Assembly: GCA_029866125.1 (NCBI GenBank)
Contig: JARWZZ010000009.1
Location: 1 to 64,000, forward strand
Source of the DNA: Limnobacter sp.
GTDB taxonomy: Bacteria; Pseudomonadota; Gammaproteobacteria; Burkholderiales; Burkholderiaceae_B
DNA length: 64,000 nucleotides
Direction: 5' to 3'
Shown in pieces: positions 1-64,000 of the stretch. Each line of letters opens with the position of its first letter. Position 1 is the stretch's first letter. Under the pieces are notes generated by a model, which had not been told where the DNA came from, did not search any database, and worked only from the letters and a program-made list of their open reading frames with translations. The position numbers were made by a program, and so were the translations under genes.

Positions 1-76
1 GCCTGAGCCGTTGCTGCTTGAAGGGCCTTGACTCCGCACACCCTCTGCCTGTCCATGCCCCGCACGCAACTCGCTG

Positions 77-101
77 AACCAGAACTTCCCAAGTTCTGGT
101 T
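77..101. repeat. Perfect 11-bp inverted repeat (hairpin)
   Basis: The arms AACCAGAACTT and AAGTTCTGGTT are exact reverse complements around a CCC loop. No T-tract follows on either strand, so this is a weak candidate for an intrinsic terminator. It could be a terminator for a gene left of the window or a protein binding site. Confidence 0.6.
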
Positions 102-254
102 CTAGCTCAAACATGCGTGACGCGGGGGCTCTTCAGCCTTGGGGCTGAAGACCAATGGACAGTTGCGAGGGCTTGGCGGCGGCCCTTCTTCAATCGCAGC
201 AAGACTTCAGGCTGACGGCGCGTAGGTGACAGCGCTGGGGACGACGCTGGTGCC

Positions 255-368
255 GATGCCGATGCCGAGGCCGATGCCGATGCCGATGCCGATGCCGATG
301 CCGATGCCGATGCCGATGCCGATGCCGATGCCGATGCCGATGCCGATGCCGATGCCGATGCCGATGCC
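255..368. repeat. (GATGCC)19 hexanucleotide tandem repeat
   Basis: Nineteen consecutive 6-bp units read GATGCC, with one GAGGCC variant in third place. The tract would translate as alternating Met-Pro or Ala-Ser, which creates the spurious ORFs here. A hexamer changes length by slippage without shifting a reading frame, so copy number may vary between strains. Confidence 0.95.
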
Positions 369-449
369 GCCAGCATTATCGCCGCCCCAAGCTGCCGCGC
401 AAGCGCAGGCAGGCTGAACCGAGTCTGCGATTCAGGGGACGCGCCGGGC

Positions 450-791
450 GACAAAACACATCTACACCGATGAATCTAAGCACGTTGTGGAGCCCGGAAA
501 CAAGCGGCACCAAGCAGACCGGTCAGTCGACTGCACTTGAGATAGGCAGCGAGAATCGACAAAACACATCTGCACCAATTAATCTAAGCACGCTATGGAG
601 CCCGGAAACAAGCGGCACCAAGCGTTCCGGTCTGTCGATTGTGATTGGGAACGGCAGCGAGAAGCGACAAAACACATCTGCCCCGATCTATCCAAGCATG
701 CTGCGGAGCCCGGAAAAAACCTACACTTAGCCTTCCGATCTGTCGATTGCGATTGCAAGATGCAAAGGCAAAGAAACACTTCTACACGCCC
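450..791. repeat. 108-bp imperfect tandem repeat, three full units plus a partial
   Basis: Units begin with GACAAAACACATCT at 450, 558 and 666, exactly 108 bp apart, and a degenerate fourth start lies near 773. Units 1 and 2 share most of their sequence, including GAGCCCGGAAACAAGCGGCA. Unit 3 has diverged. The period is 36 codons, so units stay in phase and produce short ORFs on both strands (86 aa plus, 66 aa minus). The last unit overlaps the stop codon of the LivF-type gene. I cannot tell whether this is decayed coding repeat, a regulatory repeat or a genome-wide repeat family. Confidence 0.85.
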
Positions 792-1534
792 AGATGCTGA
801 TGGATGATCTCTGGCTGCGCCTTGAGCTGTACACTCGGACCATCAAACATCACCTGCCCTCGCACCATGATCATGGCACGATCGCAAATACTGGTCAGCG
901 CCCGATGATTTTTATCAACTACCACCGCCGCAATTCCTGTACTGCGAATGTGCTTCACAATTTCCCAAATTTCTTGAGCAATAATGGGAGCCAAACCTTC
1001 AGTGGCTTCGTCCAGAATCAATAGATCTGGATTGGTCATCAAAGCTCGACCAATTGTGAGCATTTGCTGCTCGCCACCGGACAATTGCCAACCCCCATTG
1101 TTGATGCGCTCGCCAAGCCTTGGGAATGTATTCATGACACGGTCGAAGTCCCAGTCGTTGCGGCCATTCATGCCTGTGCGGGCAGCCATCATGAGATTTT
1201 CACGCACATTCAGGTTGGGGAAAATCCCCCTGCCCTCAGGCACATAAGCCACGCCCAACTTGGATATCTTATAGGTGGGTGCTGCACTCATGTTTTGCCC
1301 ACGTACATGCACCTGCCCACTGCGCGCGCGAACGATACCCATCAGGCTTTTTAACAAGGTGGTTTTACCCATACCGTTGCGGCCAAGCAGTGCAATGCCC
1401 TCGCCTGGATGAATGCTAAAGTTAACATCTCTTAATATGTGGCTACGACCATAAAAGGTATTTAGTGAATTTCCCTTAAGAATGGGCTCAACCGATAAGC
1501 TTTTTATTGTGGACTTCAATGGGGTATCAAACAT
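782..1534 (-). CDS. LivF-type ABC transporter ATP-binding protein
   Basis: This is one of the two ATPases of a HAAT-family (branched-chain amino acid type) importer. Visible motifs are Walker A GRNGMGKTT (about residues 51-59), the signature LSGGEQQ and Walker B LLILDEATEGL. At 250 aa it is slightly longer than typical LivF (about 235) because of an N-terminal extension. Its start overlaps the end of the LivG-type gene by 8 bp, so the two are translationally linked. It is last in the importer operon, and its stop falls in the 108-bp repeats. The substrate is probably an aromatic acid rather than an amino acid, judging from the shared operator with the cat/ben genes. Confidence 0.9.
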   Translation of the reverse strand: MFDTPLKSTIKSLSVEPILKGNSLNTFYGRSHILRDVNFSIHPGEGIALLGRNGMGKTTLLKSLMGIVRARSGQVHVRGQNMSAAPTYKISKLGVAYVPEGRGIFPNLNVRENLMMAARTGMNGRNDWDFDRVMNTFPRLGERINNGGWQLSGGEQQMLTIGRALMTNPDLLILDEATEGLAPIIAQEIWEIVKHIRSTGIAAVVVDKNHRALTSICDRAMIMVRGQVMFDGPSVQLKAQPEIIHQHLGV

Positions 1535-2372
1535 AAACGGCCTCCTTGACTAAACCCAAATCATTGCGACTTTGAGTGTCACCTTCGTCTTCACCTAAGT
1601 ATGCAATTTTGACTTGCGGGCTGTTTCGAATGACTTCGGGCGAACCTGTTTCTAGCACTTCACCATTGACCATTACCGTGACATCATCAGCCACTGCGAA
1701 TACTGCATCCATGTCGTGCTCCACCAGCAATATGGCATGGCTACTTTTAAGTTCATTGAGTAACTCCACCATCCGAGCGGACTCGTGCGAACCCATACCG
1801 GCCAGTGGCTCGTCGAGCAAAAGCACTTTGGCATCTGTAGCCAGCACCATGGCAATTTCCAGTTGACGTTGCTCGCCATGGCTCAGCTCAGAGGCTTTGC
1901 GTAGTGCCTTTTCTTGCAAACCTGCACGCTCTAAGCTTTGCATGGCTTTTTCAACGGATGCCTTTTGATTCATTGCCAAGGAAAGCCATTTCCAAGCCTG
2001 TTGATTGCGAGACTGGGCGGCCAATCGGGCATTTTCCAGTACAGTGAAATCCAACATGATGTTGGTGCGCTGATAACTGCGGCCCATACCGGCCAAGGAG
2101 CGCTGAGTGGCGGTTAGGCTGGTGATGTCTTTGCCAAACAATTCGATACGTCCCTCACTCACAGGTAAATCCCCAGACAGCATGTTGATGCAGGTGGATT
2201 TACCTGCACCATTGGGGCCCAGCAAGGCATGCAAACGGCCTATGTGCAAAGTAATATTCAAATTGTTGTTGGCCACCAGTCCACCAAATCGCTTGGTGAT
2301 GTTTATTGCTTTGAGCGCAACGGGGTGGGTATCTGTAAGCTGATCGATGGTCGGATGGTTAACCTGCTTCAT
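1527..2372 (-). CDS. LivG-type ABC transporter ATP-binding protein
   Basis: Second ATPase of the HAAT importer. It has Walker A GPNGAGKST, signature LSHGEQRQ, Walker B VLLLDEPLAG and the downstream switch histidine in LLVEHDMD. The ORF track extends it to 2492, but the start at 2372 is preferred: it has an AAGGAG-type ribosome binding site, overlaps the permease stop as ATGA, and removes 40 residues that do not belong to the family. The resulting 281 aa is close to the LivG norm. Confidence 0.9.
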   Translation of the reverse strand: MKQVNHPTIDQLTDTHPVALKAINITKRFGGLVANNNLNITLHIGRLHALLGPNGAGKSTCINMLSGDLPVSEGRIELFGKDITSLTATQRSLAGMGRSYQRTNIMLDFTVLENARLAAQSRNQQAWKWLSLAMNQKASVEKAMQSLERAGLQEKALRKASELSHGEQRQLEIAMVLATDAKVLLLDEPLAGMGSHESARMVELLNELKSSHAILLVEHDMDAVFAVADDVTVMVNGEVLETGSPEVIRNSPQVKIAYLGEDEGDTQSRNDLGLVKEAVYV

Positions 2373-3376
2373 GAGGAACTCCTTGAGTTGAACCAGTGTT
2401 TCATTTTCTTGATTTGACCAGGCAGGCCCATCAAACCACCGGGCAGAAACAGGACTGCAAATACAATGACTGTGCCCATTAGCAAGGCCCAATGCTCGGT
2501 GATGTCAGCGAAAAATTCCTGCATGGCAACAAAGGCGAAAGCCCCAAGAATGGCACCCATCAAATTGCCCATTCCACCCAAAATAACCATCAAAAGCACG
2601 TTACCAGACTCGTGCCAACTGAGTAATTCTGGCGTTACAAAACCAAACATGACTGCATACAAAAATCCAGCCAATCCTGCGAGTGCACCCGCAATCACAA
2701 AGGCGAGTAGCTTGTACCAGTAGGTCGAATAACCCAAGGATTGCATGCGATGCTCGTTGCTACGAATGCCCTGCAATACGCGACCTAGGGGAGATTCCAA
2801 CAAACGACTCAGGAATGCAAAAACAAGAAGGGCAAATACAAATACCAAGCCATAAAGATGAGACATTTCGTTCAAATCCAAAGGGTTGAATCCGAACAAT
2901 GTTGCACTGGGTTTGGCATTCAAGTAGATACCGTCAGACCCCCCACCCACTGGCGTGTCATGAAAAATGAAGAACAACATTTGCGCAAACGCCAGCGTAA
3001 CCATGATGAAGTAAATACCTTTGGTACGCAGTACGAATAGGCCCACAACCAAGGCAGTCAGAATAGCGGCACCGATGGACTGCAGCATGAGCACCCACAG
3101 ATTGGCGTCCGACTGGCCTGCACTAAGCAGTACAACAGCGTAGGCTGAAACTCCAAAATAGGCAGCATGACCAAAGCTGACCAAACCGGTATAGCCCACC
3201 AGAAAATCCAGACTCATGGCGAAAATAGCGAATACCAATACTTTGGCAACAAGCTCAATGTAAAAATTACTCAAACCGAATGGCACTGCAAGCAGCAGCA
3301 AAAGCAGGCTCAGACGAAAAAGAAGTGTAGACAATGGGGGCGAAACCATGGGTGCAGTAGATGATTGAATGTGCAT
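2369..3376 (-). CDS. LivM-type ABC transporter permease
   Basis: Inner-membrane permease of the HAAT importer, 335 aa, with about nine to ten hydrophobic segments. The family-typical stretch GYTGLVSFGHAAYFG follows the first segments, and the EAA-like loop lies around residues 205-225 (GIRSNEHRMQSLGYS). It sits 11 bp after the LivH-type gene and ends in a 4-bp overlap with the LivG-type gene. Confidence 0.9.
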   Translation of the reverse strand: MHIQSSTAPMVSPPLSTLLFRLSLLLLLLAVPFGLSNFYIELVAKVLVFAIFAMSLDFLVGYTGLVSFGHAAYFGVSAYAVVLLSAGQSDANLWVLMLQSIGAAILTALVVGLFVLRTKGIYFIMVTLAFAQMLFFIFHDTPVGGGSDGIYLNAKPSATLFGFNPLDLNEMSHLYGLVFVFALLVFAFLSRLLESPLGRVLQGIRSNEHRMQSLGYSTYWYKLLAFVIAGALAGLAGFLYAVMFGFVTPELLSWHESGNVLLMVILGGMGNLMGAILGAFAFVAMQEFFADITEHWALLMGTVIVFAVLFLPGGLMGLPGQIKKMKHWFNSRSSS

Positions 3377-3387
3377 GATGTGGCTCC

Positions 3388-4254
3388 TTAGCTTTTACTG
3401 AAAAGGCCTTCGGGACGCCACAACAGCACGATTGCCATTACCACGTACACCAACATACCTGAAAGTTCTGGCAAAAAGACTTTGCCGAATGTGTCTGTAA
3501 AACCAATGATGAGTGAGGCCAGTAGTGCCCCCCATACTGAACCTATCCCACCAATCACGACGACCATAAAGGAGATGATGAGCACATGCGAACCCATATT
3601 GGGAAACACAGAGGAAACAGGCGCAGCCAGTAAGCCTGAAAGCATGGCCAAGGCCACACCTAGCGCAAACACCAACCGGTAAATTTGATTGATGTTGATA
3701 CCCAAGGCCTGAACCATGGTGCGGTCGTGATTGCCTGCACGAATCATCATGCCCAGACGGGTACGCTGGATGAGAAAGTACATACCAACTGCCAAAACAA
3801 TACAAACACCTGAGATGACGAGTCGATAGACAGGGTAGCTTTGCACATCAGTCAGCTGGATAGAGCCTGACAGTATTTGTGGCAAAGGAACGCCATGCAC
3901 ATCATTGCCGATAATGAGACTACGTAGCTCTTCAAAAATTAGAATCAAGCCGTAGGTAAGTAGCACTTGTTCAAGGTGATTGCGTTTATACAAGTGGGAG
4001 ATAAGCAACCACTCCATGGCGGCACCGAATGCGAAGGCCAAAGGCACGCCCAACAACACGGCATAAAACAGGCTACCTGTGAGTGAAGTCAGTGCAAATG
4101 CCATATAGGCACCGATCATGTAAAAACTGCCATGGGCGAGATTGATTACACCCATAATGCCAAACACGAGAGTCAATCCGCTGGCAACCAAAAACAGCAG
4201 TAGGCTGTACTGGGCTGCGTTCAGCGTTTGAATGAGAAAGGAAATGAAATCCAT
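3388..4254 (-). CDS. LivH-type ABC transporter permease
   Basis: Second permease of the HAAT importer. The start at 4254 (MDFISF) is chosen because a GGAGG box lies about 8 nt upstream; the track start at 4296 adds a charged, unlikely extension. The protein is 288 aa, the usual LivH size, and shows the family stretch GIMGVINLAHGSFYM near the N-terminus and the loop RAGNHDRTMVQALGI. It is separated from the substrate-binding protein gene by a hairpin with a T-run, which may lower its expression relative to that gene. Confidence 0.9.
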   Translation of the reverse strand: MDFISFLIQTLNAAQYSLLLFLVASGLTLVFGIMGVINLAHGSFYMIGAYMAFALTSLTGSLFYAVLLGVPLAFAFGAAMEWLLISHLYKRNHLEQVLLTYGLILIFEELRSLIIGNDVHGVPLPQILSGSIQLTDVQSYPVYRLVISGVCIVLAVGMYFLIQRTRLGMMIRAGNHDRTMVQALGININQIYRLVFALGVALAMLSGLLAAPVSSVFPNMGSHVLIISFMVVVIGGIGSVWGALLASLIIGFTDTFGKVFLPELSGMLVYVVMAIVLLWRPEGLFSKS

Positions 4255-4319
4255 GGTCAGCCTCCGTTCTCCCCTATTTCGGGACCGAACGATCAAAGGT
4301 CAGAAAGTATACTGATTTG

Positions 4320-4346
4320 AAAAATAGGCTCAATTGATGAGCCTAT
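4320..4346 (-). terminator. Intercistronic hairpin with T-run after the binding-protein gene
   Basis: ATAGGCTCA and TGAGCCTAT form a perfect 9-bp stem around a 5-nt loop, followed on the minus strand by five T. It lies between the binding-protein gene (stop at 4358) and the LivH-type gene (start 4254). Partial termination here would give more binding protein than membrane components, a common arrangement in ABC importer operons. Confidence 0.75.
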
Positions 4347-4357
4347 GAACACAACTT

Positions 4358-5581
4358 TTACAAACTACAACCGCGAGCTGGATCTTCCAGATTGGGTGTC
4401 GCAATGCTGCTGACTTGATTCAAACTTCCTTTGACTTCGCGCAGGTAGACATTCTGGATGGGGTTATTGGCTTTACTGAAGGCCATGGGGCCACGCGGGC
4501 TATCAAATTTCGCGGCTTGCATGCCGGCAATTATTTTATCCTGTTGGTCTAACTTTCCCGCCGCAGCCTTGAGCCCCGCTTCATACAATTGAGCAGCGTC
4601 GTAACCTTGCACGGCGTACACATCGGGCACCATATTGAAACGCTTTTGGTAGTTGGATCGGAAGTCTTTGTCCTCTTTGTTGTTCAGTCCATCGGCGTAA
4701 TGCAGTGTGGTCATCACTCCGGTAGCCGATTCACCTGCGGCTTGTAATACACCATCTGTCAAAAAGCCAGAGCCGTAAAGTGGAATGGATTTTTTCAGAC
4801 CAGCGGCTTCGTAGTCTTTGAGGAATTTGGCTGCACCACCCCCTGCAAAAAATACAAACACAGCGTCGGGTTTCAGGGCTGCAATTTCAGTCAGGAAGGG
4901 CTGGAATTCAACGTTGGGGAATGGCAGGCTCATGTCCTTGATTACCACACCACCTTTCTTCGTAAAGCTTTCTTTAAAGCCATCAATCGATTGCTTGCCC
5001 GCGGCGTAGTTCCAGGTCAATGTGACCACTTTTTTGAAGCCTTTGTCGGCCATGACTTTGCCCATGGCATAGGCAGGCTGCCACATGCTGAATGAGGTAC
5101 GGAATACATTTTTGGCGCATTGGGCACCCGTGATTTCGTCAGCGCCCGCGTTGGGCACAATCATCAGGGTTTTGTTGTCGCGGGCTACTTTGGCCATGGC
5201 CATTGCAACGCCGGAATGGACTGTTCCAACGAGTACATCCACCTCATCACGTTTGATCAATTTACGTGCATTCTCAACAGCCTTGGCGGGATTGGATTCG
5301 TCATCCACAATCGCATATTCCACTTGCAAACCGCCTAGCTTGCCGCCCTGCTCATCGACGTACTGCTTGAACCCGTTGGTGATGGCCGTACCCAAACCGG
5401 CATAAGTACCTGAAGAGGGTAGCATCAAACCCACTTTGACTTTACCTGCTGGAGTTTGGGCAAAAACTGCACTGCTTGTTGCAAGTGCAAAACCACCCAC
5501 AGAGGCCAAGGTGGCGACAAGGGCTTTGCTGCGGAACGCCAAAGTGGCCTGACTCAAACGGGATCTATCTGAACGTGACAT
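4358..5581 (-). CDS. HAAT-family ABC transporter periplasmic substrate-binding protein
   Basis: LivK-type solute receptor, 407 aa. A long N-terminal leader ends in a hydrophobic run and the cleavage motif SAVFAQ near residue 41. The mature part starts KVKVGLMLPSSGTYAGLG, typical of Peripla_BP_6 proteins. It leads the importer operon and has its own promoter region with two CatM/BenM-like operators, downstream of the LysR gene. That promoter architecture, shared with catB, argues for benzoate or another aromatic or muconate-related acid as ligand. A branched-chain amino acid substrate cannot be excluded from sequence. Confidence 0.88.
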   Translation of the reverse strand: MSRSDRSRLSQATLAFRSKALVATLASVGGFALATSSAVFAQTPAGKVKVGLMLPSSGTYAGLGTAITNGFKQYVDEQGGKLGGLQVEYAIVDDESNPAKAVENARKLIKRDEVDVLVGTVHSGVAMAMAKVARDNKTLMIVPNAGADEITGAQCAKNVFRTSFSMWQPAYAMGKVMADKGFKKVVTLTWNYAAGKQSIDGFKESFTKKGGVVIKDMSLPFPNVEFQPFLTEIAALKPDAVFVFFAGGGAAKFLKDYEAAGLKKSIPLYGSGFLTDGVLQAAGESATGVMTTLHYADGLNNKEDKDFRSNYQKRFNMVPDVYAVQGYDAAQLYEAGLKAAAGKLDQQDKIIAGMQAAKFDSPRGPMAFSKANNPIQNVYLREVKGSLNQVSSIATPNLEDPARGCSL

Positions 5582-5689
5582 CTCAACTCCTCCATTGCAT
5601 TTCTAATTTGATTTGAATTGAGAAAAGTCATACGTTTGGTGCATGACTACTCAACTTGAATCGAAAGGTAATGGAGAAGAATGTGACTA

Positions 5690-5731
5690 GTCCAAGACTG
5701 AATAAGTATTTATACGATACTTTTTAAGTAT
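5690..5731 (-). promoter_or_regulatory. Two CatM/BenM-type operators and -35 box upstream of the importer operon
   Basis: On the coding (minus) strand, a perfect ATAC-N7-GTAT site (5731-5717) is followed 22 bp later by ATAC-N7-GTCT (5709-5695). A TTGGAC -35-like box begins at the last T of the second site (5695-5690). ATAC-N7-GTAT is the known recognition sequence of CatM/BenM LysR regulators. The -10 region is poor, as expected for an activator-dependent promoter. The catB promoter has the same geometry. Confidence 0.75.
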
Positions 5732-5796
5732 CGATTAGTGGAAAGTCTCGGTTTTATTGACTTGCTGAGCAACTATCCCATTCAGGTATGGAAAAA

Positions 5797-6720
5797 TCAT
5801 TCAATGCGATCATCGGGTTTGACATAGGGAATACCTTCGGCACGGTACAGGCTATACACCACATTCAAAAACGATTGAATGGCCTCAGAGCGATCAAAAA
5901 TGCGAGTACTCATGATGACGGGGGAGCTGAGATTTTCTTCGTTCAACGGCTTGTAACAAATGTCAGCACGCCTCATACCAGTGACACTTTTGGGCACTAC
6001 AGTAACGCCAGCACCCGCTGCGACCAGCAACAAAGCCACTTGCAAATCACGCGCCTCCTGAATGCGGTAGGGCTTTAAGCCCCTGTCTGTGAAGGCATCC
6101 AAAACTTGATCAGCAAAACTGGGACGCGGGCTTTTGGGGAACACAATCACGGTGTCTTCCATCAAATCAGACAACTTGAGCATTTCTGTAGACTGCGCAT
6201 ACCGATGCCCCATGGGCAGTGCCGCCACCAGGCTTTCATGGCGCAATACTGTTCGTTTTACTTTGGGGTCTTCCCGCCGGATACGGCCAATGCCCACATC
6301 AATCACACCCTCTTTCAAAGCTTGAATTTGCTCCATGGTGGTCATTTCATGGAGGCTGACCTCCAGCTTGGGATTGGCCGCCTTGAAACGCCTCACCACC
6401 TCAGGCAACAAACCAAACAAGGTGGAACCCACAAAGCCCAGGGAAAACTTGGACTCGATCTTGCCCAACCTGCGGGTCATGTTGACCAATTCGACTGACT
6501 GGGCCAACAAACGTACTGCATGTTCGTAAAAAAAGTGCCCCGCTTCGGTCAACTCCAAAGGTCTTGAACCGCGCTCAAACAAGGAAACTTCCAGCTTCTC
6601 TTCCAGCTGTTGAATTTGCCTGCTCAAAGGCGGCTGCGCAATATGCAAGCGCTCTGCAGCTTTGGTGAAGTTGCGCTCCTCAGCCACTGCAATGAAGTAT
6701 CGGATATGGCGAATTTCCAT
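5797..6720 (-). CDS. LysR-type regulator of the CatM/BenM/CatR group
   Basis: Transcriptional regulator, 307 aa. The N-terminal winged HTH (residues 1-60) carries EERNFTKAAERLHIAQPPLSRQ, cut here as the family-typical NFTKAAERL and AQPPLSRQIQ; the rest is the effector-binding domain. The first 60 residues closely resemble CatM/BenM as I know them, which respond to cis,cis-muconate and, for BenM, benzoate. It is transcribed divergently from catB across operators that would also cover its own start, implying autoregulation, and it lies directly upstream of the importer operon. Whether it senses muconate, benzoate or both cannot be read from the sequence. Confidence 0.9.
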   Translation of the reverse strand: MEIRHIRYFIAVAEERNFTKAAERLHIAQPPLSRQIQQLEEKLEVSLFERGSRPLELTEAGHFFYEHAVRLLAQSVELVNMTRRLGKIESKFSLGFVGSTLFGLLPEVVRRFKAANPKLEVSLHEMTTMEQIQALKEGVIDVGIGRIRREDPKVKRTVLRHESLVAALPMGHRYAQSTEMLKLSDLMEDTVIVFPKSPRPSFADQVLDAFTDRGLKPYRIQEARDLQVALLLVAAGAGVTVVPKSVTGMRRADICYKPLNEENLSSPVIMSTRIFDRSEAIQSFLNVVYSLYRAEGIPYVKPDDRIE

Positions 6721-6725
6721 GCTTA

Positions 6726-6791
6726 ATACCTTTTAAGTATTCAATTGATACTAAATCGGTGTTGGACACCCTCATTTAGGACTTTTATTCT
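6726..6791 (+). promoter_or_regulatory. catB promoter with two CatM/BenM-type operators
   Basis: A perfect ATAC-N7-GTAT (6726-6740) is followed at 22-bp spacing by ATAC-N7-GTGT (6748-6762). A TTGGAC -35-like box starts at the last T of the second site (6762-6767) and a TATTCT -10-like box follows after 18 bp (6786-6791). Two sites two helical turns apart and abutting the -35 fit a LysR tetramer that activates muconate-inducible transcription. Confidence 0.8.
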
Positions 6792-6836
6792 AAATCGAAA
6801 TTGCGATTCCGATGAAGTTTTCCATACCCAAAAAAT

Positions 6837-7952
6837 ATGATCAATCAAATTCAAGTGTACAAACTGGAAGTGCCAACCATACGCCCTCACCAGTTGTCAG
6901 TCGCCACGATGAGCAGCCAAACCATGGTACTGGTGCGGGTGATGTGCGACGACGGCCATGAAGGCTGGGGCGAGGCCACCACCATTGGAGGACTGAAGTA
7001 CGGGGAGGAAAGCCCAGACAGTATGGTGATCAATTTGCAAAAGTATTTGATCCCGATGCTGGTAGGCCAGGACGCGTACAACATCAACGCATGCATGCGC
7101 AAGCTGAACAGTTCCATTCGCGGTAACCGCTTCGCAAAATGCGCGATTGAAACAGCGTTGATGGATGCGCAAGCACGGCGTTTGGGCATTTCTGTAGCCG
7201 AGTTATTGGGTGGTGCACAGGTGGATGCCCTACCCGTGGCATGGACCTTGGCCAGTGGCGACACGGACACGGACATACAAGAAGCCCATAGCTTGCTGGA
7301 GCTTCGCAGGCATCGAGTTTTCAAACTCAAGATTGGTGCGCATCACGTACAACGTGATGTGAACCATGTGGTTGCAATCAAGCGCGCATTGGGTGACAAG
7401 GCCAGCGTTCGTGTGGATGTGAATCAAGCTTGGGATGAACCGACTGCCAACTTCGCCATTCCCCAATTGATTGAAGGCGGAGTGGATTTGATTGAGCAAC
7501 CCTTAGCGATTGCAAACATAGCGGGTATGGCGCGACTGACCCGCCGCTTCTCAGTACCCATGATGGCGGATGAAGCACTGATGGGCCCGCAAGATGCGCT
7601 GCGCTTTTGTAATCAAGCGGCGGCCTATGTCTTCTCAATCAAAATTGCCCAAAGTGGTGGTCTGACACAAAGCCGACTGGTGGCAAACCTGGCTGAACTG
7701 CATGGGGTGTCGCTCTACGGCGGAACGATGTTGGAAGGCCCGATTGGGACGATTGCCTCAGCACACTTGTTTTCTACATTCGATGACCTGCAGTTTGGTA
7801 CTGAGCTGTTTGGGCCTTTGCTGCTGACTGATGACATTCTGAAAAAGCCCTTGGAGTACCGTGACTTTTGTCTGCACTTACCCAAAGGGCCGGGCTTGGG
7901 TGTTGAGCCTGATTTGGAAAAAATTCAGAACCTTGCAAGCCACACGGCATAA
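6837..7952 (+). CDS. catB: Muconate cycloisomerase
   Basis: Converts cis,cis-muconate to (+)-muconolactone in the cytoplasm, the second ring-product step of the catechol branch. It is an enolase-superfamily enzyme of 371 aa, the usual CatB size. The catalytic KxK is at residues 163/165, acidic metal ligands at D194, E220 and D245, and the second-half lysine at K269 (FSIKIAQSGG). It is the first gene of the cat-ben-pca run, 116 bp from the divergent LysR gene, with the operator-bearing promoter between them. Confidence 0.95.
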   Translation: MINQIQVYKLEVPTIRPHQLSVATMSSQTMVLVRVMCDDGHEGWGEATTIGGLKYGEESPDSMVINLQKYLIPMLVGQDAYNINACMRKLNSSIRGNRFAKCAIETALMDAQARRLGISVAELLGGAQVDALPVAWTLASGDTDTDIQEAHSLLELRRHRVFKLKIGAHHVQRDVNHVVAIKRALGDKASVRVDVNQAWDEPTANFAIPQLIEGGVDLIEQPLAIANIAGMARLTRRFSVPMMADEALMGPQDALRFCNQAAAYVFSIKIAQSGGLTQSRLVANLAELHGVSLYGGTMLEGPIGTIASAHLFSTFDDLQFGTELFGPLLLTDDILKKPLEYRDFCLHLPKGPGLGVEPDLEKIQNLASHTA

Positions 7953-7979
7953 CAGAACACACCAAACTGGAGATTGAAA

Positions 7980-8270
7980 ATGCTGTTCCATGTACGAATG
8001 ACAGTCAACATTCCACGCGACTTGCCACAGGAAGTTGCTGACCAACTCAAAGTCACTGAAAAGGCCCGTGCGCAAGAACTTCAAAAGCTGGGCAAGTGGC
8101 GGCACCTGTGGCGAATAGCAGGTCAATACGCAAACTACAGCGTGTTTGATGTGGAAAGCGTGGATGAATTGCACCAGCTGATCTCAACCCTGCCTTTGTT
8201 TCCATTCATGAGCATTGAAGTGGAACCGATTCTTCGTCACCCATCTTCGACGTGGGAAGACGATCGGTAA
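7980..8270 (+). CDS. catC: Muconolactone delta-isomerase
   Basis: Isomerises muconolactone to 3-oxoadipate enol-lactone. The protein is 96 aa, exactly the CatC size, starting MLFHVRMTVNIP. The ATG at 7980 is preferred over the track's TTG at 7974 because the GGAG box at 7969-7972 is spaced 7 nt from it and only 1 nt from the TTG. It follows catB by 27 bp. Confidence 0.95.
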   Translation: MLFHVRMTVNIPRDLPQEVADQLKVTEKARAQELQKLGKWRHLWRIAGQYANYSVFDVESVDELHQLISTLPLFPFMSIEVEPILRHPSSTWEDDR

Positions 8271-8383
8271 GCAGAAAGTAAGCGATTCAGAAGCACCCAG
8301 TCATTTTTAAATTCACTGTAAAAACCGAAGCAAGCCGAAACAAGCACTGCAGAAATCGGCAAATCCATTCCTAGGAGAAAGAC

Positions 8384-9301
8384 ATGAACCACCAAGACAT
8401 CAACAAACTGGCACGTAGCTACGTTGTGGACACCGCAAATGGTCCTGTGAACAAACGCGTACAAGAAATCACACTGCGTTTACTGAGTGATTTGATGAAG
8501 GCCATTGAGGACCTAGATATTTCTGCCAGTGAATTTTGGACAGGCGTGGACTATTTGTCCCAGACCGGTGCAAAGGGCGAAATGGCTTTGTTGATTCCTG
8601 GCCTGGGCTTGGAACGCTTCTTGGACATTCGCGCCGATGAAGCAGAGGAGCGTGCTGGCTTGGCGGGCGGCACACCTCGTACGATTGAAGGACCATTGTA
8701 TGTGGCGGGAGCACCCGTTGAAAAAGGTTTTGCGAGACTGGACGATGGCACTGAAGTCAATGATGGTGAAGTGCTGTTCATGAGCGGAACGGTGTACACA
8801 GACGAAGGCAAACCCGTTCCAAATGCAACAGTGGAAGTGTGGCATGCCAACCTGAAAGGTGGCTATTCGATTTTTGACAGCACTCAGACCCCTTTCAACC
8901 TACGCCGCTCCATCATTACCGATGAAAACGGCAAGTATGAGTTCCGGAGCATTGTACCCAGTGGCTATTCATGCCCACCTGAAGGACAAACACAGAAGTT
9001 GTTGACACAGCTGGGCCGACATGGACATCGCCCTGCTCACATCCACTTTTTTGTAACTGCGGAAGGCCAAGCCAAGTTGACCACACAAATCAATATTGAT
9101 GGAGACCCTTACTTGTGGGATGACTTTGCATTCGCCAGCCGCGAAGGATTAGTGCCTGCAATTAACCGGGTAACGGATGCAACTGAGATTGCCAAACGTG
9201 GCTTGGACAGGCCGTTTTCCTCCATCCACTTTGATTTCAATTTGCGTCCTGTACAAGCCAAAGCAACTGCCGATGTGGAACGCCCACGTCGCGCCGCTTA
9301 A
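8384..9301 (+). CDS. catA: Catechol 1,2-dioxygenase
   Basis: Intradiol ring cleavage of catechol to cis,cis-muconate with non-haem Fe(III). The iron ligands are visible as Y161 (GGYSIFD), Y195 (SGYSCPPEG), H219 and H221 (RPAHIHFF). At 305 aa it has the family length, with the N-terminal helical dimerisation domain (about 1-100). A GGAGAAAG ribosome binding site precedes the ATG. No separate operator is visible in the 113 bp after catC, so it is probably co-transcribed with catBC. Confidence 0.96.
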
Positions 9302-9330
9302 GTCCAATTTGCTTTGAAGGAGCAAAACAC

Positions 9331-10713
9331 ATGATTCCAATTTTCCCAGCCAAGGCAGGCAGTTTGAACTCGATTGATGAGTTCCTGGTTGAAGACGAAG
9401 AAAAAGGTGACTTCCGAGTGCACCGCAGCGCCTTTACGGATGAGCGTTTGTTTGAACTCGAAATGAAAACCATTTTTGAGGGCAACTGGATTTATCTGGC
9501 CCATGAAACCCAGATACCCAATAACAATGACTTTTACACAACGCACATTGGCCGCCAGCCTGTGTTTATTGCACGCAACCGTCAGGGTGAATTGAATGCC
9601 TTTATCAATGCATGCAGCCACCGCGGTGCAATGATTTGCCGCACTAAAAAGGGCAACAAGGCCACCTACACCTGCCCATTCCATGGCTGGACCTTCAACA
9701 ACAGCGGCAAGCTGCTGAAAGTAAAAGACCCAGAAGATGCAGGTTACCCAGACTGCTTTAACAAGGAGGGCTCACACGACTTGAAGAAGGTTGCACGCTT
9801 TGAAAGCTACAGGGGTTTCTTGTTTGGCAGCATCAATGAAGACGTACAAAACCTGTCCGATTTTTTGGGAGAATCCAAGAAAATTATAGACATGATTGTG
9901 GATCAATCCGAGGAAGGTCTGGAGGTGCTACGTGGCTCATCCACCTACACATTCAATGGCAACTGGAAACTACAAGCAGAGAATGGCGCAGACGGTTACC
10001 ACGTCAGTTCTGTGCATTGGAACTACGCAGCAACCACCAATGCGCGCAAACAGCGTGAGGCAGGTGCTGACCAAATTCGAGCCATGGATGCTGGATCTTG
10101 GGGCCGTCAGGGTGGCGGATTTTACTCATTCGACAACGGTCACTTGCTGCTGTGGACCAAATGGGCCAATCCACAAGACCGTCCAAACTGGAACAAGCGC
10201 GAGCAGTATGCCGAAAAATATGGCAAGGCCACTTCCGACTGGATGGTAGAGAACTCACGCAATTTGTGCCTGTACCCGAATGTGTATTTGATGGATCAAT
10301 TCAGCTCGCAAATCCGCGTACTGCGGCCCATTTCTGTGGACAAAACAGAAGTGACGATTTACTGCATCGCACCGAAGGGAGAGCCAGCAGATGCACGTGC
10401 ACAACGCATTCGTCAGTATGAGGATTTCTTCAACGTATCTGGGATGGCCACACCCGACGACTTGGAGGAATTCCGTTCTTGTCAGGAAGGCTACAAAGGC
10501 TTGGCCTCTGGCTGGAATGACATGTGCCGTGGCTCTGAGCACTGGATTAAAGGTGCAAATGAGGAAGCCGAAAAAATTGGCCTGAAACCCATCATGAGCG
10601 GTGTTCGCACCGAGGATGAGGGCTTGTACACCGTGCAGCATGCTTACTGGCGTGATGTGATGAAGCAAGCGATTCTAAATGAAGCTGAGAACAACACTGT
10701 GGAGGCCAAATAA
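9331..10713 (+). CDS. benA: Benzoate 1,2-dioxygenase, large (alpha) subunit
   Basis: Rieske oxygenase component that forms the cis-1,2-dihydrodiol of benzoate. The Rieske ligands are C95/H97 (ACSHRG) and C115/H118 (TCPFHGW). The mononuclear iron site is seen in the [12 protein letters not shown] region. At 460 aa it is within a few residues of known BenA proteins. It follows catA by 29 bp with its own AAGGAG box. A toluate dioxygenase (XylX) is the nearest alternative. Confidence 0.94.
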
Positions 10714-10715
10714 TC

Positions 10716-11207
10716 ATGACCACCATTACACGCGAACTAGTTGAAAGTTTCCTGTTCAAAGAATGTCGTCTTCTGGATGACCAGAAATGGGATGAGTGGC
10801 TGACTTGCTACCACCCCGAGGCACAGTTCTGGATGCCTTCTTGGGACGATGATGGACAGTTGGTCAGCAATCCGCAAACTGAAATTTCGCTGATTTACTA
10901 CCCAAGCCGCAGTGGATTGGAAGATCGAGTGTTCCGCATCAAAACAGAGCGCTCATCGGCCACTTTCCCAATTTCCAGAACAAGCCACAACATCAGCAAT
11001 GTGGAAATCGTTGGGCAGGAAGGATCAACCGTGGAAGTGCGATTCAACTGGAACACATTGAGCCACAGGTCCAAAGTGGATTACTCGCATTTTGGATCTT
11101 CGAAGTATGTAATCGATTTTTCGGGATCATTGCCTTTGATCAAAGACAAGTATGTGGTCCTGAAAAACGACTACATCCATCAAGTGATCGACATTTACAA
11201 CATTTGA
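10716..11207 (+). CDS. benB: Benzoate 1,2-dioxygenase, small (beta) subunit
   Basis: Structural beta subunit of the ring-hydroxylating oxygenase, 163 aa, with the SnoaL/NTF2-like fold typical of the family (motifs DDQKWDEWLTCYHPEA and RSGLEDRVFRIKTER). It begins 2 nt after the benA stop and carries no cofactor ligands of its own. Confidence 0.94.
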   Translation: MTTITRELVESFLFKECRLLDDQKWDEWLTCYHPEAQFWMPSWDDDGQLVSNPQTEISLIYYPSRSGLEDRVFRIKTERSSATFPISRTSHNISNVEIVGQEGSTVEVRFNWNTLSHRSKVDYSHFGSSKYVIDFSGSLPLIKDKYVVLKNDYIHQVIDIYNI

Positions 11208-11243
11208 TTTTTGATCAAGCACGGCAATACGGAGACTTATAAC

Positions 11244-12260
11244 ATGACCTACACCATTGCGCTTCAGTTTGAAGATGGCGTAACTCGCCTGATCAATTGC
11301 AATGCCGGAGAAAAGCTCTCCGACGCCGCTTACCGCCAGAAAGTGAATATTCCCTTGGATTGCCGTGATGGCGCTTGCGGCACCTGTCGTGGCTATTGCG
11401 AATCGGGGAAATATGACATGCCAGAATCCTCTTACATCGAGGATGCCCTGACCCCGGAGGAAGCGCAAGCAGGCCATGTACTGGCTTGCCAAATGAAGCC
11501 CGTGAGCGATTGCGTTGTGATGATTCCCGCATCGTCTGCAAGCTGCAAAGCCAGTGTGGGTAAATTTGCTTCCCATGTGGAAGAAGTCAAGTTGTTATCG
11601 GACTCGACCATTGAGTTCACCTTGAATGTGAGTGGTGGTGCAGTGGAATTCCTACCCGGTCAGTATGCCAAGGTGGGAATTCCCGGCACTTCGCTGAGCC
11701 GTGCTTATTCATTCAGTTCAAAATCAGGGGCTCAACAAGTAAGCTTTGTTGTACGAAACGTGCCTGATGGCAAGATGAGTACATTCCTGACTGATGCAGC
11801 CAGACCCGGTGTGGCTGTGGACTTTGAAGCCCCGTTTGGCAGCTTTTACCTACGCCCAATCAGTCGTCCTACTTTGTTCTTGGCAGGGGGCACTGGTATT
11901 GCACCGTTCCTGTCCATGTTGAGAACGCTTTCTCCTGAAACTTTAACCCACCCATTGAACATGGTGTATGGCGTTACTAGAGATGAAGACTTGGTGGGTC
12001 TGGAGGAGTTGGAAGAAGCCCGTCAGCGTTTGCCGCTTTTTAACTATGAGTTTTGCTTAATAGAAAGTGCAAACTCCAACTTGAAAAGGGGCTATGTGAC
12101 CGAGCACATACAAAGCGATTGGCTGAACAACGGAGACTACGACGCTTACCTTTGTGGCCCTGTAGCCATGGTGGATGCGGTACGCAAATGGCAGGAGTCC
12201 TCAGGCCAAAACGCCAAAAACTTTTACTTTGAAAAATTTTCTGCCAGCACTGAGGTGTAA
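11244..12260 (+). CDS. benC: Benzoate 1,2-dioxygenase electron transfer component
   Basis: NADH reductase that feeds electrons to BenAB. An N-terminal plant-type [2Fe-2S] domain has C40, C45, C48 and C82. An FAD domain (RAYSFSS region) and a NAD domain (LAGGTGIAPFLSM) follow. The start at 11244 is chosen because a GGAG lies 9 nt upstream and the protein then begins MTYTIALQF as in the family; the track's extra 11 residues are dropped. Length is 338 aa. Confidence 0.94.
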   Translation: MTYTIALQFEDGVTRLINCNAGEKLSDAAYRQKVNIPLDCRDGACGTCRGYCESGKYDMPESSYIEDALTPEEAQAGHVLACQMKPVSDCVVMIPASSASCKASVGKFASHVEEVKLLSDSTIEFTLNVSGGAVEFLPGQYAKVGIPGTSLSRAYSFSSKSGAQQVSFVVRNVPDGKMSTFLTDAARPGVAVDFEAPFGSFYLRPISRPTLFLAGGTGIAPFLSMLRTLSPETLTHPLNMVYGVTRDEDLVGLEELEEARQRLPLFNYEFCLIESANSNLKRGYVTEHIQSDWLNNGDYDAYLCGPVAMVDAVRKWQESSGQNAKNFYFEKFSASTEV

Positions 12261-12265
12261 TCACA

Positions 12266-13051
12266 ATGAGCATCTATCCCCGTTTTACAGATCAGGTTTG
12301 CGTGGTCACAGGCTCAGCCCAAGGGATTGGCCGTGGTGTGGCACTGGCACTGGCTCAAGAAGGCGCCACGGTGGTTTTGGCAGACAGGTCTGAACTGGTG
12401 CATGAGGTGGCTCAAGAAATTCGTGAGCTGGGTATGCAAACCTTGGTTGTGCAATCCGACTTGGAAACATTCAAAGGCGCACATCAACTTGCAAAGGCCA
12501 CTTTGTCTACTTTCGGCCGCGCGGATGTACTGATAAACAATGTGGGTGGCACGATCTGGGCCAAGCCCTTCCAGGAGTATCAGGAAGAAGAAATTGAGGC
12601 TGAAGTACGCCGATCCCTCTTTCCAACTCTGTGGTGCTGCCGTGCATTTCTAACTGACATGATTGCGCGTCAAGCCGGTGTAATTGTCAACGTGTCTTCA
12701 ATTGCCACACGCGGCATTCACCGCATTCCCTACTCTGCATCCAAAGGGGGAGTCAATGCGATGACTGCAAGCCTTGCATTTGAGCAGGCTCACAATGGCA
12801 TTCGAATCAATGCTGTGGCCACTGGAGGTACGGAAGCGCCACCCCGTAAAATTCCACGCAATCCTAAGCCCCTCAGCGATCAGGAAAGGGTTTGGTATCA
12901 GGGAATTGTTGACCAAACACTTGAAAGCAGTTTGATGCACCGATACGGCACGATTGATGAGCAGGTGCGGGCCATTCTGTTTTTGGCCTCAAAAGAATCC
13001 TCCTACATCACTGGCACGGTACTGCCAGTGGGTGGTGGTGATCAGGGATGA
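12266..13051 (+). CDS. benD: Benzoate cis-diol dehydrogenase (1,6-dihydroxycyclohexa-2,4-diene-1-carboxylate dehydrogenase)
   Basis: Short-chain dehydrogenase that oxidises and decarboxylates the benzoate cis-diol to catechol. The NAD motif TGSAQGIG is at residues 16-23, and the catalytic Ser and YSASK motif follow NVSSIATRG. The 261 aa length and the position after benC, with 5 bp between them, support BenD over a generic SDR. Confidence 0.93.
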   Translation: MSIYPRFTDQVCVVTGSAQGIGRGVALALAQEGATVVLADRSELVHEVAQEIRELGMQTLVVQSDLETFKGAHQLAKATLSTFGRADVLINNVGGTIWAKPFQEYQEEEIEAEVRRSLFPTLWCCRAFLTDMIARQAGVIVNVSSIATRGIHRIPYSASKGGVNAMTASLAFEQAHNGIRINAVATGGTEAPPRKIPRNPKPLSDQERVWYQGIVDQTLESSLMHRYGTIDEQVRAILFLASKESSYITGTVLPVGGGDQG

Positions 13052-13085
13052 GAATCCCAAATCAAAAATAAATCGGAGATGTGAG

Positions 13086-13859
13086 ATGACTGAAGTTGTT
13101 GAAATCAACAAGCGAGATCGTGTTGAGAGCCTTGAGAAGGGTCTGAAAATCATTGAGGCGTTCAGCGACATCAATCAACGACTATCCCCTTCCACGGCTG
13201 CTCGTAGAACTGGAATCAATCGCACTGCTGCGCGTCGCCATTTGTTGACGCTTAAGCATCTGGGTTACCTAGAAAGTGACGGCCAAATGTACTGGCTAAC
13301 CCCGCAAATACTGCGTTTGGGTTGGTCCTATGTGGAGTCTGCAAAACTTCCAAAAACGGTTCAACCTTTCTTGCAGCGCATCAGTGCAAGTTTGTCTGCC
13401 GAGGCCTATTTCTCAGTACTCGACCAAAACGATTTGGTGGTGGTAAGCCGGAGCGGATTCATGAAAGAACACCACAGCAATGTGATGGTGGGTGCACGGG
13501 CCTGTGCACGGCATTTCGCAGCTGGGTTGGTGTTGATGGCGCAACGCACTGACCGCGAGATTGATCAGTGGTTGGAAAAGGATAAGCCCTTCATTGCACT
13601 GACCGCTCACACCTACCAAACCAGTGGGCAAATCAAGGGAAAGATTCAGGAAACTCGACAGTTTGGTTATTGCCTGTTGGAGCAACAAGTCGAAAACAAC
13701 GCACGGAGCATGTCGGTGTTGGTGCGCAACTCTGAATCCAAGGTGGTGGGCGCAATCAGCGTTCACATGTCCATGAGCTATGAAACGCAAAAGGAAGCGT
13801 GCAAACGTGTACTTCCGGTACTGGAAGAAACCATGCAGTTTTTGCAAGCAGTTCTATAA
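13086..13859 (+). CDS. IclR-family regulator, PcaR/PcaU-like
   Basis: Regulator of 257 aa with an N-terminal winged HTH (about residues 10-75; RVESLEKGLKIIEAFS and AARRTGINRTAARRHLLTL) and a C-terminal IclR ligand domain. The HTH resembles PcaR/PcaU proteins that control the 3-oxoadipate genes. The start at 13086 (MTEVV) is set by the family N-terminus and a GGAG upstream; the track start lies inside benD. It is embedded between benD and pcaI in the same direction, so regulator and target are probably co-transcribed. I see no obvious separate pcaI promoter in the short gap. Confidence 0.85.
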   Translation: MTEVVEINKRDRVESLEKGLKIIEAFSDINQRLSPSTAARRTGINRTAARRHLLTLKHLGYLESDGQMYWLTPQILRLGWSYVESAKLPKTVQPFLQRISASLSAEAYFSVLDQNDLVVVSRSGFMKEHHSNVMVGARACARHFAAGLVLMAQRTDREIDQWLEKDKPFIALTAHTYQTSGQIKGKIQETRQFGYCLLEQQVENNARSMSVLVRNSESKVVGAISVHMSMSYETQKEACKRVLPVLEETMQFLQAVL

Positions 13860-13894
13860 GAAATGAGCAAAGAACACAAAAGAAAGGGAATGAA

Positions 13895-14596
13895 ATGATC
13901 AATAAAACACAACTGAGCATGGTGGATGCAATCGCTCAAATCAAAGATGGATCAACCATCATGATTGGTGGCTTTGGATCTGCAGGGCAACCCGCTGAAC
14001 TGATTGAGGCCCTTATAGAACATGGCCCACGCGACCTGACCATTGTCAGTAACAACGCAGGCAACGGCGACACAGGTCTTGCCCTGCTGATCAAAGCACG
14101 ACTTGTGAAGAAGATGATTTGCTCATTCCCTCGTCAACATGACTCTTGGCATTTTGACAGCTTGTACCGCGAAGGCGGCATCGAGTTGGAGTTGGTTCCA
14201 CAAGGTAATTTGGCTTGCAGAATACAAGCGGCAGGCTCAGGTTTGGGTGCCATTTTTACACCCACAGGTTACGGAACCTTGCTCGCAGAAGGCAAAGAGA
14301 CCCGCACCATCAACGGTAAAAACTATGTACTGGAAATGCCGATTGTGGCCGATGTGGCTTTAATCAAAGCCCAACAGGGCGACCGCTGGGGCAATCTGGT
14401 GTACCGGAAATCCGCTCGAAACTTTGGCCCCATTATGGCAATGGCTGCAAAAACCACCATTGCTCAAGTGGCAGAGGTGGTGGAGCTGGGTGACCTGGAC
14501 CCCGAGCAAATCATCACCCCGGGAATTTTCGTTCAGCATGTGGTATTGGCGCATCCAACTACAACACAACAACTCATCACAGCGAAGGCGGCCTGA
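13895..14596 (+). CDS. pcaI: 3-oxoadipate CoA-transferase subunit A
   Basis: Alpha subunit of the succinyl-CoA:3-oxoadipate CoA-transferase, 233 aa from the ATG at 13895, which has an AAAGGG box upstream. The glycine-rich family motif IMIGGFGSAGQP and GNLACRIQAAGSG are present. The longer track ORF begins inside the iclR gene and is rejected. It pairs with pcaJ, which begins 1 nt after its stop. Confidence 0.93.
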   Translation: MINKTQLSMVDAIAQIKDGSTIMIGGFGSAGQPAELIEALIEHGPRDLTIVSNNAGNGDTGLALLIKARLVKKMICSFPRQHDSWHFDSLYREGGIELELVPQGNLACRIQAAGSGLGAIFTPTGYGTLLAEGKETRTINGKNYVLEMPIVADVALIKAQQGDRWGNLVYRKSARNFGPIMAMAAKTTIAQVAEVVELGDLDPEQIITPGIFVQHVVLAHPTTTQQLITAKAA

Positions 14597-14597
14597 T

Positions 14598-15305
14598 ATG
14601 AGCGGCAAATACATCAAAATGAATCGAGACCAAATTGCACAGCGTGTTGCTCAGGATATTCATGAAGGTGCTTATGTCAACCTTGGCATCGGCCTTCCCA
14701 CGCGGATTGCCAATTTCCTACCGGAAGACAAGGAGGTGTTTTTGCACAGCGAAAATGGCATTCTGGGTATGGGCCCAGCACCTGCGCCCGGCCAAGAAGA
14801 CGATGAACTGATTAATGCAGGTAAGGAGTACATCACTCTACTCAAAGGCGGAGCGTTTTTTCACCACGGCGATTCCTTCGCGATGATGCGTGGCGGCCAT
14901 ATTGACATCTGCGTGTTGGGTGCGTTCCAAGTGGCTGAAAATGGTGACCTAGCCAACTGGCACACAGGGGCACCGGATGCCATTCCAGCTGTGGGTGGAG
15001 CAATGGACTTGGCTGTAGGCGCACGCCAGGTGTTTGTCACCATGGACCACACCACAAAAACAGGCGAACCCAAAATTGTGGGGCGATGCAATTACCCAGT
15101 CACAGGCTTGAATTGCGTCAATCGAATTTACACCGATTTGGCTGTAATTGATGTGACGCCTGACGGCCTGCAAGTACTAGAAATGGTGGACGGACTTGAT
15201 TTTGAAACTCTGCAGAGTTTGACGGGCGCAAATCTGATTCCAGCCAAGTTGGGCAATGCCGATTCATGCACCTCCAACACCTCAAAATCAAAGGCTGCAG
15301 CATGA
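14598..15305 (+). CDS. pcaJ: 3-oxoadipate CoA-transferase subunit B
   Basis: Beta subunit, 235 aa, carrying the catalytic glutamate in the SENGILGMGP motif. The start at 14598 follows the pcaI stop directly; the track ORF beginning at 14424 lies inside pcaI. The end overlaps pcaF as ATGA, so the three 3-oxoadipate genes are translationally coupled. Confidence 0.93.
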   Translation: MSGKYIKMNRDQIAQRVAQDIHEGAYVNLGIGLPTRIANFLPEDKEVFLHSENGILGMGPAPAPGQEDDELINAGKEYITLLKGGAFFHHGDSFAMMRGGHIDICVLGAFQVAENGDLANWHTGAPDAIPAVGGAMDLAVGARQVFVTMDHTTKTGEPKIVGRCNYPVTGLNCVNRIYTDLAVIDVTPDGLQVLEMVDGLDFETLQSLTGANLIPAKLGNADSCTSNTSKSKAAA

Positions 15306-16516
15306 ACATAAACACGCAATATGCCTATATTTGTGATGCCATTCGCACCCCCTTTGGCCGGTACGGTGGCACGCTAAGCAGTGTGCGCGCGGACGACCTG
15401 GGTGCGCTGCCCTTGATTGAATTGATCAAACGCAATCCTCAAGTGGATTGGTCTGCGATTGATGACGTGGTGTACGGCTGCGCCAATCAAGCGGGTGAAG
15501 ACAATCGAAATGTGGCACGCATGAGCCTGCTCCTTGCAGGGCTTCCAGACACGGTAACTGGCAGCACAGTAAACCGCCTCTGCGGCTCTAGTCTGGATGC
15601 GCTAGGCATCGCCAGCCGTGCCATCAAAAGCGGAGAATGCAATTTGATGATAGCCGGTGGTGTGGAAAGCATGAGCCGTGCCCCCTTTGTGATGGGCAAA
15701 GCAGACAGCGCATTTTCACGTTCAGCGAAAATTGAAGACACGACCATTGGCTGGCGCTTGATCAACCCCAAAATGGCCAAAATGCATGGTGTGCACAGCA
15801 TGCCAGAAACAGCAGAAAATGTGGCCGAGCAATTCAATGTGTCCCGCGAAGACCAGGACCTATTTGCATATCGCAGCCAAAACAAAGCGGCTGTCGCTAT
15901 TGCAAACGGCACGCTGGCTGAGGAAATTTTTACAGTGAATGTGCCGGGCAAAAAAGGCACCATTACAGAATTTTCAGTGGATGAACACCCGCGCCAAACG
16001 ACGTTGGAAAAGCTGGCTGAGTTAAAGGGTGTAGTCAAGCCGGAGGGCACGGTCACAGCTGGCAATGCATCGGGCGTCAATGACGGGGCATGCGCCTTGT
16101 TATTGGGCTCTGAGGATGCCGTTAAACAACACGACTTAAAACCCAAAGCGCGAATAATTGCAGCCGCCGCTGCTGGTTTGGCACCGCGTATCATGGGCTT
16201 TGGACCGACACCTGCAATTCAAAAAGTGTTGACTGTGAGTGGCTTGAGCCTAAACCAAATGGATGTGATTGAGCTGAACGAGGCCTTTGCAGCACAAGCG
16301 CTGGCGGTGACCCGTGCATTGGGTTTGCGTGATGACGACCCACGAGTGAACCCCAATGGCGGGGCCATTGCCTTGGGCCACCCACTGGGTGCATCCGGTG
16401 CGCGTTTGGCCACTACAGCCATGTACCAATTGCAACGCACACAGGGCAAATACGCCTTGTGCTCCATGTGCATTGGTGTGGGCCAAGGCATCGCATTGAT
16501 TATTGAGCGGGTGTAG
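15302..16516 (+). CDS. pcaF: 3-oxoadipyl-CoA thiolase
   Basis: Final step: cleaves 3-oxoadipyl-CoA to succinyl-CoA and acetyl-CoA. Thiolase landmarks are C94 (NRLCGSSLDA), the GHPLGASGAR histidine motif and the C-terminal CSMCIGVGQG cysteine. Length is 404 aa from the ATG that overlaps the pcaJ stop. Order and context favour PcaF over a general acetyl-CoA acetyltransferase. Confidence 0.94.
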   Translation: MNINTQYAYICDAIRTPFGRYGGTLSSVRADDLGALPLIELIKRNPQVDWSAIDDVVYGCANQAGEDNRNVARMSLLLAGLPDTVTGSTVNRLCGSSLDALGIASRAIKSGECNLMIAGGVESMSRAPFVMGKADSAFSRSAKIEDTTIGWRLINPKMAKMHGVHSMPETAENVAEQFNVSREDQDLFAYRSQNKAAVAIANGTLAEEIFTVNVPGKKGTITEFSVDEHPRQTTLEKLAELKGVVKPEGTVTAGNASGVNDGACALLLGSEDAVKQHDLKPKARIIAAAAAGLAPRIMGFGPTPAIQKVLTVSGLSLNQMDVIELNEAFAAQALAVTRALGLRDDDPRVNPNGGAIALGHPLGASGARLATTAMYQLQRTQGKYALCSMCIGVGQGIALIIERV

Positions 16517-16519
16517 ACC

Positions 16520-17308
16520 ATGCCACTGACACAGCAAACCCCGGTGGCGTTGAACTACCGCCTTGACGGCAACCCAGATAAACCAGCCCTCCTGTTTTTA
16601 AACTCCCTGGGTACGAATTTACACATGTGGGATGTACAGGTTAAAGCGCTGGAAAATGATTTTTACATGATCCGCATGGACACACGCGGACATGGTCAGT
16701 CTTCAGTACCTCAAGGCCCCTACACGCTGAACCAACTGGGACTGGATGCAGTTGAACTACTGGATGAATTGAAAATCAGTGAGGCTGCTGTGTGTGGCAT
16801 CTCAATGGGTGGAATCACTGCACTGTGGCTTGCTTTGAAATTTCCACACCGATTCAAGAAAATTATTGCTGCCAATACCGCAGCAAAAATTGGACATGAA
16901 CCTGCCTGGAATGAACGCGCCACACAGGTTATGGAACAGAGCCACAGAGCCATGATTGACTTGGCGAGTTCCGCCCCCCAGCGCTGGTTTACGGCAGAAT
17001 TTACACAGCACAACCCTGAATGGGTGGATGGCATTTGCAATATGTTAAGCAATACGCCACCCGCAGGATATGCAGCCTGTTGCCAAGCGCTAGCCGTGGC
17101 TGATTTAAGGGATACCCTAAGTCGCATAAGCGTCCCAGTGTGCGTGATTGCAGGGCAATTTGACCCAGTTACAACAGTGGAAGACGCCCAATATATTTGC
17201 AGTGCAGTACCCCATTCTTGCCTGAAGACTTTGAAGGCCTCTCACCTGTCAAACATTGAACAAGCGGACGCCTTCTCGCAAACACTCAGAGACTACCTGC
17301 ACAAGTAA
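16520..17308 (+). CDS. pcaD: 3-oxoadipate enol-lactonase
   Basis: Alpha/beta hydrolase that opens 3-oxoadipate enol-lactone to 3-oxoadipate, joining CatC to PcaIJ. The nucleophile elbow is CGISMGG with S95, the acid lies in GQFDPVT and the base in ASHLSNIEQ. It is 262 aa, starts 3 nt after pcaF and is the last gene before a strong terminator. It is separate rather than fused to pcaC, which the catechol route does not need. Confidence 0.92.
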   Translation: MPLTQQTPVALNYRLDGNPDKPALLFLNSLGTNLHMWDVQVKALENDFYMIRMDTRGHGQSSVPQGPYTLNQLGLDAVELLDELKISEAAVCGISMGGITALWLALKFPHRFKKIIAANTAAKIGHEPAWNERATQVMEQSHRAMIDLASSAPQRWFTAEFTQHNPEWVDGICNMLSNTPPAGYAACCQALAVADLRDTLSRISVPVCVIAGQFDPVTTVEDAQYICSAVPHSCLKTLKASHLSNIEQADAFSQTLRDYLHK

Positions 17309-17359
17309 GCCAGATAAGCTGATTGCCCTCCAGATTCAGGATTCCTGTATCTGCCTCAC

Positions 17360-17397
17360 AGACCGTATTCGCACCCTGCTGAATGCGGTCTTTTTTT
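17360..17397 (+). terminator. Rho-independent terminator of the cat-ben-pca run
   Basis: AGACCGTATTC pairs with GAATGCGGTCT (11 bp with one G-T wobble) around a 10-nt loop and is followed by seven T. It ends the gene series that began at catB. Confidence 0.92.
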
Positions 17398-17414
17398 ATT
17401 GATTCACTCATTGA

Positions 17415-17431
17415 GGCTCATTTATTGAGCC
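17415..17431. repeat. Small hairpin downstream of the terminator
   Basis: GGCTCA and TGAGCC form a 6-bp stem with a TTTAT loop. It shares the GGCTCA/TGAGCC arms with the intercistronic hairpin at 4320-4346. No T-run follows. Confidence 0.45.
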
Positions 17432-17579
17432 CATCACGCATGTTCAAAAAGGTTCAACTCAACTGAGCGAGAAAAGCCCCTTTTGAACGCTCTGCGCTCA
17501 CAAGTCCACTTGCGCATCTAGGTGAATGAGGCTTTGAAAACTATCATTCTTCCTACTAGAACCAAAGGAGGAATACCCT

Positions 17580-18758
17580 GTGAAACCTACAAAAATTAGC
17601 CTTGCCTTGCTGTCAGGAGTGATCAGTCTGAGCGCTCAGGCTCAATCATCCAACGCAACCAGCAATGGCCCATTGTCGATGAAAGTCGGCTCCGCAAACT
17701 TCACTCTTTACGGTAACGTGGACTACTACCTAAGCTATCAGGAGAGTGACTCAGGCCGGTCATTTACCACATTGGAAGAAGGTGCATTTTTAAGGACTCG
17801 CTTGGGTGTTCGGGGGGACAAAGAACTGGCAAATGGCCTGACAGCCAAATTTACTCTAGAGCAAGGTGTTAAAGGCCTGAGCGGTGAACAAGCCCAAGCT
17901 GACCGCCTGTTTGACCGACAGGCTTGGGTGGGCTTGGCGGGTGATTTTGGTGAGGTACGTATTGGTCGTCAAAACACCCTGATTTTTGCTCCAACCGCCT
18001 TGTATCAGGATTTTACATACCGCTCGCTGGGTTCCTTGGCCAATTCCTTCTCATTTCCAGCTCGTCTAGATGATGACATTGCTTACATATCTCCCCGCAT
18101 CAATGGACTCAAAGGTGAAGTGCATTACTCCTTTGCAGACGATGATGGCGTAGCTGCAACCAGTGGTGCAGGCAACGCGACTGATGACAATGAAGATTTG
18201 GGCATTTACCAATATGGTTTGGATTATGAAAATGGCCCCTTCCGCGTAGGCTTTGCAGGTTTGAATGCAGACACACCGCCCTCTTACAAAAACCAGCGCG
18301 ATGCCTATTTTTACAATGCTTATGCCAACTACGATTACGGCAAAGGCAAAATTTATGTGGCGCACACGCAAAGTAACAACCGCAGCGCGGGTGGCCCTAA
18401 CTTCCCTTTGTTTCCATTGGGGGGTCAGAATGACGTAGCAACCCGCCTAAAAGACTACGGCATCACCACACTTTCAGCTGACTACAATGTCACAGACCGG
18501 CTGCGTATCGGTGCCTTGTACTCCACCATCACTGACGACACGGCAGGGACTGACGAAGCAGATGGCTATGCAGTTGGGGCCTACTGGAAAGCCGTGAAGG
18601 ACACTACCGTCTATTTGATCCTTGCTGGCATCGACAACGAAAATGGCGGAAGCTATCAGTTTGATGGTTCAGCACCCCTTCGCAAACGCTTTGCCGCCGC
18701 TGACGTAACGGGTCAGGGCCTAACCTCAGTCAACGTTGGATTTGTTTACAACTTCTGA
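17580..18758 (+). CDS. Gram-negative general porin
   Basis: Outer-membrane trimeric porin of the betaproteobacterial type, 392 aa. The GTG start has a strong AAAGGAGG box. A signal peptide ends in SLSAQAQ near residue 22, the first strand is VGSANFTLYGNVDYY, and the C-terminal residue is phenylalanine (VNVGFVYNF), as required for BAM recognition. It has its own leader after the pca terminator. Its place next to the benzoate genes suggests, but does not prove, a role in aromatic acid entry. Confidence 0.9.
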   Translation: MKPTKISLALLSGVISLSAQAQSSNATSNGPLSMKVGSANFTLYGNVDYYLSYQESDSGRSFTTLEEGAFLRTRLGVRGDKELANGLTAKFTLEQGVKGLSGEQAQADRLFDRQAWVGLAGDFGEVRIGRQNTLIFAPTALYQDFTYRSLGSLANSFSFPARLDDDIAYISPRINGLKGEVHYSFADDDGVAATSGAGNATDDNEDLGIYQYGLDYENGPFRVGFAGLNADTPPSYKNQRDAYFYNAYANYDYGKGKIYVAHTQSNNRSAGGPNFPLFPLGGQNDVATRLKDYGITTLSADYNVTDRLRIGALYSTITDDTAGTDEADGYAVGAYWKAVKDTTVYLILAGIDNENGGSYQFDGSAPLRKRFAAADVTGQGLTSVNVGFVYNF

Positions 18759-18788
18759 TTTTTGAGCGAAGACTTTATTTCAGGCGGA

Positions 18789-18821
18789 GGTAGTTTGTTA
18801 AACTTCAGGTAACAAACTGCC
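18789..18821. repeat. 11-bp-stem hairpin between porin and quinone reductase genes
   Basis: GGTAGTTTGTT pairs with AACAAACTGCC with one wobble around an 11-nt loop. It lies 30 bp after the porin stop. There is no T-run, so it may stabilise the porin mRNA or act as a weak terminator. Confidence 0.5.
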
Positions 18822-18840
18822 ATCCTCTGGAATTTTCAAA

Positions 18841-19542
18841 ATGAATGTATTGATCGTCCATGCCCACAATGAGCCGCAGTCCTTTTGCGCATCCATGAAA
18901 AATGTTGCCATTCAGGAGCTAGAAGCCCAAGGTCATGAAGTGGTGGTTTCTGACCTGTATGCCATGAATTGGAACCCGGTTGCAAGCGCGGCAGACTTTG
19001 GCAACCGCGACAATCCGGAGTATCTAACCTACGCGCTTGAGCAACGCTTGAACCACAAATCAGGCACGCTGGCAGCTGATATTCAAACAGAGCTGAACAA
19101 GCTGCTGAAGGCCGACTTGGTTATTTTTAGCTTCCCGATTTATTGGTTTTCAGTACCGGCCATTTTGAAGGGTTGGTTTGACCGGGTGCTGGTGTCAGGC
19201 GCCTGTTACGGTGGCATGCGCTTTTACGACAAAGGCGGCTTGGCTGGCAAAAAAGCCATGCTGGCAGTCACCATTGGCGGGCAACCTCATATGTTGGCGG
19301 AAAACGGTATTCATGGTGCATTGAACGACATGCTCAAGCCCGTGCTGCGCGGCACATTGGCCTACACCGGCATGAGTGTGCTGCCCCCGTTCGTGGCCTA
19401 CCACGTGCCTTACATCAAGCCTGAAGCACGGACTGCCATCATGGACGACTTCAAAAACTGCTTGAACAATTTGGATGCTCTGGAGCCATTGAAATTCGTA
19501 TCCATGGCGGATTTCGATGAAAAGCTGAATCCTCGTCACTAA
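18841..19542 (+). CDS. NAD(P)H dehydrogenase (quinone)-like flavodoxin-fold oxidoreductase
   Basis: NQO/MdaB/KefF-type FMN or FAD protein of 233 aa that probably performs two-electron reduction of quinones. Visible family features are the N-terminal LIVHAHNEPQSF, the FSFPIYWFSVPAILKGWFDRV segment (quoted here as FPIYWFSVPA) and the GGMRFYDKGGLAGKKA loop. It could protect against quinones formed from catechol, but that is inference from position. Confidence 0.82.
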   Translation: MNVLIVHAHNEPQSFCASMKNVAIQELEAQGHEVVVSDLYAMNWNPVASAADFGNRDNPEYLTYALEQRLNHKSGTLAADIQTELNKLLKADLVIFSFPIYWFSVPAILKGWFDRVLVSGACYGGMRFYDKGGLAGKKAMLAVTIGGQPHMLAENGIHGALNDMLKPVLRGTLAYTGMSVLPPFVAYHVPYIKPEARTAIMDDFKNCLNNLDALEPLKFVSMADFDEKLNPRH

Positions 19543-19598
19543 GGTTACAAAACTAAGTTTACAAAACTAAGTTTACAAAACTAAGTCTACGAAACTAA
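19543..19598. repeat. Four tandem 14-bp repeats (GTTTACAAAACTAA)
   Basis: Units start at 19543, 19557, 19571 and 19585; the middle two are identical and the outer ones differ at one or two positions. The block begins right after the quinone reductase stop, and its last unit overlaps the stop codon of the convergent flavoprotein gene. Each unit contains TAA in one phase. Confidence 0.9.
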
Positions 19599-20851
19599 GC
19601 CCTAACGTTTTTTAGCCAATCCAAAGCCCCCTGCCCTGCGGCCATGCCTGTTGCAAAACAGGCATTCAGCAAATAACCGCCAGTGGGGGCTTCCCAATCC
19701 AGCATTTCACCAGCTATGAATGTTCCGGGTAAATTGCTGACCATCAAGTTTTTATCCAGCCCTTCAAAGCACACACCGCCTGCGGTGCTGATGGCTTCTT
19801 CAATCGGGCGGGTGGCTGTGACCGTGATGGGAAGTGCCTTCAGGGCTGTGGTCAGCGCGGCCTCATCGGTCAATTGCTCAGCAGTTAACACCTCGCGCAA
19901 CAAAGCCATTTTAATGCCTTTGATACCCAGCTTGTTTTTGAGATAAACAGACCAAGATTGGGTGGTGCGTGATTTACCGGACACTTCGACTCGCACGCGT
20001 TCAAGGCTGCGGTCGGGCAACAAATCAAGAGTGAAAGTGGCACTGCCCGCCATGTTCAGTACTTGGCGTATTTCTCTGGAAAAAGCATAAATCAAACTGC
20101 CTTCCACACCATGCTGGCCAATCACCATTTCACCAGGGCGGCGTAGCCTATTTCCCGCTTGATCCACAAAAGTGAGGGCCACCGACTTCAAGGGCGATCC
20201 AGAAAACTGCTCACGAAATTCGTCGCTCCACTGCACTTCAAAACCGCAATTGGCACTTTCAAGCGGGGCAATTTGCACCCCCTTGCTTGTTAACCAAGGC
20301 ACCCAAGCTCCATCCGACCCCAGTTTGGGCCAACTTGCGCCACCCAGCGCCAACACGGTTGCATCGGGGCTCAACACAATTTCACCTTGTGGGTTGGATA
20401 GTGTTAAAGCGCCCTCGGTATTCCAACCTGTCCACTTGCTGCGCGCATGCAAGCGCACTCCCTTAGCCCGCAAACGGTGCAACCACGCACGCAACAGCGG
20501 TGCGGCTTTCATCTCTTTAGGAAATACGCGGCCCGATGTGCCCACAAAAGTTTCAACACCTAGCTTGTGAACCCAAGCGCGCAACATGTCGGGTGTGAAT
20601 TGATCTAATGCGTTTTGAAGATTGTTTTGTCGGTTGGCATAACGGGTGCAGAACTTGGCATAGTCCTCACTGTGCGTAATGTTCAAGCCGCCAATACCTG
20701 CCAATAAAAACTTGCGTCCAAAGGATGGCATGGCGTCATAAATATCTACCTGAATGCCAGCAGTGCTAAGTACCTCCGCAGCCATCAGGCCAGCGGGGCC
20801 ACCGCCAATCACAACAACATTGGGGCGGTGTGAAATGTTCATATCACTCAT
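19595..20851 (-). CDS. HI0933/YhiN-family FAD-dependent flavoprotein
   Basis: NAD(P)/FAD oxidoreductase-like protein of 418 aa. The dinucleotide motif VVIGGGPAGLMAAE lies at residues 13-26, and family stretches include SFGRKFLLAGIGGLN and the C-terminal GEMLDWEAPTGGYLL. It belongs to the PP_4765-like group; the physiological reaction is not established. Its start overlaps the end of the hexapeptide-protein gene by 8 bp (an alternative ATG lies at 20842), indicating co-transcription. Confidence 0.85.
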   Translation of the reverse strand: MSDMNISHRPNVVVIGGGPAGLMAAEVLSTAGIQVDIYDAMPSFGRKFLLAGIGGLNITHSEDYAKFCTRYANRQNNLQNALDQFTPDMLRAWVHKLGVETFVGTSGRVFPKEMKAAPLLRAWLHRLRAKGVRLHARSKWTGWNTEGALTLSNPQGEIVLSPDATVLALGGASWPKLGSDGAWVPWLTSKGVQIAPLESANCGFEVQWSDEFREQFSGSPLKSVALTFVDQAGNRLRRPGEMVIGQHGVEGSLIYAFSREIRQVLNMAGSATFTLDLLPDRSLERVRVEVSGKSRTTQSWSVYLKNKLGIKGIKMALLREVLTAEQLTDEAALTTALKALPITVTATRPIEEAISTAGGVCFEGLDKNLMVSNLPGTFIAGEMLDWEAPTGGYLLNACFATGMAAGQGALDWLKNVRA

Positions 20852-21449
20852 TGAATTTCAACTCATTGAGGTTTAATTCAATTCGCTTTCGGTTGTGCTC
20901 AACTTCAGTCATGGGCTCGGTTTCCACCATGGAATTGAAGCAGCGGCGGGTTAAGTCATGGTAGGCGGCAGTCCCCATCCGTTTGCCAGCCATTTCCTCT
21001 TCGGACAAATCCCTGACTTTACGGGCGGGTGCACCGGCCATCAACACACGGGGTGGAATAATCAAACCCGCTTTCACAAATGACGAGGCTGCGACGATTG
21101 CTGACTCGCCCACCACAGTTTGGTCCATAACCACCGCATTCATTCCGACAAGCGCATTCTGCCCAATTCGGCATCCATGCAGCACAGCGCCATGGCCAAT
21201 GTGTCCGTTCTTTTCGACCACAGTGTCCGCACCCAAAAACCCGTGAATCACACAAGTGTCTTGTACGTTGGCACCTTCCTCAAGGATCAATCGGCCAAAA
21301 TCTCCACGCAGGCTTGCACACGGGCCAATGTAGCAGCCGGGCCCAACAATCACATCCCCAATCAGCACGGCAGACGGGTGGACATAGGCACTGGGATGCA
21401 CCACGGGCGTAATGCCATCGATGGAAAAAACTCGCAACTTGTTTGGCAT
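20844..21449 (-). CDS. PaaY/CaiE-like hexapeptide-repeat (gamma carbonic anhydrase fold) protein
   Basis: Left-handed beta-helix protein of 201 aa from the ATG at 21449; an alternative ATG at 21494 adds 15 residues. The order HPSAVLIGDVIVGPGCYIGP, SLRGDFGR and HGAVLHGCRIGQNALVGMNA matches E. coli PaaY, a thioesterase linked to phenylacetate breakdown. No paa genes are present in the window. A general gamma-class carbonic anhydrase-like protein is the alternative. Confidence 0.82.
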   Translation of the reverse strand: MPNKLRVFSIDGITPVVHPSAYVHPSAVLIGDVIVGPGCYIGPCASLRGDFGRLILEEGANVQDTCVIHGFLGADTVVEKNGHIGHGAVLHGCRIGQNALVGMNAVVMDQTVVGESAIVAASSFVKAGLIIPPRVLMAGAPARKVRDLSEEEMAGKRMGTAAYHDLTRRCFNSMVETEPMTEVEHNRKRIELNLNELKFNE

Positions 21450-21532
21450 GGTGCAATCACACTCCCGTGGCTTTTTTAAAACAAGTTGAATCATATCCTG
21501 AATGAATGAGCCCCATCGATTACAATCTGGAA

Positions 21533-22429
21533 ATGCACTTGTCCCGCTGGTTATCGCTGTTTACCCCCACCCTTGCACTGCTCTGCCTTTCCGGGTGTGG
21601 TGTTCTGTCTCCATTTGCTAGTGAGGCCAATGCCCCCATTTCTGCACGGGAGCAGGACAAAGTGTGCGTACAACTGGCTAATGCGGACTACCCGGCGGAT
21701 GCCTTACAGGCAACACAAGCTGCTCAACAAATCGCAGGCTCCACCATGGCCTTGCTGGATTCTGAGGCTTCTACTTCGGCAGACCCTATGTTTCATAGCG
21801 TCTTAAAGGATTGGGAGCACTTGACTTTTTTCCCCTTCAAAACCCCCACCCGCTACACCTTGCAGCAGTGCGACCCCGTCAGTGGAGATCGGTTTTTGTC
21901 TGTGGATGCCCAATCCTCTGCATCATCCATGGTCCGAATGGTCAACAAGGCAACCAATGAGCAAAGCCGTGTGCGCTGGAAATGGTGGGTATCCAAATCC
22001 AATCAAAAAGCCAAAACTCGGGAGCGTACGCTTGAAGACTCACCCATCCGTGTCGTGCTGTCCTTTGATGGGGACAAGAGTAAGTTAAGTGAAGAGGAAC
22101 AAGGGTTTTTGTCACGCATGGAAGTGGTAACACGCCGACCTGCGCCTTATGCAACCTTGATGTATTCCATTGGATCGGGTGTAGAAAAGTATGAAATCAT
22201 CACCCCCCAGTACACCAAAACCATACGAATTAAGGCGGTTCAAACCACCCACGAGAAAACCGGCCAATGGCGTGTTTTTGACCGCAATATAGAGAATGAT
22301 TTTTTGAAAGCGTTTGGTGAAAAGCCGGGCCGTTTGATGAGCATTGCCATCATGGGCGACGCAGACAACACGAAAAGCAGCAGCCGGGCTTTCATTGCTG
22401 ACTTGGAACTGCTGGGGTTGAACAACTAA
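21533..22429 (+). CDS. DUF3047-family lipoprotein
   Basis: Predicted lipoprotein: from the ATG at 21533 a hydrophobic leader ends in the lipobox LSGC. The rest shows DUF3047 landmarks: VRWKWWVSK, IRVVLSFDGDKS, YATLMYSIG, FGEKPGRLMSIAIMGDADNT. The family function is unknown. The protein is 298 aa. The track start at 21506 would put residues before the signal peptide, so the internal ATG is preferred. Confidence 0.75.
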   Translation: MHLSRWLSLFTPTLALLCLSGCGVLSPFASEANAPISAREQDKVCVQLANADYPADALQATQAAQQIAGSTMALLDSEASTSADPMFHSVLKDWEHLTFFPFKTPTRYTLQQCDPVSGDRFLSVDAQSSASSMVRMVNKATNEQSRVRWKWWVSKSNQKAKTRERTLEDSPIRVVLSFDGDKSKLSEEEQGFLSRMEVVTRRPAPYATLMYSIGSGVEKYEIITPQYTKTIRIKAVQTTHEKTGQWRVFDRNIENDFLKAFGEKPGRLMSIAIMGDADNTKSSSRAFIADLELLGLNN

Positions 22430-22459
22430 AATACTCGCTTGGGATACTCCTTTTTGGCG

Positions 22460-22951
22460 TCAAAACAAGCCCATCGCCAACCCAAGTGCAATTGCCTGCC
22501 CAACTTCTCGGCAAGGCTGTAAATCTTCCTCAGTCAAACACTTGGTTTTCAAAATGGCTTCTGGGGTTTGCGCATGGGTGCACACAATCAAGGGTTCAGC
22601 TATCGCTTTTAAACGCCAACCTGTAGTAATTCGCTGGATTTGCCTCACCGCATTGCTGCCATCGCTACCCGCGCAAACCATTGCTGCGTAGGGCCGGCCC
22701 TGCACATGATTCATCACTGGGTAGTAAGTTCGGTCAAAAAAATCTTTCATCAGCCCGGACATGGAACCCAATGTTTCAGGCGTCACAAAAATGTATCCAT
22801 CCGCCTCCAATACATCCTCGAATTTCGTATCCGATGCATGCAGCATCCGAGTCTTGGTTTGAGGCTCCTGCGCGGCGCCCTCTGCTGCAGCACGCGCCAT
22901 TTGGAGTGACCCGCTAGTCATCGAATGGTAAACAATAAGCAATTTTTTCAT
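22460..22951 (-). CDS. Flavodoxin-fold NAD(P)H-dependent FMN reductase-like protein
   Basis: Small flavoprotein, 163 aa from the start at 22951 (MKKLLIVYHSMTSGS). The FMN phosphate loop is HSMTSGSLQMA, and the TPETLGSMSGLMKDFFDR segment corresponds to the WrbA/NADPH-FMN reductase isoalloxazine loop. The track's longer start adds residues unlike the family. It is convergent with the DUF3047 gene. Confidence 0.75.
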   Translation of the reverse strand: MKKLLIVYHSMTSGSLQMARAAAEGAAQEPQTKTRMLHASDTKFEDVLEADGYIFVTPETLGSMSGLMKDFFDRTYYPVMNHVQGRPYAAMVCAGSDGSNAVRQIQRITTGWRLKAIAEPLIVCTHAQTPEAILKTKCLTEEDLQPCREVGQAIALGLAMGLF

Positions 22952-23135
22952 TGCAGGCTGAATAAGGTCAAGGTGAATGAGATTAAGCCCGTTTGGGACA
23001 CTTCCACAATCTAACACTATGAGTGCCACCGCACAGAAAGCCATCCCTCGTCTGCCTATTCTCTAGCTCATCATGAGTAGCCGGTAATACAACTGACCCT
23101 CATGCTCTACAACCGAAGTTATTTTTGGAGTTGCT

Positions 23136-23321
23136 ATGAACAAAGACCAAAAGGAAGGCCGTATCGATGAAGCAGTGGGAAAAGACAAGGAAGTGACGGG
23201 CAAGGACGTCGGCAACAAGGAGCTTGAAGCCGAAGGCCAACTGCAGAATAGCAAGGGCAAGGTACGGACCACGTTCGATGATGTGAAACAAAGTATCAAA
23301 GAGAAGGGGAAACAAAAATGA
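23136..23321 (+). CDS. CsbD-family stress protein
   Basis: Small, highly charged protein of 61 aa (MNKDQKEGRIDEAVGK) with the CsbD pattern of a KGKVKE-like repeat (GKVRTTFDDVKQSIKEKG). A GGAGTT box lies 7 nt before the ATG. Family members are general stress proteins of unclear mechanism. It overlaps the PRC-barrel gene by 4 bp. Confidence 0.85.
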   Translation: MNKDQKEGRIDEAVGKDKEVTGKDVGNKELEAEGQLQNSKGKVRTTFDDVKQSIKEKGKQK

Positions 23322-23698
23322 TCAATCAAATCAATTCAAACACTCAAACTGTCCAAGGCAAGCTTGACTGCCGAGTTTTAAGTGCCAGCTCCCTTACTGG
23401 CGACGACGTTTACAATCCACAAGGCGAAAAACTTGGAAACATCAAGGAACTGATGCTGGACATTGAAAACGGCACTGTGTGTTACGCGGTGTTGTCGTTT
23501 GGCGGCTTCCTTGGCCTGGGCGAAAAACTGTTTGCAGTACCTTGGAACGCGCTGGAAATCGACACCATTAACAAGCGGTTTTTATTGGATGCATCGGAAG
23601 AGCGCCTCAAAAACGCCCCCGGATTTGATGCGGACCATTGGCCCAATATGGCCGACCCCAGCTGGGAACGGAGCATTCAGTCCCACTACGTCAACTAA
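23318..23698 (+). CDS. PRC-barrel domain protein
   Basis: 126 aa. The PRC barrel spans about residues 15-95: DDVYNPQGEKLGNIKELMLDIENG (quoted NPQGEKLGNIKELMLD) and LGLGEKLFAVPWNAL. Such proteins are often encoded with CsbD or YjbJ-like stress proteins, as here, where the ATGA overlap shows an operon. Confidence 0.85.
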   Translation: MINQINSNTQTVQGKLDCRVLSASSLTGDDVYNPQGEKLGNIKELMLDIENGTVCYAVLSFGGFLGLGEKLFAVPWNALEIDTINKRFLLDASEERLKNAPGFDADHWPNMADPSWERSIQSHYVN

Positions 23699-23721
23699 AA
23701 CCAGCCTATTCTGGTGAATCC

Positions 23722-23747
23722 AAGCCCCGCATGTCGGGGCTTTTTTT
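23722..23747 (+). terminator. Rho-independent terminator after the PRC-barrel gene
   Basis: AAGCCCCG and CGGGGCTT form a perfect 8-bp GC-rich stem with a CATGT loop, running into a run of T. Confidence 0.92.
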
Positions 23748-23841
23748 ATTGAGCACCCAACTTTATTCAGTGTGCATGGAATCCGATTGGCATTTCACTC
23801 CAGTATCAGTGGTGGACAAAACTGACAGGGTGGTGAGTGGT

Positions 23842-25185
23842 ATGCAAAGCAGTCGCACAACGGTGGCACTTCAATCTTTCAAGAAACTGGCTTTGGGTGC
23901 ATTTGCACTTGGATCCTCATTGTTTGCGGCCTCTGGCGCACTGGCGCAAAGCACGCAAGAATATGTGGTGGTGCTTAAATCCCCTCAGGTGATTCAAGAA
24001 GCGTTGGGCCTGCCTCAAACCAACTTGGGCACGGTGCTTCAAGCCACACTAGGCCAAATCGGCATTACTCAATCGGCAGTGACTCGCCAATTTGGCAACG
24101 TAATCTTCGGCTTTTCTGCGCAAATGACTGAAGCCACAGCCAAGCGCTTGCAGGCTCACGGGCTGGTCGATGTGGTCGAAAAATCAATCTCCTTCAAAGT
24201 CACTGGCGTGCAAAACAACGCGCCTTGGAACCTCGATAGAATTGACCAAAGCGCCCTACCCCTGAACTCCACCTACAGCTATCAGCAGGAAGGGGCTGGC
24301 GTACATATTTACATACTTGACTCTGGCCTGCGTGCTTCACACAGCGACTTCGCTGGGCGGGTGGGCAACGGGTTTGACGCGATGGCCTCCTCTGGCGGAA
24401 GCGGTGGCTTGCTAGGCGGCGCACTGGGGGGTGGGTTGCTGGGTGGCGGAGGCCTTCCATTGGGTGTTGGCTTTGGCGGCCTACAAATTGGAATGAACAC
24501 CAACTCAATCGTCCAAACCAAAGCAGACCCCTCCACGCTGGACCCATCCACCAACCCGTCAGACTGCAATGGCCACGGAACGCACGTTGCAGGAAACGCA
24601 GCGGGCAGTCGGTTTGGCGTAGCCAAAGGCGCAACACTACATGCAGTTCGAGTGGTTAATTGCAATGGTGTAGGCACTTCAACATCGGTATTGGCCGGCT
24701 TGGACTGGGTGGTGGCCAACGGGGTTAAACCTGCCGTGGTCAATATGAGTTTGGGCGGCTCAGCCAGTAATGTGGTTGATCGTGCAGTACGCAATGCCTG
24801 GCAATCGGGGGTACTTGTTGTGGCGGCATCAGGTAACGAAACACGCAATGCGTGCAATTCATCCCCAGGGCGCGAACCCCTCACCATCAATGTCAGCGCC
24901 AGTAACCGGTCAGACCAACTTGCAAGTTATTCCAACTTCGGTACCTGTGTGGACCTGATTGCCCCGGGTGACGGCATTGTGTCGGCAAGTCATCAGAACG
25001 ACAACGGCACAGCCACCAAGTCCGGTACATCCATGGCATCGCCCCATGTGGCAGGCGCTGCGGCCAAGCTGCTTTCAGCTGGGGTGCCAATGAATCAAAT
25101 AGAAGCGGCCTTGATTGAGCAAAGCTCCAAAGGGCGAATCAGCAACCCAAACGGCACACCGAACCGCCTGTTGTTCAGCAATTAA
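23842..25185 (+). CDS. Secreted subtilisin-like serine protease (S8), proteinase K-like
   Basis: 447 aa from the ATG at 23842, chosen because a good signal peptide follows (SLFAASGALAQ, cleavage near 36). An I9-type inhibitory propeptide occupies about 40-120. The catalytic triad is D160 (IYILDSG), H245 (GHGTHVAG) and S397 (GTSMASPH), with the oxyanion Asn in AASGN. An unusual insertion of about 55 residues between D and H is very rich in Gly and Leu (LLGGALGGGLLGGGG). Cysteines near H245 (DCNG) suggest a disulphide. The track start at 23638 lies before the terminator. Confidence 0.9.
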   Translation: MQSSRTTVALQSFKKLALGAFALGSSLFAASGALAQSTQEYVVVLKSPQVIQEALGLPQTNLGTVLQATLGQIGITQSAVTRQFGNVIFGFSAQMTEATAKRLQAHGLVDVVEKSISFKVTGVQNNAPWNLDRIDQSALPLNSTYSYQQEGAGVHIYILDSGLRASHSDFAGRVGNGFDAMASSGGSGGLLGGALGGGLLGGGGLPLGVGFGGLQIGMNTNSIVQTKADPSTLDPSTNPSDCNGHGTHVAGNAAGSRFGVAKGATLHAVRVVNCNGVGTSTSVLAGLDWVVANGVKPAVVNMSLGGSASNVVDRAVRNAWQSGVLVVAASGNETRNACNSSPGREPLTINVSASNRSDQLASYSNFGTCVDLIAPGDGIVSASHQNDNGTATKSGTSMASPHVAGAAAKLLSAGVPMNQIEAALIEQSSKGRISNPNGTPNRLLFSN

Positions 25186-25202
25186 ATCACCATTTTGGTG
25201 CG
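25186..25202. promoter_or_regulatory. NtrC-like palindrome upstream of amt
   Basis: ATCACC-ATTTT-GGTGCG matches the core of the NtrC consensus TGCACC-N5-GGTGCA at 8 of the 10 central arm positions or better. It overlaps the end of the protease gene and sits about 44 bp before the predicted start of transcription, closer than usual for an enhancer. A TGCACC half-site follows at 25233. Confidence 0.5.
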
Positions 25203-25210
25203 ATTGGGCT

Positions 25211-25226
25211 TGGCACTTTTTTTGCA
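25211..25226 (+). promoter_or_regulatory. Sigma-54 promoter of the ammonium transporter gene
   Basis: TGGCAC-N5-TTGCA gives -24 and -12 elements with exact spacing, 44 bp upstream of the amt ATG. This points to RpoN-dependent, nitrogen-controlled expression. Confidence 0.85.
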
Positions 25227-25269
25227 TGAGAGTGCACCAAAACCTGTCAACACCTAAAAAGACACCAAA

Positions 25270-26472
25270 ATGGAACAAATTCAACTCGCTTTAGACACTC
25301 TTTTCGTGCTAATTGGCGCCATCATGGTGCTTGCTATGCATGCCGGCTTCGCATTTCTGGAAGTGGGCACCGTGCGCAGCAAAAACCAAGTCAATGCGCT
25401 GGTTAAAATTCTGGCCGACTTTGCCGTAAGCGCAGTCACCTACTTTTTTGTGGGCTACATGGTCGCTTACGGGGTTAGCTTTTACAGCCCGGCTGCCACA
25501 CTCAACCTGAACAATGGCTACGAGCTGGTTAAGTTTTTCTTCCTGCTGACTTTTGCCGCGGCCATTCCTGCCATCATTTCGGGCGGCATTGCTGAACGTG
25601 CCCGATTTGGTACTCAATTGATTGCTACCGCCGTTCTCGTGGGCTTGGTGTATCCCTTCTTTGAAGGCATGGTGTGGAACAACAACTTTGGCTTCCAAGA
25701 CATGTTGAAAGAGGCCTTCGGGGCACCTTTCCGCGACTTTGCAGGCAGCGTCGTTGTGCATGCCGTTGGCGGGTGGATCGCCTTGGGTGCAGTGGTCATG
25801 TTGGGCGCGCGCCGTGGCCGCTACACCAAAGATGGCCGCATTTCCAGCCACCCACCCTCATCCATTCCATTCTTGGCCTTGGGTAGCTGGGTATTGGCTG
25901 TGGGCTGGTTTGGTTTTAACGTCATGAGTGCCCAAAAAATTGGCGGCATTTCTGGCCTAGTGGTGATGAACAGCCTGATGGCCATGGTCGGCGGTACATT
26001 GGCCGCCTTGGTAGCTGGCCGCAATGACCCCGGCTTTGCCTACAACGGCCCTTTGGCAGGCTTGGTGGCCGTGTGCGCGGGCAGCGACATCATGCACCCC
26101 ATCGGTGCACTGGTTGTTGGCGCCATCGCAGGTGGCATGTTTGTTTACATGTTCACGCTGACGCAAAACCGACTAAAAATTGACGATGTGCTGGGTGTTT
26201 GGCCCCTGCACGGCCTGTGCGGTGCATTTGGTGGCCTTGCTGCGGGTGTGTTTGGGCTGGAGGCCCTTGGCGGAATGGGCGGGGTCAGCTTCATGAGTCA
26301 GCTGATTGGCACATTGGCAGGCGTTGTGTTTGCTGGCGTTTCCGGCTTGGTGGTGTATGGCGTATTGAAGGCGACTTTGGGCATTCGCCTTGATGAAGAG
26401 GAAGAATTCAATGGCGCAGACTTAACTGTCCACAAAGTGAGTGCCACTGCAGAACAAAAGACGAGTTGGTAA
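25270..26472 (+). CDS. amt: Ammonium transporter
   Basis: Amt/Rh family channel of 400 aa with eleven predicted membrane segments. Family motifs include AFLEVGTVRSKN, the ISGGIAERARF stretch and DFAGSVVVHAVGGW with the first pore histidine; the second-half twin is in LHGLCGAFG. It has no N-terminal signal peptide extension. No glnK lies next to it. The upstream sigma-54 promoter fits induction under ammonium limitation. Confidence 0.93.
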   Translation: MEQIQLALDTLFVLIGAIMVLAMHAGFAFLEVGTVRSKNQVNALVKILADFAVSAVTYFFVGYMVAYGVSFYSPAATLNLNNGYELVKFFFLLTFAAAIPAIISGGIAERARFGTQLIATAVLVGLVYPFFEGMVWNNNFGFQDMLKEAFGAPFRDFAGSVVVHAVGGWIALGAVVMLGARRGRYTKDGRISSHPPSSIPFLALGSWVLAVGWFGFNVMSAQKIGGISGLVVMNSLMAMVGGTLAALVAGRNDPGFAYNGPLAGLVAVCAGSDIMHPIGALVVGAIAGGMFVYMFTLTQNRLKIDDVLGVWPLHGLCGAFGGLAAGVFGLEALGGMGGVSFMSQLIGTLAGVVFAGVSGLVVYGVLKATLGIRLDEEEEFNGADLTVHKVSATAEQKTSW

Positions 26473-26513
26473 TAAGATAGGCACTGAAGGCCCACTCACG
26501 AGGAAGTCCCCCA

Positions 26514-27371
26514 GTGCCTAGTTTTTCCATCAGTTCGTCGACCATCGGTTCTTCATTTTTCAGCTCGCTGCTTTCGCTGGTTGGTCTGGGTGCGCCCACG
26601 CCCACTGCGGTGCCAGATGTTTGGATAATGCCCAGCGCGTTTGTGGACCCAGTGGCCCAAGTGCGGCTGGGTGAAATCACGCTGATGGTGGGTTCAGGCA
26701 CCGATTACCCTCAGCCCGACCATGGCGTGTCGATTGACCGCAAAGAAAGTTCGCAATGTGCATCCAGCACTGGCAGCCTAAAGCACCACACCAAAGTACA
26801 CCCCAGGTTCGGGTTCATTGTTGAAGTGGACTCCTCCGAGGTGGTGAATGAAGGCTATTGCAGCGTCACCATAGAGCCCGAAATGCTGACCATGCGTAAG
26901 GTTGACGTTGAGGACTACCTTAAAAAGGAAAAGAACAATTCGGCGCTGGACGACTACCAACAATCCAAACAGGGAAAGGCCGGGCAGGACGTTCTAATGC
27001 GCCTTACCCAAATAGGCCGTGCGGAATTGTCCACACAACTGAGCAACCAGAAAAGTTTGTCCTCACTGGAAATCGTAGCCCGCACACCCGACCAAATTGC
27101 CAAAGCCAACACCACTTTGGAATTGATGGTGGTAGCCGGTGGCAAACCCCTTACCGAGCAATGGGTACAAATAATCAACAGCAAAGGGACCAGCGGTTGG
27201 TGGAAGCAGACGGATGCGCAAGGCCATGTGGATTTTGAAATTCCTACCGCTGAAATTTGGATGTTCCGTACATCCGTGTCGCGCTTGTCCACGGTCATTC
27301 AAAACGGAACGCCCATGCTTGAAGTGGACAGCACACGCAGCAGTTTGATTGTTCAGGCGCGAGGGGCATAA
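26514..27371 (+). CDS. Hypothetical protein, function unknown
   Basis: 285 aa from a GTG with a GAGGAAG box; I do not recognise the family. The N-terminal 35 residues are Ser-rich and mildly hydrophobic without a clear signal peptide. A DxxxC-like middle part follows, and the C-terminal 90 residues (LMVVAGGKPLTEQWVQI, KTDAQGHV-like, PTAEIWMFRTS) look like a beta-sandwich domain such as DUF4198 or an Ig-like fold, a resemblance I cannot confirm. It follows amt by 41 bp and may be co-transcribed. Confidence 0.6.
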   Translation: MPSFSISSSTIGSSFFSSLLSLVGLGAPTPTAVPDVWIMPSAFVDPVAQVRLGEITLMVGSGTDYPQPDHGVSIDRKESSQCASSTGSLKHHTKVHPRFGFIVEVDSSEVVNEGYCSVTIEPEMLTMRKVDVEDYLKKEKNNSALDDYQQSKQGKAGQDVLMRLTQIGRAELSTQLSNQKSLSSLEIVARTPDQIAKANTTLELMVVAGGKPLTEQWVQIINSKGTSGWWKQTDAQGHVDFEIPTAEIWMFRTSVSRLSTVIQNGTPMLEVDSTRSSLIVQARGA

Positions 27372-27577
27372 CCCGATATGGCGAGCATCAAGCCGCAAAG
27401 AGTTACACCCCAATTCGATCACCTTATAGAGTTTATAAACACCCGTAACCAATCACCCGAAGCACCTCGAAGTGATTACAAAATCGATCAAATTGATTTG
27501 AATTCACTGTGCCTTCTGCCCCCTAGAAATAAACGTACAAGCGCGTATTGATTACATGTAAAAATTGCGGGCTTTGA

Positions 27578-28954
<1,377 letters not shown>

Positions 28955-28983
28955 ATCAGGTGTAATCTAAGTTTCTAGAAAAG

Positions 28984-31005
28984 TCACGGCGTCACGATGT
29001 TGAAGGCGCCTGTGGCTTTTTCCAGCAATCCAAAAAACTTGCCCAACTGAATGGTGCTGCCGTCAATCTTGGTTTGATCTGACAGCAGCATGTCAGCCGC
29101 ACCCGCCTCACCCGTCATCATTTCCAGAAAAAAGCCCTTGGTCAGGTTCAGTGTTGCCACTGCATCTTTGTCCTTGGGTGCTTTGCTGTGGTGAAGCACA
29201 CTGTTCTTCACGTGCAACACGTAGTTCTCTTGTGTGTCGGTAAAATTCAAGTTGATTTTAAGGTCTTGCCCTTCTGCCTTGTCTGCATTCAGCGAGGCGG
29301 CCATGGCTTCCATGAAGCGATCTGTCGGCGTGTGGCGCAGCATGTCAATCAAGCTTTTTCGGGCAAGCCCTTCAGTGGGTGCGCCATCACGCAACTCCTT
29401 GGCACCTGTTAAATACACATTTCGCCAAGGGGCCGATTCTGCCACGTAAGCCATTTGCTCAAAACTTTTGGCCTGCAATTCCTTCGCGCCTTTGTGGTCA
29501 GGGTTGCTGTAAATGGCATGTTTAACCAACTCGGCAGCCCAACGGTAATCACCGGCATCAAACGACTTTTGCGCGCTTTTAACCAATGCGTCAATACCAC
29601 CCGCAAGCTCCACATACCGCTTCGATGCTTCCACCGGCGGCAAGGGATTGAGGTTGGCGGGGTTGGCATCGTACCAACCCAAATAAAACTGGTACACCGC
29701 TTTGACGTTGTGCCGCACAGTGCCGTAATAGCCGCGCCCATTCAGGAATTGATCCAGCGCTTTGGGCATGGCAATTTCTTCGGAAATTTCGTTCGGGGTT
29801 TGACCTTGATTCATGCGACGCACGGTTTGGTCATGCAAAAAGCGGTACACATCCCGCTGTTTTTCCATGTGATTCAGGATGTTTTCACGCCCCCACACGG
29901 GCCAGTTGTGCTGGTTAAACATCACCTCCGCGTCGGCGGTGTAGGCAATGGCTTGGTCCATGTAGCTGGCCCATTTCAAGGCATCGCGCACTTTGGCCCC
30001 GCGCAAGGTGTACAGGTTGTGCAAGGTGTGGCCAAACAATTCTGCTCCACCAAAGGCTTTGTCATCGGGCATGTAAAACACAAATTCGGATGGGGCCTCG
30101 CTACCAGGTACGTTGTAAAACACGAAGCGTTTGCCATCCAAGTTCAACTCTTCGGATGGTTTTTCCACCAACACAGTGGGCGGCAAAATGCCGATGCTGC
30201 CATAGGCCACTGCCTTGCCCAAACCGTTGTCAATCAGGCCGCCCACATTACGTGGCAAAGTGCTGCCGTACATGTAGATGGAGCGGCGTGACATGGCAGT
30301 GCCCACCAACACGTTCTCGCTGGTGGCTTCTTCCATAAACCCAGCGGGTGCTACCACGGGTATGTTTTTGGCTTTGGCATCCTCGGCGGTTAATACCCCC
30401 AAGGCACCCCCAAAATGGTCGGCGTGGCTGTGGGTAAAAATCATGGCGGTAATTGGTTTGTCGCCCAAGTGTTGCCTTGCAAATGCCATAGCAGCCTGTG
30501 CAGTCTCTTTGGCGGTCAAAGGGTCCACCACAATCCAGCCGGTTTTGCCTTCAATCAGGGTCATGTTGGCCAAGTCAAAACCACGCAGCTGGTAAATGCC
30601 GTCTTTGACTTTAAACAAACCAATTTGATTGTTTAAAATGGCTTGCCGCCACAGGCTGGGGTTGACTGTTGCAGGGGCTTCGCCTTTGAGAAAGTCAAAG
30701 GAGTCGTAATCCCACACCACTTTGCCTTCTGCATTTTTAACTTGGCCAGTGGGTTTTGCAATCAGGCCGCGGGTGGCATCGCTGAGGCTTTGGGGGTCTT
30801 TCAGGTTTAAACTTGCAGCCAATTCGGCATTGTATTTTTGAGTGGTGCTTGAGGCGGCACTGCTGGGGTCAATTTGCAGATTGACGGGTGCTTCGGTTTT
30901 GGAACAAGCGGCTAAAGTGATGGATAGGCCGGCACCGATTGCAATTAGACCGATGACATTGAGGGGGGAGGCAAATGCGCCCCATGATGATTTGAGTTGA
31001 AGCAT
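28984..31005 (-). CDS. Alkylsulfatase (SdsA1-like MBL-fold hydrolase), lipoprotein
   Basis: Hydrolyses primary alkyl sulfates such as dodecyl sulfate. About 673 aa from the ATG at 31005, which has an AAGGAG box; the track start is an upstream extension. A lipobox (LAAC near residue 34) suggests lipid anchoring rather than the usual free periplasmic form. The MBL motif THSHADHFGG binds two zinc ions, a dimerisation domain follows, and a C-terminal SCP2-like domain (KINLNFTDTQENYVLHV) completes the three-domain order of SdsA1. It is divergent from a DUF1653 gene. Confidence 0.9.
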   Translation of the reverse strand: MLQLKSSWGAFASPLNVIGLIAIGAGLSITLAACSKTEAPVNLQIDPSSAASSTTQKYNAELAASLNLKDPQSLSDATRGLIAKPTGQVKNAEGKVVWDYDSFDFLKGEAPATVNPSLWRQAILNNQIGLFKVKDGIYQLRGFDLANMTLIEGKTGWIVVDPLTAKETAQAAMAFARQHLGDKPITAMIFTHSHADHFGGALGVLTAEDAKAKNIPVVAPAGFMEEATSENVLVGTAMSRRSIYMYGSTLPRNVGGLIDNGLGKAVAYGSIGILPPTVLVEKPSEELNLDGKRFVFYNVPGSEAPSEFVFYMPDDKAFGGAELFGHTLHNLYTLRGAKVRDALKWASYMDQAIAYTADAEVMFNQHNWPVWGRENILNHMEKQRDVYRFLHDQTVRRMNQGQTPNEISEEIAMPKALDQFLNGRGYYGTVRHNVKAVYQFYLGWYDANPANLNPLPPVEASKRYVELAGGIDALVKSAQKSFDAGDYRWAAELVKHAIYSNPDHKGAKELQAKSFEQMAYVAESAPWRNVYLTGAKELRDGAPTEGLARKSLIDMLRHTPTDRFMEAMAASLNADKAEGQDLKINLNFTDTQENYVLHVKNSVLHHSKAPKDKDAVATLNLTKGFFLEMMTGEAGAADMLLSDQTKIDGSTIQLGKFFGLLEKATGAFNIVTP

Positions 31006-31026
31006 GAGGCTTGTCTCCTTGTTATA

Positions 31027-31037
31027 GTCACTGTGAC
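31027..31037. promoter_or_regulatory. Palindrome in the alkylsulfatase/DUF1653 divergent promoter
   Basis: GTCACTGTGAC is a perfect palindrome (5-bp arms, one central base) midway between the two divergent start codons. It may be a repressor operator, but no regulator gene is adjacent. Confidence 0.4.
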
Positions 31038-31063
31038 AATTATTATTGAATAAGAGTAACACG

Positions 31064-31270
31064 ATGCAAATTCAAGAAAACGCCACTTACCGACATTACA
31101 AAGGTGGCCTGTACAAGGTGCTTTTTGAGGCGACCGAGGAAGCCACTTTAAAAACCGTGGTGGTTTATCAAAACAGCAAGGGGACTTATTGGACCCGGCC
31201 CATCGAAGATTTTCTAGCGCAGGTGACTTTGCCCGATGGACGGGTCGTGCAGCGGTTTGAGGTGTGTTGA
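31064..31270 (+). CDS. DUF1653-family protein
   Basis: 68 aa from the ATG at 31064. The pattern YRHYKGGLYKVLFEA, VVYQNSKGTYWTRP and RFEV matches DUF1653, small beta-rich proteins of unknown function. It is monocistronic, and its stop is 1 bp from the stop of the convergent PIN gene. Confidence 0.8.
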   Translation: MQIQENATYRHYKGGLYKVLFEATEEATLKTVVVYQNSKGTYWTRPIEDFLAQVTLPDGRVVQRFEVC

Positions 31271-31271
31271 A

Positions 31272-31904
31272 TTAGTCTGGAGGAAAGCGTAGGCGTGAGA
31301 AATCCCTTCCAGCCAAGATTGCTTGACGTTCAATCTCGCTTGCAGAGTTGATCAAACCGCGCTGTTCCAGAAAAATCAAAAAAGCCCTGGTGCTGACTTT
31401 TCTGCAATCGTCTGGCAATACGAAAGTTGAACGCGCTATTTTATGGTCTTCAAAAAGGAACACGCCCTTGCGCATGGGTATTTGCAAAGCAAACTCATTC
31501 ATGACTTCTTGAATGGCCAGCTCTCCCAAATTGGACTTCTTGGGTTTTTCTTCAGGACTTTTTAGCTGGGCTTGACACCGATCTTGATACCGGGTGTGAA
31601 TGCGGGTGTCAACCACTGTGATTTTGCCCTTGGTGCCATTGCGAGTTTGGCCGCTCACCGTACCATTTACCCTGCCATTTACCCTGCCATTTAGCCAGTC
31701 TGCAATTTTCTGACTAGTCGGCGTGTTGTTTCTTGTGACTTCATGTAAAACCATGTCCACAATCGACACATCCCACCCCGGTTTAAATAGCAAGTCCAAT
31801 GCATCGGCGTACGCCAGGGTAATTAGCGGACCCGCATCAGGAAAAAGAATGGGGAGTGGAGAGTTGAGAGTCAAAGTGGTAGGTATAGACGAAGAGCAGT
31901 TCAA
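31272..31904 (-). CDS. PIN-like putative toxin
   Basis: 210 aa protein resembling a VapC/PIN ribonuclease: an N-terminal acidic motif (FPDAGPLITLAYADAL), a mid Glu (VDMVLHEVTR), GELAIQEV and a C-terminal FEDHKIARS, all in the order of PIN catalytic acids. A low-complexity insert NGRVNGRVNGTVSG, made by a 12-bp direct repeat, interrupts the fold around residue 75. It overlaps the upstream antitoxin gene as ATGA. The family match is by pattern only and should be tested by profile search. Confidence 0.6.
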   Translation of the reverse strand: MNCSSSIPTTLTLNSPLPILFPDAGPLITLAYADALDLLFKPGWDVSIVDMVLHEVTRNNTPTSQKIADWLNGRVNGRVNGTVSGQTRNGTKGKITVVDTRIHTRYQDRCQAQLKSPEEKPKKSNLGELAIQEVMNEFALQIPMRKGVFLFEDHKIARSTFVLPDDCRKVSTRAFLIFLEQRGLINSASEIERQAILAGRDFSRLRFPPD

Positions 31905-32242
31905 AGATTGTTCAAGTCATCAACCATTCTGTTTGTTTCACTTTCACTTAACCTAGGCATGGGCAGGTGGGCTTGGGCCATCAACAAAAAAAGGTCTTCT
32001 TGGCTGTCAATGCCTAACTGGATCATGGCTTCTTGGTCGTTTAAGCGGCCAAATGAAAAGCCAAGCAGCACAAAGTAGTTGTGGTTGCCAGAACGCTCAG
32101 CTGCTTCATAGGTTTCAACCAAATACCGCAACTCTGCATTAAAAAGTGCGTTGATTGAAGTGTCTGCTTTGGCGGCAATGACCTTGGCGCGCTTAAGCAA
32201 TTCCTTATCCACTGAGCCAGTAAAGTTGACTGAAGTTCCCAT
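31901..32242 (-). CDS. Ribbon-helix-helix-like antitoxin
   Basis: 113 aa. The N-terminus (VNFTGSVDKELLKRAKVIAAKADTSINALFN, quoted in part as KELLKRAKVIAAKADTSIN) has the short strand plus two helices of an Arc/CopG fold, and the rest is acidic and helical. It precedes and overlaps the PIN gene, the usual antitoxin-first order. Tandem operator-like repeats lie 53 bp upstream. Confidence 0.65.
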   Translation of the reverse strand: MGTSVNFTGSVDKELLKRAKVIAAKADTSINALFNAELRYLVETYEAAERSGNHNYFVLLGFSFGRLNDQEAMIQLGIDSQEDLFLLMAQAHLPMPRLSESETNRMVDDLNNL

Positions 32243-32294
32243 TGATGCACCGACCTACAAAAAGTCGCCAAGTGAATTATTGCAACCCACTATA

Positions 32295-32328
32295 ACACAC
32301 AATCATGTGTTACACACAATTATGTGCT
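32295..32328. promoter_or_regulatory. Two 17-bp direct repeats, probable antitoxin operator
   Basis: ACACACAATCATGTGTT is followed immediately by ACACACAATTATGTGCT (15 of 17 identical). Each unit is itself a near palindrome (TAACACA...TGTGTTA around the first). Adjacent palindromic boxes upstream of an RHH antitoxin gene are the usual autoregulatory site. Confidence 0.65.
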
Positions 32329-32338
32329 GGTTACTCGA

Positions 32339-32797
32339 TCAAGCACCCAATGCCTTCGCCGCTTCATGCACCGCTTGCCGGATTCTTGGATACGAGCCAC
32401 ACCGGCAAACGTTGCCGGATAAGGCTTCATCAACCTGTGCATCAGTGGGTTTGGGATTGGCTTTCAGCAATGCCGACGCCGCCATGACTTGACCGGGCTG
32501 GCAATAGCCACACTGGGCAACATCCAAGCTTACCCAAGCTTTTTTCACAGCTTCGGCGAATTTGTCTTGCGCACCTTCAATGGTGGTAATTGCCTTGCCT
32601 TGCACCGCCTCAATAGGCGTGACGCAAGAGCGAGTTGCCACACCATCCACATGCACGGTACAAGCGCCGCATAAGGCCATGCCACAGCCAAACTTGGTGC
32701 CAGTCATGGAGAGCTCATCCCTTAAAGCCCAAAGCAAGGGAGTGTCGGGGGTGCTGTCGAGGGCTTTTTCCTGCCCGTTTATCTGCAGTTTGATCAT
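32339..32797 (-). CDS. Molybdenum hydroxylase small subunit, 2x[2Fe-2S]
   Basis: 152 aa iron-sulfur subunit of a xanthine oxidase-family enzyme (isoquinoline 1-oxidoreductase/aldehyde oxidoreductase group, IorA-like). A plant-type cluster motif (CGMALCGACTVHVDG) is followed by a helical domain with CGYCQPGQ and NVCRCGSYPRI. It overlaps the large-subunit gene as ATGA. There is no FAD subunit, as in the two-subunit IorAB type. Confidence 0.9.
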   Translation of the reverse strand: MIKLQINGQEKALDSTPDTPLLWALRDELSMTGTKFGCGMALCGACTVHVDGVATRSCVTPIEAVQGKAITTIEGAQDKFAEAVKKAWVSLDVAQCGYCQPGQVMAASALLKANPKPTDAQVDEALSGNVCRCGSYPRIRQAVHEAAKALGA

Positions 32798-35067
32798 GCT
32801 GTTTTTCCAAGTTTCAAAGGCAGTTCTCTCAGGCGCTTGCCGGTCAAGGCAAAAATAGCGTTGGCCAGTGCGGGTGCCACAGGTGGCAAGCCTGGCTCGC
32901 CCACCCCTTCTGGCGGCAGGGCGCTGGGTACGATGTGGGTTTCAATGAGCGGGGTTTCATTCAAACGCAATAGCATGTAATCGTTGAAATTACCTTGCGT
33001 GGCCTGCCCCTTGTCAAAATCAATTTGGCCGTACAAGGCGGCAGACAATCCAAAAATCACACTGCTTTCAATTTGCTGCGCAACGGTGTTGGGGTTGACT
33101 GCAAAACCGCAATCAATGGCGCACACCACCCGGTGTACTTTAATTTCGCCTTGATTATTCACCGAGGCCTCCACCACTTGTGCCACAGCAGAGCCAAAGC
33201 ATTCATGCATGGCGATGCCACGCGCCATTTTGCTTCCATCTGGGGCCAGGCTCAAGGGCTGATCCAAGCCCGCCTTTTTTGCAGCAAGGTCAAGAACAGC
33301 CAACTCGCGCCGGCGGTTCAGCAACAAATTGCGGCGGAACTGGTAGGGGTCTTTGCCTGCGGCATGGGCGCATTCGTCGATGAAACTTTCTTTAAAAAAC
33401 GCTTGGTGCGAGTGCCCCACTGCACGCCAAAAGCCCACAGGGACGGGCAAGTCTACATTCACATGACCCATGCGTACATTGGGAAATTCATAGGCGGTGT
33501 CAAACCCGCCTTCAGCACTGGTTTTATCCGGACCTTTGACGGGCAGCCCTGCATTGCGGCTCATAAAACCGCCAGTAATGCCCTGCCCGGCTGATACATG
33601 GGTCCATGCCGTTAAATTGCCTGCCGCATCGAAGCCTGCTTTGAAGCGGGCCACACACGCGGGGCGATAAAAGTCGTGGCGCATGTCGTCCTCGCGACTC
33701 CAAATCACCTGCACGGGTTTGTTGGGGAATTGCTTTGCAATTTCTGCCGCTTGGGCAATGACATCAGACTCCAAGCGACGACCAAAACCACCGCCGAGGT
33801 ACGTCACCCGGACTTCTACTTTTTCTTTGCTTAAGCCCAGCGCTTTGGCAGCGGCATTTCTCGCAAAATCGGGCACTTGGGTTGGGGCCCACACAATCGC
33901 ATGGGTACCCAAATATTGCACAGTGCAATTCATGGGCTCCATGGTGGCATGGGCCAAGTAGGGCACTGCGTATTCAGCTTCCAAGCGTTTGGGACTGGCT
34001 TTGAGGGCGGCTTCGGGCTCGCCTTTTTTCCAAAAGCCAAAGCCGTTGCTGGACTCTAGTTCAGCCCACAAGGCGGTGTGCAATTCGGCAGAGAAAAAGT
34101 CTTTCATCTTGCCGTCATCAAAGTTGACCTGCACAAGTCCTAGCGCTTTTTTGGCTTTCCACCACCCATCAGCCACCACCGCCACACCGCCACTGCCCCC
34201 GTGTTTACCGCTGAACTGCACCACACCCAATACGCCGGGGGTCGATTTCAATGCTTGTGCATCGAAACTTTTAACAGTACCGCCGCGTGCAGGGCTCATT
34301 TTGACTGCTGCAAACACCATGCCGGGCGGGCGTACATCAATACCAAAACTGGCAGTGCCTTCCACTTTGGCAAGGCTTTCCAAGCGTTTCATGGGTTTGC
34401 CCAACAGCTTGAATGTTTTGGGGTCTTTGAGGCGAACAGTGTCAGCAGGCTGAGGAGAGGGGCCAACCCACTTCACCGCATCGCCCAAGGTGGCGGTCAT
34501 GCCTGCGGGTCCATAAAACTGGCCGTCAGTCAGGCCTACAAGGTCGGGGCGAATTCGCCATTTTTTTGCGACTGCTGCCAGAAGTACAGCACGGGTGCTT
34601 GCTGCGGCATGGCGCATGGGCAGCCACATGTCCCGCACACTGGCAGAACCGCCTGTCATCATAAAACCCATTTGTTGGGCAAATTTTCGCATCACCCAGC
34701 GGGCTGAATCTGCGATGACGCCTTCGTCATCTGACCGGAATGGCACGCCTTCAGCAATCGCCGCAATGTTGCCGTACAGGGGGTCAATCGGGGCTTGCTC
34801 CCAAGTCATTTGGGCCCAATCGCAATCCAGTTCCTCGGCGACCAACATCATCAATGCAGTGTGGACGCCCTGCCCCATTTCGGACCGGCACATGACGACA
34901 GTAACGGTGCTGTCTTGCCCTACTTTGACCCATGCATTCAACGCAATTTGATTGTTTGCAATCGGCAGGCGGCTTGCACGCAATTCCTGACGCGCTGGGC
35001 TGGCGCAACCCACCATCAGGCCGCCGCTGGCTAGGGACGACATGACTAAAAAAGACCGACGATCCAT
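32794..35067 (-). CDS. Molybdenum hydroxylase large subunit (IorB/aldehyde oxidoreductase type), Tat substrate
   Basis: 757 aa molybdopterin-cytosine-dinucleotide subunit. The N-terminus has a twin-arginine signal (DRRSFLVMSSL), followed by MVGC, which could also be a lipobox. Family motifs are MCRSEMGQGVHTAL, GGGFGRRLESD and the catalytic glutamate in GVGEPGLPPVAPALANAI. The partner lacks a signal peptide, so the pair would be exported together. No cytochrome c subunit or XdhC-type maturase is adjacent. The substrate (aldehyde or N-heterocycle) is not readable. Confidence 0.9.
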   Translation of the reverse strand: MDRRSFLVMSSLASGGLMVGCASPARQELRASRLPIANNQIALNAWVKVGQDSTVTVVMCRSEMGQGVHTALMMLVAEELDCDWAQMTWEQAPIDPLYGNIAAIAEGVPFRSDDEGVIADSARWVMRKFAQQMGFMMTGGSASVRDMWLPMRHAAASTRAVLLAAVAKKWRIRPDLVGLTDGQFYGPAGMTATLGDAVKWVGPSPQPADTVRLKDPKTFKLLGKPMKRLESLAKVEGTASFGIDVRPPGMVFAAVKMSPARGGTVKSFDAQALKSTPGVLGVVQFSGKHGGSGGVAVVADGWWKAKKALGLVQVNFDDGKMKDFFSAELHTALWAELESSNGFGFWKKGEPEAALKASPKRLEAEYAVPYLAHATMEPMNCTVQYLGTHAIVWAPTQVPDFARNAAAKALGLSKEKVEVRVTYLGGGFGRRLESDVIAQAAEIAKQFPNKPVQVIWSREDDMRHDFYRPACVARFKAGFDAAGNLTAWTHVSAGQGITGGFMSRNAGLPVKGPDKTSAEGGFDTAYEFPNVRMGHVNVDLPVPVGFWRAVGHSHQAFFKESFIDECAHAAGKDPYQFRRNLLLNRRRELAVLDLAAKKAGLDQPLSLAPDGSKMARGIAMHECFGSAVAQVVEASVNNQGEIKVHRVVCAIDCGFAVNPNTVAQQIESSVIFGLSAALYGQIDFDKGQATQGNFNDYMLLRLNETPLIETHIVPSALPPEGVGEPGLPPVAPALANAIFALTGKRLRELPLKLGKTA

Positions 35068-35125
35068 CTGACTCCACTCCTTTTGCTCTTGTGTGGTCAG
35101 ATTAACCCAAAAGAGGCATGTTGAA

Positions 35126-36790
35126 TTACTTACCCTTTGAAGTTTTATTGATCATTTCAAGCACCAAGGACCGAACAATCTGCCCTCTGCTGAGGGCACG
35201 CGCGCCCGGCGTCCACCAGCCGTCGCTTTGCATCACTTTGGCAGCTTGTACAAATCGGTTTTCAAACTCAGTGAAGTCTGAATCTGTAAAATTGTGGCTA
35301 AAAATAAGGCGCCCACTGCCCACCCAGCTGAGTAGCAGCCCTGCATCGCGCAGGTAAAACTGAAACATCCAGTGGTAGCGTGACGGGATGCTGTACACCA
35401 CCGTCCACACCGACACCATGTTGCGCACTTGCACGGGCAAACCCAAGGCAGTAAGCCGTTGATTAAGTTGCTGCGCGCGACCATCCCACAAAGCGTCCAG
35501 TTCAACCCCCCGCATTTGATGATGTTCGGTCACATGGTGCAGGAATTGATTCATGGCCAGCATCACATAGGGGTGGGCATTGAATGTACCCCGAGCAAAA
35601 CAGATGTCAGCAGGCTTTGCAGGCTTGTAGCGTGCCATGTACCGCGCCTTGCCGCACAGCACGCCCACAGGCAAGCCGCCACCCAGCGTTTTGCCGTAGG
35701 TGACCATGTCGGCCTCTACACCAAAATAGCCTTGGGCACCGGTTAAGCCCAAACGGAAGCCCAGAAACACTTCGTCCAAAATAAGAACAATGCCTCTGCT
35801 GGTGCACACTTCGCGCAGGTCGCTCAGCCATTGGGTGTAAGCGGCTTTGTCATACCCGGCGCGCCTTGTGCCGGTCACCAGTGAGGAATCTGAAGGTGCG
35901 TTGCCGTTGGGGTGCAAAGCCTGTAGAGGGTTGACCAACACGCAGGCGATGTCGTTTCGCGATTTGAGTACGGCCAAGGTGCGGGCGCTGCACTCTTTTA
36001 AAGTAAGGGTGTGCTGCGCATTGACAGGGTTGCCAATGCCAGGTTGGACCTCGCCCCACCAGCCGTGGTAGGCGCCAGCAAACCTGACAATGCGTTTGCG
36101 GCCTGTGTGGTATTGAGCAAGACGAACGGCCTGCATCACAGCCTCGGTGCCGGACATGTGGAAAGACACCTCGTCCATGCCGGATATGTTGCACAAGCGG
36201 GTTACATTGTCGAGTATGACCGGATGGTAATGACCCAGCACTGGGCCCAAGTCATGAGCCTGATTGTTGGCAACGCTTAAGAATTGTTTGTAAGCATCAT
36301 AGCCCAGCAAATTGCAACCATAGGAGCCAGTTACATCCATGTACTGGCGGCCCTCCTCGTCCCACACATTCACGCCACTGGAATGGCTAAGGAAGGGGTT
36401 GAGGGTAAGCTTTTCTGACACCAGCTTTCTGAATTGGAAAGGCACCCGGTACAAGCCGGTGAAACGGGAGTCCGACAGGTGATTTTTAAGCGTGTGGATC
36501 CGTGTAATGAGCTCTGGGTCTCTTATTCTCAAACGCTCTGCCAAGTTTAAAAAGCCTTGCTTGCGTTGCTTTGCTACTTCAGGGTTGGGTTGGTCTGATT
36601 CAAAAAACGCATGGTCTGCCAAACCATAGTATGGAATCCATTTGGACACCCGCTTGGCCATTTTGACATGCCCCACCAAGCCCGGCTGCTTGGCCAATGA
36701 AAGTTGTAGCCTAAGTGCGGCTTTGTACAGCAGGTACGCGGCTACGGGCAGCAGAGCGAGGAGTAACACTGGATTGGTGGTTTGCAACAT
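35126..36790 (-). CDS. Membrane-anchored class III aminotransferase
   Basis: 554 aa from the ATG at 36790 (the track's TTG is less likely). An N-terminal transmembrane helix (LLLALLPVAAYLLYKAALRL) is followed by an extra domain of about 110 residues and then a glutamate-1-semialdehyde-type PLP fold: SFHMSGTEAVMQAVRLA, LDEVFLGFRLG with the PLP aspartate, and the Schiff-base lysine in VTYGKTLGGGLPVG. The extra N-terminal part and membrane anchor are unusual for class III enzymes. It is divergent from a phosphatidylserine decarboxylase gene and 58 bp before the hydroxylase genes. The substrate is unknown. Confidence 0.8.
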   Translation of the reverse strand: MLQTTNPVLLLALLPVAAYLLYKAALRLQLSLAKQPGLVGHVKMAKRVSKWIPYYGLADHAFFESDQPNPEVAKQRKQGFLNLAERLRIRDPELITRIHTLKNHLSDSRFTGLYRVPFQFRKLVSEKLTLNPFLSHSSGVNVWDEEGRQYMDVTGSYGCNLLGYDAYKQFLSVANNQAHDLGPVLGHYHPVILDNVTRLCNISGMDEVSFHMSGTEAVMQAVRLAQYHTGRKRIVRFAGAYHGWWGEVQPGIGNPVNAQHTLTLKECSARTLAVLKSRNDIACVLVNPLQALHPNGNAPSDSSLVTGTRRAGYDKAAYTQWLSDLREVCTSRGIVLILDEVFLGFRLGLTGAQGYFGVEADMVTYGKTLGGGLPVGVLCGKARYMARYKPAKPADICFARGTFNAHPYVMLAMNQFLHHVTEHHQMRGVELDALWDGRAQQLNQRLTALGLPVQVRNMVSVWTVVYSIPSRYHWMFQFYLRDAGLLLSWVGSGRLIFSHNFTDSDFTEFENRFVQAAKVMQSDGWWTPGARALSRGQIVRSLVLEMINKTSKGK

Positions 36791-36865
36791 GGTTTTAATT
36801 CCGACACACAATTGAAATCATCGACTGTTACTTTGTAGCCCTTGTGCATGACAGCGTGATTAAAA

Positions 36866-37705
36866 ATGGCCAGCGTGTTGGACGATTTGAGTTTTTTATT
36901 GACCAACCGCTTTCCGAGGTTGTTGGTTTCCAGCTTGATGGGGGTGATTAGCCGTTGGGAACACCGGTGGTTTGTCAAGCCGGCTTTGTGGGTTTGGAAT
37001 GCATGTGCAAACTTGAATTTGCATGAGGCTGAGAAATCAGAATTCACATCCATTCGGGATTGCTTTACCCGGGCGTTGAAGCCAGGGATGAGGCCCATTG
37101 CAAAAAACGCTACTTTTGTAAGCCCCTGCGATGGCATTTTGGGTGCACATGGCTTGATTGAAAAGGGCACCCTATTGCAAATCAAGGGCATGCCCTATCA
37201 ACTGAGTGAGTTGCTGCTGGATGATGAGGCTGCAGCCCAATTGGAAGGCTATCGATACCTGACCATTCGGATTACAGCCAGCATGTACCACCGTTTACAT
37301 AGCCCAGCGAGTTTGAAAATTCAGGGCATGCGCTGGATTACCGGAGACTGCTGGAATGTGAATCCGATTGCACTCCAACGCGTGCAAAAACTATTTTGCC
37401 GCAACCACCGGGCGGTGATTTTTACGGAATTAAGCACTGGCGAAACCTGCGTGATTGTGCCTGTTGCAGCCGTGCTGGTGGGCGCTTTGCGATTGCATGC
37501 ACTGGGCAAGGTGGTGGACCAACACACGGCACCTTTTGAGCTGAAGGTGAATGACCAAGAAGCAGACGCAGGTGAGGAATTGGGCTGGTTTGAACATGGC
37601 TCCACCGTGGTGATGCTGGTGCCCGCCCATTACCGCTTGGCCCAAGGCCTGCAGGAAGGCAGCGGTTTGAAGATGGGGCAGGTTTTGATGCAAAGGGCGC
37701 CATAA
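36866..37705 (+). CDS. Phosphatidylserine decarboxylase-family protein
   Basis: 279 aa. The catalytic triad of Psd aligns in order: D89 in SPCDG, H142/H145 in YHRLHSP, and the self-cleavage serine S246 in GST (residues 245-247), so it should process into beta and pyruvoyl alpha chains. The SPCDG replaces the usual SPADG. The N-terminus is shorter and less clearly amphipathic than in E. coli Psd. It may be the housekeeping enzyme or a paralogue linked to the divergent membrane-anchored aminotransferase. Confidence 0.85.
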   Translation: MASVLDDLSFLLTNRFPRLLVSSLMGVISRWEHRWFVKPALWVWNACANLNLHEAEKSEFTSIRDCFTRALKPGMRPIAKNATFVSPCDGILGAHGLIEKGTLLQIKGMPYQLSELLLDDEAAAQLEGYRYLTIRITASMYHRLHSPASLKIQGMRWITGDCWNVNPIALQRVQKLFCRNHRAVIFTELSTGETCVIVPVAAVLVGALRLHALGKVVDQHTAPFELKVNDQEADAGEELGWFEHGSTVVMLVPAHYRLAQGLQEGSGLKMGQVLMQRAP

Positions 37706-37773
37706 AGTGTGTTTGTTAGCACCGGGCTGGATTAAGATGATGGGCTGATTCGGCTGCCTTTTTTCAACCTACC

Positions 37774-38418
37774 ATGCTTCAATACCTAACCATACCCGTT
37801 ACCCAATTCGCTCAAAACTGCTCCATTGTTTGGTGCGACGAAACCCGAAAAGCAGCTGTCATTGACCCGGGTGGGGACTTGGACAAATTGCTTGCTGCGG
37901 TGAAGGCAGAAAACTTGGAATTGGAACAAATCTGGCTAACCCATGCACACATTGACCATGCTGGAGGCACGGCGGAATTGGCATCCCGTTTGGGCTTGCC
38001 TATTGTTGGCCCGCATGAGGGCGATCAGTTTTGGATTGATCGTTTGGCGGATCAAAGCCGAATGTTTAACTTCCCGCCGTCTAAACCATTTACCCCCAAC
38101 CGTTGGCTGAACGATGGCGACACCGTTCAAATTGGGCTATGTACCTTGAATGTACGGCACTGCCCCGGCCACACTCCAGGCCATGTGGTATTCCACTCGC
38201 CACAAGCCCAACGTGCATTTGTGGGCGATGTGCTGTTTGCGGGCAGCATAGGCCGGACCGATTTTCCGGGTGGCGATTTTGACACCTTGATTGACAGCAT
38301 CAAAGAGCGCCTGTGGCCCATGGGCAATGACACGGTGTTTATACCGGGCCACGGCCCAGAGGGTAGTTTCGGCGAGGAACGCAAACGCAATCCCTATGTC
38401 AGGGATTTGCAGTTTTAA
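37774..38418 (+). CDS. MBL-fold hydrolase, YcbL/glyoxalase II-like
   Basis: 214 aa single-domain metallo-beta-lactamase protein with THAHIDHAGG, the HCPGHTPGH histidine, FVGDVLFAGSIGRTDFPG and the terminal IPGHGPEGSFGEERKRNP typical of type II (YcbL) glyoxalases. It likely hydrolyses S-lactoylglutathione or a similar thioester. It is convergent with ugd, with 1 bp between stops. Confidence 0.88.
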   Translation: MLQYLTIPVTQFAQNCSIVWCDETRKAAVIDPGGDLDKLLAAVKAENLELEQIWLTHAHIDHAGGTAELASRLGLPIVGPHEGDQFWIDRLADQSRMFNFPPSKPFTPNRWLNDGDTVQIGLCTLNVRHCPGHTPGHVVFHSPQAQRAFVGDVLFAGSIGRTDFPGGDFDTLIDSIKERLWPMGNDTVFIPGHGPEGSFGEERKRNPYVRDLQF

Positions 38419-38419
38419 C

Positions 38420-39760
38420 TCATTGGGCCGATTCAGTGAGTCTGCCCACGCAATAGTAGGTAATTCCCTCCCGGCGCATTTTTTCAGGTTCAAACAGGTT
38501 GCGCCCGTCAAACAGCACGGGGGTTTTTAACTTGTTTAGAATCAAGTCGAAATCTGGCGCATGGAAGGCTTTCCATTCGGTACAAATAATCAAGGCATCT
38601 GCATCGCGCAAGGCAGTTTCTTTGGTGCCGCAAAGCACCAAGTCTTCACGGTGACCATATAAGCGCTGGGCCTCTTCCATGGCCTGTGGGTCGTAGGCTT
38701 GAACAATTGCACCGGCTTCCCACAAGGCTTCCATCAGCACCCGGCTGGGTGCTTCGCGCATGTCGTCGGTGTTGGGTTTGAAGCTCAGGCCCCACAAAGC
38801 AAAAGTGCGGCCTTTCAGTTTACCATCAAAATATGCGCTGATTTTGTCCAGCATGAATCGCTTTTGCTCTTGATTGCGCTGAGTAATGGCTTTGAGCACT
38901 TTGGCATCCAGCCCGCAGGATTCTGCAATCTGAATCAAGGCTTGTACATCCTTGGGAAAGCAAGACCCACCGTAACCAATGCCTGGGTAAATAAAGTCGT
39001 AGCCAATGCGTTGGTCGCTGCCGATGCCTTTGCGCACGGCTTCAATGTCTGCACCCAGCTTTTCTGCCAGGTTGGCCATCTCGTTCATGAAACTGATTTT
39101 GGTGGCCAACATGCTGTTGGCGGCGTACTTGGTCAGCTCAGCACTGCGCACGTCCATCACAATCATTTTTTCGTGATTGCGGTTGCTGAACGCATACAAA
39201 TCACGTAGCACTTCCAATGTGTGCGCATTGCGTGTGCCCACAATGATGCGGTCGGGCTTGCTTGCGTCGGCCACAGCGGAACCTTGCTTGAGAAACTCAG
39301 GGTTGCTGGCCACATCAAAGGTCAAATCGCGGCGATTGCGCTCAAACAGGATTTGCTCCATGCGATGGGCCACTTGCTCGTTGGTGCCCACTGGCACGGT
39401 TGAGCGGCAAATCACGATTTGATGCTGTTCCATCAAATTGGCAATGGTGGAGGCTACATCCAGTACATAACGCAAATCGGCGGACCCATCCGTGCAAGAG
39501 GGGGTACCCACAGCAATGAATTGCAAGTTGGAGAAGGCAACCCCTTCTGCCGCGTCGGTGGTAAATATCAAGCGGCCTTCGGCCAAATTGTCGCGCACCA
39601 AGGGTTCAAGCCCAGGCTCATAGAATGGAACTTGGCCTTGCTTGAGGCGAGCAATTTTTTCTTCATTGGTGTCCACACAACACACTTGATGGCCTGCAGT
39701 CGCCAACACGGCGGCATGCACCAAACCCACATAACCGATTCCGAATACTGTGACTTTCAT
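38420..39760 (-). CDS. ugd: UDP-glucose 6-dehydrogenase
   Basis: 446 aa. The NAD motif GIGYVGLVHAAVLA is at the N-terminus, the catalytic cysteine in GYGGSCFPKDVQAL, and GLSFKPNTDDMREAPS in the C-terminal UDP domain. It makes UDP-glucuronate for envelope polysaccharide or lipid glycosylation. It overlaps the glycosyltransferase gene as ATGA and ends a three-gene operon. Confidence 0.94.
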   Translation of the reverse strand: MKVTVFGIGYVGLVHAAVLATAGHQVCCVDTNEEKIARLKQGQVPFYEPGLEPLVRDNLAEGRLIFTTDAAEGVAFSNLQFIAVGTPSCTDGSADLRYVLDVASTIANLMEQHQIVICRSTVPVGTNEQVAHRMEQILFERNRRDLTFDVASNPEFLKQGSAVADASKPDRIIVGTRNAHTLEVLRDLYAFSNRNHEKMIVMDVRSAELTKYAANSMLATKISFMNEMANLAEKLGADIEAVRKGIGSDQRIGYDFIYPGIGYGGSCFPKDVQALIQIAESCGLDAKVLKAITQRNQEQKRFMLDKISAYFDGKLKGRTFALWGLSFKPNTDDMREAPSRVLMEALWEAGAIVQAYDPQAMEEAQRLYGHREDLVLCGTKETALRDADALIICTEWKAFHAPDFDLILNKLKTPVLFDGRNLFEPEKMRREGITYYCVGRLTESAQ

Positions 39761-40923
39761 GAGCTGGCTTTTTGTATTGTTGATGTTTTGTTGGTCAATG
39801 CTTGGGGTGCTGTTGGATATACAGCTGCATGCACACGAATAATCCGAGTGTGATCAATCGGCTTGAGGTTATTGAAAAATTGCTGGCTGGCGGCAGGCCA
39901 AGAATACCGCTCGGCATGCTGACGCGCCTTTTCTTTGGGAATGTCCAAAGCCTGTATGCAAGCAATGTACAAATCTTCATCTAGAACGCCTGCGCCACTG
40001 TCACCCACCACATCCAAAGGGCCAGTAACCGGGTAAGCGGCAACGGGCAACCCGCAGGCCATGGCTTCAAGCAGCACCAAACCAAAAGTGTCGGTCAGGC
40101 TTGGAAAAACGAATACATCGGCCTGTTGGTAGGCATGGGCCAAAGTGTCTTGATCCAGCATGCCCAACCACTTCACGTCGGGGTATTTGGCTTCCAACTT
40201 GGCGCGCTGGGGGCCATCGCCTGCAACCCACTTTTCGCCTGGAAGGTCCAGCTTCAGGAATGCTTCAATGTTTTTTTCCACAGCCACACGCCCGGCAAAC
40301 AAAAACACGGGGCGCTTGGCGGGTTGCCACCAGTCGGAAGCAAATTGCTCCAGTCGCTTGTGGGTGGAAACCCCAAGTAAGCCTTGAGTTTCATGTGTCT
40401 TCGAATCACCCGCTGGCAAGCTAAAGCGTGCCAAGTCCACACCCCTGCTCCATCGCTTGATGTTTCGAAAACCATACTGGCTTAGCGTATTTTCCACTGA
40501 AGGTGTTGCCACCATGACTGATTCACTAGGCTTATGGAAGTGGCGCACAATCGCGTAGGTAAACCACAAGGGGATTCCAAACCGGGCCTTCACATATTCT
40601 GGAAACTTGGTGTGGTACGCCGTGGTAAATGGCCGGTTACTTTGAAGCGCGTAGGTGCGTGCAGCCCAACCCAGCGGGCCTTCAGTGGCAATGTGCAAGC
40701 AATCGGGATTGAACTGCTCAATCAATGATTGCATTTTGGCACTTGGCCGCCATGCCAATTGAATTTCAGGGTAAGTCGGACAAGGAAAGGTTTTGAATTG
40801 GTCAGGAGTTACCATAGACACTTCATGACCCAGGCTCATCAATTGAGCTTTGGTGTTCATTAAGGTTCTGACTACGCCATTGACTTGAGGGGCCCAAGCA
40901 TCGGTCACGATCATGATTCTCAT
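39757..40923 (-). CDS. GT4-family glycosyltransferase
   Basis: 388 aa, GT-B fold. The N-terminal MIVTDAWAPQVNGVVRTL and the C-terminal donor site FPSLTDTFGLVLLEAMACGLPVAAY resemble bacterial alpha-mannosyl or glucuronosyl diglyceride transferases (DgcA/MgtA group). With ugd immediately downstream, UDP-glucuronate as donor to a lipid is plausible. It overlaps both neighbours by 4 bp. Confidence 0.85.
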   Translation of the reverse strand: MRIMIVTDAWAPQVNGVVRTLMNTKAQLMSLGHEVSMVTPDQFKTFPCPTYPEIQLAWRPSAKMQSLIEQFNPDCLHIATEGPLGWAARTYALQSNRPFTTAYHTKFPEYVKARFGIPLWFTYAIVRHFHKPSESVMVATPSVENTLSQYGFRNIKRWSRGVDLARFSLPAGDSKTHETQGLLGVSTHKRLEQFASDWWQPAKRPVFLFAGRVAVEKNIEAFLKLDLPGEKWVAGDGPQRAKLEAKYPDVKWLGMLDQDTLAHAYQQADVFVFPSLTDTFGLVLLEAMACGLPVAAYPVTGPLDVVGDSGAGVLDEDLYIACIQALDIPKEKARQHAERYSWPAASQQFFNNLKPIDHTRIIRVHAAVYPTAPQALTNKTSTIQKASS

Positions 40924-41756
40924 GGTGTTACTCCTTCAGGTATTGCAGCCACTGAGGCCTGGTGTTTGACTTTCATTACCGGGGCGGCTTGGTGCCAATG
41001 CACAATCTGCAATTCACCTTCCACGGTTTCGACCAAGGCAGTGAGGCTTTCCACCCAATCCCCGTCGTTGCAGTACAGCACACCATCCACATCCTTGATT
41101 TCAGCATGGTGGATGTGGCCACACACCACACCGTTGAAGCCGCGATCCCTTGCAACCTTCACCAACTGTTCTTCAAAATCCAGTATGAAATTGACTGCGT
41201 TTTTGACTTTGAACTTGAGGTACTGAGACAGCGACCAGTAGGGGTAGCCCAGCTTGATGCGAATTTTGTTGTAAACCCTGTTTAGGGCCAAGGCCCAGTT
41301 GTAGAGGGTGTCCCCAAGGAATGCGAGCCATTTGGCGTAGCGGATGACGTTGTCATATTCGTCGCCGTGAACCACCAACAAACGCCTGCCGTCTTTGAGG
41401 GTGTGCACCGCTTCCTTCACAATCGGTATGCCACCAAAAAACAGGCCGTCAAACTGGCGGGCCTGTTCATCGTGATTACCGGGGATGTAAATCACTTTGT
41501 GCCCCTTACGAGCGAATCGCAGTACCTTTTGCACCACATCATTGTGGGCTTGGGGCCAGTACCAGGTTTTTCTGAGTTGCCAACCATCAATAATGTCGCC
41601 GACCAAATAAAGCGTATCGGATTCGTTGTGTTTCAGAAAACTCAGCAGGCTTGCCGCCTGGCAACCGGGTGTGCCCAAGTGGGTGTCGGAAATCCAGATG
41701 GCCCGGTAGTGCTTGCGGTCTTCTTTGTTTTGGAGATCATCGAGTTCGTGGCTCAT
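40920..41756 (-). CDS. UDP-2,3-diacylglucosamine diphosphatase-like metallophosphoesterase
   Basis: 278 aa from the ATG at 41756, which has a GGAG box; the track start 27 bp upstream lacks one. Calcineurin-fold motifs are SDTHLGTPGC, GDIIDGW, GNHD, VVHGDEYD and GHIHHAE. It belongs to the LpxH-like COG2908 group, but the SDTHLGTPGC form is the paralogous type often coupled to glycosyltransferases rather than lipid A LpxH. First gene of the operon with the glycosyltransferase and ugd. Confidence 0.82.
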   Translation of the reverse strand: MSHELDDLQNKEDRKHYRAIWISDTHLGTPGCQAASLLSFLKHNESDTLYLVGDIIDGWQLRKTWYWPQAHNDVVQKVLRFARKGHKVIYIPGNHDEQARQFDGLFFGGIPIVKEAVHTLKDGRRLLVVHGDEYDNVIRYAKWLAFLGDTLYNWALALNRVYNKIRIKLGYPYWSLSQYLKFKVKNAVNFILDFEEQLVKVARDRGFNGVVCGHIHHAEIKDVDGVLYCNDGDWVESLTALVETVEGELQIVHWHQAAPVMKVKHQASVAAIPEGVTP

Positions 41757-41892
41757 GCCCTGCTCCGTGTTTTTATAGTTCATGGAAGCATTTGAACTGG
41801 GCTGCTTTACGACTTGATGATGTTTTGATGACGGGAATATGACACCCCTTGAGAGCCAAGGGGCATGAGGTTTGCAGAATATGAGAGATGAA

Positions 41893-42501
41893 TCAGAAGT
41901 GTTGTTTTCCGTGCTCGGGGTCGATAATTTGGCCCTTGAGCAGGTGAATTGGCGAGGACCAATACAGCTTGATGTCGTGCAAGGGGTCGGTGATGATTTT
42001 GATCAACCAAACCACGCCTGTTTCCAGCGATTGGGTCACAGTAAGCTGAGCCACGCGGAACAATGCACCCGCCACACCCAACCAAAACCACAGCCAACCG
42101 ACGTTGATGGCATAACCAATCAAATCATGATGGGGCTGCAGGTAATTAAGGAATGTGGGGTCGATCAATAGCATGACCGGCATGGAGGCCCAGATGGACA
42201 GAAGTACCACTTTACGTTTGAGGTTGTAGCCTACTTTCACAGCTTCTTTGAATTCGAAGCTGGCATCGTTGATGTGATCATAGCCTTTGGGTTCGAAAAA
42301 GAAGTGACCCACCTGCCGTGTGGTCATGGACACGCCCCATGCCACCAGCGCTGCAACCGCAGGGTGAATAAACAGCAACACATACGAAATCAGAAAACTG
42401 ATGGCGCTGATGAGGTGCAAGGTTTGATTGATGCGGCTGTGATGGTAATAGCGATGGTCGTCCCAACGTTGTATTTTAAGAGTTTGGAAAGCTCCGGCCA
42501 C
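41893..42501 (-). CDS. Integral membrane protein, possibly Mpo1/DUF962-like
   Basis: 202 aa from a GTG with an AGGGG box. It has four or so hydrophobic segments. The motif pattern HHSRINQTLHL then RQVGHFFFEPKGYDH recalls the His-rich Mpo1/YGL010w group, but the match is partial. The C-terminus ends in a soluble tail. Function unknown; it lies 136 bp upstream of the metallophosphoesterase gene on the same strand. Confidence 0.6.
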   Translation of the reverse strand: MAGAFQTLKIQRWDDHRYYHHSRINQTLHLISAISFLISYVLLFIHPAVAALVAWGVSMTTRQVGHFFFEPKGYDHINDASFEFKEAVKVGYNLKRKVVLLSIWASMPVMLLIDPTFLNYLQPHHDLIGYAINVGWLWFWLGVAGALFRVAQLTVTQSLETGVVWLIKIITDPLHDIKLYWSSPIHLLKGQIIDPEHGKQHF

Positions 42502-42698
42502 AATGTTTCCCCTGTGAATGTTGACCTGTAAACCGGCTAGCTTGCCAAAGCAGTGTGACGAATGCGTGAATGTTCTCAGTTGCTGGAAAACGAAGGTTCA
42601 AAACCTTTGTCATAAAAACATCAAGAAATTGAAATAATCGATCAGGTACACATCTGGTATTATTCGGAAACTTAATTTTTGCTATCGGAAGTAATGCC

Positions 42699-42875
42699 AT
42701 GAAAGACAAACCGGACACACCCAAGCTGAAGAAAATTGTTGAGGACTTGGAAGCGCTGATTGAATCTGAAAAGTTTCATGGGCTTGAGATTGAGCTGAAG
42801 GACTTGAACGAAGCTTTGACCTTGATTAAATCTGTACGTAGACGAATCAAGGCCAAAGAAAAGCATCCTAAATAA
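42699..42875 (+). CDS. Small helical protein (58 aa), absent from the ORF track
   Basis: A 58-codon ORF starting MKDKPDTPKLKKIVEDLE, with a GGAAG box 8 nt upstream. It is charged, leucine-rich and predicted helical with heptad-like spacing, ending in a basic KSVRRRIKAKEK tail, so a short coiled coil or nucleic-acid-binding helix is likely. Codon use fits its neighbours. It is convergent with the ureJ/hupE gene. I do not recognise a family. Confidence 0.6.
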   Translation: MKDKPDTPKLKKIVEDLEALIESEKFHGLEIELKDLNEALTLIKSVRRRIKAKEKHPK

Positions 42876-42886
42876 CTGAACCGCTT

Positions 42887-43405
42887 TTAGGCAAACAGGT
42901 AGGCACCGACCAACGCCAACACCGCGCCAGCCTTGCTTTCGGGTTGACGGGTTTTGAATCCAAGCAGAACGTCTTGCAACTTGGCTCCTAAAGCCTGCAA
43001 CAATGCTGAAGTCAGCACCATACCCAACAAATAGAAAGCGGGCTGCGCGGCGTGCGGCATTTCAAGCCCGTGTGCCAAACCGTGGTACATCGCAAAACCA
43101 AGTACAAGCGGCGCCTTGATAACATTTGGAATTTTGGCGTTTTGCATCAACACCGCACCCAGAATAATCAAAGACAAGGTGATGCCGGTTTCCATTTCTG
43201 GCAGACCAGCGCCGTGTAGGCCTAATATTGCAGCAAGCAACATCATCGGCACAAACAACAGGCTTGCGTATTTCATGGTGTTGGAAGAATTTTTGTACAA
43301 CATGCCCATGCCGAGCAAGGCCAACAGGTGATCCAAACCCAGTAGGGGGTGCAGCGCGCCAGCTTGTAAGCTTGCTAGGGATGTCATAAGTTGAGTTGTG
43401 TCCAT
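42887..43405 (-). CDS. ureJ: HupE/UreJ-family nickel permease-like protein
   Basis: 172 aa membrane protein with about six segments. The family start GALHPLLGLDHLLALLGMG carries the HPxxGxDH motif, and a second His cluster is seen in MYHGLAHGLEMP. It lacks the C-terminal extension and the usual signal-like N-terminus of longer HupE proteins. It is last in the urease operon, 14 bp after ureG, and probably supplies nickel for urease. Confidence 0.85.
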   Translation of the reverse strand: MDTTQLMTSLASLQAGALHPLLGLDHLLALLGMGMLYKNSSNTMKYASLLFVPMMLLAAILGLHGAGLPEMETGITLSLIILGAVLMQNAKIPNVIKAPLVLGFAMYHGLAHGLEMPHAAQPAFYLLGMVLTSALLQALGAKLQDVLLGFKTRQPESKAGAVLALVGAYLFA

Positions 43406-43419
43406 TGTGATTCTCCTAC

Positions 43420-44070
43420 TTAAACCACAGCCACTGCGGGCGGTAATTCTTTGGCCTCCAACATGCCTTCTTTGACGATGAATGCAATGATGTCGTCCAA
43501 CCCTTTTGCAACTTTCAAATTGCTGAATACAAAGGGCTTGTTGCCGCGCATTTTCTTGGCGTCTCGGTCCATCACTTCAAGACTTGCGCCGACCATGGGT
43601 GCAAGGTCGATTTTGTTGATCACCAACAAGTCTGATTTGGTGATACCTGGGCCACCCTTGCGCGGAATTTTGTCGCCTGCGGACACATCTATCACATAGA
43701 TTGTGAGGTCGCTCAACTCGGGGCTGAAGGTGGCACTTAAGTTGTCGCCACCGCTTTCTACAAACACCACATCCAACGCGCCGTGGCGGTTAATGAGTTC
43801 GTCCACAGCAGCAAGGTTCATGCTGGCGTCTTCGCGAATGGCAGTGTGTGGGCAACCACCGGTTTCTACGCCAATGATGCGGTCTGGGCTAAGGGCTTCG
43901 TGCCGGGTCAAAAACTCAGCGTCTTCTTTGGTGTAAATGTCGTTAGTGACCACGGCAATGTCGTAATGCTCACGCAGGGCAAAGCACAGGGATTTGGTCA
44001 ATGCAGTTTTACCAGAGCCCACTGGGCCGCCAATTCCAACACGCAGGGTTTGTTTGTTGATTTGATTCAT
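43420..44070 (-). CDS. ureG: Urease accessory GTPase
   Basis: SIMIBI GTPase that delivers nickel to apo-urease with UreDF, 216 aa. P-loop [11 protein letters not shown], the metal-binding motif TGGCPHTAI, and the base motif [11 protein letters not shown] are all present. Confidence 0.95.
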
Positions 44071-44093
44071 GTGGGTCCTCTTGCTTCGGTTGA

Positions 44094-44828
44094 TCAGGAT
44101 CTAAAAAGTCGGGAATACTGTGTTTCGTGCAATGCGCTGGCCATGGCCAAACCGGGTAGGCAGGCACCAATTTCGTCCTCTTCAATCAGGGTGGATTGAT
44201 ACACCGCTTCCGGAATGTCGGGCTGCAAGGCAGCAATCATGGCTTGTGCGGTGGTTTGCCCCAAAGGCACCAATTTGCTGGCGGCGGCCACTTGGTTTTC
44301 TACCCAGCTCCACAGGTAGCCTAAACAAGCCTCACGCACCGGCACATTCCATTGCAAGCAGGCTTGTGCAAACAAAACCACGAAGCTATATGCAGCCTGT
44401 TGCTTGTAAGTGCTGCTTGAATGAATGGCCTGAGGTATTGGATTTGCGCTGGGCAAAGCCAAAAAAGGGGCAACACCCAGGGTGGGCAATAGGCGGTGCA
44501 AGGCCTCGCCCATGGCGAGATCGGTCATGCGCAATTCTTTGCTTTCGCGGCAGGCCAAAGCCAAATCATTCAGTTCCTGAAGTCGGTCTGGCTGACTCAT
44601 GGCAAGGCGCAGAATGGGCAAATCCACTCGCGCCAATCCCTGAAAAATTTGTAACTGAATCCACTGCTGTACTTGTAGCGGGGTTTTAACCCAAGCCGCA
44701 TCAATTGCATATTCCAGCCCATGCGAAAACGAGTAGCCACCCACAGGCAAACTGACGCTGCACAAGTGCATGAGGCGCAGCATGCTGAGGTCAGAAAGGG
44801 TGTTGCGCTGAAGGTCTGGGGCGTTCAT
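44094..44828 (-). CDS. ureF: Urease accessory protein
   Basis: All-helical UreF, 244 aa, with the family start [21 protein letters not shown]. It forms the UreDFG pre-activation complex. Its ATG directly abuts the ureE stop, and it is 23 bp before ureG. Confidence 0.93.
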
Positions 44829-45317
44829 TTAGGAATGGCTGTGGGGGTGACCATGTGCATGTGAATGTGCATGTGAATGTGCATGACCGCCACCTGCATA
44901 CGCGCCGTTCTCTGGAATAAACACCGCTTGCTGGTGTTGCGTCTCAAGGCCAAGGCCAAGCAGCATGTCTTCCAACACATGATCGGGCTTCATGCGCAGC
45001 CACAATTCACCGACTTGCACTTTCACATGGCGGTTACCCAAGTGGTAACAGGCGCGGGCAAAGGTTTGCCAATCCCGGCAGTGGGCCATGCACACGTCTT
45101 CCAGTGCGCCTTGCACCAACACATGTTGACCATTGGTGGCTTTCAGCAGCTCGCCCACCAACAAAGTTTTTCCACGGTCAAGAAATACACGTACTTCTTG
45201 GCCTGTCACGCTGGTCAATTTCAATCGGCCACGTTCACGTTGGTCAGAAGTCAGCACCACCACATCATCAATATCCGCTCGGGAATTGGTGCCCAAACGT
45301 TCGTACACTTCCAACAT
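44829..45317 (-). CDS. ureE: Urease accessory nickel metallochaperone
   Basis: 162 aa. An N-terminal peptide-binding domain and the metal-binding domain (YHLGNRHVKVQV, quoted HLGNRHV) precede a histidine-rich tail of alternating HAHSHAHSHAHG type. That tail binds extra nickel in other UreE proteins. It follows ureC by 9 bp. Confidence 0.93.
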   Translation of the reverse strand: MLEVYERLGTNSRADIDDVVVLTSDQRERGRLKLTSVTGQEVRVFLDRGKTLLVGELLKATNGQHVLVQGALEDVCMAHCRDWQTFARACYHLGNRHVKVQVGELWLRMKPDHVLEDMLLGLGLETQHQQAVFIPENGAYAGGGHAHSHAHSHAHGHPHSHS

Positions 45318-45326
45318 GGCTCTCTC

Positions 45327-47075
45327 CTAAAACAGGCTGTACAACTGGGCCAAAGGCAGTTTGTCGGCGGGCTCGCAAGTCAACAACTCACCGTCGGCAA
45401 TGACTTCATAGGTTTGCGGGTCCACGGTGACCACGGGCAACCAGTCGTTGTGAATCATGCTGCGCTTGCTGATGTTGCGTGTATTTTTGCAAGCCACCAA
45501 GGTGCGCTTCAAACCCAACTTGTCGGGTAACCCAGCATCCAAAGCCGCTTGGCTGGTGAAGGTGACTGAGGTTTTTGCCGCAGCCAAACCCATGGCACCA
45601 AACATGTGGCGGTAATGCACAGGCTGGGGGGTGGGGATGGACGCGTTCGGGTCGCCCATGGGGGCGGCTGCGATCATTCCACCTTTGATAATCATGGACG
45701 GTTTGACTGCAAAGAACGCAGGCTTCCACAACACCAAATCAGCCAGTTTTCCCACTTCAATTGAACCGACTTCATGCGAAAAACCATGCGTAATTGCTGG
45801 GTTGATGGTGTATTTGGCAATGTAGCGTTTGGCGCGAAAGTTGTCGCAACCCAAGGCTTGATCTTCAGGCAAAAGGCCGCGCTGCACTTTCATTTTGTGG
45901 GCAGTTTGCCAAGTGCGAATGATGACTTCGCCCACGCGGCCCATGGCCTGCGAGTCTGAAGAAATCATGGAGAATGCGCCCCGGTCGTGGAAAATATCCT
46001 CGGCGGCAATGGTTTCTTTGCGGATGCGGGAATCTGCAAAAGCCACATCCTCGGGGATATTGCTGTCCAAGTGGTGGCACACCATCAGCATGTCCAAATG
46101 TTCATCCACCGTGTTGACGGTGTAGGGCCGTGTGGGGTTGGTGGATGACGGCAGCACATTCAAACGGCTGCAGGCTTTAATGATATCGGGCGCATGGCCA
46201 CCGCCTGCCCCTTCGGTGTGGTAGGTGTGAATCACACGGCCTTGAAACGCGTTCAGAGTGTCATCCACAAAACCGCTTTCATTCAGTGTGTCGGTGTGAA
46301 TTGCCACTTGCACATCGTATTTTTCTGCGACTGACAAACAGGTGTGAATGGATGCAGGCGTGGTGCCCCAATCCTCATGCAGTTTGAGCCCGCAAGCACC
46401 CGCCTCCAGTTGTTCTTCAAGTGCAGCGGGTAAACTGGCATTGCCCTTGCCCAAAAAACCCAAGTTCATGGGCACTGCATCTGTGGCTTGCAACATTTTA
46501 GCCAAGTACCACGGGCCGGGTGTGCAGGTGGTGGCGTTGGTGCCTGTGGCTGGGCCGGTGCCACCGCCAATCATGGTGGTGACACCACTCATCAAAGCTT
46601 CTTCCATTTGCTGCGGGCAAATGAAATGGATGTGTGCATCAATACCGCCTGCAGTCAAAATACTGCCTTCACCTGCAATTATTTCAGTGCCGGGGCCGAT
46701 GATGAGCGTGACGCCATCTTGCGTATCTGGGTTGCCTGCTTTGCCAATGCCTGCAATGCGCCCTTGCTTCACACCCACATCGGCTTTGACAATGCCCCAG
46801 TGGTCGATGATGAGTGCATTGGTAATCACCAAATCCATGGCTGTGGGGGCATCCGGGTTTGTAGGGTCAGGGTTGTTACACACTTGGCTTTGGCCCATGC
46901 CATCGCGGATGACCTTTCCACCACCAAACTTCACCTCATCGCCATAGGTGGTGAAATCTTTTTCCACTTGCACCCACAATTCAGTGTCGCCCAAGCGCAC
47001 CCGGTCGCCCACGGTGGGGCCAAACATTTGGGCGTAGCTGACCCGGTCGACACGGGTTTGGTCACTGGTGCTCAT
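45327..47075 (-). CDS. ureC: Urease alpha subunit
   Basis: Catalytic subunit, 582 aa, about 12 longer than usual because of its first residues. Nickel ligands are seen in DAHIHFICP, the carbamylated lysine in GLKLHEDWG, the histidines in HTDTLNE and [12 protein letters not shown], and the aspartate in [12 protein letters not shown]. The flap cysteine and histidine lie in MVCHHLD. It overlaps ureB as ATGA. Confidence 0.96.
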
Positions 47076-47395
47076 GGTTGGCCCCCATCCAATTGGCCCA
47101 TCACTTCACCGCGAAAGCCGTACACTTCACGCTTGCCTGCGTATTCGACCAAAACCACTTCCCTACCCTGCCCTGGCTCAAAGCGCACTGCTGTGCCTGC
47201 AATGATGTTCAGCCGGAAACCACGTGCCATGGCCCTGTCAAAGCTCAAGGCTGGATTAACCTCAAAAAAGTGGTAATGCGAGCCCACCTGAATAGGCCTA
47301 TCACCGGTATTTTCAACACGTAGCCGCACCGTCTTACGACCTTCGTTTAAGGTCAAATCGCCCGTGTTTGCAACCCGAATTTCGCCAGGAATCAT
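47072..47395 (-). CDS. ureB: Urease beta subunit
   Basis: 107 aa, separate from ureA as in most proteobacteria. Family motifs are [22 protein letters not shown] and [10 protein letters not shown]. Confidence 0.95.
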
Positions 47396-47407
47396 GGCTT
47401 GTTGCCC

Positions 47408-47710
47408 TTACACAATGGGTTGATGAACAGTAACCAGTTTGGTACCGTCCGGGAATGTGGCTTCCACCTGCACCTCAGCAATCAGCTCGGGCACGCCCGG
47501 CATGACTTGGTCTGCAGTCAATACTGTGCGGCCGTGGCTCATCAATTCCGCCACGGTGCGCCCATCACGCGCGCCTTCCATAATTTCCATGGAAATGTAG
47601 GCCATGGCTTCGGGGTAATTCAATTTCAAGCCCCGATTAAGCCTACGCTCGGCCAGCAAGGCCGCGGTGAATATCAGCAGTTTGTCTTTTTCTCTAGGCA
47701 TCAATTCCAC
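47408..47710 (-). CDS. ureA: Urease gamma subunit
   Basis: 100 aa, standard length. Family motifs are [21 protein letters not shown] (quoted [11 protein letters not shown]), LNYPEAMA and [18 protein letters not shown]. It lies 12 bp before ureB and 31 bp after ureD. Confidence 0.95.
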
Positions 47711-47741
47711 GAGACTCTCCTCTTCTTATGCATGTTGTTGC

Positions 47742-48644
47742 TTAGGTTCGCCATACCCTTGGCGGGCAGGCAATACGGCCCAGCAAGGCGGGGCGCAAGA
47801 TTTTCCAAACCTCAATCATCCAGCGCTTTGAAAGCTCACTGCATGAGCCTAAAGTTCGAACAAGGATGAACCCGCCCACCTCGGTCATACTGGTTTTCAA
47901 ACTGGGTTCCACTGGAATTTCACGCAAGTCGTCCAACAACTGGGCTAAACCACCACTACCGGGCTGGCTTACTAGTTGGCCTAGATGAAATGGCCCGGCT
48001 ACATACAAGCCTGTTACGGGCTTTCCCTGAAACCCGACTGGCAATTCAAATCCTGACCGTGTGCTTTCATCCATCACCAAACGCTCGCGGAGCAACAAGC
48101 GCCCTTGGGCGTAAATATTCAAGGTTTGCTTTAAACTACCCAAGTCAAAGGCCTGAAGGCTGGCGGGCAAACCCAGTGAGCAAACCTCCCACAGCATCAG
48201 CTTTGACCCCTCTTGCAAATGCACGGCGGTGTTCAAACTGGCCTGCGCATCTGGGTACACAATGGTTTCCAGCGGCAACCATTCCAAGCTTGAATCCACA
48301 CCCAAATTGAATACATTGATTTGCCTTTGTAGGGTGCGGTCAGGCCGCGCACGATACACACGGGCGGCACCGGGTGTGGTCATCAATGCCTGCGCCTTGT
48401 TACCCACATCCAACTGAACAGTCAGCTCGTCACCCGACACCAAACCACCCGGTGGGTGCAGCGGGTACACATGTGCCAGTTCAGGCCCTTCGGGGTAAAA
48501 AGCCTTTTGGACATACAAAGGGCCTTTGTGCACCACACTGGAAATAACCGTCTTGGGCGGCTCGCCCGGTGAGGTGGCCTTACAGGTCAAACCAATTTTT
48601 AAACCTGCTTTCCAGACTGAGCCTGGGTTCCAAATTGAGCCCAT
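47742..48644 (-). CDS. ureD: Urease accessory protein
   Basis: UreD/UreH scaffold of 300 aa. Landmarks: GPLYVQKAFYPEG, HPPGGLVSGDEL, TTPGAARVYRA, LEWLPLETIVY. Its ATG abuts the urtE stop with no gap, joining the urea transporter genes to urease. Confidence 0.93.
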   Translation of the reverse strand: MGSIWNPGSVWKAGLKIGLTCKATSPGEPPKTVISSVVHKGPLYVQKAFYPEGPELAHVYPLHPPGGLVSGDELTVQLDVGNKAQALMTTPGAARVYRARPDRTLQRQINVFNLGVDSSLEWLPLETIVYPDAQASLNTAVHLQEGSKLMLWEVCSLGLPASLQAFDLGSLKQTLNIYAQGRLLLRERLVMDESTRSGFELPVGFQGKPVTGLYVAGPFHLGQLVSQPGSGGLAQLLDDLREIPVEPSLKTSMTEVGGFILVRTLGSCSELSKRWMIEVWKILRPALLGRIACPPRVWRT

Positions 48645-49340
48645 TCAAACAGCCAAATGTTGCGCAATCAACTGATCACTCAGCTTGTCCATGGAGCCAC
48701 TGGCAACCACGCGGCCCTTTTCCATCAGCCGAAACTCCTTGCCAACTCTGCGTGCAAAACCCAACTTTTGTTCCACCAAAATCACGGTTAAGCCTTCAGT
48801 TTCATTGAGCTTGATGATCACATCCCCAATCTGTTTAACGATGTTGGGCTGAATGCCTTCATTCGGTTCGTCCAGAATCAGCACTTTGGGCTCTAGCACC
48901 AAGGCGCGACCAATCGCCAACTGCTGTTGCTGGCCGCCAGACAAGTCGCCACCACGGCGGTGCAACATGTCAGCCAATACAGGGAACAGCTCAAAAATTT
49001 TGTCCGGCACTTGTTTGGCTTTGTCTTTGCGCACAGGCAACCCTAGGCGCAGGTTTTCTTCCACAGTCAGCATCGGAAAAATTTCGCGGCCTTGTGGCAC
49101 ATAGCCAATGCCCATGTAGGGGCGCCTTTCGGCAGACAAGCCAATCAACTCTTGATCACCGATTTTGATGGAACCGCTGGCCACAGGCAGCAAGCCCATC
49201 AGGCACTTCAGCAAAGTGGTTTTACCCACGCCGTTGCGGCCCATGATGCAAGTACAAGAACCGGGGGTGACTTGCAAATCCAAATCCCACAGAATTTGGG
49301 TGCCACCGTATTTTTGATTGAGTTGCTGAATGGCGATCAT
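48645..49340 (-). CDS. urtE: Urea ABC transporter ATP-binding protein UrtE
   Basis: 231 aa, LivF-like. Walker A GRNGVGKTT, signature LSGGQQQQLA, Walker B LILDEPNEGI. The position between urtD and ureD identifies it as the urea system rather than a branched-chain amino acid importer. Confidence 0.93.
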   Translation of the reverse strand: MIAIQQLNQKYGGTQILWDLDLQVTPGSCTCIMGRNGVGKTTLLKCLMGLLPVASGSIKIGDQELIGLSAERRPYMGIGYVPQGREIFPMLTVEENLRLGLPVRKDKAKQVPDKIFELFPVLADMLHRRGGDLSGGQQQQLAIGRALVLEPKVLILDEPNEGIQPNIVKQIGDVIIKLNETEGLTVILVEQKLGFARRVGKEFRLMEKGRVVASGSMDKLSDQLIAQHLAV

Positions 49341-50170
49341 GCTTCCTTCCCCAAATACACTTCAATCACATCCTTGTTGGACTGGATTTGGTCCATGGTG
49401 CCTTCAGCCAACACCGAGCCTTGGTGCAGCACCGTGACTGTTTTGGCGATGCTGCGTACAAACTCCATGTCATGCTCCACCACAATCACAGTGTGGTCGC
49501 CAGCAAGGTGAGTGAGCAGTTCAGCGGTGCGCTCGGTTTCTTGCGCAGTCATGCCCGCCACGGGCTCATCAATCAGCAGCAGTTGTGGGTCGGAGGCCAG
49601 TAGCATGCCAATTTCCAGCCACTGCTTTTGCCCGTGCGACAAAGCACCCGCCAGCATGTTGCGCTGGTCTTTCAAGCCAATGGTGGCCAACACATCATCA
49701 ATTCGGTCTTTCTGCACCGCTGACAATTGGGCAAACAAATTGAACCAGATGCCCTTGTTGGCTTTCAGGCTCATTTCCAAGTTATCCAGTACTGTGTGTG
49801 CCTCGAATACAGTGGGTTTTTGGAACTTTCGGCCAATGCCTAGGCGAGCAATTTCAGGCTCGCTGCGTTCCAGCAAATTGATGTTTTGCCCAAAATACAC
49901 ATTGCCAATGTCCGGCTGGGTTTTGCCTGTAATCACATCCATCAAGGTGGTTTTGCCCGCGCCGTTGGCACCAATCAGGCAGCGCAGTTCCCCGGTTTTG
50001 ACATACAGGTTCAAGTCATTCAACGCTTTAAAACCATCAAAACTGACAGACAACCCCTCCACATACAAAATCAGGTCGTGGGAAATATCCACCACTTCAT
50101 CTTCAGGTGCAACCGGCAACCAACGCGCTTGATTGGACACTTTGTGTTTGATTCGCTGGAATGCATTCAT
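49337..50170 (-). CDS. urtD: Urea ABC transporter ATP-binding protein UrtD
   Basis: 277 aa, LivG-like, with an N-terminal extension typical of UrtD. Walker A GANGAGKTT, signature LSHGQKQWLE, Walker B LLIDEPVAGM. 4-bp overlaps on both sides. Confidence 0.93.
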   Translation of the reverse strand: MNAFQRIKHKVSNQARWLPVAPEDEVVDISHDLILYVEGLSVSFDGFKALNDLNLYVKTGELRCLIGANGAGKTTLMDVITGKTQPDIGNVYFGQNINLLERSEPEIARLGIGRKFQKPTVFEAHTVLDNLEMSLKANKGIWFNLFAQLSAVQKDRIDDVLATIGLKDQRNMLAGALSHGQKQWLEIGMLLASDPQLLLIDEPVAGMTAQETERTAELLTHLAGDHTVIVVEHDMEFVRSIAKTVTVLHQGSVLAEGTMDQIQSNKDVIEVYLGKEA

Positions 50171-51357
50171 ACTGTTTTCGACTCCATATTGGATTTCATG
50201 GAGCCCGCTGCCTTGAATAATCGATCACTTAAATTGAAGAACAAACCCGCCAAACCCTTCGGTAAAAACAGCGTCACCAACACAAACAATGCGCCCAGTG
50301 CAAACAGCCACGCGTCCGGCATAATGGCGGTGAATCGTGTTTTGGCATAGTTCACCAACAATGCGCCTGCAACTGCACCATACAAGGTTCCGCGCCCACC
50401 AATGGCAACCCAAATCACCACTTCAATCGAGTTCAAAGGAGAGAATTCACCCGGATTGATAATGCCCACTTGTGGCACGTACAACACCCCTGCCAAAGCA
50501 GCGATGAGCGCGGAATAAACAAACAACCACACTTTGTAATGGTCTGTGCGGTAACCGATAAAACGCACGCGGGGCTCACCATCGCGAATGGCAACAATCA
50601 CCTTACCCAAGCGGCTTTTCATGATGAAATGGCTGCTGAGGTACACCCCACACAAACACACTGCGGTGATCGCAAACAGCGCCACACGGGTGGTGTTGGA
50701 CTGCAAATCAAAACCCAGTAAATCTTTAAAATCGGTCAGGCCGTTGTTGCCACCAAAGCCCATTTCATTGCGGAAAAAGGACAGCATCAGCGCGTAGGTT
50801 AGGGCCTGCGTCATGATGGACAGGTACACCCCAGTTACCCGTGAACGAAAAGCCAACCAGCCAAACACAAAAGCAAGCAAGCCCGGCACCAGAAGGGCCA
50901 TCAACATGGCGAATGGAAACATATCCATGCCGGTCCAATACCAAGGCAGTTCCTTCCAATCCAGAAACACCATGAAGTCTGGCAACAGCGGGTTGCCATA
51001 CACACCCCGGTCGCCAATTTGGCGCATCAGGTACATGCCCATGCCGTAACCACCGAGTGCAAAAAACGCACCGTGGCCCAAACTCAAAATGCCGCAATAG
51101 CCCCACACCACATCCACCGCCAAAGCCAGCATGGCGTAACTGAGGTACTTGCCCAGCAAGGTGATGGTGTAGTTGCTGACATGAAACACTGAGCTTTCAG
51201 GGATCAATAAATTTGAAACCGAAGCAAACACCGTGAGGATCAGTAGCACGGCGACGAATGGACTTGCCCGCCCCCCAGGCTCGCGACTGGCGGTGAAGAG
51301 TTTTGAAAGCATGGACTGCTTGGATAGCTTGGAAGTGGTTGGGTCGAGCTTGCTCAT
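50167..51357 (-). CDS. urtC: Urea ABC transporter permease UrtC
   Basis: 396 aa LivM-like permease. Family stretches: GYCGILSLGHGAFFALGGYGMGMYL (quoted LSLGHGAFFALGG), FFRNEMGFGGNNGLTDFK and RDGEPRVRFIGY, which are UrtC-specific in my experience of the family. Overlaps urtD and urtB by 4 bp. Confidence 0.93.
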   Translation of the reverse strand: MSKLDPTTSKLSKQSMLSKLFTASREPGGRASPFVAVLLILTVFASVSNLLIPESSVFHVSNYTITLLGKYLSYAMLALAVDVVWGYCGILSLGHGAFFALGGYGMGMYLMRQIGDRGVYGNPLLPDFMVFLDWKELPWYWTGMDMFPFAMLMALLVPGLLAFVFGWLAFRSRVTGVYLSIMTQALTYALMLSFFRNEMGFGGNNGLTDFKDLLGFDLQSNTTRVALFAITAVCLCGVYLSSHFIMKSRLGKVIVAIRDGEPRVRFIGYRTDHYKVWLFVYSALIAALAGVLYVPQVGIINPGEFSPLNSIEVVIWVAIGGRGTLYGAVAGALLVNYAKTRFTAIMPDAWLFALGALFVLVTLFLPKGLAGLFFNLSDRLFKAAGSMKSNMESKTV

Positions 51358-53096
51358 TCAGCGGCCCTGCCTTTTTGTGGGAACAAGCCTTTGGGCCTTT
51401 TCTGAATAAACAAAATGATGAACACCAAGATGATGATGCTGGCGAGTACCGCACCCGTCATGGGCTCCAAGAACTTGTTGGCAACACCCAGCGAGAAGGC
51501 CGCCACCAAGGTGCCCAGCAAGTTGCCCACGCCGCCAAACACCACCACCATGAATGAATCAATGATGTAGTTTTGCCCAAGGTTGGGGCCCACATTGGTC
51601 AATTGGCTTAACGCCACACCGGCAATACCAGCAATGCCAGAGCCCAAGCCGAAGGTCATAGCGTCTACCCAATCGGTGCGCACACCCATGCTTTTGGCCA
51701 TGTTTCGGTTTTGAGAAACAGCCCGCACATTCAGGCCCAGGGATGTTTTTTTCAGAATAATTTGTAGGATGGCAAACACAATCAAAGCAAAGATGAAGAT
51801 GTAAAGGCGGTTTAGGGTGATGGACAATTCGGGGTTGATCTCGACCGAGCCACTCATCCATCCGGGTTGGGACACTTGCCTATTCAGCGGTGAAAAAATG
51901 GTTCGCACCAATTGTTGAAGAATCAGGCTGATACCAAATGTGGCCAGCAAAGTTTCCAAGGGCCTGCCGTGCAGGAAGCGAATCACGCAACGCTCAATCA
52001 ACACGCCCACAGAAGCAGCCACCACAAAAGCCAGCGGAATAGCCACCCACAGGGAATAGTCAATTGCGGTGGGCATCATCAATTGCACCACATAGGTGGT
52101 GTAGGCACCCAGCATCATCATCTCGCCATGGGCCATGTTGATCACACCCATTACGCCAAAGGTAATGGCCAAGCCAATTGCGGCCAGTAACAAAACCGAC
52201 CCCAAGCTCAAGCCAAAAAACAACTGATCCAAAAACGCATACAACTTGGTGCGCATTTGCATGCCCTGTTGGGCTTCAAAGGCGGCTTTCAGTACCACGG
52301 GTTCCGTTTCAGAAAGAATCAATTCATCCAGCATGTTGCGTACCGCGGCCTGCTGGCTACCTGCCAATTGGGTCACAGCTTTGGCCCGTTCCAGTGGGTC
52401 TTTGGCGTTGCTCAAGGTGTACATGGCCAAGGCGGTGTCCATTGCTTTTTGCACCCGCTCGTTTTTCTCGGTTAAACGTACCTTTTGGATGGCGGCAATG
52501 GTGGGCTCGTCCAGCTCGGCTAGCAAGCCCAGCACTGCCTGTTCACGGATGCTGGCCTGGGGGTCATTGATTTGCAGGCGTGATACTGCGCCTTTCAAAT
52601 AAGTACGCAGCGCGTTGTTTACACGTATTTTAGTCAAGCTCATGGATTGAGCTTGAGAAGAATTTTCAGGAATAAGCTCACCCGTCAAAGCATTGCTGAG
52701 TGTGGTGCGGCCATCCTTTTCCACCTGCGCAACTAGCGCGGCGTCTTGCTCATTGAAATACAGGTTCCCATCTTGCAGGGTTTTGAACAAATTCAGCACG
52801 GGCCCAGTGGACTTGCTTTCCAGCGCAATCAGTAGCCCTTCCAACTCTGCCATCGGGGTGGTGGTTAGCGCTTTCAGTAACTCGGGTACTGTCAGTGTAG
52901 AGTAGTCAACGGGTGCGGGCTCGTCAGGTGTGTCATCAGCAGCTTCAGTGTTGGACTGGGCAAATGCCGCACCACCTGAATACAGGCACAGTGGGTCCAA
53001 CAGCGTTAAGCTTAGCAGCACTGCAAACACACTGAACAAGAGGAATCGGGGCGCAATCACAGTCGTTTCCTGAAACAAATGGTCATGAAATTTCAA
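51354..53096 (-). CDS. urtB: Urea ABC transporter permease UrtB
   Basis: 580 aa. The C-terminal half (from about residue 285) is a LivH-like permease (FGVMGVINMAHGEMMMLG). The N-terminal 280 residues start with a hydrophobic signal or anchor (FLLFSVFAVLLSLTLL), followed by a low-complexity acidic linker and a helical, HEAT-like periplasmic part (ALTTTPMAELEGLLIAL). Such extensions are known in proteobacterial UrtB but absent from LivH. Confidence 0.92.
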   Translation of the reverse strand: MKFHDHLFQETTVIAPRFLLFSVFAVLLSLTLLDPLCLYSGGAAFAQSNTEAADDTPDEPAPVDYSTLTVPELLKALTTTPMAELEGLLIALESKSTGPVLNLFKTLQDGNLYFNEQDAALVAQVEKDGRTTLSNALTGELIPENSSQAQSMSLTKIRVNNALRTYLKGAVSRLQINDPQASIREQAVLGLLAELDEPTIAAIQKVRLTEKNERVQKAMDTALAMYTLSNAKDPLERAKAVTQLAGSQQAAVRNMLDELILSETEPVVLKAAFEAQQGMQMRTKLYAFLDQLFFGLSLGSVLLLAAIGLAITFGVMGVINMAHGEMMMLGAYTTYVVQLMMPTAIDYSLWVAIPLAFVVAASVGVLIERCVIRFLHGRPLETLLATFGISLILQQLVRTIFSPLNRQVSQPGWMSGSVEINPELSITLNRLYIFIFALIVFAILQIILKKTSLGLNVRAVSQNRNMAKSMGVRTDWVDAMTFGLGSGIAGIAGVALSQLTNVGPNLGQNYIIDSFMVVVFGGVGNLLGTLVAAFSLGVANKFLEPMTGAVLASIIILVFIILFIQKRPKGLFPQKGRAAE

Positions 53097-53138
53097 TAAA
53101 GGCCTGCCCTATAAATGAGCAGGCCCGGGGGTCAACAA

Positions 53139-54434
53139 TTAATAGTTTTGACCTGAACACTTCTTGGTTTTGGTGTTGTAGTTGCCGCATTTGATTGGGG
53201 CAGTCCAGTCTGCAATCAGGTCTTTGGAACCTGGCAGGTAGTCGGACCATGCATCACCTTCCACCACGCCTTTGGTGGCTGAAACCACTTCAAACTGGCC
53301 ATTGTCCTGAATCTCGCCAATCAACACGGGCTTGGACAAGTGGTGGTTTTTGTTCATCACAGCGGTGCCACCAGTCAGGTTTTTAACCTTCTGACCAATC
53401 ATGGCCTGCTCAACTTTGTCAGTGGCTGTGGTTTTGGCTTTTTCAACTGCCTGCACCCACATTTTGAAGCCGATGTAAGTTGCTTCCATCGGGTCATTGG
53501 TTACGCGCTTGGGGCCAGCAAAAGCTTTCCATTGCTTGATGAATGCGTCGTTTTCAGGACTCTTCACGCTTTGGAAATAATTCCATGCAGCCAAGTGGCC
53601 CACCAAAGGTTTGGTGTCGATGCCTGACAGCTCTTCCTCGCCCACAGAGAAGGCTACAACTGGAATTTTTTGTGATGTGATGCCTTGGTTACCCAACTCT
53701 TTGTAGAACGGTACGTTGGCATCGCCGTTGATGGTGGACACCACGGCAGTCTTTTTGCCAGCGCTACCAAACTTCTTGATGTCAGACACAATGGACTGCC
53801 AATCGGAATGACCGAAAGGTGTGTAGCTGATCATGATGTCTTCTTGCTTCACGCCTTTGGACTTCAAATACGCTTCCAACACTTTGTTGGTGGTGCGTGG
53901 GTACACATAGTCGGTACCTGCCAACACCCAACGCTTCACCTTCAAATCTTTCATCAGGTAGTCCACTGCGGGCACAGCCTGTTGGTTGGGTGCGGCACCG
54001 GTGTAGAACACGTTTTTGGAAGACTCTTCACCCTCGTACTGCACGGGGTAGAACAGCAAACCGTTCAACTCTTCAATCACCGGCAAAACGGATTTACGAG
54101 ATACGGAAGTCCAGCAACCGAAAATCACATCCACTTTGTCTTTGGTTAGCAGTTCGCGTGTTTTTTCAGCAAACAGGGGCCAGTTGGACGCGGGGTCCAC
54201 CACCACAGCCTCCAGCTTTTTGCCCAGCAAACCACCCTTCTTGTTTTGCTCGGCCACCATCATCAACACGGTGTCTTTCAACGTCGTTTCAGAAATGGCC
54301 ATGGTGCCCGACAAGGAGTGCAACACACCCACTTTGATGGTGTCAGCCGCGTAGGCGCTGGCCGTCATACCGATGGATGCAGCTGCTGTGGCAGCCATCA
54401 AGGCCAAATTCAGGCCCAGTTTTTTGAATTTCAT
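53139..54434 (-). CDS. urtA: Urea ABC transporter substrate-binding protein UrtA
   Basis: 431 aa from the ATG at 54434 with a GAGG box; the track start is 15 bp upstream. The signal peptide ends ASAYAAD. Mature UrtA motifs: VGVLHSLSGTMAISETTL, FGCWTSVSRKSVLPV, LFYPVQYEGEE. It opens the urea operon urtABCDE-ureDABCEFGJ and lies 42 bp before urtB. Confidence 0.94.
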   Translation of the reverse strand: MKFKKLGLNLALMAATAAASIGMTASAYAADTIKVGVLHSLSGTMAISETTLKDTVLMMVAEQNKKGGLLGKKLEAVVVDPASNWPLFAEKTRELLTKDKVDVIFGCWTSVSRKSVLPVIEELNGLLFYPVQYEGEESSKNVFYTGAAPNQQAVPAVDYLMKDLKVKRWVLAGTDYVYPRTTNKVLEAYLKSKGVKQEDIMISYTPFGHSDWQSIVSDIKKFGSAGKKTAVVSTINGDANVPFYKELGNQGITSQKIPVVAFSVGEEELSGIDTKPLVGHLAAWNYFQSVKSPENDAFIKQWKAFAGPKRVTNDPMEATYIGFKMWVQAVEKAKTTATDKVEQAMIGQKVKNLTGGTAVMNKNHHLSKPVLIGEIQDNGQFEVVSATKGVVEGDAWSDYLPGSKDLIADWTAPIKCGNYNTKTKKCSGQNY

Positions 54435-54693
54435 AGGAAGTAACCTCATAAATGATCGGAAAGCGGAAATGCAATGGAATGCGGCAATTGGCTAAAGTAA
54501 TAAGGCCAGACCAGTGTGGGTTAAACCGCCCATTTGAGGTATGAGGCTTTTGACGCAACCGGGTACGTTATTTGACGTAGTCACAGGTGGAAACGGCTGA
54601 TTCAGGAACCTTTGACTCTGGAAGGTTACTGAAAGTCAGTTGGCAATTAACTCAAGAATCTTGACAAAAACACACACCCAGTGCTACCTTTAA
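54435..54693. promoter_or_regulatory. Divergent promoter region, urtA and toxin gene
   Basis: The 259 bp between urtA (minus) and the toxin gene (plus) contain an inverted repeat TACGT-N6-ACGTA at 54564-54579 and two TTTGACG direct repeats 23 bp apart (54549 and 54572), possible regulator sites. A TTGACA at 54661 could be a -35 for the toxin gene. I found no acceptable sigma-54 element for urtA: the best candidate lacks the -24 GG and has wrong spacing. Confidence 0.4.
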
Positions 54694-55089
54694 ATGAAAG
54701 AAAAGTCTTGCCATGCATTTCGCGTATTTAAAACCAGATGGTTTTCAAAAGCTGCCAAAAAGGAATCAATTTCCGATTCGGAGTTGTGCTTAGCAATCAC
54801 GCAAGTATTGAATGGACAGGCAGAAAACCTCGGCGGAGGTGTATTTAAGAAGCGTCTCAACAAAAATATGCATAGAGCGCTTCTACTCACTCAGTCCAAA
54901 AATCATTGGGTTTATGCCTATTTGTTTGCTAAGAATCAGCGCCAGAACATTGATGATTTGGAGTTGATTGAATTTCGAAAACTGGCCGATCTGTATTCTT
55001 TAATGAGCGATAAAGACATAGCCAAAGCAGTGATGAACAAAGAATGGATTGAGATTTGTCATGACAAAGAAACAGAAATTCAAAAGTGA
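54694..55089 (+). CDS. RelE/HigB-like toxin (PF06296 type)
   Basis: 131 aa. The central part KTRWFSKAAKKESISDSEL, LGGGVFKKRLN, KNHWVYAYLFAKNQR and LIEFRKLADLY follows the RelE-like toxin pattern in which toxin precedes antitoxin. It would be a ribosome-dependent mRNA interferase. The C-terminal 20 residues extend beyond the core. There is no ribosome binding site before the ATG. It overlaps the antitoxin gene by 29 bp. Confidence 0.75.
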   Translation: MKEKSCHAFRVFKTRWFSKAAKKESISDSELCLAITQVLNGQAENLGGGVFKKRLNKNMHRALLLTQSKNHWVYAYLFAKNQRQNIDDLELIEFRKLADLYSLMSDKDIAKAVMNKEWIEICHDKETEIQK

Positions 55090-55384
55090 TGCGTTTGAAG
55101 CGATTTATTCCAGTGTGGAAGGATTGCATAAGGCCGGTGTAGTTAGCAAAGCAACATTGCGCAAATTTCAGGAGTCTTGTATTGAGACACCGCCACAATT
55201 TGAGCCCAAACAGATCAAGCGAATTAGGGAACTGAACAACGTCAGTCAGCCTATATTCGCCAAATATTTGAACACCACAGAATCCACGGTGCAAAAGTGG
55301 GAGTCTGGTGCCAAACATCCAAGCGGAATGGCTCTCAAGCTATTAGCTATTGTGAAAAAACATGGACTTGAAATATTGAATTGA
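55061..55384 (+). CDS. XRE-family HTH antitoxin, HigA/NadS-like
   Basis: 107 aa from the ATG at 55061. The C-terminal HTH is clear: IKRIRELNNVSQPIFAKYLN, ESTVQKWESGAKHPSG. It should neutralise the upstream toxin and repress the operon. The toxin-antitoxin order and the HTH make a HigBA-type pair. It borders the attC cassette array. Confidence 0.8.
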   Translation: MTKKQKFKSDAFEAIYSSVEGLHKAGVVSKATLRKFQESCIETPPQFEPKQIKRIRELNNVSQPIFAKYLNTTESTVQKWESGAKHPSGMALKLLAIVKKHGLEILN

Positions 55385-55504
55385 ATTGTAAAAGTTGAAT
55401 TTTCACCTGAAAGAAGGTGTTAAATCTGGGGGTCGTAATTTCGGCCAAAGCGGACATGAAGCTCTCGACTTATAGCGTCTCCAAGGTGATCTTGAACCGA
55501 CGTT

Positions 55505-55571
55505 GAATAACGCCCGGATTAACCAGCAAAAATGCGAAGCATTTTCGTCCGTGTTGAGCCTACAGTTAGGC
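55505..55571 (-). repeat. attC recombination site D (67 bp), end of the array
   Basis: On the minus strand the site runs from R'' GCCTAAC (fits RYYYAAC) to R' GTTATTC, with imperfectly complementary L boxes (GGCTCAAC and GGTTAATCC) and a central hairpin AAAATGC/GCATTTT. It lies 36 bp after the stop of the 55607-56209 gene. No further cassette follows at lower coordinates. Confidence 0.7.
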
Positions 55572-55606
55572 TGGGGCATGGAGTGAAATTGGGTGAAATT
55601 CAGCTG

Positions 55607-56209
55607 TTATTCGTACAGGAGAACTTCTCGTATGTTTAGGGTCTGTATTGCCTGTTCTACTCTAGATCTCACCTCACTGGCTTCTGTGCACAGAGTGACC
55701 ATGGATATCCGATCTGGGACGTATCCGATCTCTAAGTTCACAGGATCAAAAATTCTCAGCGCAAACGTGTCAACTTTGGGTGCTTGAACTTGTACATGAA
55801 TTTCAGAATACGTCGTATAGGCACGCTCTGATAGGAGGTCGTCTAGCCGTTCGTCTATGTGCTCCCATGAGTTGCGTACAGCCAGAGATTGAAGTGTTGG
55901 CAGTTGAGGGCTGCCCAGAAGCGCGATTAGCGCCGTTGAGCGAGTTGCTGCCTTATGTGCTCTCTTGCCTTTCCGATCTCCTAGAAACAAGGAGCGAGAC
56001 ACCGCAGCAGCGGAAGTTAACAGTAGAGTGCAATCGGCGGCAATATCGATGGGTGGATAGGAGAGACCGTCGTCCACCCCCTGGTCTAATGCTTTCCAAT
56101 GTGATGCCGCTGCTTTAAGACGATCAGATGAGCTCGCGATATGCCGGCAACTGAGGTCCGCAGAAAGTAAGTGCATCAATGCCGGGAAATTTGAGCTGCG
56201 TATGGTCAT
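55607..56209 (-). CDS. Cassette gene, hypothetical protein
   Basis: 200 aa from the ATG at 56209; the track start at 56266 lies inside the upstream attC and is rejected. It is mostly helical, with no signal peptide, membrane segment or catalytic motif that I recognise (MTIRSSNFPALMHLL at the N-terminus, VNLEIGYVPDRISMVTL near the C-terminus). The single-gene cassette context makes it an accessory gene of unknown function. Confidence 0.6.
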   Translation of the reverse strand: MTIRSSNFPALMHLLSADLSCRHIASSSDRLKAAASHWKALDQGVDDGLSYPPIDIAADCTLLLTSAAAVSRSLFLGDRKGKRAHKAATRSTALIALLGSPQLPTLQSLAVRNSWEHIDERLDDLLSERAYTTYSEIHVQVQAPKVDTFALRIFDPVNLEIGYVPDRISMVTLCTEASEVRSRVEQAIQTLNIREVLLYE

Positions 56210-56248
56210 GTTTTGCCTAGGAATAACCAAGACGTGTGTTTGCGAAAA

Positions 56249-56298
56249 GCATAACGCTTTGCTCACCGGAAAATCGGGAGCGTAGCGAATTGTTATGT
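56249..56298 (-). repeat. attC recombination site C (50 bp)
   Basis: Minus strand: R'' ACATAAC and R' GTTATGC are complementary at six of seven positions. L boxes CGCTACGCTC and GAGCAAAGCG pair at eight of ten, and a CCG/CGG mini-stem with an A/T loop sits in the centre. This is short, close to the minimum for attC. It lies 4 bp after the stop of the 56303-56908 gene. Confidence 0.7.
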
Positions 56299-56302
56299 TT
56301 CT

Positions 56303-56908
56303 TCATTCTCGAAGCCGCTCCTTATACATCTTTTCGACTCCGTCAACGGCACTTTGAATCTTCTGGGTAAATTCATCTTTGTCATTTACGTAGTAGACAA
56401 TTTTGTCGTTCGCCTCGACCCTTTCAGGGCTACGATCAACTTGTGCGCCTGGCCCGGCATAGGCGCCCTTCAGCCAAAAGTGGAGCCAAATCTCTGCTCG
56501 CAGAGTACCGATCAGATCCTGAATTGGCTGGAAGCAATCTGTAACTTCAGTTCCCCAAATTGCTCTCGCCTCAAGGGCGAGTGCTCGCAATTCAGATCGT
56601 TTTTCGTACAGGCTTGTCAGGCGCTCCGAATAAATACGCTGCTCTTCGTCAAGACTGCGTCCAGCTTCAACTTCCTCTTTGCGCAAAAACAGCATTGGGC
56701 TACGAACTGCCTGAATCGCATCTTGAATTTGATATGTAGTAATCAGGATATTCTTAGCAACCTGAAACTTGGATGTGCCGTGGAGTTGTCGACGCCATGT
56801 GCTTAAGCCCAGACCGCCTATGACGAGGGCACCTAATGTGCCAATAATCGCAAAGACGTCTTTGGTAAGACCGAGGTCCGCTGCGGTCAGGGTAAAGCAG
56901 ATGCTCAA
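56303..56908 (-). CDS. Cassette gene, single-pass membrane protein of unknown function
   Basis: 201 aa starting at TTG 56908, supported by a GGAG box 6 nt upstream and 15 bp after the attC core. One transmembrane helix (VFAIIGTLGALVIGGLGL) is followed by a long cytoplasmic helical domain (QVAKNILITTYQIQDAIQAV, SLYEKRSELRALALEARA). Such anchored helical proteins are common among integron cassettes and some take part in phage defence, but no known domain is visible. Confidence 0.65.
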   Translation of the reverse strand: MSICFTLTAADLGLTKDVFAIIGTLGALVIGGLGLSTWRRQLHGTSKFQVAKNILITTYQIQDAIQAVRSPMLFLRKEEVEAGRSLDEEQRIYSERLTSLYEKRSELRALALEARAIWGTEVTDCFQPIQDLIGTLRAEIWLHFWLKGAYAGPGAQVDRSPERVEANDKIVYYVNDKDEFTQKIQSAVDGVEKMYKERLRE

Positions 56909-56923
56909 CGGTCACTCCAAAAA

Positions 56924-56995
56924 ACATAACGTAAAGGTGACCGGCACGTTGCGGCAAGAGGCCGCAACGTATCCGAGTCGACCGACCTGTTAGAG
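56924..56995 (-). repeat. attC recombination site B (72 bp)
   Basis: Minus strand: R'' CTCTAAC, R' GTTATGT. A strong central hairpin GTTGCGGC/GCCGCAAC (8-bp perfect) lies between L boxes AGGTCGGT and CCGGTCACCT. It starts 5 bp after the stop of the 57000-57530 gene. Confidence 0.75.
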
Positions 56996-56999
56996 CTCG

Positions 57000-57530
57000 T
57001 CACATCACCCTCCACCGCACCACCCTGTATCCCTCAAAGATGCGAAACGTGACGTACACCGAGCGAAAACAGCCGAGATCATGTACTGCGGTCTGTGCCC
57101 ACATCTTCTCTACCAGCGCCATAGAACCTGAATTCAAGAACGGATAGTGAATGGAGACGAGCAAGTACCCCGGCCCGTACTTGTCTCTAAATGGAACGTA
57201 CCCATTTTTCTCCAACTTGGCCTTGACCGCCGCCACGAATTTCAGTGCGAACTCTTCATCCATGTTAATAAACGGGCCGTTACCTACTGAAACGTGCGCC
57301 TCGCCGGGAGTGGCGTACGAGTTCAAGTCTCGCGCATACGAGTCATTCCAGTACGCGGTAACGACTTCTGCCCACCGCGTAGTTCGGCCTGATTGAATGA
57401 TCGCTTCAGGCGGATCAGGCTCAGCAATGACACGATAGCTCGCGCGATGTCGACGATTCAGTTCATTGATAAGAAGTCCGACTTGAAATCGCTCGTGCTT
57501 TTCTTTGATGGTGCTGCGAGGGTTTGGCAC
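57000..57530 (-). CDS. Cassette gene, hypothetical protein
   Basis: 176 aa starting at GTG 57530, 7 bp after the attC core. Residues 30-60 (YRVIAEPDPPEAII then TRWAEVVTAYW) have the spacing of a PD-(D/E)XK-like nuclease site, but the lysine is not obvious, so I do not assign it. The rest is mixed alpha/beta without membrane segments. Function unknown. Confidence 0.6.
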   Translation of the reverse strand: MPNPRSTIKEKHERFQVGLLINELNRRHRASYRVIAEPDPPEAIIQSGRTTRWAEVVTAYWNDSYARDLNSYATPGEAHVSVGNGPFINMDEEFALKFVAAVKAKLEKNGYVPFRDKYGPGYLLVSIHYPFLNSGSMALVEKMWAQTAVHDLGCFRSVYVTFRIFEGYRVVRWRVM

Positions 57531-57536
57531 GGAGAG

Positions 57537-57613
57537 CTCTAACGTTTGGTTAAGGGGCCGGCTTTAGCCGGTCCAGAGTGAGCGAAGCGAACGACTTGAA
57601 CCACTAGTTAGAC
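57537..57613 (-). repeat. attC recombination site A (77 bp)
   Basis: The clearest site of the array. Minus strand: R'' GTCTAAC (exact RYYYAAC), L'' TGGTTCAAG and L' CTTAACCA pair with one extrahelical base as in canonical attC, and R' is GTTAGAG. The centre holds two hairpins, including CCGGCTAAAGCCGG and GTTCGCTTCGCTCAC. It follows the TIR-like gene by 11 bp. Confidence 0.85.
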
Positions 57614-57624
57614 CAGCCAAGTGA

Positions 57625-58419
57625 TTACCAATTGCTGATTGCATAACCACACGCCTTGAGCTCTTTTGATACTTCAAATCTCCAGCCGCCAGCTGCATCT
57701 AAGTCAACATAGACCACCCCACTGATGTCATTCGGAGTTTCTATTTCTCCCTTGACCAAGGCGCAAACATTCTCCCTGCCTAGCTTTGCCATAAGATATC
57801 CATGTTCGAAAACAACGTTTTGTCGTGCTCTGTTTTTGGCAGGAATTTTTGATTCATGTACGCCCCGGCCGTGATCACAGGGTGTGTATAAAACTAGAGC
57901 AAAGTCAGCGTCGTTTGAATAGTGCTCAATTTTCTCGATGATGGTCATGCCTGAACTGGCTTGCTCATGAAGTATGATTGCTTTAAGGCCTAAGCTTTCT
58001 ATGAAGCGACTAACCTCATGTTTAGCCTCGTTATCTCTGCCATGAACAATAAAGACATTTCTTTTGTTTCTAGCTACCGACTTATTTGTCGCGCCTGATA
58101 TCGTGCTTTGAGTTTTTACTGGCGCTGCTGTTCCGAACTCTAGTGAGTCCAGTAGCGGTGTGAATTGCTCGGAAAGGTACGTTCTTCGTTCTGCATATGT
58201 AGAAAACTTTGGCTGTATAAAGCCCCAGAAAGAGTCCAGGTTTCTATGCAGCTTTAACCATGCTGGTAATTGATTGGAAATTTGGTGATTGCTAAGTAAT
58301 TCATAGCGAAGTTTTTCATATTCGCTAGAGTCTGCGGTTTTGCCTGTGGCATGAGCAATCAATAAATTTAACAGGTAACTTACTTTTTCAAAATCGTTTT
58401 TTAGGAAATTTGTGCTCAT
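57625..58419 (-). CDS. Cassette gene, TIR-like nucleotide-binding protein (PF10137 type)
   Basis: 264 aa. The N-terminal 110 residues form a helical domain seen in front of many such proteins. The TIR-like domain starts at about 120: NVFIVHGRDNEAKHEVSRF, LHEQASSGMTIIEKIE, ADFALVLYTPCD, and RARQNVVFEHGYLMAKLG with the conserved Glu E205 expected to be catalytic for NAD cleavage. Relatives act as effectors in CBASS, Pycsar or short Argonaute-type phage defence, triggered by a nucleotide signal. No cyclase or sensor gene is beside it, so it would act alone or with a distant partner. First cassette of the array. Confidence 0.8.
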   Translation of the reverse strand: MSTNFLKNDFEKVSYLLNLLIAHATGKTADSSEYEKLRYELLSNHQISNQLPAWLKLHRNLDSFWGFIQPKFSTYAERRTYLSEQFTPLLDSLEFGTAAPVKTQSTISGATNKSVARNKRNVFIVHGRDNEAKHEVSRFIESLGLKAIILHEQASSGMTIIEKIEHYSNDADFALVLYTPCDHGRGVHESKIPAKNRARQNVVFEHGYLMAKLGRENVCALVKGEIETPNDISGVVYVDLDAAGGWRFEVSKELKACGYAISNW

Positions 58420-58781
58420 TCACGGAGTACCGGTTCAGTTTGTTTTAGGTCTAACTTGATTTATCGAACAATAACGGCGATATCCATTTATCCGCGCATG
58501 GCAAATGTTTACATTAAATAAACTATTTCAAATATTTGCCAAGCATCGCATGAACACGATGAAAAATAAACCTTGGTTATTTACCACCAAACGTTGAGCC
58601 TGGAACTCGATTTCGAAGCTCAGAACCATCATCGACAACTGCCAAAGTTCTTAAGACTGCTTTTGCAAATAACTCAAACGCTTCGTCCATAAGTCCAAAT
58701 GACCGCTTCGGCCAAAATCTAGACGTTGAATACACTTATTGGGCCAAGGAATCCGTCTGCAATAGCTACCATGCTCACTTG
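58420..58781. other. Noncoding stretch at the head of the cassette array
   Basis: No gene is visible in these 362 bp. They are AT-richer than their surroundings and hold an R-box-like GTCTAAC at 58448-58454, inverted repeats GGCAAAT/ATTTGCC and CATCG/CGATG, and a second R-box-like pair (AAATAAC at 58667, GTTGAAT at 58725). These could be remains of an attI or a degenerate attC, but I cannot fold a convincing site from them. No integrase gene is present. Confidence 0.4.
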
Positions 58782-59051
58782 TTATCGACGAGACTCTTGA
58801 ACATCTTTTGCCAGCCAAGCTTTGATAAGAGACTGATAGGGAATGTCTCTTTTGTTTGCTTCGATTTTGATGCTATCCAATAATCCTTCGGGAAGCCTCA
58901 ATGAAATTGTCTTGGTTGAGGGTTTAAGATTCGGAAATATTGCCCGCTGGGCCCTACTCAAATCGAGGTATTCACTTGAATCATGGCTTTCCCAGAATTC
59001 ACGTTCATCTTTCTCGGTTTCGAATTTTGGAAGTGACTTAAGCTCTTTCAT
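58782..59051 (-). CDS. brnA: BrnA-like antitoxin (CopG/RHH)
   Basis: 89 aa. The N-terminal acidic helix (FETEKDEREFWESHDSSEYLD, quoted as DEREFWESHDSSEYLD) and the C-terminal RHH (TKTISLRLPEGLLDSIKIEA, IPYQSLIKAWL) are typical of BrnA/DUF4415-like antitoxins. It is complete, but the toxin gene before it is truncated, so this is an orphan antitoxin. The 14-bp overlap with the toxin remnant preserves the original operon arrangement. Confidence 0.8.
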   Translation of the reverse strand: MKELKSLPKFETEKDEREFWESHDSSEYLDLSRAQRAIFPNLKPSTKTISLRLPEGLLDSIKIEANKRDIPYQSLIKAWLAKDVQESRR

Positions 59052-59145
59052 AAATCAGTTTTTCCTTTCTGTGCATATTCCGTGCAGCGGTTACACGAAT
59101 CAGGTTATCCATTTCCCTCATGGTAAACGTGATGCATGAACCCCC
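59038..59145 (-). pseudogene. C-terminal remnant of a BrnT-like toxin (DUF497)
   Basis: The open frame reads ITFTMREMDNLIRVTAARN then RKEKLIYERA before the stop at 59038. This matches the last 35 or so residues of BrnT (FTxRxxxxIRxISARxAxRKERxxYE). The remaining N-terminal part, about two thirds of the toxin with its active site, is absent: a stop precedes the frame, and the response regulator gene begins to end 10 bp away. It was not in the ORF track. The break marks the right edge of the island. Confidence 0.7.
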
Positions 59146-59154
59146 TCAAAAACC

Positions 59155-60066
59155 TCACTGATTCCTACTCAACACCCTCAACGCAATCCCCGCCGCAGCA
59201 GTGCGGTTTTCAACACCCAGTTTGGGAAACACCTGCTCCAAGTGTTTGTTCACTGTACGTGGGCTCATTGCCAAAATTTCGGCCACCTCCCGATTGGTTT
59301 TGCCATTGGCAATCCAGTACAACACTTCGGCCTCACGGTCGGTTAAATTCAGTTGCTCTTTCAGCAGTGGGGCATCCATGGTTTTGTGGCCATCAATCAG
59401 CCTGAACAGTCGGTGGCCATTGGGTTCGCTGCCCACCAAGCGGATAAACAGGGGGTAGCCCAAGCCGCGTAGGGACAATTGGCTGTTTGAATCCGGTTCC
59501 TGCGACATCCATGTCCGCAATTGCTGGGACAAAATTTGGTTTTGCCAATCCTCGGTGGCATTGGCGTTGGCCAGTAAGTCGTAGGTTTGGGGGGTGGCCC
59601 ACAGCACTTGCCCCAAAGCGTTGGCTGTTAAAAGGTGCTGGCCTGCGTGGTCCAATGCAGAATACGCGCTGTGAGTTAAACGCGCATTGGCTAGGTGCAC
59701 TTTCATGCGGGCAATCAGCTCGTTGGGTTTGACGGGTTTAATCAAGTAGTCCACGCCGCCTACTTCAAGGCCGCGCACTATGTCTTCGGTGTCGGTCAGG
59801 CCGGTCATAAAAATAACCGGGATGCTCGCCAATGCGGGGTTGGCTTTCAGCAATCGGCAGGCTTCAAAGCCATCCATTTGCGGCATCAGGGCGTCCATCA
59901 AAATCAAGTCGGGGCGAATGCGTTGGGCAATGGTCAGCGCCTGTTTGCCTTCCAGCGCAACCAGCACATCCATGCCCGCATTTTCCAGCGTATCGTTGAT
60001 CATGCTGAGGGAGTCGGCCGAGTCGTCCACCACCAGCACCACGTCGCGGCGTTGTTTGCTCATCAT
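59155..60066 (-). CDS. Response regulator, receiver plus LuxR-type HTH
   Basis: 303 aa. Receiver domain about residues 8-125 with the phosphorylation aspartate in LILMDALMPQMDGFE and the lysine in DYLIKPVKP. A middle linker of about 110 residues resembles a degenerate PAS-like sensor, and a C-terminal NarL/FixJ HTH follows (LTDREAEVLYWIANGKTNREVAEILAMS, quoted LTDREAEVLYWIANGKTNRE). Its start overlaps the kinase stop, so the two form a two-component pair. Confidence 0.9.
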   Translation of the reverse strand: MMSKQRRDVVLVVDDSADSLSMINDTLENAGMDVLVALEGKQALTIAQRIRPDLILMDALMPQMDGFEACRLLKANPALASIPVIFMTGLTDTEDIVRGLEVGGVDYLIKPVKPNELIARMKVHLANARLTHSAYSALDHAGQHLLTANALGQVLWATPQTYDLLANANATEDWQNQILSQQLRTWMSQEPDSNSQLSLRGLGYPLFIRLVGSEPNGHRLFRLIDGHKTMDAPLLKEQLNLTDREAEVLYWIANGKTNREVAEILAMSPRTVNKHLEQVFPKLGVENRTAAAGIALRVLSRNQ

Positions 60067-63000
60067 CGAGGAACCTCAGCCAGCAATTGGCTCATGCGCT
60101 CGAACTGGCACATGCGCGTTAAGTCCTGCAAATGGGTCAAGGTGGGCTTTGGCATGTCGGGTAAGTGTTCCAATTGTTCTAGAACAAGCAGCACACCCTT
60201 GCGGTAACCCATTTCAGCATTCACCTGCAACTCAGCCAGCAGGGCCGTTTTGGGGAAGCTCAATTTTTCATGAAAGGGCAAGTTGGGGCTCAGCCTGTGC
60301 GCCTCTGCGTCATTCTTGGGCAGGTATTCCCACTCCAAATCCAAGTGCACGCCAATGGTTTGCAGCAGCTTTTGGTTGTTAATGGGTTTAATCAAATATT
60401 CGCTGAACAAAAACTTGTCCTCATCCTGCCGGTGTTGTTCATTCAAATCAGCGGATAGCATAAGCACGGGCTGCGTGTACCCGGTTTTGCGCAAGTGGCG
60501 CACCAAGCTCAAACCATCCATCACTGGCATGGCCACATCCAGAATAAAAAGGTCAATGTTCTGAACTTCGCTTATGGACTCCAAAAGCTGCACACAGGCC
60601 TGCCCATTGTTGGCCTCCAACACCTGAAAGCCCAAAGGCACCAATAGGTCGGACAAAAAGCCGCGCAACACGGGGTCGTCATCCACCAAGCAAACCGTAC
60701 GCCTTGGGCCTTGGTAGCCCTTGATAAGCAGGGGCTCCTCAGGCAGGGCTTTGGGGCTTTGCACCCACGGCAACATCAGGGTGACAGTAAATGTACTGCC
60801 CTGCCCCACTTCGCTTTGCAGCTTCAGGTTACCGCCCATTACATCAGTCAGCAAACGCACAATCGTCAAACCCAAACCCGTGCCGGGTAGGTTCATGGTG
60901 TCTTGATTGCGAATGCGTTCAAAGGGCTGAAAAATCCGTTCTTGGTCATCGACTGAAATGCCAGGCCCTGTGTCTTGCACCTTGAATTCTGCCACTTGGT
61001 TGCGATAGCGTATTTGCAAAACCACCCCGCCTTCGCGGGTGTACTTCACCGCATTGGACAACACATTAATCAATATTTGCCGCAAACGTTTTTCATCGGT
61101 AGAAACCATGGTGGGCAAAGGGTCAAGCACCTCACACACAAAACGAATGCCCTTTTGCGAGGCTTGCAAGCCAAAAAGGGTGTTCATCTCAGCAATAAAA
61201 TCCGGCAGGTTTACTTGGCTTTTGTTCAGGCCCAGCCGCCCTGCTTCAATTTTTGAAATATCAAGCAAACCTTCAATCAAATCCGTCAAATACTGGCCAC
61301 TACGTTGAATGGTGTTCAGCCCGTCCCGGTGTGAAGGCGGTGTAACAGGGTTTTCAGCCAACAACTGCGCGTACCCCAAAATAGATTGCAGCGGCGTGCG
61401 CAACTCATGGCTAATGCCGCTGAGGTAACGGCTTTTGGCATCATTGGCACGTTCAGCCAACTCTTTGGCTTGTTGCAGCGCAAAGTCAGTCAGCTTGTGG
61501 GCTTCAATTTCTCGCACCAGTTTGCGGGTTTGACGGTTGGATTCTGTTTGCGCCACCAAGCGGCTTTCATGCGCCAGCAAAAATAGCCAAGCCACCACAC
61601 CCGATACAATCAGCAAAATAAAATACATCATCACCATGGCTTGGCTCAATAGGTGAGCCTCGGCCTGCGTGTCGGTTTGCAATTGGCGGTATACCACCGA
61701 CACCAGTGCCGCGTTCAGCATGCCCATCAACGCCCACAAACCCAAAAAGCGGCCAAAGCGTGAATTGATTCGTTTCACCCACCGGTGCGGGAACAGCAGA
61801 TGCATCAACGCAAGGGCTTGGTCTGACAGGCGGGCTTTGGGTTTGCAACTGTCCAGGCAACGAACATCCAGCGAGCAACACAGGGAGCAAATTGCACTTT
61901 CATACGCGGAGCAATGGCTCATGTCCGGGGATTCAAATTCGTTCTCGCAAATCACACACTTGTGAATCGATGTTTTGAAGCCGTACACATTGCGCTCTAC
62001 ACGCACGGGAATCATTTCAATGGATTGCCGGGCCAGGTAAAAACGGCTTTTGGTTAAAATGGCAATTGCAGGCACACTCACAAAGCACACCGCAAGGCTG
62101 ACGAAATGCGAAAGCTGCGCTGTTACTTCGCCAAACACCCCCAAATAACACAGCAAGCCCATGCTGGAGGCCAGAATCATCGACCCCACACCCACCGGGT
62201 TGATGTCATACAAATGCGCCCGCTTAAACTCCACGAATGATGGGCTTAAACCCAAAGGTTTGTTGATCAATAAGTCAGCCGCCAGTGAACCCAACCAACT
62301 CACAGCCACAATGGCAAAAACGCCTAGAATGGCCTCCAGCGCCTGATAAATGCCTAACTCCATCAGGATCAAAGCAAGCGTGACATTGAACACCAGCCAC
62401 ACCACGCGGCCGGGGTGGCTGTGCGTTACCCTCGAGAAAAAATTAGACCATGCAATGGACCCTGCATAGGCATTGGTGACATTGATTTTCATTTGCGACA
62501 CAATCACCATCAACCCGGCCAGCACCAGCGACACGGAAGGTGATTCTGTCAGGTAGGTGAACACCCGTTGGTACATGCGGGTGGGGTCGCTGGCCTCCAA
62601 TACGCTTGCGCCGGAAGTCACCGCAAGGTAAGCCAAGAAAGAGCCCAGCAGCATTTTAATCATGCCAATGAACACCCAGCCCGGCCCAGCCAACACCAGC
62701 CAAGTCCACCACTCTTTGCTGTTTTTGGCGTTTTTTTCGGGCAAGAAGCGCAGGTAATCCACCTGCTCGCCAATTTGGGCCACCATGGCAAACAACACAG
62801 ATGCAGCAGCACCAAACAGCAAAATATCAAAGCCGCCTTGCTGGGCTGCATCGGGCTTAAATTCAGTCCAAGCACCCACCTGCGGAAACTCATAAGCCAC
62901 CACCACAACAAGGGCGGTGCATTGCAAAACAATCCAAATACCCTGTGTGCCCACCTGAAATTTGCTGATGGCGGTGATGCCGTGCGTCACAATTGGAATC

Positions 63001-63479
63001 ACCGCCACGGCGCACAAAAAATAGCCCAATGCCAGTGGGATGTTAAAAAGCAGGTTCAAGGCCGATGCAAGAATGGCGGCCTCAATCGCGAAAAATAGAA
63101 AGGTAAACGACGCGTAAATCAGCGAGGTGACGGTTGAGCCCATGTAGCCAAACCCCGCACCACGGGTGAGTAAATCAATGTCCAAACCGTGTTTGGCAGA
63201 GTGGTACGCAATTGGAAAACCGATGATGAAAAACAGCGTACACACCACCAGCATGGCGGCCACGGTGTTGTAAAAACCATAGCTAAGCGTAACCGCTGCG
63301 GCAATGCCCTCTAAGGCCAAAAAGGCAGTGGCACCCAAGGCTGTTTTACCCACACGGGAAATGGGCATGTGGCGGGCTTTGCCTGCGGTAAAACGCAGGG
63401 CGTAGTCTTCCATGGTTTGGTCGGCCACCCACTTGTTGTAGTGGCGGCGAACCTTAAATACGCGCTGTGAAGCTGTCAT
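60063..63479 (-). CDS. NCS1-permease/histidine kinase/receiver fusion sensor
   Basis: About 1138 aa from the ATG at 63479. Residues 1-480 form a full NCS1-like (purine/cytosine/allantoin permease) transporter with about 12 segments (NKWVADQTMEDYALRF, LDIDLLTRGAGFGYMGSTVT). Residues 510-550 are a cysteine cluster (CVICENEF, CSLCCSLDVRCLDSC) able to bind metal. Two more membrane helices follow, then HisKA (ISHELRTPL, near 690), HATPase (DTGPGIS, GTGLGLTIVRLL) and a receiver with the aspartate near 978 (LFILDVAMPVMDG). It likely couples solute transport or binding to phosphorelay to the adjacent regulator. The ligand may be a nitrogenous compound. Confidence 0.88.
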   Translation of the reverse strand: MTASQRVFKVRRHYNKWVADQTMEDYALRFTAGKARHMPISRVGKTALGATAFLALEGIAAAVTLSYGFYNTVAAMLVVCTLFFIIGFPIAYHSAKHGLDIDLLTRGAGFGYMGSTVTSLIYASFTFLFFAIEAAILASALNLLFNIPLALGYFLCAVAVIPIVTHGITAISKFQVGTQGIWIVLQCTALVVVVAYEFPQVGAWTEFKPDAAQQGGFDILLFGAAASVLFAMVAQIGEQVDYLRFLPEKNAKNSKEWWTWLVLAGPGWVFIGMIKMLLGSFLAYLAVTSGASVLEASDPTRMYQRVFTYLTESPSVSLVLAGLMVIVSQMKINVTNAYAGSIAWSNFFSRVTHSHPGRVVWLVFNVTLALILMELGIYQALEAILGVFAIVAVSWLGSLAADLLINKPLGLSPSFVEFKRAHLYDINPVGVGSMILASSMGLLCYLGVFGEVTAQLSHFVSLAVCFVSVPAIAILTKSRFYLARQSIEMIPVRVERNVYGFKTSIHKCVICENEFESPDMSHCSAYESAICSLCCSLDVRCLDSCKPKARLSDQALALMHLLFPHRWVKRINSRFGRFLGLWALMGMLNAALVSVVYRQLQTDTQAEAHLLSQAMVMMYFILLIVSGVVAWLFLLAHESRLVAQTESNRQTRKLVREIEAHKLTDFALQQAKELAERANDAKSRYLSGISHELRTPLQSILGYAQLLAENPVTPPSHRDGLNTIQRSGQYLTDLIEGLLDISKIEAGRLGLNKSQVNLPDFIAEMNTLFGLQASQKGIRFVCEVLDPLPTMVSTDEKRLRQILINVLSNAVKYTREGGVVLQIRYRNQVAEFKVQDTGPGISVDDQERIFQPFERIRNQDTMNLPGTGLGLTIVRLLTDVMGGNLKLQSEVGQGSTFTVTLMLPWVQSPKALPEEPLLIKGYQGPRRTVCLVDDDPVLRGFLSDLLVPLGFQVLEANNGQACVQLLESISEVQNIDLFILDVAMPVMDGLSLVRHLRKTGYTQPVLMLSADLNEQHRQDEDKFLFSEYLIKPINNQKLLQTIGVHLDLEWEYLPKNDAEAHRLSPNLPFHEKLSFPKTALLAELQVNAEMGYRKGVLLVLEQLEHLPDMPKPTLTHLQDLTRMCQFERMSQLLAEVPR

Positions 63480-63553
63480 GACATAAGCCAATGCACCAGT
63501 GTGGGGCCAATTGGCTTTACTGATGCACGGACTATGCCAAGGGTAGTTGAAAC

Positions 63554-64000
63554 CTACCTAGCTAACACCTTATTTGCAGCGGGTGCCAAGGTTGATTTTC
63601 TGGGGCTTGATGAGGGGTTGATGCCCATGCCATGCACACTGACGGGGTCAATCTGATTCCGAAAACGTGGGGTAGGCAAGCGGGTTGCTTCGTCTTTTGC
63701 AAAACTAACCAATTGCATACCCAGCACATCCGGCGCGTTTTCTACGGTCTTGTTTTGCCACCAGCATTCAAACAGGGCCTTGTTGGCATCCAATTGCACA
63801 ATGCCGTAGCCATGCTCAACCCATTCCATGAATTGAACATGCTTGTTGCCTGCCAAAGTGGCTGTTTCAATCGCCCGGGTTGCAGCCACTTGCAAGGGGA
63901 ATGGCAAGCCGGGGGCCGCATTGGCCACCAACTCGTCCGCACCGCCTCGACCCATGGATGATGGAGCAAACTCGACCGCGGCAGACAATGAACGGGCATT
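63554..64000 (-). CDS. PhoD-like phosphatase, 3' part only
   Basis: The frame stays open to the window edge; the track start at 63988 is a TTG inside the gene. The visible part (SAAVEFAPSSMGRGG, HVQFMEWVEHGYGIVQLDANKALFE) has the character of the C-terminal region of PhoD-type alkaline phosphatases, where a beta-rich end follows the metal site. The catalytic residues lie outside the window, so this is tentative. It is 74 bp upstream of the sensor kinase gene on the same strand. Confidence 0.55.
   Translation of the reverse strand, partial: NARSLSAAVEFAPSSMGRGGADELVANAAPGLPFPLQVAATRAIETATLAGNKHVQFMEWVEHGYGIVQLDANKALFECWWQNKTVENAPDVLGMQLVSFAKDEATRLPTPRFRNQIDPVSVHGMGINPSSSPRKSTLAPAANKVLAR

Follow-up and report, generated by a model that had tools for sequence, protein, structure and literature searches.

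A putative cassette-carrying inverted-repeat unit with candidate defence genes in a Limnobacter genome

In a window of 64,000 nucleotides, the whole stretch of a Limnobacter sp. contig that was analysed, four genes that on sequence grounds are four independent single-gene integron cassettes, headed by a TIR gene, were found inside a 3.3 kb unit whose two ends recur elsewhere in the genus. The first-pass annotation had proposed that three of these genes, here called P1, P2 and P3, are candidate defence genes. That proposal proved plausible for P1 and weaker for P3, while no support for it was found for P2. We regard the family of units as a more interesting result than the readings of the individual proteins.

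The three open reading frames named by the first-pass annotation are present (55607-56209, 56303-56908 and 57000-57530), all on the minus strand and after the TIR gene, giving the order TIR, P3, P2, P1 with a shared orientation and close spacing of all four. As each of the three has relatives in other bacteria (with best identities of 36% for P1, 31% for P2 and 51% for P3), they are, judged by homology, genes and not chance reading frames. The TIR label was borne out by Pfam and PADLOC (see the features below), and P1, P2 and P3, the two soluble ones of which (P1 and P3) had been described as being without recognisable domains, gave no meaningful Pfam, NCBIfam or PADLOC match. In these searches none of them fell into a clear metabolic or housekeeping family, and metabolic families were rejected for all three, as the family searches gave no match. 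When the window proteins were scanned against phage, plasmid and viral sequences, few or no relatives were returned, and a PHROGs search gave nothing useful; locus L016 was rejected as a relative, being a false match to a phage gene on its wrong strand.

A cassette was defined by one open reading frame, a downstream attC and an R'' that pairs with that cassette's own first 7 bases. The annotation's "cassette array" resolved into four one-gene cassettes with minus-strand boundaries at 58455, 57543, 56930, 56255 and 55511, the last of them GTTATTC, as follows.

57544-58455, minus strand: cassette 1 (TIR), boundary GTTAGAC, R'' GTCTAAC 7/7 complementary
57625-58419, minus strand: TIR-domain protein, 264 aa, CAP12/Pycsar-type, PDC-S35 (PF10137, 5.9e-40; PADLOC PDLC05007, 4.1e-79)
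57537-57613, minus strand: attC of the TIR cassette, sharing 77-90% identity with segments of G531, G532 and G003
56931-57543, minus strand: cassette 2 (P3), boundary GTTAGAG, R'' CTCTAAC 7/7 complementary
57000-57530, minus strand: P3, 176 aa, predicted PD-(D/E)XK-like fold with a non-canonical active site (AlphaFold pLDDT 77.5, pTM 0.76)
56924-56995, minus strand: attC of the P3 cassette, with 75-98% identical pieces in G522, G519 and G520
56256-56930, minus strand: cassette 3 (P2), boundary GTTATGT, R'' ACATAAC 7/7 complementary
56303-56908, minus strand: P2, 201 aa, N-terminal membrane segment and helical cytoplasmic part (hydropathy and family alignment)
56249-56298, minus strand: attC of the P2 cassette, short (50 bp), bottom-strand fold z -3.4
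55512-56255, minus strand: cassette 4 (P1), boundary GTTATGC, R'' GAATAAC 6/7 complementary
55607-56209, minus strand: P1, 200 aa, HEPN-type RNase candidate (R112-N113...H117; invariant RNxxEHxDExxD)
55505-55612, minus strand: attC of the P1 cassette, overlapping the P1 stop codon, with an 84% identical 64-bp piece in G529

The assignment is based on the single reading frame of each cassette, on the R'' pairing and on the likeness of the attC to those of the same lineage. Congener loci contain segments that share 75-98% identity with the attC of the TIR and P3 cassettes, and shorter pieces that match the P2 and P1 sites; several of the matching loci also hold an attI-like site near the integrase IntI. 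Bottom-strand folding was better than that of shuffled sequence for every attC except the TIR site (z -1.6), with z of -4.5, -3.4 and -2.7, and was strongest for the P3 site (-19.9 kcal/mol). A scan for attC discriminated poorly from shuffles (7 observed at the loosest setting, against a mean of 2.3 and a maximum of 7), and the cassette claim is therefore not based on it. An Rfam search of the array region gave no match, attC not being modelled in Rfam.

The gene of P1 was taken to start at the ATG at 56209, which gives the 200 aa quoted previously; a longer, 219-aa reading frame from a GTG (55607-56266) was rejected, as its start falls inside the preceding attC. The closest relative of P1, with 36% identity, is carried on a Shewanella plasmid, and through it and a relative from another species that lies beside a cassette-like boundary (L017) a family of nine sequences was gathered. 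At identities of 15-37% the motif RNxxEHxDExxD is invariant in all nine, and ten columns in total do not vary (M1, R90, L94, R112, N113, E116, H117, D119, E120 and D123). In the rule described for HEPN RNases (PMC3710099), the arginine of Rx4-6H is followed by a polar residue, and R112 N113...H117 of P1 follows this rule in every member of the family. Relatives of P1 were also seen to follow an AbiGi gene (2.2e-57) in two viral contigs (L022 and L023), and in a third (L021) a relative lies alongside LmuA-like (2.5e-113) and PDC-S15/FRG (2.7e-89) genes. The defence reading of P1 thus gained the invariant RNxxEH, these neighbours and the precedent, given below, of a cassette-encoded HEPN, although Pfam HEPN did not match P1 or any other member of its family, and its profile gave weak, off-topic matches and no HEPN among PDB sequences. 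An AlphaFold model built from four sequences predicted helices at a pLDDT of 39. On balance, it is quite probable that P1 is a HEPN RNase. A HEPN protein encoded by an integron cassette has been solved (PDB 3jrt, PMC3710099) and, like P1, it combines a HEPN-type motif with a one-gene cassette; since P1 has no sequence match to any HEPN in the PDB, the sequence families differ. Two of the loci deserve mention in their own right. In viral contig L021 (1-5600), P1-family genes lie together with LmuA-like, HEPN-like and FRG genes in what is likely a defence cluster, and on a Shewanella plasmid that carries mcr-4.3 a P1 relative stands in a row with an integrase N-terminal gene, a ParE/CopG pair and a VasI-like gene (L013, 1012-5573).

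P3, which starts with GTG, has relatives of 45-53% identity in betaproteobacterial genomes, where they are solitary genes, several of them chromosomal and placed between housekeeping genes; a more distant relative in another species (L020) adjoins cassette-like repeats. The first-pass annotation had pointed to the segment EPDPPEAII...RWAEV for its nuclease-like acidic pattern and had asked for a search for the PD-(D/E)XK fold. A model built from seven sequences has an H-E-E-E-H-E core (H5-28, E33-36, E43-47, E50-60, H63-69 as a short additional helix, H92-109 and E121-128, by DSSP with the topology read by eye), with most core blocks at pLDDT above 80. Its order of helix, three strands, short helix, helix and strand is that of the alpha-beta3-alpha-beta core of PD-(D/E)XK proteins (PMC1913061). 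The segment singled out earlier falls on the motif II and III strands of this core, although its D39, tried as the catalytic residue, was rejected, as relatives have D, N, T or E there. The candidate active-site positions are Glu13 in motif I, Glu42 at the start of strand 2 in motif II and Glu55 on strand 3 in motif III, together with Lys105 in the motif IV helix, all four at places where an active-site residue belongs. The canonical motif II aspartate and the motif III (D/E)xK are lacking; the lysine position of the latter is Val57 in P3 (E55-V-V57) and threonine in its relatives, which is why we speak of a PD-(D/E)XK-like fold and not of a member with a canonical site. The predicted topology was set against a PDB fold search that was not significant: TM-scores were low, no match reached E <= 0.001 or fell below E 0.08, and the weak ones (E of about 0.1 or worse) included Hjc and further PD-(D/E)XK proteins in a mix with unrelated ones. 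A comparison with a viral structure library gave nothing significant and the P3 profile had no matches among PDB sequences. All told, we think it probable that P3 has the PD-(D/E)XK fold.

Whether such a protein cuts is a separate matter, and P3 might instead be an inactive PD-(D/E)XK-fold binder of nucleic acid or protein. The replacement of the motif III lysine by Val57 and of the motif II aspartate by glutamate speaks for this alternative, to which we give some credence while not preferring it, as conservation in the relatives is complete or nearly so at Glu13, Glu55, Lys105 and the acidic position 42, suggesting that the site works. A similar departure from the canonical site is found in DUF1626, a PD-(D/E)XK family with threonine at motif III and basic residues in the motif IV helix (PMC1913061). 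It shares with P3 the core topology, the threonine in place of the lysine (in the P3 relatives) and the basic helix residues, whereas P3 has no detectable sequence similarity to it in Pfam.

The description of the remaining gene product as a membrane-anchored helical protein held up. P2 starts with TTG, preceded by GGAG, and has a single hydrophobic segment near residue 18 (Kyte-Doolittle 2.11). Seven relatives have the membrane segment followed by GLxTWKRQLxG; among the P2 relatives, one lies beside a phage terminase-like reading frame (L008), two are on plasmids, and another, in a different species, is located 3' of bioB with cassette-like sequence behind it (L066). Judged from hydropathy and alignment, P2 spans the membrane once and belongs to a family that is thinly spread. 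As to its function, the searches gave the family and the cassette-like relative and nothing more.

From these results defence is a plausible leading reading for P1 and a possible one for P3. P1 would act as a HEPN-type, metal-independent RNase that, upon a phage or other stress trigger, halts translation or growth. P3 may bind or cut nucleic acid through its modified active site, in which the helix residue Lys105 could replace the motif III lysine, and P2 might act at the membrane as an effector or sensor. As a role common to all, anti-phage or anti-element defence by growth arrest would be the most likely, with each cassette acting on its own, and we lean slightly towards the explanation that combines an array in a carrier with such a shared function. 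The main competitor holds that the cassettes are adaptive or selfish cargo unrelated to phage, be it stress toxins (with P1 as a dormancy RNase), orphan antitoxins, immunity proteins or neutral passengers. Most integron cassettes are without known function, dormancy under stress has been proposed for integron HEPN proteins (PMC3710099), the P3 relatives of betaproteobacteria are solitary chromosomal genes, and toxin-antitoxin-like genes (HigBA and BrnA) flank the unit. Yet the array contains a TIR gene of PDC-S35, and P1 relatives stand beside AbiGi and LmuA-like genes in viral contigs, so that we hold cargo unrelated to phage to be unlikely, if still a serious contender. Carriage of defence genes by cassettes is in itself not new. 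Integron cassettes can encode defence (Darracq 2025, Kieffer 2025 and Getz 2025, reviewed in PMC12409362), so the general idea is already known, and the earlier remark that a cassette array with one defence-like gene frequently has more of them is in line with this published work. The integron defence stores share with our array single-gene cassettes of unknown function beside a defence-type gene; the array differs in lying outside an IntI-bearing integron, and its defence role is putative. The TIR gene, for its part, strongly matches the PDC-S35/CAP12-Pycsar TIR proteins, but unlike in CAP12-Pycsar there is no cyclase gene in the unit.

When the array DNA was searched against the genus, no gene bodies were matched, just two repeated flanks, which delimit the unit with the following features.

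55439-58717, minus strand: whole unit, a putative integrase-less, attI-bearing cassette carrier of 3.3 kb, both ends of which recur together
58451-58717, minus strand: left end of about 267 bp with the outer inverted repeat TTTTGGCCGAAGCGGTCAT (recurrent copies, 11-copy alignment)
58451-58494, minus strand: attI-like site adjoining the first cassette boundary, 91-96% identical to IntI-linked sites
55439-55511, minus strand: right end of about 73 bp with the outer inverted repeat TTTCGGCCAAAGCGGACAT on the plus strand (recurrent copies, alignment)

The unit ends carry TTCGGCCGAAGCGGACAT; the outermost 18 bp or so of the left and right ends are inverted repeats of each other, and the alignment of the copies breaks off at TTCGGCC on both sides. 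Long left ends, counted at no less than 150 aligned bp, were found in 24 copies in 12 of the 17 genus genomes, the unit's own genome included, and right ends in nine copies in the genus, with a tenth in L112. Six units, the one in the window among them, have both ends with order and orientation kept. The cargo of the five sister units (G521:C4 of about 1.2 kb, G532:C1 of 6.6 kb, G000:C17 of 3.5 kb, G531:C3 of 2.9 kb and G528:C13 of 1.6 kb) differs from that in the window. No transposase gene is present in the window unit and no IntI in any unit read. Like MITEs and other non-autonomous transposons, the units have terminal inverted repeats, occur at multiple locations and are without a transposase, and we read them as non-autonomous elements that would move cassette arrays. 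IntI, which is present in some congeners, would have loaded the cassettes at the element's attI in trans, and a transposase, likewise in trans, would move the element.

At the corresponding place in three congeners (G532, G530 and G003) urtA directly adjoins the response regulator, with no array or integron between them. The extra DNA of the window relative to congeners also holds a HigBA-like pair and BrnA, so the insertion of the unit itself is not isolated; as no target-site duplication was seen by eye at the five copies inspected either, both the mobility of the units and the loading by IntI in trans are what we infer. Four of the sister units carry cargo that matches defence-type families, namely a gene of DUF2971/PDC-S31, an NsnA-like GmrSD_N gene with a RiboL-PSP HEPN after it, an AriA/NsnB-type AAA protein and a BrxL-C-like gene. 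The GmrSD_N and HEPN genes, adjacent and overlapping by 4 bases, lie in a second unit in the window's own genome (G000:C17; L086, 841-4308), and the G531:C3 unit (L104, 1386-4336) pairs its AAA/AriA-type gene with a 265-aa protein without assignment. No defence cargo was evident, by eye, in the G528 unit. Because matches to AAA proteins are unspecific, an enrichment of unit cargo for defence is a suggestion only. It is with this reserve that we tentatively put forward a genus family of non-autonomous inverted-repeat elements, each with its own attI, in which a chromosomal integrase would load cassettes at scattered mobile sites and whose carriers would tend to accumulate defence genes.

No IntI above the family cut-off was found in the unit's own genome (G000), and, as this genome is 93% complete, its absence is likely, not proven. 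Full IntI genes are present in the congeners G532 and G520, and that of G528 is above the cut-off but in two pieces. Judged from the sequences, IntI decay is common in the genus. A 44-bp piece matching the site in the window lies about 110 bp from the IntI start in five congeners (G532, G520, G528, G519 and G530), and the site is called attI-like for this reason. The IntI-linked copies match merely 44-49 bp of the 267-bp left end, and the 223-bp segment outward of the attI in the window is absent from them. Broken or partial IntI genes were seen beside this same attI-like site at G528:C5, G519:C1, G530:C106 and C112, and G529:C4.

With four attC, the array is a CALIN in the sense of at least 2 attC without a nearby IntI (PMC9024848). 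In the IntegronFinder 2.0 survey integrase-less arrays were about as frequent as complete integrons, and they are usually explained by decay. It could be argued that the array is the decayed remnant of a sedentary integron whose intI was lost on the spot, its repeated ends being incidental intergenic repeats; the IntegronFinder authors proposed degraded integrons as the origin of such arrays (PMC9024848), and several congeners do have a broken IntI beside the same attI. Against this, IntI-linked attI sites are without the 223-bp outward segment, the long left end is found at many places and paired at six with a distinct right end, and no integron separates urtA from the regulator in congeners, all of which makes decay in place improbable. 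A single co-operating defence operon, in which the TIR protein would be the effector while the other three would sense or regulate, would fit the same orientation and tight spacing, but it was rejected as very improbable, because every gene comes with an attC and a boundary of its own and the cassettes were therefore joined one by one, while no locus read held relatives of more than one of P1, P2 and P3 and the four gene bodies were not found together among the 16 congeners. An array of separate cassettes in a repeated carrier is the reading that we favour.

If this reading is true, a repeated attI-bearing carrier would offer a testable active origin of integrase-less arrays, instead of decay, and would explain how single-gene defence cassettes arrive at new chromosomal places. 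Independently of the carrier, P1 and P3 each stand for a so far unannotated family that has nuclease-like signatures. MITE-flanked class 1 integrons and integron mobilization units are known in which a cassette segment is moved by short inverted repeats. The integron mobilization unit is mentioned in PMC3189936. Like these, the unit in the window holds a cassette segment apparently moved by short inverted repeats in the absence of its own transposase; in contrast to them, it is without IntI, has the attI-like site inside its left end, is bounded by two unlike ends and not by two copies of one MITE, and carries its cargo in the chromosome of an environmental betaproteobacterium. With CALINs it shares several attC in a row with IntI not nearby, whereas it keeps an attI-like site and sits in an inverted-repeat element that recurs across the genus. 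As MITE-flanked integrons and integrase-less arrays are already known, the unit is a variant of both; no description of an attI-bearing MITE or repeated carrier was found in the open-licence literature.

Further observations concern the surroundings of the units. At 54694-55384 on the plus strand a RelE-family toxin gene (PF06296, 2.2e-31) and an overlapping HTH antitoxin gene form the HigBA-like pair, which sits just outside the unit and within the extra DNA relative to congeners. The BrnA/CopG-type antitoxin at 58782-59130 on the minus strand (PF12441, 4e-34) is an orphan, preceded by what is apparently just the C-terminal end of a BrnT-like toxin. In L104, a second left end in the opposite orientation (927-1159) adjoins the sister unit of G531:C3.
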